Shown one piece after another: positions 1-34,828 of a stretch of 34,828 bases of DNA. The notes beneath the pieces were generated by a model, which saw only the letters and a program-made list of their open reading frames with translations, was not told the DNA's origin and made no database searches. Position numbers and translations under genes: made by a program. Position 1 is the first letter of the stretch. Each line of letters opens with the position of its first letter. The stretch covers positions 1 through 34,828 of the forward strand of contig SUPS01000002.1 in NCBI GenBank assembly GCA_005191415.1, given 5' to 3'. This DNA is from Candidatus Helarchaeota ASGARD archaeon Hel_GB_A. Lineage in GTDB: Archaea > Asgardarchaeota > Lokiarchaeia > Helarchaeales > HEL-GB-A.

Positions 1-1
1 A

Positions 2-214
2 AAAAATTTCAAGAAAAACATAGATTCAGATTATTGGATTTATAACAAAAAGCGAATTCTGTTCTCTGATTTGAAAATCCCTCAGGAAGATGCCTTAAAA
101 GGATATTACCTAGATGTGGATCATGAGACATCCCTCGATGAAAAGATAGATGAGACAAGGATTATCTCGGTAGGAATGGGTCGAAACACCATTTTTAAGA
201 AATCTTTGGATTAA
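2..214 (+). CDS. C-terminal fragment of an unrecognised protein
   Basis: An open frame enters from the left edge and ends at a TAA at 212-214, giving the last 70 residues of a protein. The tail is hydrophilic and rich in Asp, Glu, Lys and Ile, with no membrane segment or cysteine. I do not recognise a family. It converges on the Lrp gene with only 8 bases between the two stops, which supports it as a real gene end rather than a chance frame. The 5' part lies outside the window. Confidence 0.5.
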   Translation, partial: KNFKKNIDSDYWIYNKKRILFSDLKIPQEDALKGYYLDVDHETSLDEKIDETRIISVGMGRNTIFKKSLD

Positions 215-222
215 AAGAATTT

Positions 223-711
223 CTATTCCAATAAATTGAAGATGGGGGCATTCTTATCATTTTTTATAATTGTATGGACGATAAAAGTTTCAGTTTCTTT
301 AATGCCCTTCAAAGTATGCAATTTATTTACAATATTAGTTACTTCATCATTATCTTTCGCAATGATTTCTAAAAGACCATCATATTTCCCAAATAAACGT
401 GAGAAATTTGTAACTTGAGGAATATTTTTCAAAATTTTTTCATTTTCCTTCCGAATTTTAATATTAGGGTCCTCGCGAAATAGGATATAAGCCCTCACTT
501 TTAATTCTTCAATATTTTCATAGTTCAGTGTTATTGTATAAGAATTTATAATCTCTTTCTCGCGTAATCGTTTTATTCTCTGTGAAATATTTTGGCGTGT
601 AGTTCCGATATCTTCTGCGATTTTATTTAAGGGCTGATGGCTATCTTGAAGGAGATGGCGTAGTATTTTTTTATCAATCTCTTTGAGCTTTTTTAATTGG
701 ATGATACCCAT
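223..711 (-). CDS. Lrp/AsnC-family transcriptional regulator
   Basis: A 162-residue DNA-binding regulator of the Lrp/AsnC (feast/famine) family, usual length about 150. Residues 10-60 form the winged helix-turn-helix (IDKKILRHLLQDSHQPLNKI, then a recognition helix around TTRQNISQRIKRL). Residues 70-150 fit the RAM ligand-binding and dimerisation domain, with the typical phase FGKYDGLLEIIAKD. These proteins usually sense amino acids or related metabolites and often repress their own gene. The upstream DNA shows a TATA-like box flanked by two direct repeats, consistent with autoregulation. The start lies about 26 bases from the TATA box, so the mRNA may be leaderless. It is divergent from the PEP carboxykinase gene, a possible target. 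The ligand cannot be told from sequence. Confidence 0.93.
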   Translation of the reverse strand: MGIIQLKKLKEIDKKILRHLLQDSHQPLNKIAEDIGTTRQNISQRIKRLREKEIINSYTITLNYENIEELKVRAYILFREDPNIKIRKENEKILKNIPQVTNFSRLFGKYDGLLEIIAKDNDEVTNIVNKLHTLKGIKETETFIVHTIIKNDKNAPIFNLLE

Positions 712-715
712 AATT

Positions 716-758
716 TAACAAATGGCAAAAGGGATATATAAGTATATGTAACAAATGG
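716..758 (-). promoter_or_regulatory. Probable Lrp promoter with paired direct-repeat operator
   Basis: The plus strand reads TAACAAATGG at 716-725 and again at 749-758, exactly 33 bases (about three helical turns) apart. Between them lies GGGATATATAAGTATATG, with a TATA core at 735-741. The core is centred about 26 bases before the Lrp start at 711, the normal archaeal TATA-to-start distance for a leaderless message. Two same-face sites around the TATA box suit a dimeric or octameric Lrp-type repressor. The repeats are seen directly; their role as an operator is inferred. Confidence 0.55.
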
Positions 759-878
759 AAAGTGATCAAAAAACTTTCCTTTCTTATGTAAAAAAGATTT
801 ATAAAGAAATGAAATTATCTTTTTTTGAAAATTTCACATAGACAGAAGATTTTTTGTCGGATCGTATTTAATTCACTC

Positions 879-902
879 ATAAAATATGATATAATTATAA
901 AA
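879..902 (+). promoter_or_regulatory. Candidate TATA region for the PEP carboxykinase gene
   Basis: An AT-only stretch (ATAAAATATGATATAATTAT, then AAAA) lies 14-37 bases before the ATG at 916. Its first half is at the expected archaeal TATA distance for a very short or absent leader. No convincing Shine-Dalgarno site precedes the ATG. Such AT-rich runs are common in this DNA, so this is only a candidate. Confidence 0.3.
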
Positions 903-915
903 GAGAAGAGTAGAT

Positions 916-3588
916 ATGATAGAGACACTACATCATGCACAGAATATCACATTAGATAGAAGAAATGAGTTAATAACCTTAGCTGAACAATATTTGGGAT
1001 TCGATTCCGTATATACATGGAATGTAGATATTAATGGATTTATAATCCAGCTTAGAACGAATGATATGCATTTAGAGGATTTCTTTCGAGAAAATTTTTT
1101 CCCAGCGGCCCATGATCTTCGACCACAAGGCACAATTTATGCAATTACAGGAGTCTATGATGCAGAACCTACGGTGAGTTACCATCCAGAAACAAAGACT
1201 GGCTTTCTAATCAATATTAGTACCTATCAACAGCTACGGTCGCTGGCACTTGGAATTGTTCTTGACTTAACCGAAGAACAAGGGCAATTGCATTTCATCC
1301 GAGGCTCACTTGTCGATTTAGATGGACAGGGAATTTGTATTATGGGACCTGCCGGCTCTGGGATTAATACCCATACCTTTCTACTCCTTGAATTGGAAAA
1401 AGCACGACTACACTCCATTGATTGGATATATTTGGAACAATTAGGAGGCGAAAAAGGACGTATCTCAACAATGGGTTCAGAAAGAAAGTTTTACTTGAAA
1501 AATAATATCATTAAGTTAATACCACGGTTAAAAATTCTATATGAGAAATGTAAAAGAGAAGAGAATCATTTCATTCTGGATCCGTGGTGGATAGGAGGAG
1601 ATGATAAATATATTAACACAACGAGAATTAACGTCATTTTTTTCCTTAATCCAGATCCTGCCGAACAAGAGATTGCGCGCCGATTGACGAAAAAAGAAGC
1701 CCTTACGATGTTACTAGACGCAGAACATCCATTCTTTAATCCACATATACTAGTATTTAATGATGGACGAAGGGAACTTGAATTACAGTTTTTTGACAAG
1801 CTTTTTGATTTTGTAGCCGTTTATACAATAAATACAGCAAAACCAATGTTTGAAGTGCAGAAAAAGGTCAAGGATATTATCTTAACCAAGGAGTATTTAG
1901 AGCCTCTCAAAGAAGAACAGGAAGAAATTCATCTTGAGATTATGGAAGCAATGAAACATATAGATCTTAATGAAATTAGAAAAGCAGTCTCAGAAATGAT
2001 TAATTTATCAAATGTACAAAGTCCATCTGAAGAAGAAATTCGTAAAATGGCAGAAAAATACGGTTTCCGCACAAAATTTGGGAATTATAATTATGTATCG
2101 ACGGTGAAAAATAGGAGTGCAGGGCTTACCGTTTATATCGGAAGTCCAAAAGTCCTCCAACCAAAATTAAATGAAAATCAAAGGCAAATTATCAAAAGAT
2201 TACCTAAGACTGTGAAAGAGGTATTAGCTTATATAAAAAAGGCACCTTTTGTGCACACATCAAGAATTATGGGGCAAAATCCTGAGTTTACGCCTACATG
2301 TACCCTTTTTGTATCAGTACATCGTAAGGAAATGGTAAGACTCGCACATATGATGAATCTATCATTATTTCCATTTGAAAAAGAAACAGACCCTCATCTA
2401 TATATGGTCTTCATTCCAGAATGGCATGAAACACAGCGGCAAATCTTAGTTTTTCCTGAAATAGGGGTTACATTTGTCTTAGGGACGGATTATTATGGTG
2501 AAGTGAAGAAAGGGATGCTACGAATGGCAATGTGGGAGGCAAAACAACGCGGGATGCTCGGCTTGCATGCAGGGGCAAAGATAATCAAAGCGCGCGATGC
2601 AAATGACGGAAAATTAAAACGATATTCAACTCTTATATTCGGCTTGACGGCAACTGGAAAAACAACCCATTCATGCCATAGTCACGATTTAGATGAATCC
2701 CAAGGTGAGGGCATTGAAATTGTCCAAGATGATTTCGTAGCACTCCGCCCTGATGGATCAGCTTATGGAACTGAACGTGGGTTTTTCTTGAAGACCGAAG
2801 GACTCAATCCAGAAATTCAACCCCTAATTTATAGAGCCATTACACAGCCAGACGGAGTCTTTGAAAATGTATTAGTCGATTACCAAGGAAATGTGTTCTT
2901 TGATGATAATACATTAACCGGAAATGGCCGCGGAATTATGCAAAAGAAAGATTTTGGTAAATATTCAAGTAAGGGAATTAATTTGCCCCCTCTTTCAGAA
3001 GTAGATGGAATGTTAATTTTTCTGATAACGCGCCGCAATACGGTAGTTCCTATAGCTTCTAAGCTTACTACGGAGCAAGCTGCCGCAGCCTTCATGCTTG
3101 GTGAATCTATTGAAACATCAGGGTCTGACCCGCGACGTGCTGGGGAAAGTGTTCGAGTGGTTGGTACTAACCCATTTATCGTCGGTGATGAAGCTGAAGA
3201 GGGAAAAATATTTTACAACATAATAAAAAAGAACGAAGATAAAATCAGATGTTTCCTGTTAAATACCGGAGGGATCGGCGAAATTCGAGAAACATTACCC
3301 GATGGAACTAAGGTCCTAAAGCGAAAAGTCAATCGGATTCCTATCAAGGAAATGGCTTCAATAATAAGAGGAATTGCAAGAAATTCGATCGAATGGGAGC
3401 CAGAACCTTATTTCGGCACAATGATTCCGAAAAAAGTTGAAGGCGTCGACATGTCAAAATATAATCCTGCAAAATTTTACTCTCCTAAAAAATTAAAGGA
3501 ACTTGTCGAGAGTTTAAAAGAAGAACGGAGACAATACTTGGCGAAATTCAAAAATCTTGATGATAAAATAAAATATGCCTTTAAATAA
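916..3588 (+). CDS. pckA: Two-lobed ATP-type phosphoenolpyruvate carboxykinase
   Basis: ATP-dependent PEP carboxykinase interconverts oxaloacetate plus ATP with PEP, CO2 and ADP. The C-terminal half (about residues 440-890) carries the family signatures: the kinase-1 P-loop GLTATGKTT at 576-584, the metal-binding kinase-2 motif QDD with Asp605 and Asp606, a GFFLKTEGL segment matching the GGCYAKTINL motif, and SKLTTEQAAAAF and LLNTGGIG segments. The whole protein is 890 residues against about 530 for ordinary ATP-PEPCK. The extra N-terminal lobe (about 1-430) has a degenerate P-loop, GPAGSGINTH at 144-153, where the Walker lysine is replaced by Ile, plus a TTRINVIFFLNPDP strand. It looks like a dead HprK/PEPCK-type nucleotide domain. 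The gene stands alone between Lrp and nicotinamidase. Family of the C-terminal half is sure; the role of the N-lobe is unknown. Confidence 0.85.
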   Translation: MIETLHHAQNITLDRRNELITLAEQYLGFDSVYTWNVDINGFIIQLRTNDMHLEDFFRENFFPAAHDLRPQGTIYAITGVYDAEPTVSYHPETKTGFLINISTYQQLRSLALGIVLDLTEEQGQLHFIRGSLVDLDGQGICIMGPAGSGINTHTFLLLELEKARLHSIDWIYLEQLGGEKGRISTMGSERKFYLKNNIIKLIPRLKILYEKCKREENHFILDPWWIGGDDKYINTTRINVIFFLNPDPAEQEIARRLTKKEALTMLLDAEHPFFNPHILVFNDGRRELELQFFDKLFDFVAVYTINTAKPMFEVQKKVKDIILTKEYLEPLKEEQEEIHLEIMEAMKHIDLNEIRKAVSEMINLSNVQSPSEEEIRKMAEKYGFRTKFGNYNYVSTVKNRSAGLTVYIGSPKVLQPKLNENQRQIIKRLPKTVKEVLAYIKKAPFVHTSRIMGQNPEFTPTCTLFVSVHRKEMVRLAHMMNLSLFPFEKETDPHLYMVFIPEWHETQRQILVFPEIGVTFVLGTDYYGEVKKGMLRMAMWEAKQRGMLGLHAGAKIIKARDANDGKLKRYSTLIFGLTATGKTTHSCHSHDLDESQGEGIEIVQDDFVALRPDGSAYGTERGFFLKTEGLNPEIQPLIYRAITQPDGVFENVLVDYQGNVFFDDNTLTGNGRGIMQKKDFGKYSSKGINLPPLSEVDGMLIFLITRRNTVVPIASKLTTEQAAAAFMLGESIETSGSDPRRAGESVRVVGTNPFIVGDEAEEGKIFYNIIKKNEDKIRCFLLNTGGIGEIRETLPDGTKVLKRKVNRIPIKEMASIIRGIARNSIEWEPEPYFGTMIPKKVEGVDMSKYNPAKFYSPKKLKELVESLKEERRQYLAKFKNLDDKIKYAFK

Positions 3589-3703
3589 ATACCTATTTTC
3601 CTTTCTTCGCTTTCAACTACTTTTTTCCTAGAAATTTTAATTAAGGTCATTTACTTTATGATTCATAGATAGATTAACTCCAGAATGAGGGTGAGCAGAA
3701 AAT

Positions 3704-4384
3704 ATGGAAATATCCGACTTGAAACTAGAAAAGAAGATTACTCTTTCCCGATCAGATGCACTCATTATTGTAGATGTCCAAAATGATTTCATTCCAGGAG
3801 GAGCATTGCCAGTGGAAGGGGGAAATGAAATAATTGATGGGATAAATCGGGTTTCTAAAGTTTTTAAAGAGAATAGAGCACGTATTGTCCTTACACAAGA
3901 TTGGCATCCTCCAAACCACAAATCTTTTGCAAGTGCCCATCCAGGCAAAAATCCATTTGATGAATATTCCGCCGAAGGTATCGGTCCCGTTCTATGGCCT
4001 GATCATTGCATCCAAGGACAAAAAGGTGCTGAATTTTCACCTCAATTGAATACTGATATAGCAGATGCCATTATTCGCAAGGGAATGAATCCTGAGATTG
4101 ATAGCTACTCTGGTTTCCTTGAAAATGATAAGAAATCAGAAACAGGACTTGCTGGTTACCTCAAATCGTTAAAAATAGACCGTATTTTCGTCTGTGGACT
4201 TGCTCTCGACTATTGCGTCTACTTTACTGCAATGGATGGGAAAAATCTAGGATTTGAGGTATATTATATCATCGATTTAACGAGAGGAATCGATGATCCT
4301 CCCGGAAATATCTCAAGAGCTTTGGAGAATATGACCCAAAATGGGATAAAATTTCTTAAAGCGGATATTTTTTATAATTTCTAA
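3704..4384 (+). CDS. pncA: Nicotinamidase / isochorismatase-family amidohydrolase
   Basis: Cytoplasmic hydrolase predicted to turn nicotinamide into nicotinate and ammonia for NAD salvage. At 226 residues it fits the PncA length. The catalytic triad is visible as Asp24 (VDVQNDF), Lys126 (IRKG) and Cys171 (GLALDYCV). The metal ligands are Asp66, His68 and His72 in TQDWHPPNHKSF. The segment LWPDHCIQG is typical of true nicotinamidases within the isochorismatase superfamily. The ATG follows a good ribosome-binding site (GAGGGTGA, about 9 bases upstream). It is not clearly part of an operon, with 115 bases after the PEP carboxykinase gene and a convergent gene after it. A different amide substrate remains possible. 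Confidence 0.92.
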   Translation: MEISDLKLEKKITLSRSDALIIVDVQNDFIPGGALPVEGGNEIIDGINRVSKVFKENRARIVLTQDWHPPNHKSFASAHPGKNPFDEYSAEGIGPVLWPDHCIQGQKGAEFSPQLNTDIADAIIRKGMNPEIDSYSGFLENDKKSETGLAGYLKSLKIDRIFVCGLALDYCVYFTAMDGKNLGFEVYYIIDLTRGIDDPPGNISRALENMTQNGIKFLKADIFYNF

Positions 4385-4409
4385 ATAATTATAAACTTAT
4401 TTTATAATT

Positions 4410-5144
4410 TTAATCGATTAAATGTTCAAATTCAGGAGGGACGAATGAAATAAATTTTAGAATTCGCGATTTTAGAGAGGAATCAACGCGATTTACGAGA
4501 GATTTCCATGTGAATATTTCGAATTCTAAAGTTGGATCGGCACCAAACCAATAAAAAATTAAGCCATTCCCAAAGAATTTATATTTATCGAATTGTTTTC
4601 GATTTCGTCTCATTTCAAAAGCATCTCCATAAGTGGCTTTTGATTCGATCCAGTCAAACTCCTTAATAGTTCCAGAAATATCGACGCATAGGGGTGTCTT
4701 CAGTAAAAAATCGGGACCCCCTTGCCCAATATCGCGATCATAACCGATTGAAAGTGAATCAAGCCATTTTGCGATGAGTTCTTCTCCAATTCGCCCTCGT
4801 TCTTTTCCATATTTAATTCCCAGTGGGGAAAATACGGGGTCATTACGTAGAGCAAGTTTGAGAGCTTCCTTTAAGTAAGTGGGAGGGGCAAGTTCGCCCC
4901 AAATAATGTCTCGTATCTCCCGTTTTGTGAATCCTTCGAGGGTTAGAAAATGCCTGATAATCATGACAGGGGCTATTTCAATAGAATTTGCAAGTTCTAA
5001 GATATTTCCTCTCAAATCTTCTTTTGTTAATGTCTTTAACTTTTTAAAATTAAACATTGTCTTTCGTTGAAGATTTTGGCAATATCTAATAAATTTGATA
5101 CCTCTCAATACATGTGCATCTCTAATTTTGTTGCCATATTTCAA
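4410..5144 (-). CDS. CDIN1 (C15orf41)-like PD-(D/E)XK nuclease
   Basis: A 244-residue protein whose C-terminal 130 residues match what I know of CDIN1, the human nuclease that binds Codanin-1 and is mutated in congenital dyserythropoietic anaemia type I. Shared elements are a NDPVFSP segment near residue 101, Glu122 in RIGEELI, the GPDFLL motif with Asp145, WIESKATYGD with Glu167 and Lys169, and FGNGLIFYWFG at 191-201. Asp145, Glu167 and Lys169 fit a PD-(D/E)XK active site like that of archaeal Holliday-junction resolvases. The N-terminal 90 residues look helical, as expected for the helix-turn-helix part of this family. The start at 5144 is uncertain; a second Met at residue 30 (base 5057) is possible. 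Neither start has a clear ribosome-binding site. Nuclease activity is inferred. Confidence 0.8.
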   Translation of the reverse strand: MKYGNKIRDAHVLRGIKFIRYCQNLQRKTMFNFKKLKTLTKEDLRGNILELANSIEIAPVMIIRHFLTLEGFTKREIRDIIWGELAPPTYLKEALKLALRNDPVFSPLGIKYGKERGRIGEELIAKWLDSLSIGYDRDIGQGGPDFLLKTPLCVDISGTIKEFDWIESKATYGDAFEMRRNRKQFDKYKFFGNGLIFYWFGADPTLEFEIFTWKSLVNRVDSSLKSRILKFISFVPPEFEHLID

Positions 5145-5252
5145 CTATAAGTTAAATTACATCAAAAAGCAAACCATTTTAATTTAATGGAATTTTTACC
5201 TCTTAAAATTTTCAAGATTGAAAGAAATAAAAAAAAAGTTTAATTTAAAAGA

Positions 5253-5675
5253 TTATTCCTTCTTTTTCTGTGTGGGGAGCACTTCGCCAGGCTTATTCAT
5301 ACGGAAAAGGAAAAGGACACCTTCTTGATACTTTCTTCGACCCCAAATTTGATAGCCGCGCTCTAAGCCCCAAAGGTACCAGAGCGGATAGGAAAGGAAC
5401 AAGATAATAGCGTATGGATCTAAATTTGCCGCATTTGGATTAATCCCTAAATTAAAAAGAAAGTTCCACATCAGTTCTTCTCCTGTTCCATAGGAGCCGA
5501 AATTAAGAATGTTCAGATAACATAGAATTCCAATTGTCCAGAAAAGGCCTATAACTAGAAATCCAAGTAAGACGCTGGCATCCTTGTTGATTTGACGTAA
5601 TTTCCGTTTGTATGCCCAGGCTATAAACATTCCCAGAATGACAAGCAGAATAATTGAAAAAATAAACCCAATCAT
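5253..5675 (-). CDS. Small membrane protein, unknown function
   Basis: A 140-residue protein with three likely membrane segments: about residues 2-22 (FIFSIILLVILGMFIAWAY), 35-57 and 87-105. Between the last two is a loop with NFGSYGTGEELMW, and the tail is basic and hydrophilic (PTQKKKE). I do not recognise a family. It starts 17 bases after the end of the upstream SDR gene on the same strand, so the two are probably co-transcribed and may act on the same membrane-linked substrate, for example a lipid. That link is only inference. Confidence 0.65.
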   Translation of the reverse strand: MIGFIFSIILLVILGMFIAWAYKRKLRQINKDASVLLGFLVIGLFWTIGILCYLNILNFGSYGTGEELMWNFLFNLGINPNAANLDPYAIILFLSYPLWYLWGLERGYQIWGRRKYQEGVLFLFRMNKPGEVLPTQKKKE

Positions 5676-5692
5676 AATTCTTCCCTTCCTTT

Positions 5693-6826
5693 TTACGCTT
5701 CTATATCATCTTCCAGCCAACCTTGGTCTTTGTACCATTGTATAGTTTCCAATGTACCTTTTTTGAAGTCAGGATAGAGAAATTTGAAGCCAAGATCTTT
5801 CAATTTTTGATTGGAAAAGTAGTACTGATGGTGAATATAACCTGCCATCGATGCCTCGAATCGAGGACGTACGCCTTTCTTTCTTGCTCGTCCTTCTTGA
5901 AAGTTAGAGAAGACGAAAGCCAACTTGGAAACGATTTTATACATTGGCCACCATACCGGAATGCGTACATATTTAACGCCTAAATTCTCACACAAAAATT
6001 CAATAAATTCATCTTGGAAGCCCTCATCGCAAACAACGTTAAATGCTTCCCCAATCACCTTTTCTTTTGGCTTATATTCATAAATATGCAAGGCGGCTCG
6101 TACAAGATCCATAACATGGATCATTGGCATTCTTAAGCGTTTTTTTCGCGGATAAATACTTGGTATAACACAGGTTCCTACTTTATGGACCAAATTAAAC
6201 ATATGCCACGCTCCGTATGTCTGCCAGGGACCGTAGATTGGAGCAGGGCGAATGATGGTTAGTGGGAGACCTTGTTCTTTATGAAGTTCAATTAACATTT
6301 GTTCTTGCTCCATCTTTGAGATACTATAAGCATTCGGGGGGCTATAATCAGCTGTTTCATCGGCAGGAAGCGGATATCCTTTTTCATCCTTTTTGTACTT
6401 TGGTTCTCCATAGACACCACAGGTGCTCCAATGAATGAAATGTTTTATGGATGAACCTTTTTCAAGAACGAGTTCAGCTAGATTCCGTACGCCTTCAACA
6501 TTGATTTTCCTCAAAATATCAATTTGGGCAAAATAATCATAGAGTGATGCAATGCTAAAGACCACATCGATCTCATGCTCAAAAAGCGGTTCAAGTGATT
6601 TCTTATCAGTGAGATCTGCATTAATATAGGTAATTTCACCATATTCAGCACACATTTTTTCAATAAACTTTTCATCGGCAGTCCATTTTCCGCCCAGAAA
6701 GAGTTGATCACGATATTCTTTAGCAAGATCGGTAGCAATTACATTGTAGCCTCGTTCTCGTAGTAGGCGAACCATAAAAGTGCCGCAATGCCCGGCAGCA
6801 CCTGTGACTAACGCCGTATCTACCAT
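5693..6826 (-). CDS. NAD(P)-dependent extended SDR (epimerase/dehydratase or 3-beta-HSD type)
   Basis: An extended short-chain dehydrogenase/reductase of 377 residues. The Rossmann dinucleotide motif GAAGHCG is at residues 9-15 (G9, G12, G15). The catalytic Ser is in STCGVYG, and the Tyr/Lys pair is in AYSISKMEQ about 30 residues later. The segment TIIRPAPIYGPWQTYG is the usual substrate-side loop of the NAD-dependent epimerase/dehydratase and 3-beta-hydroxysteroid dehydrogenase families. The substrate could be a nucleotide sugar, a polyprenyl or a sterol-like lipid. The start has a strong ribosome-binding site (GGAGGA, about 6 bases upstream). The next gene downstream is the small membrane protein. 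The family is certain, the substrate is not. Confidence 0.88.
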   Translation of the reverse strand: MVDTALVTGAAGHCGTFMVRLLRERGYNVIATDLAKEYRDQLFLGGKWTADEKFIEKMCAEYGEITYINADLTDKKSLEPLFEHEIDVVFSIASLYDYFAQIDILRKINVEGVRNLAELVLEKGSSIKHFIHWSTCGVYGEPKYKKDEKGYPLPADETADYSPPNAYSISKMEQEQMLIELHKEQGLPLTIIRPAPIYGPWQTYGAWHMFNLVHKVGTCVIPSIYPRKKRLRMPMIHVMDLVRAALHIYEYKPKEKVIGEAFNVVCDEGFQDEFIEFLCENLGVKYVRIPVWWPMYKIVSKLAFVFSNFQEGRARKKGVRPRFEASMAGYIHHQYYFSNQKLKDLGFKFLYPDFKKGTLETIQWYKDQGWLEDDIEA

Positions 6827-6870
6827 TTACATTCCTCCAACTTCGTTGATGGTTATCGGGATGTAGAAGA

Positions 6871-6882
6871 TTTATAAATATA
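6871..6882 (-). promoter_or_regulatory. Candidate TATA box for the SDR gene
   Basis: On the minus strand TTATATTTATAAA lies about 45-56 bases before the SDR start at 6826. This would start transcription near 6845 and leave a short leader holding the GGAGGA ribosome-binding site. It sits in the 136-base divergent region shared with the URO-D gene. Confidence 0.4.
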
Positions 6883-6932
6883 AATTATTTCACACGAAAA
6901 AAAGTAGAAAAAACATATTACATGTTAGTTTC

Positions 6933-6939
6933 TATAAAA
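6933..6939 (+). promoter_or_regulatory. Candidate TATA box for the URO-D-family gene
   Basis: TATAAAA at 6933-6939 lies 24-30 bases before the ATG at 6963, the right spacing for an archaeal promoter with transcription starting at or just before the start codon. Confidence 0.4.
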
Positions 6940-6962
6940 AACAGATTATACGAGGATTGGAA

Positions 6963-8144
6963 ATGAATGCGAAAACGCGATTTTTAATGGCATTGAATCA
7001 TGAGGAGCCAGATAGGGTCCCTTTATTTGAGATTGGAGTAGATTCAGTTCCTGTATTAAAGAAATATGGCGGAAAAAGTTTAGCTGATATGGTCAATTTA
7101 ATGAAATTAGGGCGTTTTATTTTAGGTTGGAAACAAATTTTCGGCTGGATAGTTACTCGGAAATATACCCTGAAATTACTAGGAAAATCAGTAGTAAAAT
7201 TATTTAAATCGATGGGATATGATGCGACCGTGGTTCCAGTCACCTTATTTCTGACAAAAAAGAAGAAATTTCTCTCTACAACACGATATGTTGATGAATA
7301 TGGCAGGGTAATGAAATTTTCAAAAGTCGAATCCGGAGGTGAAATGGTAAGTATCGCATATTATGATGGAGGTTTCTTTGATACGGATGATCCAGAAGCG
7401 GCTTACGATGAATGGGGACCACTGGATCCTGATCATCGCACAAGAGCAGCTGCATATCAAGGAGCAATAAAAGAAGCAAAGGATCAGATTTATGTTTTTC
7501 CTGGTATTATGGGATTCTTAGAATCTTCTTGGGAATGTTTTGGATTTCCAACCTTTACCAAACTTTTATACACGAAACCTCATTTTATAGAACGCGTATT
7601 CCGAGATCATGGGGATTTTTCGGTAGCGGTTGCAGAGAATATGATGAATTTAGGCGCCAAAACCGTTTTTGTGTATGATGATGCAGGGCATAAATCAGGT
7701 CCTTTTCTCAGTCCGAAAATGTACCAGAAATTAGTAATTCCTCACCTAAAGCGTCTCTGTGATAAGGTTCATTCATACGATGGAAAAGTCATCCTCCATA
7801 GTGACGGTAACCTTTACAAAATTCTTGATATGATTGTGAATGCAGGGATTGATGGGCTTCATCCGATTGAGGCGGGTTCCGGAATGGATATTTTTCAAAT
7901 AAAACAAGATTATGGGGAACGAATCTGTCTAATCGGAAATGTCGATCCGATTGAGTTATTAACACATGGTACTCCCGAAAAAGTGGAGCGTTATGTGAAA
8001 CGATTAATACAAGAATGTGGACCTGGGGGAGGATACTGTCTCGCTTCTGGTCATTCAATTACATACTCCGTGACTTTAGAAAATTTTGAAGCGATGCTTG
8101 CTGCAGGGCGAAAATACGGTAAGTATCCAATCAATATTGAATAA
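6963..8144 (+). CDS. Uroporphyrinogen decarboxylase (URO-D)-family protein, possible corrinoid methyltransferase
   Basis: A 393-residue TIM-barrel protein of the URO-D superfamily, opening with the usual TRFLMALNHEEPDRVPLFE. It ends with GIDGLHPIEAGSGMDI, ICLIGNVDPIELLTHGT and CLASGHSITYSVTLENFEAM, the pattern of URO-D-like methyltransferases (MtaA/MtbA-type) found in anaerobes rather than of HemE. A methyltransfer role near a corrinoid-dependent CODH/ACS cluster would make sense, but no corrinoid protein is adjacent and the substrate is unknown. I chose the ATG at 6963, with GAGGA about 7 bases upstream, over a TTG two codons earlier. It lies on the same strand as the CODH operon but 415 bases before it, so it is probably a separate unit. 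Confidence 0.8.
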   Translation: MNAKTRFLMALNHEEPDRVPLFEIGVDSVPVLKKYGGKSLADMVNLMKLGRFILGWKQIFGWIVTRKYTLKLLGKSVVKLFKSMGYDATVVPVTLFLTKKKKFLSTTRYVDEYGRVMKFSKVESGGEMVSIAYYDGGFFDTDDPEAAYDEWGPLDPDHRTRAAAYQGAIKEAKDQIYVFPGIMGFLESSWECFGFPTFTKLLYTKPHFIERVFRDHGDFSVAVAENMMNLGAKTVFVYDDAGHKSGPFLSPKMYQKLVIPHLKRLCDKVHSYDGKVILHSDGNLYKILDMIVNAGIDGLHPIEAGSGMDIFQIKQDYGERICLIGNVDPIELLTHGTPEKVERYVKRLIQECGPGGGYCLASGHSITYSVTLENFEAMLAAGRKYGKYPINIE

Positions 8145-8559
8145 TCTTAAGTGATCTTTATCCAAGATAGATGATTAGATAAAAATTTGACTTTTTCTAA
8201 GATGATCAAAAGTATAGAAGAAAAGTAGTAATCCAAATTCTGAGAAAATATTTGTTTAAATATAATTTTTTTGATATGAACTTTTACTCAATTTACCTTA
8301 CTCTATTTCAATGCCTGATAATTACAGAGTGAGTATTACTTAGGATGGTGAAGGGTAATACTAGAAAACGAAATTAACGGTGGAGATATCGAAACAAGTT
8401 AGATTTTGTAAGTGATTTTATCTATAGAAGATTTTAAATTTGAATTCTTTTATCGTCATGTAGATTTTTGATAGCATAAAAAAAATATTTTTAAAAAGAA
8501 AAATTTGATTGAATGTAAATCCAAACAAAATACAGCTAAGTAAAATTGGTGAAGAAAAA
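8145..8559 (+). other. 415-base non-coding leader before the CODH/ACS operon
   Basis: No credible protein frame is present. It contains a perfect 8-base inverted repeat (8332-8339 and 8355-8362) and, near its 3' end, an AT-only block around 8474-8500 with several TATA-like sequences (ATAAAAAAAATATTTTTAAAA). A ribosome-binding site GGTGA at 8548-8552 precedes the cdhA ATG. The length is unusual for this compact DNA and suits a regulated promoter or a long 5' leader. Confidence 0.5.
8332..8362. repeat. Perfect inverted repeat in the CODH leader
   Basis: AGTATTAC at 8332-8339 is the exact reverse complement of GTAATACT at 8355-8362, with a 15-base loop. As DNA it could be an operator for a dimeric regulator; as RNA it would be a weak hairpin in the leader. 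It lies about 200 bases before the cdhA start. Only the symmetry is observed. Confidence 0.45.
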
Positions 8560-10905
8560 ATGGCAGATGAAAGTGCCAAAATAAAGATTAACGATTTAGA
8601 AACTGATACTATAAAGGCAAAAAACTTGGAGATACACATTGGTAAAATTCCAATGGAAGAATGGAAAGAGGAACCACAAGGTCCAACGCCCATGCCCGGG
8701 ATTAAAGATTTACGGGACTGGGATTTTCGATTAATGGAAAAATATCCGCCGTTCTATGCTCCATTTTGCGATATGTGTTGTTTATGCACATATGGTAAAT
8801 GCGATCTGAGCGGTGGTGCACATGGAGCATGCGGGATCGATTTAACAGCCCAACAAGCTCGTATAGTAATGATAGCATGTGCAATTGGATGTGCATGTCA
8901 TGCTGGGCATGCACGCCATCTAGTCCATCATTTAATCGAAAAATTTGGACCAAATACGCCTCTTGACTTAGGACCAGAAATAGATGTTGAAGCACCTGTA
9001 GTTCGAACTGTCTGTGGATATAAACCAAAAACAATGAAAGATCTTGAGATTGCATTGGATTATGTAGACATGCAGATCATGCATTGTCTCGGAGCAGGAC
9101 ATACTGGGCAGGAAGGTTCAGCATTAGATTTTGAATCAAAAGCTTTACATTTAGGAATGTGCGATTTCGTGGGGATGGAAATTGCAGACCTTGCTCAAAT
9201 TGCAGGATGGAATTTCCCAAAAGGAGATCCAGAGGCAGAGTTAGTTGAAATCGGTCTTGGAGCCATCGATATTAATAAGCCCGTTATATTAATGGTGGGA
9301 CATAATGTTGCACCTGGTATAGAAGTTACGAATTATATGCGCAAATCTAATAATTATGGTAAATTAGAGGTATGTTCTATTTGTTGTACAGCAATAGATC
9401 ATACTCGATATGATTTTGGGGCAAAAATTGTTGGATCAATGGGTATGCAGTTACGATTTATTAGATCTGGTGTTCCTGATGTGATTATGGTAGATGAACA
9501 ATGTATACGTTGTGATTTAATTGATGAAGCAAAGAAGATTAAAGCACCACTCATCGCAACAAATGAGAAAGCATGTCATGGATTAAAAGATAGAACAAAT
9601 GATCCTGCAGATCAAATTGTAGATGATTTAGTAAGTGGTAAAGAACCAGCAGCATTGATTTTCGATTCCGATAAGGCGGGGGAGGTGGCAGTTCGTGTCG
9701 CATTAGCTGTAGCTCCAAAACGTCAGAAATTTAAAAGTTTAATGGATTTTTCAGAAATTCAAAAACTTGCATCTCAATGCAAACAATGTAATATTTGTCA
9801 GCGAAATTGTCCAAATAATTTACCGATACCTAAAGCATTAAAGCTTGCATCGCAAGGGAATTTCAGTTTATTAGAAGATTTATGGGAGCGCTGCGTTGGT
9901 TGTGGGCGTTGTGAGAATGGATGTCCCAATAATCTTAATCCACATTCCATAATTGCTGTTGCAGGAGAAAGCATTTTCAAACAAGACAAATATATGATAC
10001 GGTGTGGCCGAGGACCTGTTAAAGATACTGAAATTCGGAATGTGGGAGCACCCATTGTGCTCGGAGAAATTCCAGGAGTTATTGCATTAGTGGGTTGTGC
10101 AAATTATCCTAATGGTCCGCGAGAAGTAGCAAAAATAGCAGAAGAATTCTGTAAAAGACGGTATATTGTAGTTGCAACAGGTTGCTCTGCTATGGATATT
10201 GCACGAGTAAAAGATGAAGATGGAAAATCACTCTATGAGAGATTTCCAGGCGATTTCGATGCAGGAGGTATGGTAAATATAGGGTCTTGTGTATCCAATG
10301 GGCATATTGTCGGAGCTGCTATTAAAATAGCGAGTATCTTTGCACGAAGAAATTTGCGCGGAAATTTTGAAGAAATTGCAGATTATATTTTAAATCGTGT
10401 AGGAGCGGTTGGGATTGCATGGGGCGCAATGAGTCAAAAGGCAGCATCAATCGCTACAGGGTGCAATCGGTTTGGGATACCGGTCATCATAGGCCCACAT
10501 GGAGCTAAATATCGACGACAATATCTTGGCCGGAGTGATAATGATGAAAGTTGGATGGTAATCGATGCTCGAACAGGAAATAAAGTGTATGGAGGACCTT
10601 GCCCAGAGCATCTAATTTACGCCGCAGAATCTGTAGAGGAGTGTATTGTTGAAGCCGCAAAATTATGTATGCGTCCGAGTGATAATTTTAAGGGGCGTGC
10701 GGTTAAATTGACACATTGGATCGATTTACATAAAAGATACTACGGATGCCTACCACCAGATATCGAAAAGTTTATCCGAATTGAGGCTGATATCCCAATA
10801 ACACTGAAGGATGAATTAATGCCTATTTTGAAATCTAAGGGTTGGAAACCCACAGAAATCCCAGATCCAACATTATTACCGAGGTTAGTTCGTAAAAAAG
10901 CTTAA
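8560..10905 (+). CDS. cdhA: CO dehydrogenase/acetyl-CoA synthase complex, alpha subunit (CODH)
   Basis: The nickel-iron CO dehydrogenase subunit of archaeal CODH/ACS, which interconverts CO and CO2 and passes electrons through Fe-S clusters. The cysteine block for the D and B clusters starts at residue 70 (Cys70, 73, 74, 76, 81, then 91). C-cluster candidates appear in IMHCLGAGHTG, EVCSICCTAIDHTRYDFG, LVGCANYPNGP, ATGCSAMD and GSCVSNGH. The two extra [4Fe-4S] ferredoxin motifs that mark the archaeal alpha subunit are at Cys407 (CKQCNICQRNCP) and Cys445 (CVGCGRCENGCP). The length of 781 residues fits. I chose the ATG at 8560 because GGTGA precedes it by 7 bases; a TTG 17 codons earlier has no such site. 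It is the first gene of the cdhABC-D-E operon, 15 bases before cdhB. Confidence 0.97.
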   Translation: MADESAKIKINDLETDTIKAKNLEIHIGKIPMEEWKEEPQGPTPMPGIKDLRDWDFRLMEKYPPFYAPFCDMCCLCTYGKCDLSGGAHGACGIDLTAQQARIVMIACAIGCACHAGHARHLVHHLIEKFGPNTPLDLGPEIDVEAPVVRTVCGYKPKTMKDLEIALDYVDMQIMHCLGAGHTGQEGSALDFESKALHLGMCDFVGMEIADLAQIAGWNFPKGDPEAELVEIGLGAIDINKPVILMVGHNVAPGIEVTNYMRKSNNYGKLEVCSICCTAIDHTRYDFGAKIVGSMGMQLRFIRSGVPDVIMVDEQCIRCDLIDEAKKIKAPLIATNEKACHGLKDRTNDPADQIVDDLVSGKEPAALIFDSDKAGEVAVRVALAVAPKRQKFKSLMDFSEIQKLASQCKQCNICQRNCPNNLPIPKALKLASQGNFSLLEDLWERCVGCGRCENGCPNNLNPHSIIAVAGESIFKQDKYMIRCGRGPVKDTEIRNVGAPIVLGEIPGVIALVGCANYPNGPREVAKIAEEFCKRRYIVVATGCSAMDIARVKDEDGKSLYERFPGDFDAGGMVNIGSCVSNGHIVGAAIKIASIFARRNLRGNFEEIADYILNRVGAVGIAWGAMSQKAASIATGCNRFGIPVIIGPHGAKYRRQYLGRSDNDESWMVIDARTGNKVYGGPCPEHLIYAAESVEECIVEAAKLCMRPSDNFKGRAVKLTHWIDLHKRYYGCLPPDIEKFIRIEADIPITLKDELMPILKSKGWKPTEIPDPTLLPRLVRKKA

Positions 10906-10920
10906 AGGAGGTTATGATGC

Positions 10921-11451
10921 ATGTCAGTAAAACCATGGCAATTTACTGCTATAAATCCAAAATTAGGAATTGCAATGAAATCACCAGTTCAAATAGCGAA
11001 GATTCTCAAAAAAGCGAAAAGACCTTTAATCGTTGTTGGTGCATTAGCAAATCAGATAGAAGTTCATGATGGGAAAAAACTATTAGATATACTGATTGAG
11101 CTCGGAAAAAAAATTCCAATTGTCGCAACATCCAATATTTCTAAAGCCTTTATTGAGAAAGGATTTACTCCTGCAGCGCTAATGACGGTAGTAAATATAA
11201 CTAATCGTTTGTCTGATCCTGAATGGAAAGGATTAGATGGAAAGGGACAGTATGATGTCGTTGTTTACACCGGAATGACAATATATTTAGAACTTCAAAT
11301 GCTTAATAGACTTAAACACTATGCGACATGGCTCAAAACGATTAGTTTAGAACGGTACTTTATTCCTAATGCAAGTATTGGTTTAGCAAATTTGAAAGAA
11401 GAAGATTGGAAAAATGGAATGAAAGAATTCATGGAAGAAATGAATAAATAA
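10921..11451 (+). CDS. cdhB: CODH/ACS complex, epsilon subunit
   Basis: A 176-residue small subunit that binds CdhA in the archaeal complex; its exact role is unsettled, and it has been proposed to help electron transfer to FAD. The family core is clear: MKSPVQIAKILKKAKRPLIV, VGALANQIE, IPIVATSNISKAFIEKG and the YDVVVYTGMTIYLELQ strand. A strong ribosome-binding site, AAAGGAGGT at 10904-10912, overlaps the cdhA stop and fixes the ATG at 10921; the two ATGs just upstream are out of frame. The epsilon subunit is found in archaeal but not acetogen complexes, which supports an archaeal host. Confidence 0.95.
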   Translation: MSVKPWQFTAINPKLGIAMKSPVQIAKILKKAKRPLIVVGALANQIEVHDGKKLLDILIELGKKIPIVATSNISKAFIEKGFTPAALMTVVNITNRLSDPEWKGLDGKGQYDVVVYTGMTIYLELQMLNRLKHYATWLKTISLERYFIPNASIGLANLKEEDWKNGMKEFMEEMNK

Positions 11452-11465
11452 AGGAGTGGTGAATT

Positions 11466-12974
11466 ATGTCGAAAGGTATGTGGGATGATATTCCAGTTGA
11501 TGTAGGATTAGTTTATGAAGGAGAGAGAATCCGTAAAAAACAAATGCAAGTTGAATTAGGTGGTCCGAAGATTACCGAAAAGTTTGAATTGGTTCAAGCG
11601 CGAGAAATGGATGAAATTGAAGATGGGAAAGTTATTGTTGTAGGACCAGATATTTCTGATATGAAAGTTGGCGAATCTTATCCCTTAGGAATTATAGTAG
11701 AAGTCGCAGGTGGAATGGTTGAAAAAGATTTAGAGGCAGTTCTTGAAAGACGAATACATGAATTCATGAATTATATCGAAGGATTTATGCATCTAAATCA
11801 ACGATATGATATATGGTGTAGATTATCTCAAGGAAGCTTCAAAAAAGGATTAAATTCTCTTAAAATAATTGGAACAGTATTGACTCGCCTTTATAAATCA
11901 GAATTTACAAACGTTATTGAAAAAATACAGGTTACTTTTTATACCGATGCAGAAAAGATTAAGCCATTATACGAGAAAGCAAGAGAAATTTATAACGCAA
12001 GAGATGCGCGAGCAAGAGGATTGACTGATGAAGAAGTTCCAGAATTTTATGGATGTACTCTTTGCCAAAGTTTTGCACCATCACACGTATGTACTGTTAC
12101 ACCTCAACGAATTTCATTGTGCGGAGCTATAAATTGGTTTGATGCACGTGCAGCTGCTAAAGTAGATCCAAAAGGTCCAAACTTCAAGATCGAAAAGGGA
12201 GAATTACTTGATCCTGTTAAAGGTGAATATTCGGGTATTAATGAGATTACTAAAAAGAAGTCCTTAGGAGAAGTAGAACGAGTCCATCTCTATACAATAC
12301 TAAGTCCCTACAATCATACTTCATGTGGTTGTTTCGAAGCAATTGCATTTTACATTCCAGAAGTTGAAGGAATCGGAATTGTAGATAGAAATTTTAAGGG
12401 TAATACTGTTAATGGATTACCCTTTAGTACAATGGCGAATAGTACAGGTGGAGGAAGACAAACAGTAGGATTTGTTGGAATGGCAATTGAGTATATGAGA
12501 TCTCCTAAATTCTTTTCAGCAGATGGTGGTTGGAAACGAGTTGTATGGCTTCCTGCTAATGTAAAAGAAAATGTTAAGGATGCAATTCCTACAGAATTAT
12601 ATGACAAAATTGCTACTGAACAAGAAGCACCTGATCTAGCATCTTTAAAGGAATTTCTTAAAGAGGCAGACCATCCAGTTAAAGAATATTGGACAGAAGA
12701 AGAGGAAGAAGAAGAGGAAGAAGAAGAAGCGGAAGCTGCTGCACAGATGATGCAGATACCAACTCAGATGCCTCAAATGCAAATGGGTGCCCCTCAAATG
12801 GTAGGGGGAATGATACAGCTCCCTATGTTCGGGGCAGTACAATTTCCTGCAGGCGCAATTGGTGGGCTAGGTGGTGGACAATGGAAAATTATTCTAAAAA
12901 ATGCGAAAATATACGCCGAAGAAATGATTATTAAACGCGTAGAAAAACCTAAGAAAAAACAAAAGAAAAAGTAG
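11466..12974 (+). CDS. cdhC: CODH/ACS complex, beta subunit (acetyl-CoA synthase)
   Basis: The subunit that assembles or cleaves acetyl-CoA on the nickel-iron A-cluster. The A-cluster cysteines are visible: Cys197, Cys200, Cys209 and Cys219 in the stretch from CTLCQSF to SLCGAINWFD, and Cys287-Gly-Cys289 in SCGCFEAIAFY. The length of 502 residues fits the archaeal short form, which lacks the N-terminal CODH-binding domain of bacterial AcsB. Residues about 410-422 are a run of glutamates, followed by a Met/Gln/Pro/Gly-rich linker and a C-terminal KIILKNAKIYAEEMIIKRVE segment with a lysine-rich end, a layout known in archaeal CdhC. The ribosome-binding site AAAGGAG precedes the ATG. Next downstream, 9 bases away, is a 40-codon mini-gene. 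Confidence 0.97.
   Translation: MSKGMWDDIPVDVGLVYEGERIRKKQMQVELGGPKITEKFELVQAREMDEIEDGKVIVVGPDISDMKVGESYPLGIIVEVAGGMVEKDLEAVLERRIHEFMNYIEGFMHLNQRYDIWCRLSQGSFKKGLNSLKIIGTVLTRLYKSEFTNVIEKIQVTFYTDAEKIKPLYEKAREIYNARDARARGLTDEEVPEFYGCTLCQSFAPSHVCTVTPQRISLCGAINWFDARAAAKVDPKGPNFKIEKGELLDPVKGEYSGINEITKKKSLGEVERVHLYTILSPYNHTSCGCFEAIAFYIPEVEGIGIVDRNFKGNTVNGLPFSTMANSTGGGRQTVGFVGMAIEYMRSPKFFSADGGWKRVVWLPANVKENVKDAIPTELYDKIATEQEAPDLASLKEFLKEADHPVKEYWTEEEEEEEEEEEAEAAAQMMQIPTQMPQMQMGAPQMVGGMIQLPMFGAVQFPAGAIGGLGGGQWKIILKNAKIYAEEMIIKRVEKPKKKQKKK
12695..12730. repeat. GAA/GAG low-complexity run inside cdhC
   Basis: A purine-only run of GAA and GAG codons encodes an acidic linker of CdhC between the catalytic part and the C-terminal segment. 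It makes long mirror frames rich in Arg-Gly or Phe, which are not genes. Run length is likely to vary between strains. Confidence 0.8.
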
Positions 12975-12983
12975 GTTATCCCC

Positions 12984-13106
12984 TTGGCAGAGAAAAAAGA
13001 AGAATCTTATCTTGAAAGGAGATTAAAAGAGATCTTAGATACCAAAGGTGATATCGTTTTAAAAGAGGTCAGAATAGAGATAGACAAATTAGAGCTTTCA
13101 GATTAG
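12984..13106 (+). CDS. 40-residue mini-protein resembling the CdhD N-terminus
   Basis: Between cdhC and cdhD a short frame starts at TTG 12984 and ends at TAG 13104-13106, 17 bases before cdhD. It encodes a charged helical peptide with RRLKEILDTKGDIVLKEVRI and EIDKLELSD. Aligned without gaps to CdhD residues about 8-42 (QKRLNKLLANVNEIILKNIV and IESEELEF) it has 11 identities in 34 positions plus many conservative matches. It may be a duplicated docking helix or strand. It is in a different frame from cdhD, so it is not just a frameshifted extension. The ribosome-binding site is weak (AGGTTAT). In Methanosarcina this slot holds the nickel-insertion gene cooC, which is absent here. The similarity is observed; expression and function are unknown. 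Confidence 0.5.
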   Translation: MAEKKEESYLERRLKEILDTKGDIVLKEVRIEIDKLELSD

Positions 13107-13123
13107 AAATCAAATGTCTAAAG

Positions 13124-14398
13124 GTGAAAACAGTGGAAAACGAGAAGTTTTCGGAGTTTCAAAAAAGATTAAATAAATTATTAGCAAATGTAAATGAAAT
13201 TATTCTCAAAAACATAGTGATAGAATCAGAAGAATTAGAATTTCAGGTAGGTAGAGAAGGCAAAGGAGCAATTCCATCACAAATAATGCAAATGATGCGG
13301 CCTATGCTGGGAGCTGTAAAACCAATATTAGCGGAGATAGCTTGGAAGCAAGTTGAATTTGCAAATCCTGCTGATACATATCCTGGAGAAATTGTTGAAG
13401 TTAAATTTATTAGATCTGGAAGAGGAGGAAAAGTAATCACAATTGGTGGTGAAAAAGTTCCTCCTTATTACCGATTTGAAGGGGAGAATCCACATCCACC
13501 CGTAGTTACAGCAGATGTTTTTGATATACCTGTAAATACGAAAACACGTCCTACATTTTTACGTCTTGCAAAACCAGTCAAAGACCATCTCCTACAACCT
13601 GAAGACGTTACAACAGATATGGCAGCATGGGCAAAAAAGAGTGTAGAAGTCTTTGGGGCTGAAATGATTACCCTCCATTTCATAGGAACCGACCCTACGA
13701 TTCCAGAAAAGCTTGGAGGGAAAAAGCCTCCGAAATGGGCAGCCCAAAATTTGGAGGAAGTATTACAGACAGTTGACGTACCCATCGTAATTGGTGGCTC
13801 AGGAAATCATGAAATGGATCCTAAAGTTTTTGAAGCCTGCGCGCAAGTTGGGGAAGCAGAAAGATTGCTTTTGAGTTCCTTAGAGATGGAAACATATGAA
13901 AAAATAGCCCCTATTGCTAAAAAATATGATCATAATGTGTTGGCTTGGACTAAATTGGAATTAAATGATCAAAAGAAGTTAAACTCAGAACTTATGGAAA
14001 TGGGTATTCCGAAAGACCATATCATAATTGATCCTACTTGTGCAACTCTTGGATATGGATTAGAATATAGTTTCTCTATTTATGAAAGGATTCGGCTGGC
14101 TGCTTTGAAAGGAGAAGAAAGTTTACAATGTCCAATGAGTGGTGGAACAACTAATGCATGGGGAGCACGTGAGGCGTTCCTTCCAGATAGAGATCATCCT
14201 GAATGGGGTCCACGTGCTTACCGAGGACCATTATGGGAAATTATGACTGCATATGTATTAAGCATGTGTGGACTTGATTTAGCGATGATGTTGCATCCCG
14301 GAGCGCAAATGGGTTTCAAATCAATTGTAAAAGCATTAACAACGAAAGAAAAAGGTCCTACTGTAAATCCTTTAGAATGGATTACAATGGAGGTTTAA
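13124..14398 (+). CDS. cdhD: CODH/ACS complex, delta subunit (corrinoid Fe-S protein small subunit)
   Basis: The small subunit of the corrinoid iron-sulfur protein, which with CdhE carries the methyl group between tetrahydropterin and the A-cluster. At 424 residues it has the family TIM-barrel features: DVFDIPVNTKTRPTFLRLAK, VPIVIGGSGNHEMDPKVFEA, HIIIDPTCATLGYGLEYSFS and CPMSGGTTNAWGAREAF. I give the GTG at 13124; a second in-frame GTG at 13133 has AAAGGTG about 6 bases upstream and could be the true start. It follows the mini-gene by 17 bases and leads into cdhE by 6 bases, so the genes are surely co-transcribed. Confidence 0.96.
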   Translation: MKTVENEKFSEFQKRLNKLLANVNEIILKNIVIESEELEFQVGREGKGAIPSQIMQMMRPMLGAVKPILAEIAWKQVEFANPADTYPGEIVEVKFIRSGRGGKVITIGGEKVPPYYRFEGENPHPPVVTADVFDIPVNTKTRPTFLRLAKPVKDHLLQPEDVTTDMAAWAKKSVEVFGAEMITLHFIGTDPTIPEKLGGKKPPKWAAQNLEEVLQTVDVPIVIGGSGNHEMDPKVFEACAQVGEAERLLLSSLEMETYEKIAPIAKKYDHNVLAWTKLELNDQKKLNSELMEMGIPKDHIIIDPTCATLGYGLEYSFSIYERIRLAALKGEESLQCPMSGGTTNAWGAREAFLPDRDHPEWGPRAYRGPLWEIMTAYVLSMCGLDLAMMLHPGAQMGFKSIVKALTTKEKGPTVNPLEWITMEV

Positions 14399-14404
14399 GT
14401 ATCA

Positions 14405-15859
14405 ATGGCGAAAATTAGTCCATTACAAGTAACACCATTACTTCCTGGCACTAATTGTGGAGAATGTGGAGAAGAAACTTGCATGGCATTTGCAGTAAAA
14501 CTTTTAGACCATGTTTATACCGTTGATGATTGCAAACCTCTGGTAAAAGAAAAAAAGTACGCAAAAAAATTTGCAAAATTAAAGGAAATGACTACACCGC
14601 CGATTCGTGCAGTAAAAGTAGGTGTAGGAGAACGGCAGATCGTTATAGGAGGCGAAGAGGTTTTATACAGACATGAATTGACATATTATTCACCTACAGC
14701 AATTATACTTTCTGCACCTGACGATAATCTCTCATTAATTGAAGAACGCGCAAAATTGGTTCGAGATTTAGAAGTATATAGGATTGGTACTTTATTAAAG
14801 ATACAAGGATTAGCTATTCGTTCAAAATCAAATGACCCTGCTACTTTTGCAAAAGCCGTAAAAACTGCTATTGCAACTGCTGATATTCCACTTATACTTT
14901 GTTCAACAAATCCAGCTGTGTTAAAAGCAGGAGCTAACGCTGCTAAAGGTAAAAATCCATTACTCTATGCCGCAACAAAAGAAAATTTTAAAGAAGTAGG
15001 ACAGATTGCCTTAGAACATAATTGTGGTGTAGTTGTTTATTCGATGGATCTTAATGAACTCGCTAGTTTAGCAGCATCACTGTATGCTGCAGGACTAGAA
15101 AAAATTGCTTTAGATCCGGGAATAGAACCTTCAGATGGATGCTTTGCGGATTCTCTTGATCGGTTCATGATGTTAAGAAAGGCGGCGATCAAAGGTGACA
15201 AAAATGTGGGATGGCCGATCGTTACACCGATAGCCTCCGCTTGGATAGGAAAAGATCCAAATTTAAGCGAAGCAGAACGCATTGAAACTGCATTTCGGGA
15301 AGCAGAAATGGGAGCAACCTTTATCGCCCGAGCAAGTAATATGCTCATCCTTCATTCTGCAGATTCTTGGTTGCTTCTCGGACTTATGGTATTACGTCAG
15401 GGAATCTATTCAGACCCACGAATTAATCCTTCTGTCGAAGCTAAACTTTATGAGATCGGTAATCCGAATGAAAATTCACCCGTATTTATGACCACAAATT
15501 ATACCATGACATATTTTGTAGTTAAGGATGATTTAGAAGCATTAAAACTTGATGCCTACTTATTATTAGTTGATTCTGAGGGAATTTGTGTTGAATCTGC
15601 AATTGCGGGTGGACAAACTAAAGCAGAACATGTTGCGGAAGCTATCAAAGAAAGTGGTTTAGAGAATAAAGTAAAACATCGAATAATAATTATTCCTGGA
15701 TTAGCAGCACGAATTTCTGGCGAATTAGAGGCATTATCTAATTGGAAAGTACTAGTAGGACCAAGAGATTCTGGAGGAATTGGTGCATTCCTAAAAGCAA
15801 AATGGGATGGGAAGTTAGATCAGCTCATGCAAGAATGGAAAGAGATGCAAGAGGAATAA
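14405..15859 (+). CDS. cdhE: CODH/ACS complex, gamma subunit (corrinoid Fe-S protein large subunit)
   Basis: The large subunit of the corrinoid iron-sulfur protein. It binds the cobamide and a [4Fe-4S] cluster used for reductive activation. The cluster motif is at the N-terminus: Cys18, Cys21, Cys26 and Cys43 (TNCGECGEETC, then DDC). The middle is a TIM barrel, and the C-terminal 130 residues (from about 355) look like the corrinoid-binding Rossmann domain (LLLVDSEGICVESAIAGGQT, HRIIIIPGLAARISGELEAL, VLVGPRDSGGIGAFL). Length 484 is normal. The ribosome-binding site GGAGGTTTAA overlaps the end of cdhD. A double poly-T tract follows, so the operon probably ends here. Confidence 0.97.
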   Translation: MAKISPLQVTPLLPGTNCGECGEETCMAFAVKLLDHVYTVDDCKPLVKEKKYAKKFAKLKEMTTPPIRAVKVGVGERQIVIGGEEVLYRHELTYYSPTAIILSAPDDNLSLIEERAKLVRDLEVYRIGTLLKIQGLAIRSKSNDPATFAKAVKTAIATADIPLILCSTNPAVLKAGANAAKGKNPLLYAATKENFKEVGQIALEHNCGVVVYSMDLNELASLAASLYAAGLEKIALDPGIEPSDGCFADSLDRFMMLRKAAIKGDKNVGWPIVTPIASAWIGKDPNLSEAERIETAFREAEMGATFIARASNMLILHSADSWLLLGLMVLRQGIYSDPRINPSVEAKLYEIGNPNENSPVFMTTNYTMTYFVVKDDLEALKLDAYLLLVDSEGICVESAIAGGQTKAEHVAEAIKESGLENKVKHRIIIIPGLAARISGELEALSNWKVLVGPRDSGGIGAFLKAKWDGKLDQLMQEWKEMQEE

Positions 15860-15868
15860 ATTTGAATA

Positions 15869-15883
15869 TTTTTTTTATTTTTT
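15869..15883 (+). terminator. Poly-T termination signal after cdhE
   Basis: A run of eight T (15869-15876), one A and six more T begins 10 bases after the cdhE stop. U-rich tracts without a hairpin are the usual archaeal termination signal. Confidence 0.6.
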
Positions 15884-15923
15884 CACATTATTTGAAAATA
15901 CAGACCTTTTTTTGAATAAATAG

Positions 15924-16235
15924 CTGGCGATAGAAATTAAATCTTCATTAAATATTTCATCCAATAATAAAACAAATAATGAATCACAATGGAAAAAATT
16001 TTATGCCCCTACTTTAAAAATTAAGGCAATCTGCCATAAATGCCGAGCTTGTATTCATGCTTGTCCAGTTAAAGCATTGGAATGGACTTTAGGGAAAATA
16101 AAAGTCGATTTAAGGAAATGTGCAGGTGAGTGGTTGGAAAAAGGAGAATGCATTCAATGTGCTGCTGAATGTCATCAGGGAGCTATTTTATTAGAACCGT
16201 ATCTAATAAAAGGTAATGAAATAAAAAAGATTTAA
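15924..16235 (+). CDS. 2[4Fe-4S] ferredoxin-like frame with no standard start codon
   Basis: An open frame from 15924 to the TAA at 16233-16235 encodes a ferredoxin-like protein. The first cluster motif is complete, CHKCRACIHACPVKAL. The second has an insertion after its first cysteine and CH instead of CP: KCAGEWLEKGECIQC, then AAECHQGAI. It probably moves electrons for the CODH/ACS just upstream. No ATG, GTG or TTG occurs in this frame between the preceding stop (15921-15923) and the first cluster; the only near-start is CTG at 15924. An ATG at 15979 opens the neighbouring frame and stops at 16017. A one-base error or mutation in the A/T run at 15993-16001 would join that ATG to the ferredoxin. 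So it is either broken, misassembled or uses an unusual start. Confidence 0.55.
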   Translation: MAIEIKSSLNISSNNKTNNESQWKKFYAPTLKIKAICHKCRACIHACPVKALEWTLGKIKVDLRKCAGEWLEKGECIQCAAECHQGAILLEPYLIKGNEIKKI

Positions 16236-16250
16236 AGAAGTAATCCATTT

Positions 16251-16880
16251 TTATTTTGAAGCACGAATTACAACAAAAGCCCCTTCCCTATAACCCTTTT
16301 TTATTGGTTCTGTTTTTCTGATTTCTGGTAAATTCCTAAAAATTGTTTGAGTAAAATGGAAATCCTTGAATCCAGCTTTCTTTAGGTGAAGAAGAACTTC
16401 TTCCACCGAGTAAAAAGTAGCTATCTTATAAAATAAACTTTGATTTTTACGTTGTTGATATAGAAATCCAAGGTGGCTGTCTTTATCAATGAATCCGATA
16501 AGAATGAACCCAGTGAGTTTCAAGATTCTATATGCTTCATTAAAGGCACGATCTATATCATCTAAGAAACATATTGTGGTAACCATCAGAAGGAAATCAA
16601 ATTTCGCTTTACTAAATGGAAGTTTTTCAGCAATACCTTCGAGAACATCTATACCTCTCTGTTTGGCAAGCTTCAACATTTGTTTTGATGGATCAATTCC
16701 TAAATGAATTCCTAAAGGTGCCGCAAATTGACCGCTTCCAACGCCAATTTCGATACCTTTCCCTCTTGCGACCATTTGATCTTCTATTGCACGAAGTTCA
16801 GATTCAAATGCATATTTATTTTGCTTAAACCAATTTTCATATTTGGAGGTATATTTTTCAAAGGGCTCCATTTTTGGCAT
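16251..16880 (-). CDS. Class I SAM-dependent methyltransferase
   Basis: A 209-residue enzyme of the Methyltransf_11 type. The S-adenosylmethionine site is visible as GIEIGVGSGQFAAPLG near residue 42, followed by GIDPSKQMLKLAKQRG, GIAEKLPFSKAKFDFLLMVT and an ILKLTGFILIGFIDKDS strand. The C-terminal part (YSVEEVLLHLKKAGFKDFHF) is typical of small-molecule methyltransferases. It is the last gene of a minus-strand run that includes TFB, NifB and the flavoprotein, and it converges on the ferredoxin frame with 15 bases between stops. The substrate is unknown. Confidence 0.88.
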   Translation of the reverse strand: MPKMEPFEKYTSKYENWFKQNKYAFESELRAIEDQMVARGKGIEIGVGSGQFAAPLGIHLGIDPSKQMLKLAKQRGIDVLEGIAEKLPFSKAKFDFLLMVTTICFLDDIDRAFNEAYRILKLTGFILIGFIDKDSHLGFLYQQRKNQSLFYKIATFYSVEEVLLHLKKAGFKDFHFTQTIFRNLPEIRKTEPIKKGYREGAFVVIRASK

Positions 16881-16940
16881 AAATAATCTAACTATTTGTT
16901 CTACTCTAGATAGGCGTCTATTTCTATTTAATATTCTTTT

Positions 16941-17486
16941 TTATTTATTTGTAGATTTTAGTAGGTTCCACAATTCTAATATACGTTTTCCCAGTTTTTT
17001 TGTAGATTCTATACTTTCAATGTCTTTAATTATCTCTCTTTCCATAAAAGCAATTCCACAAACACCTCTATTTGCAGGAATCATCTCATGTTTTAGAAAA
17101 AAGGAGGTAATGGCTGTAATTGCGCTTTCTAAGCCGTATTTTCTACCAACTACAATCGCGCCACCAATCTTGTTTTTAAGTTGTCCTCTTAAGGACCAGG
17201 TACGATCAATAAACGATTTTAATTGAGCGGATACATTGTTAAAATAGACTGGACTTCCTAGAACAAACCCATCGCTTTCTCTTAGTAAAGGGACAAGTTT
17301 TTTATTAAAATCATCGTTAATCGTGCATTTACTCATTTCAAGGCATTTTCTGCAAGAATTACATGGTTTTATATTATAATCTGTCAGTTTGATAAATTTA
17401 CCTCCCGTTATAGATAATGCAAGTTTAAGGAGATAATCCGTATTACTATTTTTTCGCGGACTTCCCGAGATATAGGTAACTTTCAT
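16941..17486 (-). CDS. Iron-sulfur flavoprotein (NADPH-dependent FMN reductase family)
   Basis: A 181-residue flavodoxin-like FMN protein. The FMN phosphate loop GSPRKNSNTD is at residues 8-17. A compact CX2CX2CX5C motif follows (Cys42, 45, 48, 54; PCNSCRKCLEMSKC), which is the [4Fe-4S] signature of the archaeal iron-sulfur flavoprotein (Isf) family. GSPVYFNNVSAQLKSFIDRT is the second flavin-binding loop. Such proteins pass electrons from ferredoxin or reduce small oxidants. The start at 17486 has a good site (GGTGA, 6 bases upstream). A longer frame to 17591 only reads into the nifB 3' repeats and is rejected. It follows nifB on the same strand, so electron supply to NifB or to CODH is a fair guess. 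Confidence 0.88.
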   Translation of the reverse strand: MKVTYISGSPRKNSNTDYLLKLALSITGGKFIKLTDYNIKPCNSCRKCLEMSKCTINDDFNKKLVPLLRESDGFVLGSPVYFNNVSAQLKSFIDRTWSLRGQLKNKIGGAIVVGRKYGLESAITAITSFFLKHEMIPANRGVCGIAFMEREIIKDIESIESTKKLGKRILELWNLLKSTNK

Positions 17487-17525
17487 AAATTTCACCGTAG
17501 ATGGATTAGAAATATCAATTGTGGG

Positions 17526-17650
17526 TTTTACTCTAAACCTGGAATTGAGCATGCATCGGCTCGACACTGAGCATGCATCGGCTCGACTCAATGGATTTTA
17601 CTCTAATTTTACTCTAAACCTGGAATTGAGCATGCATCGGCTCGACACTG
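17526..17650. repeat. Direct-repeat patch duplicating the 3' end of nifB
   Basis: A 44-base sequence occurs identically at 17526-17569 and 17607-17650, 81 bases apart (27 codons). A 19-base core (GAGCATGCATCGGCTCGAC on the plus strand) occurs three times, at 17547, 17569 and 17628. TTTTACTCTA also occurs three times, at 17526, 17596 and 17607. The copy at 17607-17650 encodes the last residues of NifB, QCRADACSIPGLE plus the stop. The others lie after that stop, before the flavoprotein start. This looks like a local duplication scar. It is too short and irregular for CRISPR. Confidence 0.9.
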
Positions 17651-18406
17651 TTTACAGAGGCGAAATTGAGTTATAATTGTTTCGCATTGATTTCGTATAT
17701 TACGAAGCAATTCACACGTGGGAGCTGGAATATAACTCAATTCCGAAAGAGGAATAAGTGGCATAATATTTTGAATATAGACCCCTATTTTCTTTATTTT
17801 TTTAGCAACTTCAATTAAATGGAAATCATTTATTCCAGGTATTAAGACACTATTTACTTTTGTCAGCATACCTAGATTTACACAAGCTTTTAGTCCTGCT
17901 ATTTGGTTTGTTATTAATATCTTAGCGGCAGTGAAACCAGAATATCTCGTATAGTCATAACGAATCCATGAATAAATGTTCTTTCCAATGATGGGAGAAA
18001 CGGCGTTTAAAGTGACGGTAATGTAGCGGATCCCTATGTCATAAAGATACCGAGCAAATTTAGAGAGCAATAATCCATTGGTGCAGAGACACGTTTGTGC
18101 TTCTGGGTATTTCGAATGAATTAGTTCGAGGGTTTGGAAAGTTTCGTTATTATAGAGCGCTTCTCCTGGTCCTGCAATTCCAATGACAACTTCTTTAAAT
18201 TTTTTTGTTTTGTAATGAGAATCCACTAATTTCAAAGCATCTTTGGGGGTTATGATTTGATTTGATACCCCAGGTCTCATGGCGTGATATTTAATACCTA
18301 TTTTTCGGTCACAGTATTTACATTTGATGTTACATTTCAAAGCTACAGGAAGATGGATTCGAAATACTCGAAAATGCGCGACATCATTGAAACATGGATG
18401 AGTCAA
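17609..18406 (-). CDS. nifB: NifB-family radical SAM protein (FeMo-cofactor precursor synthase)
   Basis: NifB fuses two [4Fe-4S] clusters and inserts a carbide to make the 8Fe-9S-C precursor of nitrogenase cofactor. This 265-residue protein has the compact archaeal form without a NifX-like tail. The N-terminal HPCFND motif (His3, Cys5) and the radical-SAM motif CNIKCKYC (Cys25, 29, 32) are present. Family blocks follow: GIAGPGEALYN, LCTNGLLLSKFARYLYDIGI, TVTLNAVSPIIGKNIYSWIR, KVNSVLIPGINDFHLIEVAK and NIMPLIPLSE. The C-terminal CKQCRADA motif (Cys251, Cys254) is the NifB signature. Its ATG overlaps the TFB stop by 4 bases, so it is translated from the same message. No nifH, nifD or nifK is in the window; the client enzyme is unknown. 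Calling it NifB is secure; nitrogen fixation is not implied. Confidence 0.88.
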   Translation of the reverse strand: MTHPCFNDVAHFRVFRIHLPVALKCNIKCKYCDRKIGIKYHAMRPGVSNQIITPKDALKLVDSHYKTKKFKEVVIGIAGPGEALYNNETFQTLELIHSKYPEAQTCLCTNGLLLSKFARYLYDIGIRYITVTLNAVSPIIGKNIYSWIRYDYTRYSGFTAAKILITNQIAGLKACVNLGMLTKVNSVLIPGINDFHLIEVAKKIKKIGVYIQNIMPLIPLSELSYIPAPTCELLRNIRNQCETIITQFRLCKQCRADACSIPGLE

Positions 18407-19416
18407 TGCAGACTCTTGATAACTTTCATTAATTGGGAACCACCTTTTTTATTTTTAATTGGATAGAGTTTTAGATCCAATTTTTCTACGATTTCTTTAT
18501 ATCTGTTACGGATAGTTACTTCTGAGACATGCGAAACTCTTGAAATTTTCCTTTGGCTGCAATGTTCTCCTTCTAAGAGCCCTGCAATATAAATAACAGC
18601 TGCTGCTAATCCTTTTGGATCTTTCCCAGAAGTTAAATTTTTCTGATACGCTAATTGAATAATTTTACAGGCTTTCAATTGAATAGTAGGTGATAAATTA
18701 AGCTCTTCACTAAAACGAACGATGTATTCTAGTGGATCTATGTTACGAATTTTTAAATTCAAGCATTCAATTAAATAACGATAAGTTCTAGCAATATTTT
18801 TCTTATTTGCTTTTGAATGAGTTGCAAGTTCTTCTAGTAAAATTGGGAAATTATAAATATGGCATGCCACATAAATTGATGCTGCGACCGTTTCTGAAAT
18901 AACTTTTCCTTTAAGATATTGCCCTTTAGCAGCCTTACGATAGATAAAAGCTGCCATTTCTTTGATATTTGCAGATAATTCTATTTGAGATGCTAATCGA
19001 TCAAGTTCATTCATTGCAGTATTTAAATTTCTTGCAATATTTCGGTGGAGATGTGAATTAAATTGCCAATAACGTAATCGATAGAGTTGTGCTCGTTTAT
19101 TACTTGCTATTTTTCTGCCTAAAAAGTCCTGATTATATCGATCTATTATAGTGGAGAGTCCTTTATCATAGATCCTAAATGATATAGGCCCTCCAGTTCT
19201 GGTCCTATTCTCTTTTTCGGTAGAATCATAGGCACGCCATTCAGGTCCATGGTCAATAACATGATCTAAAACAACAATGCCACATTCTCCACATATAATT
19301 TCGCCCCGCGAATAATCTTGGATAAAATAAAAGTTATTACCACATTCAGGGCATATATACGTCTCACACTCAGATTTTTTTTCTTTAATTTTAGATGGAA
19401 AAATCATTTGCTTCAT
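18403..19416 (-). CDS. tfb: Transcription initiation factor TFB (TFIIB homologue)
   Basis: The archaeal general factor that binds TBP and the BRE and recruits RNA polymerase. Full length at 337 residues. An N-terminal zinc ribbon has Cys22, Cys25, Cys42 and Cys45 (CPECG, then CGECGIV). The B-reader/linker region is ERAY-like (PEWRAYDSTEKENRTRTGG). Two cyclin folds follow, with AASIYVACHIYNFPILLEEL in the first and AAVIYIAGLLEGEHCSQRKI plus a helix-turn-helix (SHVSEVTIRNRYKEIVEKL) in the second. Asgard and other archaea often have several TFBs; this one is tied to nifB by a 4-base ATGA overlap, which is unusual for a general factor and suggests a specialised paralogue. No clear ribosome-binding site precedes the start. 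Confidence 0.95.
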   Translation of the reverse strand: MKQMIFPSKIKEKKSECETYICPECGNNFYFIQDYSRGEIICGECGIVVLDHVIDHGPEWRAYDSTEKENRTRTGGPISFRIYDKGLSTIIDRYNQDFLGRKIASNKRAQLYRLRYWQFNSHLHRNIARNLNTAMNELDRLASQIELSANIKEMAAFIYRKAAKGQYLKGKVISETVAASIYVACHIYNFPILLEELATHSKANKKNIARTYRYLIECLNLKIRNIDPLEYIVRFSEELNLSPTIQLKACKIIQLAYQKNLTSGKDPKGLAAAVIYIAGLLEGEHCSQRKISRVSHVSEVTIRNRYKEIVEKLDLKLYPIKNKKGGSQLMKVIKSLH

Positions 19417-19849
19417 GCATCTCAGAAATTTTGTAAAAAAGTTGCTTTTTTTAGTCTTAAAGAAATGAATAGTCTTAAAGAAATGAATATATTAAGCAGC
19501 GTAATTTTTAGAGCATATCTGGAAGAATTCACATCTCGGACCTATTTTTCTTTATTAATGACGAAGAATAATTTTAATACAATTTCTATATTTTATTTCT
19601 AAATTACTTTTAAATTGAAGTAATAAATAAGTATTTTTCTAGATTTTGTAATATAATTAGTCATTATTTTACATTCTGTAATATATCTAAAATTTAGAAA
19701 ATTAAATCTTATCTTTTAGAATTCTCCTTTAAGACAGGTACTTCATGAAAATAGAAATTATCATAATTTTTTGAGAAAGAAGATTAAAGAGAGGAGAGGG
19801 GCGTTAATTTTTTTAGAATAATTCGTTTTATTCCATTAGTTGAATGGTA
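19417..19849. other. 433-base AT-rich intergenic region between TFB and the IscU-like gene
   Basis: I see no credible gene. It contains an 18-base tandem duplication at 19453-19488, 37 bases before the TFB start, and long A/T runs that could hold the TFB promoter. A plus-strand frame across 19318-19602 is an artefact of TFB and the duplication. The purine stretch AGAGAGGAGAGGGGCG at 19789-19804 lies just past the end of the IscU-like gene and starts nothing visible. Confidence 0.5.
19453..19488. repeat. 18-base perfect tandem duplication upstream of TFB
   Basis: AGTCTTAAAGAAATGAAT occurs at 19453-19470 and immediately again at 19471-19488 without a mismatch. It lies 37-72 bases before the TFB start, where promoter or operator elements would be. 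It may be a recent replication slip or a doubled protein-binding site. Confidence 0.85.
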
Positions 19850-20296
19850 TTATTCATCTTCTTCTGAATTTTCAAAGGTATCCAATGCTTTTTTTAAGGT
19901 ATTAACAGCGAGAAGAGCACAATGTTGGTGTTCAGGTGGAAGACCATCCAATGCTTCTGTAAGGGCTTCTGGAGTAATTTTTTTTGCTTCAGCAATTGAT
20001 TTATTTAGAACCATTGTGGTCAATTTACTACCACATGCAATAGTGGGACCACAACCATCGGTCATAAAGGAAGCATCAGTAATAATCCCATTTTGAATTT
20101 TCAAAAAAATCATTTGCGTATCGCCACAAGGACCTTTGATGGTTGCTTTCGCGTTTGCATCTTCTATTTTCCCCCAATTCTTAGGATTATAATATTCTTC
20201 AACAACTTTCCTAGAAAAAGTGCGTAATTCTTCTTGGTAGATTTCTTCTTGCAATTCATCGATGAATTTATCGAATTCTTTGTCATCAACTCTCAT
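19850..20296 (-). CDS. IscU/NifU-type Fe-S cluster scaffold protein
   Basis: A 148-residue scaffold on which [2Fe-2S] or [4Fe-4S] clusters are built before transfer to apo-proteins. The fold begins after a helical N-terminus (1-30) with EYYNPKNWGKIEDANAKATI. Conserved ligands are Cys57 with Asp59 (GPCGDT), Cys82 (DGCGPTIACGS, which also has Cys88) and Cys126 (HQHCALLA). The start at 20296 follows AGGTGG by 6 bases; a Met five codons further upstream has no such site. No cysteine desulfurase is next to it. It lies upstream of TFB and NifB on the same strand but 433 bases away. Together with CODH/ACS, NifB and HdrA it fits heavy local demand for Fe-S clusters. Confidence 0.92.
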   Translation of the reverse strand: MRVDDKEFDKFIDELQEEIYQEELRTFSRKVVEEYYNPKNWGKIEDANAKATIKGPCGDTQMIFLKIQNGIITDASFMTDGCGPTIACGSKLTTMVLNKSIAEAKKITPEALTEALDGLPPEHQHCALLAVNTLKKALDTFENSEEDE

Positions 20297-20416
20297 GAGA
20301 AGCCACCTCATGTCTAAAAATTCATTTGTTTATTTAAAATTGAGTTTTCAAATTGTAAGATATTTTAGTCACAAATAGTGAAAAATATAAAAAGATTGTT
20401 GGTAAAACAATATTTG

Positions 20417-20923
20417 ATGGATCTAGAAGAATTACGAAGGCAGATGCCTGAGATCTTTGAACAGGTCAAGCAGGACGTTGAGAGGGAGATTAGACGCCAT
20501 AGGGCGGGGTTATCTTTAGGATTAATAGAAATGGGTATATATAGAGGGAATTTTATTGCAGGGTTGTTCTTTGCAGGGGGAACTATGATATTAATGAATA
20601 CAACGCCCCTTCGAATAATCACCGCGGAACAACCAGATATCGTCGTATGGTCCTATGTTTATCATGTCCTTTTACACGAATATCTTCATTCGCTTGGATT
20701 TATAAATGAAAAGCAATGCAGAACATTAACGATTGAAATTAGTAAAAATGTTTTTAAGGATGTTAAACATCCGGCTGTAATCTTTGCTACGAAAGGATTG
20801 GGAGCTTTTTTCCCAAAATTGCACTTAATATATGCACCTACCAATTTCTCCTTACAAAAAGGCGTTCGTATAGAAAAGATTAAAGAATTTGATAAATCGT
20901 CGTATCAATCCTATTTTATTTAA
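20417..20923 (+). CDS. Small zincin-like putative metallopeptidase
   Basis: A 168-residue protein with a zinc-protease motif HEYLH (His87, Glu88, His91) followed by SLGF, the usual HExxHxxG neighbourhood of metzincin-type enzymes, within WSYVYHVLLHEYLHSLGFIN. The N-terminal 30 residues form a charged amphipathic helix (MDLEELRRQMPEIF, then EREIRRHRAG). Residues 46-62 are hydrophobic and glycine-rich. There is no signal peptide, so it is probably cytoplasmic. I prefer the ATG at 20417; a GTG at 20378 would add 13 residues, and neither has a clear ribosome-binding site. The 3' end overlaps the convergent membrane-protein gene by 8 bases. I do not recognise a named family. Confidence 0.68.
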   Translation: MDLEELRRQMPEIFEQVKQDVEREIRRHRAGLSLGLIEMGIYRGNFIAGLFFAGGTMILMNTTPLRIITAEQPDIVVWSYVYHVLLHEYLHSLGFINEKQCRTLTIEISKNVFKDVKHPAVIFATKGLGAFFPKLHLIYAPTNFSLQKGVRIEKIKEFDKSSYQSYFI

Positions 20924-21584
20924 AATATTTTAGAGAAGTATAAAGAATCATGCAAAGCCCAGCGAGCATGACGACTACAGGAAATGCATGGTAGAAATCG
21001 GGATTTGATTGGACTAGGGTCGGGAATAATTGTTCTATAACTTGGTATCGGAAGGTTCCACCGCTTAAGGTAAGCAGAAATCCTATCCCGAAAAGGGTCG
21101 ATCGTTTGCGTACCACTCCTTCGGTTTTATATGCTAGATAAAAATAAACTAAAGGTAGAAAATAGATTAAAGCTAAATTCAAGTCACTCATTGGTGGAAC
21201 AAGAAATCCTTTACCAGTAGATATTCCAATTATAAGAATGGTGGCGAAATTTATCAAATAAAGGATTGTGATGATGTATCTGTCTTTGGTTAAGATTACA
21301 TGTTCAATCGTGAAAACCATTTCAATTAAGGAAATTAACGTCACAATTAAAACAATTTCAGCAAATATAGGATCACATGTAACGAAAAAACTACAAAATA
21401 TATTATAAATATAGATTATTAAGTTAATAGCGAAGAAAACCGCTAAACCCAATTCAAATCTTGCATCTAGACCTTCTTTTTTTGATTTAAAATATTTATA
21501 GAATAGTAAAATTGTAATAATAGCTACAATAACCTGTGAAATGATCCATAAGACCATTTCAATAAATAATCCGGTTTCCTGCAT
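20916..21584 (-). CDS. Polytopic membrane protein, unknown function
   Basis: A 222-residue protein with about seven hydrophobic segments: near residues 4-28, 42-62, 68-92, 98-118, 125-145, 160-178 and 195-215. The pattern resembles the stand-alone seven-helix sensory domains of some archaeal histidine kinases, but no kinase, PAS or other signalling domain is attached. No diagnostic motif was recognised. I chose the Met at 21584 because upstream residues to 21698 are basic and unlike a transmembrane start. The end overlaps the convergent zincin gene by 8 bases, and the nitrilase-family gene lies upstream on the same strand. Confidence 0.6.
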   Translation of the reverse strand: MQETGLFIEMVLWIISQVIVAIITILLFYKYFKSKKEGLDARFELGLAVFFAINLIIYIYNIFCSFFVTCDPIFAEIVLIVTLISLIEMVFTIEHVILTKDRYIITILYLINFATILIIGISTGKGFLVPPMSDLNLALIYFLPLVYFYLAYKTEGVVRKRSTLFGIGFLLTLSGGTFRYQVIEQLFPTLVQSNPDFYHAFPVVVMLAGLCMILYTSLKYFK

Positions 21585-21711
21585 GGTAAATCGACCAAAT
21601 ATTATTAGTAAATGCAGCTTGTATAATATTTTACAAAGGAATTTAAAATTATTTTCATTGATTTTACGGATTATTCCATTTATTTCTATAATGCACAATT
21701 TTTAATTACGA

Positions 21712-22542
21712 TTAACATCGGATTTCGGTAAAGGTTAATTGTGAAATAACGGATTTAAGAGCCGTATGTAAAAATTCGCGCCCTGTTTGCCAATCAACTT
21801 TCTGAATTGTTAAAGAAGGTTGTAGTTTAGCAGTTAAGACCATTTCTTTGTTTAGAGGAGCTGATTCAATAATGATGCCTTCAGGATTAAAGATAGTACT
21901 TCCGCCGAGCATTTCACCCCAAGCAGGGTGGTAGCCAATGGGATCGCATTGTGCGACAAATAGACAATTTTCGAAAGCGCGGATTCTTGCAGCAGCCATA
22001 AACCGTTCATAATACATGACAGCATTCATCGTGGGATTTAAGATTAATTCAACCCCATGATCCATAAATCCGCGGGCGATTTCAGGCACGAAAATATCTC
22101 CGCAAATAATGATTCCAAATTTTCCTAGGTTTGTTTTAAAGATAGGGAAATCAAATCCTAAGGTATAATATTCAGGTCGATCGTAAGCTCGAACATATGC
22201 GCCAGCTATCTTTTTAGGAGTGATAAATGCGCCCATATTGTAAATCTGCCCATCTTTTTCTGTAGGAAAAGACCCACCGCAGATGTATAAGGAGTATTCC
22301 TCAGCTAATTTAGCAAGCTGGAAATTGGTTGGACCCAAAAAAGGTTCGACAAGTTGTTGAGGTTTTCCTATTGAGATCCATGAGCCAACCGAAAAGAATT
22401 CAGGTAAACATACAAGATCGACTTCTAATCTATGAGCATGTTCGATCATCTCATATGCTTTCTTGAGGTTCCGTTCTTTATCCGCAGCGGTCTCACTATT
22501 GATAAATTGCATTTGAATTAAGCCAATAATGATTTCTTTCAT
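21712..22542 (-). CDS. Carbon-nitrogen hydrolase (nitrilase) family protein
   Basis: A 276-residue alpha-beta-beta-alpha sandwich hydrolase of the CN-hydrolase family, which cleaves non-peptide C-N bonds in amides, nitriles or carbamoyl compounds. The catalytic Glu48 is in CLPEFF and Cys147 in IIICGDIFVPEIAR. The third catalytic residue, normally Lys in a YRKxH motif, aligns with Arg118 in AYVRAYDRPEYYTLG. A second glutamate commonly found near this loop (Glu124) is present. The Lys-to-Arg change could mean a shifted substrate, lower activity or a non-catalytic role. Its own ATG at 22542 faces away from the DUF998-like pair, leaving an 89-base divergent promoter region. The substrate is unknown. 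Confidence 0.85.
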   Translation of the reverse strand: MKEIIIGLIQMQFINSETAADKERNLKKAYEMIEHAHRLEVDLVCLPEFFSVGSWISIGKPQQLVEPFLGPTNFQLAKLAEEYSLYICGGSFPTEKDGQIYNMGAFITPKKIAGAYVRAYDRPEYYTLGFDFPIFKTNLGKFGIIICGDIFVPEIARGFMDHGVELILNPTMNAVMYYERFMAAARIRAFENCLFVAQCDPIGYHPAWGEMLGGSTIFNPEGIIIESAPLNKEMVLTAKLQPSLTIQKVDWQTGREFLHTALKSVISQLTFTEIRC

Positions 22543-22631
22543 AGTTTTACATAACGTTTATGAATTAAAAAAAGAATTGATATTCAATATAAACTGAGAA
22601 AAAATAAGGTTTTCCATTGAGGGAAAGAAAA

Positions 22632-23378
22632 ATGGAATCAAAAGAAGCGAGTTCATTTGCCAATCGATTTTATAATAAATTAACTGCGCATAGAACGATT
22701 AGAATTTGTGGTTATGGATCTTTGATTCTCTATATTGGACTAGTAGGCATTGGAGTTTTAGTGGCTGCAATTTTCAAGCCCCCTTATACGATATGGGATA
22801 ATTGGATTAGTGATTTAGGGGCAAATGAACATACACCCGTGCCTATACTTTATGATCTTGCCTGTATCTTTGCGGGAATATTAACTATTCCTTTTCATTT
22901 TTACTTAGAAAAATATATCGCACCTATCCCACGTACCGCTGACGAATTACCCGCACCACATCGTTGGAGTTATCGCCTCATGAGTATGGGATTTTTTTTC
23001 AGTATGTTGGGAAGTTTTTTTTATATTGGAGTTGGAATTTTTAGTGCGGACCGAGATTATCCGCTCACCGCGGAGTTTGGGACTCATGGACTTTGTTCCT
23101 ATGGCGCTTTTGGGGGATTTGCATTTTCTGCGATTTTTGTAGGATGTGCAGTTCTTTTCGTACGGCAGCCACTCATTCCAAAGCCATTTAATTACCCTAT
23201 TGGAATATGGGGAGTGTGTGGGCCAATTACAGTCGCCATCTTAAATTTTACAGGGTTAGAAGGTGTGTCAGGTCCATTATTAGAATGGTCATTACTTTTT
23301 GCGATTCTAGGATGGATAGTCCCTGTCCTCGCATTTACTTTGAAATATACGGAAAAACAATTACATAAAAAAGAGTAG
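22632..23378 (+). CDS. DUF998-like membrane protein, copy 1
   Basis: A 248-residue integral membrane protein with about six hydrophobic segments. Its DNWISDLGANEHTPVP motif just after the first helix, followed by a loop with IAPIPRTADELPAPHRWSYR, fits DUF998-type proteins (ISDLG signature). The function of that family is not established. The ATG at 22632 follows GAGGGA by about 8 bases; a TTG five codons upstream is rejected. The next gene, 10 bases downstream, is a clear paralogue, so the two probably form a pair made from one message. Confidence 0.72.
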   Translation: MESKEASSFANRFYNKLTAHRTIRICGYGSLILYIGLVGIGVLVAAIFKPPYTIWDNWISDLGANEHTPVPILYDLACIFAGILTIPFHFYLEKYIAPIPRTADELPAPHRWSYRLMSMGFFFSMLGSFFYIGVGIFSADRDYPLTAEFGTHGLCSYGAFGGFAFSAIFVGCAVLFVRQPLIPKPFNYPIGIWGVCGPITVAILNFTGLEGVSGPLLEWSLLFAILGWIVPVLAFTLKYTEKQLHKKE

Positions 23379-23388
23379 GTAAATTTTT

Positions 23389-24108
23389 ATGAGTGAATCA
23401 AAATCGAGCTCCATTATCAGACGGACTTATGAAAAATTAACGAGCCCAGAAACCATCAAAATTTGTGGCATTCTTATCATTCCCATTTTTTTTGGGTTAT
23501 TTTGTTTAGCGGTGCTTGTCGCAATATTTTTAGGTCCTACAGGTTACAATATAGTAGATAACTGGATTTCAGATATGGGATCTTACAATTACACACCAGC
23601 CCCTTTTTTACTTGATGCGGCGCTCATTGGCACAGGAGTTCTTATGATTCCTTTTACATTCTATTTAGAGAATCATATTGCGCCAATACCTCGGAAAGCG
23701 GAAGATCTTCCAGCACCACACCGATGGATATATAGATTAACAAGTCTAGCATTTTTTTGGAATATGATTGGAAATATTTCAATGGTATTAGTGGGTATTT
23801 TTAGTGAGGATCGAGATATTAATGGATTACACTATATTTTCTCCTATGGGGCATTCGGATCATTAATGTTTGGTGCTATTTTTTTAGGATTGGCAATTAT
23901 TTTTGCTAAACAGACGATTGTACCAACACCTTACAACTATATTTTGGGGATTTATGGAATATTTGTTCCACTGACAGTTTCGATTTTCACCGTGATGAAT
24001 GAAACGCCCTTGATGGAATGGAGCGTATTTTTCACGCTGCTCGGATATATGGTTCCGCTCCTCTTACTCACTTTCAGATACGCATTAAATCAATCAAAAA
24101 ATAAATGA
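23389..24108 (+). CDS. DUF998-like membrane protein, copy 2
   Basis: A 239-residue paralogue of the preceding gene. Both share the opening KLT...TIKICG/TIRICG, the DNWISDMG/DLG motif, the NYTPAP/EHTPVP loop, a LENHIAPIPRKAEDLPAPHR segment, an RDxxG loop and a YGAFGSLMFGAIFLG helix. About six membrane helices are predicted. The pair has diverged moderately along its whole length, so it is an old tandem duplication and both copies are intact. A heteromeric membrane complex is possible but unproven. Confidence 0.72.
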   Translation: MSESKSSSIIRRTYEKLTSPETIKICGILIIPIFFGLFCLAVLVAIFLGPTGYNIVDNWISDMGSYNYTPAPFLLDAALIGTGVLMIPFTFYLENHIAPIPRKAEDLPAPHRWIYRLTSLAFFWNMIGNISMVLVGIFSEDRDINGLHYIFSYGAFGSLMFGAIFLGLAIIFAKQTIVPTPYNYILGIYGIFVPLTVSIFTVMNETPLMEWSVFFTLLGYMVPLLLLTFRYALNQSKNK

Positions 24109-24178
24109 GTAGATTCTCAAAACAAAAAATGAATAGACAATGCGGACATAAAATGCCGGTAGATTTAAAAATTAATTT

Positions 24179-25753
24179 TTAATCAAAAATGAAATTCTCG
24201 ATTTTTTTAATCGTAGTGTCTACCAAAGCTAAGAGTTGTTTTTTATCAAAGAGCATATAAACAGTTATGCGAGGAATTTGCTTTAATCCTATGGATTTTA
24301 AGGAGAAAATAATTCTATTCATATATTGGACAAATTGTTGAAAAGATAATTGATGATCAACAAATTTGGATTCAAGGATTTTAAGAGCGGTAAGTTTTTT
24401 CCATAAGGCGAGAAGTATATCGAGCTCTTTAGCTTCGTAACCAAAAATTGGATGATCAAAGACAAGTCCCTTTGCGATTGTAGGATCGTAATTCTCCAAA
24501 TTTGGGCTTAATTTCCCTTGGGATTCTAATTCTTTCCAAAGAGGGGTTGATGGAAATGGAGTTGCTTTATAGATAGAAATTATTATCCTATCTGGGGCTA
24601 ATTCTCGCAATTTATAAGCATATTCCAATGTATTTTTTATAGCGTTCATATTTTCAAAGGGGAACCCAACTATGAAAGAAACAATAATTCGTTGGACATT
24701 GGCTTTTATACATGCTTTAACGGCATTAATCGTACTATCTAACTTATATTTTTTTCCGATGTTCAATAGACTATCGGGATCACCGCTTTCACCCCCAATA
24801 TAGGTAGCAAAGAAACCAGTATTAACCATGGCTTTTAAAAGATCATAAGTTAAATCAGTTGCACGAGTTAAGGCAGCCCAAGGAATATCAATTTTAGATT
24901 TTTTCTTTAAAGAGCAGAAATTTAATACATGTTTCTTTGAAGTGGTAAAATTATTATCAACAAATGTTATGTATGTATCCTCTGCATGAAAAATTTTCGG
25001 GAAAAGTTCTTCTATTCTTAATATTTCTTGAATTAGACGTTCGGGAGTTTTAGTGCGCCATTTGGAACCTAAAATAGTGCGAGCGCTACAAAAATTACAA
25101 GCGACAGGACACCCTCTACTGCCTTCGAGAGGAATTCGATACGATCGAGGATATGAAAAAGCACCTAATTCGTCGTATTTTTTCATAAATAAGTCATAGT
25201 AAGTCTTTAGATTAGATAATTCAAAAGCAGGAATGGGTAAATTATCTAAATTTTCTATAAATCTTGGTTTATTTATTTTAATCCTTTTATTTTCTTTAAA
25301 AATTAGACCATCTATATCAGATATTTGGCGATTATTGTCTAATCTATCAATTAATTCACTAAAAGTAAATTCACCTTCTCCTTGAATAATATAATCCACA
25401 TAGGGAGATTTTGCTAGAAGATCTTTTGTAAGAGTCACATGAGGGCCCCCAAAAGTTACAATAATATTAGGATTATAGGTTTTGATTCGTTCTGCAGTTA
25501 GCAACATGATCTTATGTTGAGTAATATAACCAGTAATGCCTACTAAAGAAACATTATCTAGAAAATTTTCTAATGATTTTCCTGCTTCTTGCAATAAGAT
25601 TTCATCAAGTATCTGAACATTAAAACCAGACTTTTTAATTTGTGCAGCAATATTCAATAATCCGAGCGGGTAATGGTACAATTCTAGAAGATTTGGGCTT
25701 TTTGGGCTAACATTTGGAAAAGTGGGACGATACAATAAAACTTTATTTATCAT
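24179..25753 (-). CDS. B12-binding-domain radical SAM protein
   Basis: A 524-residue enzyme with an N-terminal cobalamin-binding-type Rossmann domain (about 1-140: LLNIAAQIKKSGFNVQILDE, VTFGGPHVTLTKDLL, YIIQGEGEFTFSELID) and a radical-SAM barrel with Cys215, Cys219 and Cys222 (GCPVACNFC). The DxHxxG cobalamin-ligating motif is not obvious, as in many of this class, so base-off B12 binding is uncertain. Class members methylate unreactive carbons or rearrange rings in cofactor, lipid or natural-product synthesis. It is the last gene of a minus-strand run that starts with the thiolase and mutase genes. The N-terminal LELYHYPLGLLNIA segment is typical. The product is unknown. Confidence 0.88.
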   Translation of the reverse strand: MINKVLLYRPTFPNVSPKSPNLLELYHYPLGLLNIAAQIKKSGFNVQILDEILLQEAGKSLENFLDNVSLVGITGYITQHKIMLLTAERIKTYNPNIIVTFGGPHVTLTKDLLAKSPYVDYIIQGEGEFTFSELIDRLDNNRQISDIDGLIFKENKRIKINKPRFIENLDNLPIPAFELSNLKTYYDLFMKKYDELGAFSYPRSYRIPLEGSRGCPVACNFCSARTILGSKWRTKTPERLIQEILRIEELFPKIFHAEDTYITFVDNNFTTSKKHVLNFCSLKKKSKIDIPWAALTRATDLTYDLLKAMVNTGFFATYIGGESGDPDSLLNIGKKYKLDSTINAVKACIKANVQRIIVSFIVGFPFENMNAIKNTLEYAYKLRELAPDRIIISIYKATPFPSTPLWKELESQGKLSPNLENYDPTIAKGLVFDHPIFGYEAKELDILLALWKKLTALKILESKFVDHQLSFQQFVQYMNRIIFSLKSIGLKQIPRITVYMLFDKKQLLALVDTTIKKIENFIFD

Positions 25754-25827
25754 TCTTATGCCTCTGGATGAAAATATTTAATGGATTCAGAATGGAAGTC
25801 GATACTTAAATTTTTAAAAAAAAGAAT

Positions 25828-26529
25828 TTAAACTCCAAGTTTCCTTGGGACATCGATCAGCCCTTTTAGTTGAGAAAGATTTGCATAAAAGTTCTTAAGA
25901 TATTTAAGGCTCAATTTTTGTGCTTGATGATATGTTTGAATTTCGTAGATCAAATTTTTTAAGATAGAAAAATAAATGGAGAGCGAATCTTGGGCGAATT
26001 TTGTTTGATATGAGTTTAAATCGCTGAGAATTAGGGGAATAAATTCTTGTTTTATTATTGAAAAGATGATTGCTTCCAAAAGAGATGATATTTCATCATC
26101 ATTTTTCTTCAATGAGAGGATAACTTTTCGTGCGGCATGGAATTTTCTTTGAAGAATGAAAAACAGTGCTTTACCAAGAGAACTATCAGAAAAAACGTTT
26201 TCAAAAGCTTTAATTAATTGGTGAAGCAGGGTAGAAGGGGATTGAGGAGATACGCGGCAGCGTCCTTTAGCAAACATCATAACCTTTTCAATAGCATATT
26301 TTGTATTCAAGTATTGAATTAATAGAATTCCAATGAACATCGATTTAATGTTATTGTTAGAAAGAGTAGAATTCAAAAAATTGTTCAAATCAGAGCTAAT
26401 TCGATAGATTATTTCGAGAAATGATGGAACAATCTTACCTTCGGGAATCTTACGTGCTTGAACTATTAAATCCATCCAAATTTTAATTTCAGGTTTTAAT
26501 TTATCTAAAGAGAAAGTGAAATTGCTCAT
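25828..26529 (-). CDS. Helical protein of unknown function in the mutase operon
   Basis: A 233-residue, almost wholly alpha-helical protein with few charged clusters and no signal peptide or recognised motif. It contains SSLGKALFFILQRKFHAARK and a DDEISSLLEAIIFSIIKQEF segment, reminiscent of helical-repeat proteins. It sits 66 bases after the mutase gene and 74 bases before the radical SAM gene on the same strand, so a role linked to either is plausible. The start is uncertain (Met at 26529 or 26547). It is not the B12-binding small subunit of the mutase, which would have a Rossmann fold with DxHxxG. Confidence 0.6.
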   Translation of the reverse strand: MSNFTFSLDKLKPEIKIWMDLIVQARKIPEGKIVPSFLEIIYRISSDLNNFLNSTLSNNNIKSMFIGILLIQYLNTKYAIEKVMMFAKGRCRVSPQSPSTLLHQLIKAFENVFSDSSLGKALFFILQRKFHAARKVILSLKKNDDEISSLLEAIIFSIIKQEFIPLILSDLNSYQTKFAQDSLSIYFSILKNLIYEIQTYHQAQKLSLKYLKNFYANLSQLKGLIDVPRKLGV

Positions 26530-26595
26530 GGTGGCAGAGCATCTCAAGGATCTAATGGGTTTTTTGAAAAAAGCGAAATATTGGAATTATATCTT

Positions 26596-28272
26596 TTAGA
26601 AAGGAGATGGGGCTTTATAAACACCGAATACTTCACGAAGTACATCACAAATTTCTTCAATAGTGGCATAACTTTTGACCGTTTCAATCATAATAGGCAT
26701 GATATTTTCGTCAGATTGGGCGACTCGTTTTAATTCAGCTAATTTTGATTGGACAAGTGATTCGTCTCGGTTTCTCTTCAATTCATTAAGAGATTCTATG
26801 GCTCGTTTTTCGATGTCTTTATCTAGTTGGAAGAGATTTAATTTCAATTCTTCTTCTATTTGAAATATATTGACTCCTATAACTTTTTCTTCGCCACTTT
26901 CAATCTTTTTCTGATTTAAATAGGCATTTTGTGCAATTTCTTTTTGAATATAACCTTTTTCGATGGCAACAGGCATACCGCCCATCTCATCTATCTTGTT
27001 AATGTATTTCATTGCCTCTTCTTCGAGTTTGGCAGTGAGATATTCAACATAATAGGATCCTCCAAGAGGATCAACGACATCGGTAACGCCCATTTCATAA
27101 GCGAGCACTTGTTGAGTTCTTAAGGAGAGACGAACGGATTCTTCCGTGGGAATAGCTAATGCTTCATCAGGACCACATGCATGGAGCGATTGGGTGCCTC
27201 CGAGAACTGCAGCGAGAGCTTCAATTGCTACGCGCACAATATTTACTTCAGGTTGTTGGGCGGTTAATGTTCCTCCCGCGGTTTGAGTATGAAAACGGAG
27301 AAGCATAGATCTAGGATTTTTGGCCTTGAATCGATTCTTTACAATTCTAGCCCATAATCTTCGAGCTGCCCGCAACTTAGCAACTTCTTCAAAGAAATGC
27401 CTATGAGTGCAAAACATGAAGGAGAGTCTAGGAGCAAAGTCATCAATATCAATCCCACGTTTTAATACCTCTTCAACATACGCAATACCATTTGCCAAAG
27501 TAAATGCGATTTCTTGGATAGCGTTCGCCCCAGCTTCACGCATATGATAGCCACAGATGCTAATGGCGTTGAAGCGAGGTAAATGTTGAGAACAATATTC
27601 AATAACATCAGCTGTTAATCGTAAAGCTGGCTTTGGGGGGAAAATATAAGCACCGCGAGCCACATATTCTTTCAAAATATCATTTTGAACGGTCCCTGTT
27701 AACTTTTCTGGTGGAACACCTTGTTTCTCGCCTACTGCGATGTACATCGCTAGAAGAACGGCAGTTGGAGCATTAATGGTCATACTTGTGGATACCTTAT
27801 CAAGGGGAATATCTTGAAATACTATTTCAAAATCTTTTAGAGAATTAATCGTAACACCTACTCTACCAACTTCGCCTTGACTCAGCGGATTATCTGAATT
27901 ATATCCCATTTGAGTAGGTAAATCAAAAGCGACAGAAAGCCCTCTTTGCCCCTGAGAGATCAAATACTTGAACCGTTTATTAGTTTGGATTGCATCGGCA
28001 AATCCTGCATATTGCCGCATAGTCCAAATTCTACCACGATACATTGTGGGATAAATCCCTCGTGTGAAGGGGTAGTCGCCTGGAAACCCTAAATCAGGTA
28101 AATAATCTAAATTTTTATTATCTTCAGGGGTGTAAATTTGCTTTAATGGAATTCCTGATGAAGTTTCAAATTTTTCTTTTAATTCCCCTTTTTGAAGGAA
28201 TTTTGCTAATATTTTTTCTTCCCATTCTTTTCTTTTAGCTTCTACTTCTTGAAGCGTTTTTTCTGAAAACAT
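26596..28272 (-). CDS. mcmA1: Methylmalonyl-CoA mutase, large (catalytic) subunit
   Basis: Interconverts methylmalonyl-CoA and succinyl-CoA by a B12 radical mechanism. At 558 residues it is the TIM-barrel catalytic chain only; the B12-binding small subunit must be elsewhere, as in other archaea. The specificity residues for methylmalonyl-CoA are present: Tyr88 in RQYAGF and Arg206 in KEYVARGAYIFPP, matching Tyr89 and Arg207 of the Propionibacterium enzyme and arguing against isobutyryl-CoA mutase. Other blocks are GQRGLSVAFDLPTQMGY, GTVQNDILKEY, SICGYHMREAGA and RFHTQTAGGTLTAQQPEVN. One oddity is HACGPDEAL, where most mutases have TNSxDEA. It is downstream of the thiolase and DUF35 genes. Confidence 0.93.
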   Translation of the reverse strand: MFSEKTLQEVEAKRKEWEEKILAKFLQKGELKEKFETSSGIPLKQIYTPEDNKNLDYLPDLGFPGDYPFTRGIYPTMYRGRIWTMRQYAGFADAIQTNKRFKYLISQGQRGLSVAFDLPTQMGYNSDNPLSQGEVGRVGVTINSLKDFEIVFQDIPLDKVSTSMTINAPTAVLLAMYIAVGEKQGVPPEKLTGTVQNDILKEYVARGAYIFPPKPALRLTADVIEYCSQHLPRFNAISICGYHMREAGANAIQEIAFTLANGIAYVEEVLKRGIDIDDFAPRLSFMFCTHRHFFEEVAKLRAARRLWARIVKNRFKAKNPRSMLLRFHTQTAGGTLTAQQPEVNIVRVAIEALAAVLGGTQSLHACGPDEALAIPTEESVRLSLRTQQVLAYEMGVTDVVDPLGGSYYVEYLTAKLEEEAMKYINKIDEMGGMPVAIEKGYIQKEIAQNAYLNQKKIESGEEKVIGVNIFQIEEELKLNLFQLDKDIEKRAIESLNELKRNRDESLVQSKLAELKRVAQSDENIMPIMIETVKSYATIEEICDVLREVFGVYKAPSPF

Positions 28273-28298
28273 ATATTATCACCTAATCAAGTTATCAT

Positions 28299-28649
28299 CT
28301 AAATAGGCTGGTATAGTATGCCTGATACAGGCTGTCCGTCTAGATTATCGGTTAACTTCCCGAATATAGGCTTTAGTTTCATACCAACCTTCAAATTTTC
28401 GGTAGTTGTAATTTGCCCTAGTGCCCTTATACCATTAGAGAACTCTACAATTCCAAGGGCATAGGCTTTTTTATCACGAAATTCAGCAGGAGGAGCCTTT
28501 AAGATAGTATAAGTTAAGAGAATGCACTCGCCTGAAGACTGTATCGTGTCAAATTCGGTGTTTTTACATTGAAGACATCGAAGATGATCAGGATGTTGCA
28601 ATTTTCCGCATTTTTTACATTTTTTCCAGGTAATTATAGTTTCACTCAT
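28299..28649 (-). CDS. DUF35 OB-fold/zinc-ribbon acyl-CoA-associated protein
   Basis: A 116-residue partner protein for thiolase-type enzymes. The N-terminal rubredoxin-like zinc ribbon has two CxxC pairs, CKKCGKLQHPDHLRCLQCKN. The C-terminal OB-fold (about 45-115) contains LLTYTILKAPPAEF and ALGIVEFSNGIRALGQ. In archaeal thiolase/HMG-CoA synthase complexes the DUF35 protein holds the two enzymes together and binds CoA. Here the thiolase gene lies directly upstream and no HMG-CoA synthase is present. I chose the ATG at 28649, with GGATGTGA about 7 bases upstream and overlapping the thiolase end, over a GTG at 28658. Confidence 0.9.
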   Translation of the reverse strand: MSETIITWKKCKKCGKLQHPDHLRCLQCKNTEFDTIQSSGECILLTYTILKAPPAEFRDKKAYALGIVEFSNGIRALGQITTTENLKVGMKLKPIFGKLTDNLDGQPVSGILYQPI

Positions 28650-28654
28650 AAAGT

Positions 28655-29818
28655 TCACATCCTTTCAACTAAAATACTTACTATGTTATTACCAAACCCT
28701 CCAAAGTTACAGGTTATGCCAGTTTTAGCATTTTCGACTTGCCTTTTTCCGGCTTCATTTCTTAGCTGCCAAACCAACTCAATAACTTGAGCAATTCCAG
28801 TGGCACCAAGTGGATGCCCTCGCGCTTTCAGACCGCCTGAAGGATTTATCGGAATTTTACCACCAATTTCCGTCAGCCCCTCGTAAGCCGCTTTTGCGCC
28901 TTCTCCCTTTTTGAAGAACCCAATATCCTCACTCTCTATCGCCTCAAGAATTGCAAAAGCATCATGTAATTCAGCTACGTCTATATCTTCGGGGTTTTTT
29001 TTCGCCATAGTGTAAGCTTGTTGGGAACATATTTGCAATGCCTTCAGTACCGTAATATCTTCGCGTTCATAAATAATATGTGTATCCGTGGCTTGCCCCA
29101 CACCAGTGACCAGCACGGGAGTATCGCAATATTTTTTTGCTACTTCGGCAGGACACATAACCATTGCGGCGCCGCCATCCGAAATTGGACAAATATCATA
29201 AAGTTGGAGTGGGTCAGCTATAATTGGAGAAGCTAGGGCTTTTTCGAGTGTAACTTCTTTTTGAAAATGAGCATAAGGATTGTTAAGTCCATTTCGATGA
29301 TTTTTCACAGCAATACTTGTAATCCATTCTTTAAGTACATTATATTTCTCCATATATGCCCTAGTTAATAGCCCAGCAAAGGAGGGAAGTGAAACCCCAT
29401 GAATTCGTTCCGCTGTATGATGAGTAATAGTTGCTACCGCGGAGGTGACAAAGCCTGGCGTACTAATATGCGTCATTTTTTCAGCGCCTGCTACCAAAAC
29501 CATGTCACAAGCCCCTGAGGCAATTGCATAAAAGGCATTTTTGATCGCAGACCCTCCCGAAGCAGGACCATTTTTAATATGATCTGCTGCGGCAGGAATT
29601 AAATTGATACGGTCTGCCAAGGCGCTTGCTATACCCGTCATATGATTCAGCGTCTCTGCACACATACAGGCAACATAGATAGCATCAAAGTCGGATTCTG
29701 CAGTATTTGAATCATGTATTGCTTTTAATGAAGATTCACATAATAAATCCATCAGATCCTTATCAGATAGCTTTCCAAATTTGGTCATTCCAACTCCAAT
29801 TATTGCTACATCTCGCAT
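28655..29818 (-). CDS. Thiolase-like acyl-CoA protein lacking the nucleophilic cysteine
   Basis: A 387-residue thiolase-superfamily protein of the archaeal type paired with DUF35. The fold blocks are clear: DVAIIGVGMTKFG, VLVAGAEKMTH, PISDGGAAMVM, VAELHDAFAILEAIE, GGLKARGHPLGATG (catalytic His) and CNFGGFGNN (the second Cys). The place of the N-terminal nucleophilic cysteine, usually in a CASGG-type motif near residue 85, reads NGPASGGSA, so Pro85 replaces Cys. That should stop ordinary acyl-enzyme thiolysis or Claisen condensation, unless another residue takes over. It may be a scaffold or a non-thiolase acyl-CoA enzyme. I chose the Met at 29818 (GTGGT upstream); a start 16 codons earlier adds a non-homologous tail. 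First gene of the mutase operon. Confidence 0.85.
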   Translation of the reverse strand: MRDVAIIGVGMTKFGKLSDKDLMDLLCESSLKAIHDSNTAESDFDAIYVACMCAETLNHMTGIASALADRINLIPAAADHIKNGPASGGSAIKNAFYAIASGACDMVLVAGAEKMTHISTPGFVTSAVATITHHTAERIHGVSLPSFAGLLTRAYMEKYNVLKEWITSIAVKNHRNGLNNPYAHFQKEVTLEKALASPIIADPLQLYDICPISDGGAAMVMCPAEVAKKYCDTPVLVTGVGQATDTHIIYEREDITVLKALQICSQQAYTMAKKNPEDIDVAELHDAFAILEAIESEDIGFFKKGEGAKAAYEGLTEIGGKIPINPSGGLKARGHPLGATGIAQVIELVWQLRNEAGKRQVENAKTGITCNFGGFGNNIVSILVERM

Positions 29819-29900
29819 AGTACCACTTTTGATTCTATGGATCAAACTATTAATTAAATTTCCCACTAGGTAAATAGAAGAAAAAATCGGGGAAATTCAG

Positions 29901-30593
29901 ATGCCTCAAGATATCAGTAAAGATCCACGAGTTTTAATGGTAGAATACGTATTAAAACGACTAAAGGAATTGACTATTACTAAAAGATATAAACTTCCTG
30001 CCAGTAAAGAAAAGACATTGGAAGCTATTAATAAAATGAATTCAAGCATTAAGACTATTAAATTCAGTTATATTGCACCAGAGGATCTCATTAATGATCG
30101 AATGATAAAAGAATTTGATTTAATGGCAAACCAGTTCTGGGATGCCATTCTAAAAAATTATAAAGAAATTGAGAAAAATAAGTTAATTGCGCTTGAATTA
30201 AAGTTTATTTTTAATATTTTACGAGGCTTTAGAGACCGGCTGAAATTGGGGAATACAATTACGTTAGATAAAGCGATTGATATTATTGCAGTGAAAATCA
30301 TTTCTATCACAAAATTAGACAAGAAAGGGACCTTAAATGTGTGTCGAGTTGGCAATGGAGAAGAAATTATCAGTATTGTTACGAATTTAACAAATTTAAA
30401 GAAAGATATAGTTGTTCCAGCTGCGATCTTGCCTCCAAGAGAATTTGGATCTGAAATCAGTGAAGCAATGTTTTGTTCCAATCAGGATTTACTCGAAATG
30501 CATGGATATGTAGGTGAACGCGTTCTAAATCTACCGGAAACTAATTTAAAGGAAGTTCGTCAGCACGTAATGACTCTTTTGAAGGATATTTAA
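29901..30593 (+). CDS. Predicted RNA-binding protein with C-terminal EMAP/tRNA-binding-like domain
   Basis: A 230-residue protein with a helical N-terminal half (1-140) and a C-terminal OB-fold-like part (about 140-205). The segment NVCRVGNGEEIISIVTNL, followed by KKDIVVPAAILPPREFGSEI and SEAMFCS, resembles the tRNA-binding EMAP domain of MetRS, PheT and Arc1p. The layout fits the archaeal family of predicted RNA-binding proteins with a C-terminal EMAP domain (COG2517), whose function is not established. The ribosome-binding site CGGGGAA lies about 8 bases before the ATG. It diverges from the thiolase operon with 82 bases between starts, and HdrA follows 102 bases later. Confidence 0.68.
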   Translation: MPQDISKDPRVLMVEYVLKRLKELTITKRYKLPASKEKTLEAINKMNSSIKTIKFSYIAPEDLINDRMIKEFDLMANQFWDAILKNYKEIEKNKLIALELKFIFNILRGFRDRLKLGNTITLDKAIDIIAVKIISITKLDKKGTLNVCRVGNGEEIISIVTNLTNLKKDIVVPAAILPPREFGSEISEAMFCSNQDLLEMHGYVGERVLNLPETNLKEVRQHVMTLLKDI

Positions 30594-30670
30594 AAAATTA
30601 GTAACCTTTGCAATTAAGTAATTTAGGGAATCTAGATTTCCTTTTTTTGAGAAAAACTAAATTGACTATC

Positions 30671-30678
30671 TTTAAAAG
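30671..30678 (+). promoter_or_regulatory. Candidate TATA box for hdrA
   Basis: TTTAAAAG at 30671-30678 lies 18-25 bases before the preferred hdrA ATG at 30696. That would place the transcription start at or next to the start codon, giving a leaderless message. Weak evidence, based on spacing and composition only. Confidence 0.35.
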
Positions 30679-30695
30679 TACTATACGTGAGCAAT

Positions 30696-33098
30696 ATGGC
30701 AGAACCAAAGATAGGTATTTTTCTATGCTCCTGCGGCACGAACATAGGAGGCACAATTGATTTAGAAAAAGTTAAATCGGAATTGGGAAAAAATCCGAAT
30801 TATTTTGTATTTGATGATTTATATTTATGTTCAGAAGCAGGGCTGGCGAAAATTAAAGAGAATCTCAAAGAAAAGATTGAGAGAAATGAGCTGGATAGGG
30901 TTGTTATTGCTGCTTGTACGCCAAAGCTACATGGACCTTTATTTCAAGATGTGATAAGTCAGCTAGGTATCAACCCCTGCTATATTGAATTCGCGAATGT
31001 TCGAGAACAGGATAGTTGGGTGCATCAATCCGAAGACCATGATGCTGCAACGAATAAAGCCATTGATCTTATTAAAATGGCAATTGCGCGAGTAAAAAAC
31101 GCACGACCCGTTCGAAAATCTTTTACAAAAATTGCTAAAAAAGCACTTGTAATAGGGGGCGGAATTGCCGGAATAAAAGCTAGTTTATCAATCGCAGATG
31201 CAGGATATCCGGTCTATTTAGTAGAGAAAAGTCCAAGTATTGGCGGACATATGGCAATGTATGATAAAGTATTTCCTACATTTGATTGTGCTATTTGCAT
31301 ACTTGCCCCCTTAATGGTAGAAGTAAGTAGGCACCCCAATATCACACTTTTGACAAATTCTGAAATAAAAAGAGTAGAAGGCGTTATGGGAAATTTTCAA
31401 GTGGAAATAGTAAAACATCCACGGTATATAGATGAAGAGAAATGCACTGCGAGTTGCATTGAAACTTGCTCTAAAGAATGTCCAATTGAAGTCCCAGATG
31501 CCTTCAATCAGGGATATTCTACCCGGAAAGCTATATATCTCCCATTTCCACAAGCAGTTCCATATATCGCAACTATTGATCCTAGTGCCTGTATTGGGTG
31601 TAGAGCATGCGAAGCTATGTGTGAACGGGATGCCATTGATTTCAATCAGAAAGAGGAAATACTTTCAATTGAAGTGGGTGCAATCATCGTTGCTACAGGA
31701 TTTAGGACTTTGGACCCTACACCTTTAGAGATGTTCGGATATAATGAATATGAAAACATTATTACATCTTTAGAATTGGAACGGATATTGAATCCAACCG
31801 GACCAACACGGGGAACTTTAGCTTGTCCTTCTGATGGACATTTGCCTAAAAAAATGGCTTTTCTTTTATGTGTAGGAAGTCGAGATCTTCATCCACTGGC
31901 ACATTCATATTGTTCGGGCGTTTGCTGTATGTATAGCATTAAACATGCAATAGAGATTGCAAGAAGATATGAAGATATAGAAATTTATATACTATATATA
32001 GATATTAGAACACCTGGGAAAGGATATGAAGAATTCTATTTGAAAGCCCAACAAATGAAAAATATCCATTTCATAAGAGGACGATTAGGGGAAATTTTGG
32101 AAGATCCAAAATCTAAAAAATTGATTATACGAGCAGAAGATACATTACTGTGCGAAATAATTGAGTTGGAAGTTGATTTAGTAGTTCTAGCTACGGCTAT
32201 AGAACCTTCTGAAAGTACCATGGAATTAGCTAATGTTTTAAAAGTAGTTGTGGACCATGATGGCTTTTATCAAGAAGAGCATCCAAAAATCAAGCCTGAA
32301 ACAGCATCATTACCTGGTATTTACGTGGCTGGGTGTATTCAAGGACCTAAAGATATTCAAACAACAATTCTTCAAGCTGAAGCTGCTGCCTTAAAAGTCG
32401 TAACTATGATTCAACAAGATTTACTTGAAATTAATCTATTTACCCCTACAATTGATACAGACCTCTGTCGAAAGTGTCTACTTTGTGAATTAAGCTGTGA
32501 TCGTAATGTCATCAATATCCAAAAGGATAAAATTGAAATCCGCGAGTTAGGATGTGCCGGCTGCGGAAACTGTTCTGCCGTTTGTCCAGAAAATGCCATT
32601 GATTGTGCAGTTTTCAATAATAATCAGATTATCGAGGAAATAAATGTAGTTTTAGAAGATAAAAAAGAATTTCCATTAATAATTGGATTTTTCTGCAATT
32701 GGTGTTCCTACAGTGCAGCCGATTTAGCAGGAATATTTAAAATTCAATATCCGACAAATATTCGCATTATTCGAGTATTTTGCACCGGGAGAATCAATCC
32801 GCAATTCATTATTCATGCATTTATGAAAGGGGCAGATGGGGTTTTAGTAGCTGGCTGTTATCCCCAGGATTGCCACTATCGAACTGGATTCATAAAAGCA
32901 TCACAACGTATTTCAGGATTAAAGGAATTATTAAAATCAGAAGGAATCAATCCTGAACGCCTGAAAATAGTCAGTGCATCGGCAACTGAGGCACAAAAGA
33001 TCGCAGAAGAAATCACACAATTCACTAAAAAACTTGAAACATTAGGTCCAAGTGGTATAGAAATTGCGGCTAAATCTCCAGCTAAAGAATCTGTATAG
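30696..33098 (+). CDS. hdrA: HdrA-MvhD fusion, heterodisulfide-reductase-type electron-bifurcating subunit
   Basis: An 800-residue flavin and Fe-S protein that joins HdrA to an MvhD-like domain. HdrA part: N-terminal CSCG (Cys11, Cys13), FAD motif GGGIAGIKAS near residue 155, VFPTFDCAICILAP, an inserted ferredoxin domain (TASCIETCSKECP, then CIGCRACEAMCERDAI), YCSGVCCMYSIKHA and a second ferredoxin domain near residue 590 (CRKCLLCELSCD, CAGCGNCSAVCPENAI). MvhD part, last 160 residues: FFCNWCSYSAADLAG, VFCTGRI and GCYPQDCHYR. In methanogens this pair bifurcates electrons from a hydrogenase or formate enzyme to ferredoxin and a disulfide. HdrB/HdrC and hydrogenase genes are not in the window. 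GTGA precedes the ATG at 30696 by 5 bases; a GTG three codons earlier is possible. Likely a ferredoxin-linked partner for CODH. Confidence 0.93.
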   Translation: MAEPKIGIFLCSCGTNIGGTIDLEKVKSELGKNPNYFVFDDLYLCSEAGLAKIKENLKEKIERNELDRVVIAACTPKLHGPLFQDVISQLGINPCYIEFANVREQDSWVHQSEDHDAATNKAIDLIKMAIARVKNARPVRKSFTKIAKKALVIGGGIAGIKASLSIADAGYPVYLVEKSPSIGGHMAMYDKVFPTFDCAICILAPLMVEVSRHPNITLLTNSEIKRVEGVMGNFQVEIVKHPRYIDEEKCTASCIETCSKECPIEVPDAFNQGYSTRKAIYLPFPQAVPYIATIDPSACIGCRACEAMCERDAIDFNQKEEILSIEVGAIIVATGFRTLDPTPLEMFGYNEYENIITSLELERILNPTGPTRGTLACPSDGHLPKKMAFLLCVGSRDLHPLAHSYCSGVCCMYSIKHAIEIARRYEDIEIYILYIDIRTPGKGYEEFYLKAQQMKNIHFIRGRLGEILEDPKSKKLIIRAEDTLLCEIIELEVDLVVLATAIEPSESTMELANVLKVVVDHDGFYQEEHPKIKPETASLPGIYVAGCIQGPKDIQTTILQAEAAALKVVTMIQQDLLEINLFTPTIDTDLCRKCLLCELSCDRNVINIQKDKIEIRELGCAGCGNCSAVCPENAIDCAVFNNNQIIEEINVVLEDKKEFPLIIGFFCNWCSYSAADLAGIFKIQYPTNIRIIRVFCTGRINPQFIIHAFMKGADGVLVAGCYPQDCHYRTGFIKASQRISGLKELLKSEGINPERLKIVSASATEAQKIAEEITQFTKKLETLGPSGIEIAAKSPAKESV

Positions 33099-33117
33099 CA
33101 AAAAAAGACCTTTTTTT
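33099..33117. terminator. Bidirectional poly-T/poly-A terminator between convergent genes
   Basis: Seven A (33100-33106), GACC, then seven T (33111-33117) follow the hdrA stop and precede the end of the convergent MBL gene. Each strand therefore shows a T7 tract right after its gene, the usual archaeal stop signal in both directions. Confidence 0.55.
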
Positions 33118-33122
33118 CAGTT

Positions 33123-34070
33123 TTAAGCAATGGAATATGCATTATTTACGTAACAGATCTTTTTTTGTGCAATCAAACGAGAAAGATGATGTATTAAAAA
33201 GTTTTTACTCCAAAATTGATATAAGAAGCGTTCAGGCGGAGCAAATTTATTTATAGGGAAAATTAATTCTAATGCATTCAATTGATCGAGAGTAAGTGGT
33301 GATCGAGATGATTTTATTGCATTTAGGATGAGATCTTCGCGTTTTAATATTTTAAGTCTTACATTATTGATGATAGAAGTAAAATTTTCAGTAAATATAT
33401 CAGTATGGGAGCTTAATAGGTATCTACAATCCTTTAAGAGCTTTTCAACCTTTTCAATTGAATTAAAATAATCGGGTAAGCTACAGATCTTTTCAAAACC
33501 ATACCATGGACCAAAAGGATCAAGTCCCAAGTCTGCTACATGAAGAATTTTTTCCTCTTTGTCGGAAAAATCCGAAATGATGAACCCTGTATGTCCTGGA
33601 GAGTGGCCAGGCAGATGGAGAGTCGAAATTGTAATATCATCGAATTGAAATTTTGTGCCAGGGGTAAAAGCTTCAACGGATTTACATTCCTTGAATTTGA
33701 GGATTTTATAACCAAAGGTCCTCCATACATCTGCTAAGCCTGCTTTATCGATACCAGCGAATTCAATTAAATTGTTTAAATCAGTAATAATATGACTTTC
33801 TTGTTTAGGCATGAAGATAGTTGCACTTGTTTTTTCTTCAATAAGATGTACATGCGCCGTGTGATCCATGTGAAAATGTGTGACAAAATAATACTGAACT
33901 TCATTATTAATTAAATGTAAAAAAGGGTCCATAAGTTCGCCGGGGAAATTGCAGTCTATTAATATTTTTTCAGATTTACCAGTTTCTATTACTAATCCAT
34001 AACAGCCGCCAAATCTTTGTTTTGGAGGTTTAAATAATGTAATATTCGGTTGGATAATGGTCTTTTCCAT
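33123..34070 (-). CDS. MBL-fold metallo-hydrolase
   Basis: A 315-residue metallo-beta-lactamase-fold hydrolase. The metal motif HFHMDH is at His65, His67, Asp69 and His70. Further ligands are the His in LHLPGHSPGHTGF (about 154), the Asp in ILHVADLGLD and the His in LLSSHTDIF. After the hydrolase core, residues 230-315 form a helical tail that looks like the winged-helix end of glyoxalase-II/LACTB2-type proteins. The substrate could be a thioester or a phosphodiester; I would not choose. It converges on hdrA across a shared terminator. Confidence 0.88.
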   Translation of the reverse strand: MEKTIIQPNITLFKPPKQRFGGCYGLVIETGKSEKILIDCNFPGELMDPFLHLINNEVQYYFVTHFHMDHTAHVHLIEEKTSATIFMPKQESHIITDLNNLIEFAGIDKAGLADVWRTFGYKILKFKECKSVEAFTPGTKFQFDDITISTLHLPGHSPGHTGFIISDFSDKEEKILHVADLGLDPFGPWYGFEKICSLPDYFNSIEKVEKLLKDCRYLLSSHTDIFTENFTSIINNVRLKILKREDLILNAIKSSRSPLTLDQLNALELIFPINKFAPPERFLYQFWSKNFLIHHLSRLIAQKKICYVNNAYSIA

Positions 34071-34161
34071 TTAATTACAATCCATTTTGTAAGCTATTAA
34101 AATATTTAAAGTATTAGAGGATTAATTTATTGTAAAAAACTTATCATTATTAATGTGAAAG

Positions 34162-34175
34162 CTCTTTGAAAAGAG
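34162..34175. repeat. Short palindrome upstream of the V4R-domain gene
   Basis: CTCTTT at 34162-34167 and AAAGAG at 34170-34175 are perfect inverted copies around a 2-base centre, 23 bases before the start of the V4R-domain gene. It could be an operator or chance in AT-rich DNA. Confidence 0.35.
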
Positions 34176-34197
34176 TATTAAGAAATGAGGAGAAAAT

Positions 34198-34704
34198 ATG
34201 GAAGTATTTACTGGCAAAAAGCCATTTATTGAATTAACACGGGAAGATTTGCTAAAAATTAAGAATCAAGAAGCATTCATTCCAATTATTTATAGCGAAA
34301 TTGTCTCATTACTCAAAACAAAATATGGTAATGAATATACAATGAAACGTTTACGTGAAATGGGTCATAGGCTCGCGGAGGGATTGTTGAAATATTGGAA
34401 ACCGACAAAAGTTAAGTCAATTCCGGATATCATTAAAGAAACATATCAGCAATTTTTCTATAGAAAGATTGAAGTGAAAGAAGTCTTAGATAAAATTATT
34501 GTGAGAGATAAGAATTGCCCAGTCTGTTATCTTGATGTAACTGATTCTGATATTCCTTTTTGTATTGTAATTGGGGCAGTTATTGAAGGGATTATCAATG
34601 GGCTGCGAAAATGGCTACCCAAATTACCAGAAATACAATGTGAAACAGTAGCATCCCGTTCGATGGGTGCAGAGGTATGCGAACATGTAGTAACTTATAA
34701 GTAG
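34198..34704 (+). CDS. V4R (4-vinyl reductase)/TRAPP-like domain protein
   Basis: A 168-residue protein whose C-terminal half has the V4R layout: CPVC near residues 107-110, an FCIVIGAVIEGIINGL helix, and a final Cys148 then SRSMGAEVCEHVV with Cys161, matching the small-molecule-binding site of V4R domains. The fold is shared with the Bet3/TRAPP trafficking proteins of eukaryotes, and such proteins are reported as frequent in Asgard archaea. The four clustered cysteines could bind zinc or an Fe-S cluster. GAGGAG precedes the ATG by about 6 bases. The role is unknown; ligand sensing is the usual guess. The next gene starts 3 bases after its stop, so they are probably one operon. Confidence 0.72.
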   Translation: MEVFTGKKPFIELTREDLLKIKNQEAFIPIIYSEIVSLLKTKYGNEYTMKRLREMGHRLAEGLLKYWKPTKVKSIPDIIKETYQQFFYRKIEVKEVLDKIIVRDKNCPVCYLDVTDSDIPFCIVIGAVIEGIINGLRKWLPKLPEIQCETVASRSMGAEVCEHVVTYK

Positions 34705-34706
34705 GG

Positions 34707-34828
34707 ATGAGTATGGTGAGAGAGAAATTAGGAATTATGGGGAAACTACTGGCTAAAATAGGAAAACATTATTATTGGTGGCGAGCAAGAAAGATGTGTG
34801 GGCTCATAATGAGTCTCGATTTTCTTGA
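34707..34828 (+). CDS. N-terminal fragment of an unrecognised protein
   Basis: A frame opens at ATG 34707, two bases after the V4R stop, and runs off the right edge after 40 codons. A second Met at 34713 has GGGATGA just upstream and may be the true start. The visible part is basic, with a GKLLAKIGKHYYWWRARKMC stretch. Too short to assign. Confidence 0.45.
   Translation, partial: MSMVREKLGIMGKLLAKIGKHYYWWRARKMCGLIMSLDFL

Follow-up and report, generated by a model that had tools for sequence, protein, structure and literature searches.

A NifB without detected nitrogenase in an MCR-bearing Asgard-type archaeon: a probable supplier of L-clusters for MCR activation

The MCR activation complex of M. 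maripaludis was analyzed by cryo-EM and contains three [8Fe-9S-C]-type L-clusters, which are located in McrC (ligands H49, H118, C12 and C55) and Mmp7 (ligands H84, C143 and possibly C90) (PMC12176620). The clusters were assigned by cryo-EM, and the authors call for further proof of the carbide (PMC12176620). NifB is essential in methanogens that lack nitrogenase, where it is probably the supplier of the L-cluster; it was also reported from Asgard archaea (PMC12176620). Helarchaeota with mcrABG have been described, for which an MCR-type alkane-oxidising metabolism was proposed and no dissimilatory nitrogen metabolism was reported (PMC6478937). Of the 20 papers listed in a literature search for NifB in Thorarchaeota, Helarchaeota or Lokiarchaeota, none mentions nifB.

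The window (the whole 34.8-kb stretch of DNA that was analyzed) is located at the beginning of a contig of 50.3 kb. The nifB gene (17609-18406, minus strand) codes for a single-domain NifB radical SAM enzyme of 265 aa, counted from a TTG start. Its identification as a NifB-type ORF in the first-pass annotation is upheld by a profile search (TIGR01290, 272 bits, E 6e-81), and the best PDB matches are the NifB structures 7bi7, 7jma and 6y1x. PF04055 is also matched. The TIGR01290 score is below the equivalog cut-off (343.65 bits), with the 441-position model being matched only to position 275; three other single-domain NifBs from the phylum likewise score below this cut-off. The protein shares 39-51% identity with the NifBs sampled from bacteria and methanogens.

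The ligands were checked using the numbering of the M. acetivorans NifB, which has C50, C54 and C57 for the SAM cluster, C30, C63, C129 and H43 for K1, and C264, C274 and C277 for K2 (PMC7145814). In the ligand alignment, the window NifB retains C50/54/57 (radical SAM motif CX3CX2C, here CNIKCKYC), the K1 ligands C30, H43 and C129, and all three K2 cysteines (C264, which is variable among NifBs, C274 and C277). It had been stated that all NifB signatures are intact; this is correct for the residues just listed and incorrect for Cys63, which is replaced by Ile in a loop devoid of any Cys. The corresponding residue is Ala in a second copy from the same genome (on contig C21), and the NifB of the MCR-bearing relative G003 also has no Cys in this loop. 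Cys63 is not an absolute requirement in the family, because an actinobacterial NifB (L034) that is encoded beside nifH and four nifD/K/E/N-type genes also lacks it. The window NifB resembles the single-domain methanogen enzymes in its single radical SAM domain, its SAM-cluster and K2 cysteines, His43, Cys30 and Cys129, but differs in K1 position 63, in its unusual start, in the upstream TFB gene and in the existence of two copies. We consider it a putative working carbide-cluster synthase; the missing K1 ligand Cys63 counts against this reading.

A search of the window for nitrogenase genes found none, as had been noted before. The question of which enzyme uses the NifB product is real for the window, but the remainder of the genome offers a good answer. 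McrC, Mmp7, Mmp17 and A2 of the MCR activation complex are all present: contig C37 codes for A2, Mmp7, Mmp17 and Mmp15, and contig C53 codes for McrC, McrD and the McrA glutamine methyltransferase. All of these score above their NCBIfam cut-offs except McrD, which is below; Mmp7 and McrC were detected by PF04609. When aligned to the 8s7v chains, all seven L-cluster ligands are conserved (C12, H49, C55 and H118 of McrC; H84, C90 and C143 of Mmp7). There are two McrA genes, one of which is clustered with McrB, McrG and a second A2 ATPase. The McrA proteins are divergent (TIGR03256, 550-566 bits versus a cut-off of 768). The nifB copies are not adjacent to mcr or activation genes, which speaks against a role of NifB in MCR activation. 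The genome thus shares with M. maripaludis the activation proteins, all reported L-cluster ligands and a NifB without nitrogenase (PMC12176620), while it differs in having a divergent McrA, two McrA genes and two A2 proteins in an Asgard-type host. Clusters of mcrABG in an Asgard lineage have a precedent in Helarchaeota (PMC6478937).

The first-pass annotation had left the choice between a nitrogenase elsewhere and another enzyme served by the carbide cluster. The latter option is supported by the MCR activation complex, and searches of the genome revealed no protein of the nitrogenase type. MCR activation needs the same carbide cluster, and thus the seemingly client-less NifB very probably has a client of a known kind. 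From the gene content and the ligand pattern, we predict with high confidence that NifB is the source of the L-clusters used to activate MCR/alkyl-CoM reductase. In an MCR-bearing and probably alkane-oxidising Asgard-type archaeon, NifB would produce the [8Fe-9S-C] L-cluster, which would be delivered to McrC and Mmp7. The L-clusters of these proteins would pass electrons to the F430 nickel and activate the MCR-type enzymes encoded in the genome. A NifB that supplies MCR activation has already been proposed (PMC12176620), so that the window NifB joins a known kind of system.

This assignment is in line with the distribution of NifB among relatives. Among the genomes of its class and order, NifB was detected only in G000 (the genome under study) and G003, which are also the only two with Mmp7/McrC. 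In this class, nitrogenase was not detected, and NifB is kept exactly where McrC/Mmp7 are kept, which supports the link between NifB and MCR. It represents independent genomic support outside Euryarchaeota for a role of NifB and its carbide cluster in MCR activation. In another relative, G001, a divergent match to McrA was obtained, but neither Mmp7/McrC nor NifB was found; the occurrence of NifB thus follows that of the activation proteins and not that of McrA. The match in G001 (G001:C103:30835-31227, L095) is McrA-like with 36 bits and lies in a 609-codon frame. Across the phylum sample, NifB is present in 45 of 228 genomes and Mmp7/McrC in two, both of which have NifB. This overlap is weaker evidence than the class-level pattern. 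Because 43 of the 45 NifB-bearing genomes lack Mmp7/McrC, NifB can have other clients.

The second nifB, on contig C21, codes for a protein that is 69% identical to the window NifB, and it has no TFB gene beside it. The two copies differ at 26, 14 and 55% of codon positions 1, 2 and 3, respectively, and have diverged under purifying selection. This pattern also disfavours a pseudogene, although saturation of dS precluded the calculation of dN/dS. A phylogenetic tree, as had been suggested, gave a partial answer: the two copies are sisters (100/100), while the window NifB has no clear placement since the deeper branches are unresolved, including the position of the MCR-linked NifBs relative to the others. 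The NifBs of family f8 form a separate clade (99/99). Two diverged copies, both under selection, might have split their tasks, one serving MCR activation and the TFB-linked one supplying another acceptor; orphan NifBs, such as those in families f8 and f19, do occur. We consider such a division quite unlikely, because the sister copies share the same ligand set, both being devoid of Cys63, and no candidate acceptor is encoded beside the window copy.

The gene upstream of nifB (18403-19416, minus strand) codes for a transcription factor B (TFB) of 337 aa (PF00382 twice, PF08271). It is complete, with a zinc ribbon and two cyclin repeats, and its score for NF001658 (374 bits) is slightly below the cut-off of 384. 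Two exact 18-nt tandem repeats are located immediately upstream (19452-19487). A count of the TFB paralogues, as proposed in the first-pass annotation, gave 10 genes in the genome; the paralogue closest to the window TFB shares 56% identity with it. The reported overlap of four bases between TFB and nifB exists, but the start codon is TTG rather than ATG: in the sequence TTGA, the TFB stop codon TGA lies over the nifB TTG. For neighbouring genes on the same strand, a 4-nt overlap is one of the commonest arrangements, and translation of genes with short overlaps is coupled by termination-reinitiation, also in archaea (PMC10666635). The upstream TFB gene would be a neighbour on the same message, and termination of its translation at TTGA would couple translation of nifB to that of TFB.

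It had been proposed that this TFB paralogue switches a promoter set together with cofactor supply. In this case, TFB and NifB would be made together as a regulatory unit and a promoter set such as that of mcr would respond. The TTGA-type overlap, an arrangement that is common and couples translation in archaea (PMC10666635), and an intact TFB that is one of 10 paralogues are compatible with this proposal, but short overlaps are very common in themselves. None of the 10 TFB genes is located on a contig that carries mcr or activation genes. The expectation that the TFB-nifB adjacency recurs was not borne out: TFB is absent from the flanks of every other NifB locus examined, among them the second copy on C21 and the locus of G003, which also bears MCR (the flanks covered about 9 kb at the main loci and 1.5 kb at most of the f8 loci, and less at contig ends). 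These searches reject TFB-nifB as a conserved unit. As no TFB flanks the other NifB loci, the coupling is local to the window copy and probably incidental, and a regulatory role of the pair is very doubtful.

The start codons of the nifB genes are atypical. In all other NifB frames with a readable N-terminus, an ATG, GTG or TTG is found 7 to 33 codons ahead of the HPC motif. In the window, the sole such start is the TTG two codons ahead of HPC. The C21 copy (L052, 5345-5400) and the gene of G003 (L058, about 10400-10576, complement) have no ATG, GTG or TTG at the expected N-terminus. In a comparison of long open frames (83 from G000, 87 from G003), the first canonical start is deepest in nifB (110 codons in G000, 56 in G003), the next frames having 30 and 52, respectively, so that the margin is small in G003. 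Codons ATT or ATA, following G(G)TGA-like motifs, are found at plausible start positions. In the window, an ATT at 18431-18433 (minus strand; GGTGG at 18440-18444) is a possible alternative start, which would set the N-terminus 11 codons ahead of HPC, similar to other NifBs. A non-AUG start may explain the missing canonical codons, and an assembly or sequence error may do so as well. One may speculate, at rather long odds, that MCR-bearing Asgard-type archaea translate NifB from AUU or AUA to keep L-cluster synthesis low and that the window copy escaped this control via its TTGA coupling to TFB.

The genome-wide search for nif genes, as suggested in the first-pass annotation, was in agreement with the lack of nitrogenase genes in the window. 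The MAG (3.84 Mb, 333 contigs, 82.8% complete) has no PF00148 protein (NifD/K/E/N), and PF00142 (NifH) gives only weak matches of at most 27 bits. Absence of nitrogenase is not proven by this result, given that the MAG is 83% complete and that cfbC/cfbD, which are needed for F430 and are present in G003, were also not found in the MAG by the PF00148 and PF00142 searches. Since these genes are expected, the assembly probably lacks some loci that the organism requires. The client, or an additional one, could thus be a nitrogenase (or an enzyme similar to it) from the unassembled part of the genome, but we regard this as highly improbable. The weak NifH-family matches and the lack of a PF00148 match speak against it, as does G003 (94% complete), where the sole PF00148 protein is CfbD, which acts in F430 synthesis. 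This protein is encoded beside cfbC and is not a nitrogenase relic. Also, of the 228 genomes sampled from the phylum, just 7 have a PF00148 match, and two of these matches score below the curated cut-off.

Among the other genes of the window, those for HdrA2 and CODH/ACS are in favour of a NifB that serves MCR activation. The flavoprotein that had been reported to follow nifB was found (16941-17486, minus strand); it belongs to the NADPH-dependent FMN reductase family (PF03358, 85 bits) and is iron-sulfur flavoprotein-like, with a Cys-rich PCNSCRKCLEMSKC motif. Its ATG (17486) is 122 bp past the nifB stop codon. In the gap between the two genes, the 3' end of nifB is exactly duplicated in tandem (17526-17650, minus strand), with 44-nt copies at 17607-17650 (the genuine end) and 17526-17569 and a 20-nt copy at 17568-17587. 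The two other neighbours named at first reading, an IscU scaffold and CODH/ACS, were likewise recovered. The IscU/NifU N-terminal-type Fe-S scaffold (19850-20311, minus strand; PF01592; TIGR03419 with 112 bits, below cut-off) could plausibly provide NifB with [4Fe-4S] units. The CODH/ACS operon (cdhA, cdhB, cdhC, cdhD and cdhE; 8509-15859, plus strand) is complete and of the archaeal type, with all matches above cut-off (TIGR00314, TIGR00315, TIGR00316, TIGR00381 and NF003195). CODH/ACS, though adjacent, was set aside as NifB client because its clusters are of Ni-Fe-S types with no known need for NifB. An HdrA2-type heterodisulfide reductase subunit (30687-33098, plus strand; NF040770, 1011 bits, cut-off 1100) is consistent with CoM/CoB metabolism. 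There is also a distant MtaA/CmuA-like methylcobamide:CoM methyltransferase homologue (6957-8144, plus strand; NF004889, 108 bits, below cut-off), and genes for methylmalonyl-CoA mutase and thiolase are present in the window. Together with CODH/ACS, these genes would fit an MCR-type alkane-oxidising metabolism similar to the one suggested for Helarchaeota (PMC6478937), both the lineage and the substrate being predictions.

NifBs of other kinds are found elsewhere in the phylum. Family f8 comprises NifBs from 38 genomes (L061 9016-9846, L062, L063, L064, L060 and 33 more). The SAM-cluster Cys, C274/C277, C30, H43 and C129 are kept in all sampled members, and a Roadblock/LC7 gene immediately precedes nifB in the loci that were examined, with Topo VI genes nearby. 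None of the 38 NifB-bearing genomes has a match to PF00148 or Mmp7/McrC. Family f19 is represented by NifBs with Cys63 in two genomes, G116 and G103 (L054 9005-9808, L056 9638-10441); neither genome, listed as 100% complete with a contamination of 8-11%, has PF00148 or Mmp7/McrC. In families with NifB and neither client, NifB must serve another acceptor, and these families make further L-cluster enzymes a directly testable question.

NifD/K-type genes on G087:C57 (L117, L119) and G109:C288 (L081) lack the cofactor Cys and have YPYDFG instead. No NifB match was obtained for G087, which is consistent with its having no need for an L-cluster. In family f18, nflD, nflH and nifB form a row (L055 7140-10063, L057 2417-5198) with a single NifD-like gene, whose product is the only PF00148 protein in each of the two genomes. 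In an alignment, Cys207 of this protein occupies the position of the cofactor Cys of NifD/NifE, and an MHS motif is found near the cofactor His. This NifD-like protein is a candidate for an L-cluster enzyme of a single-subunit type.
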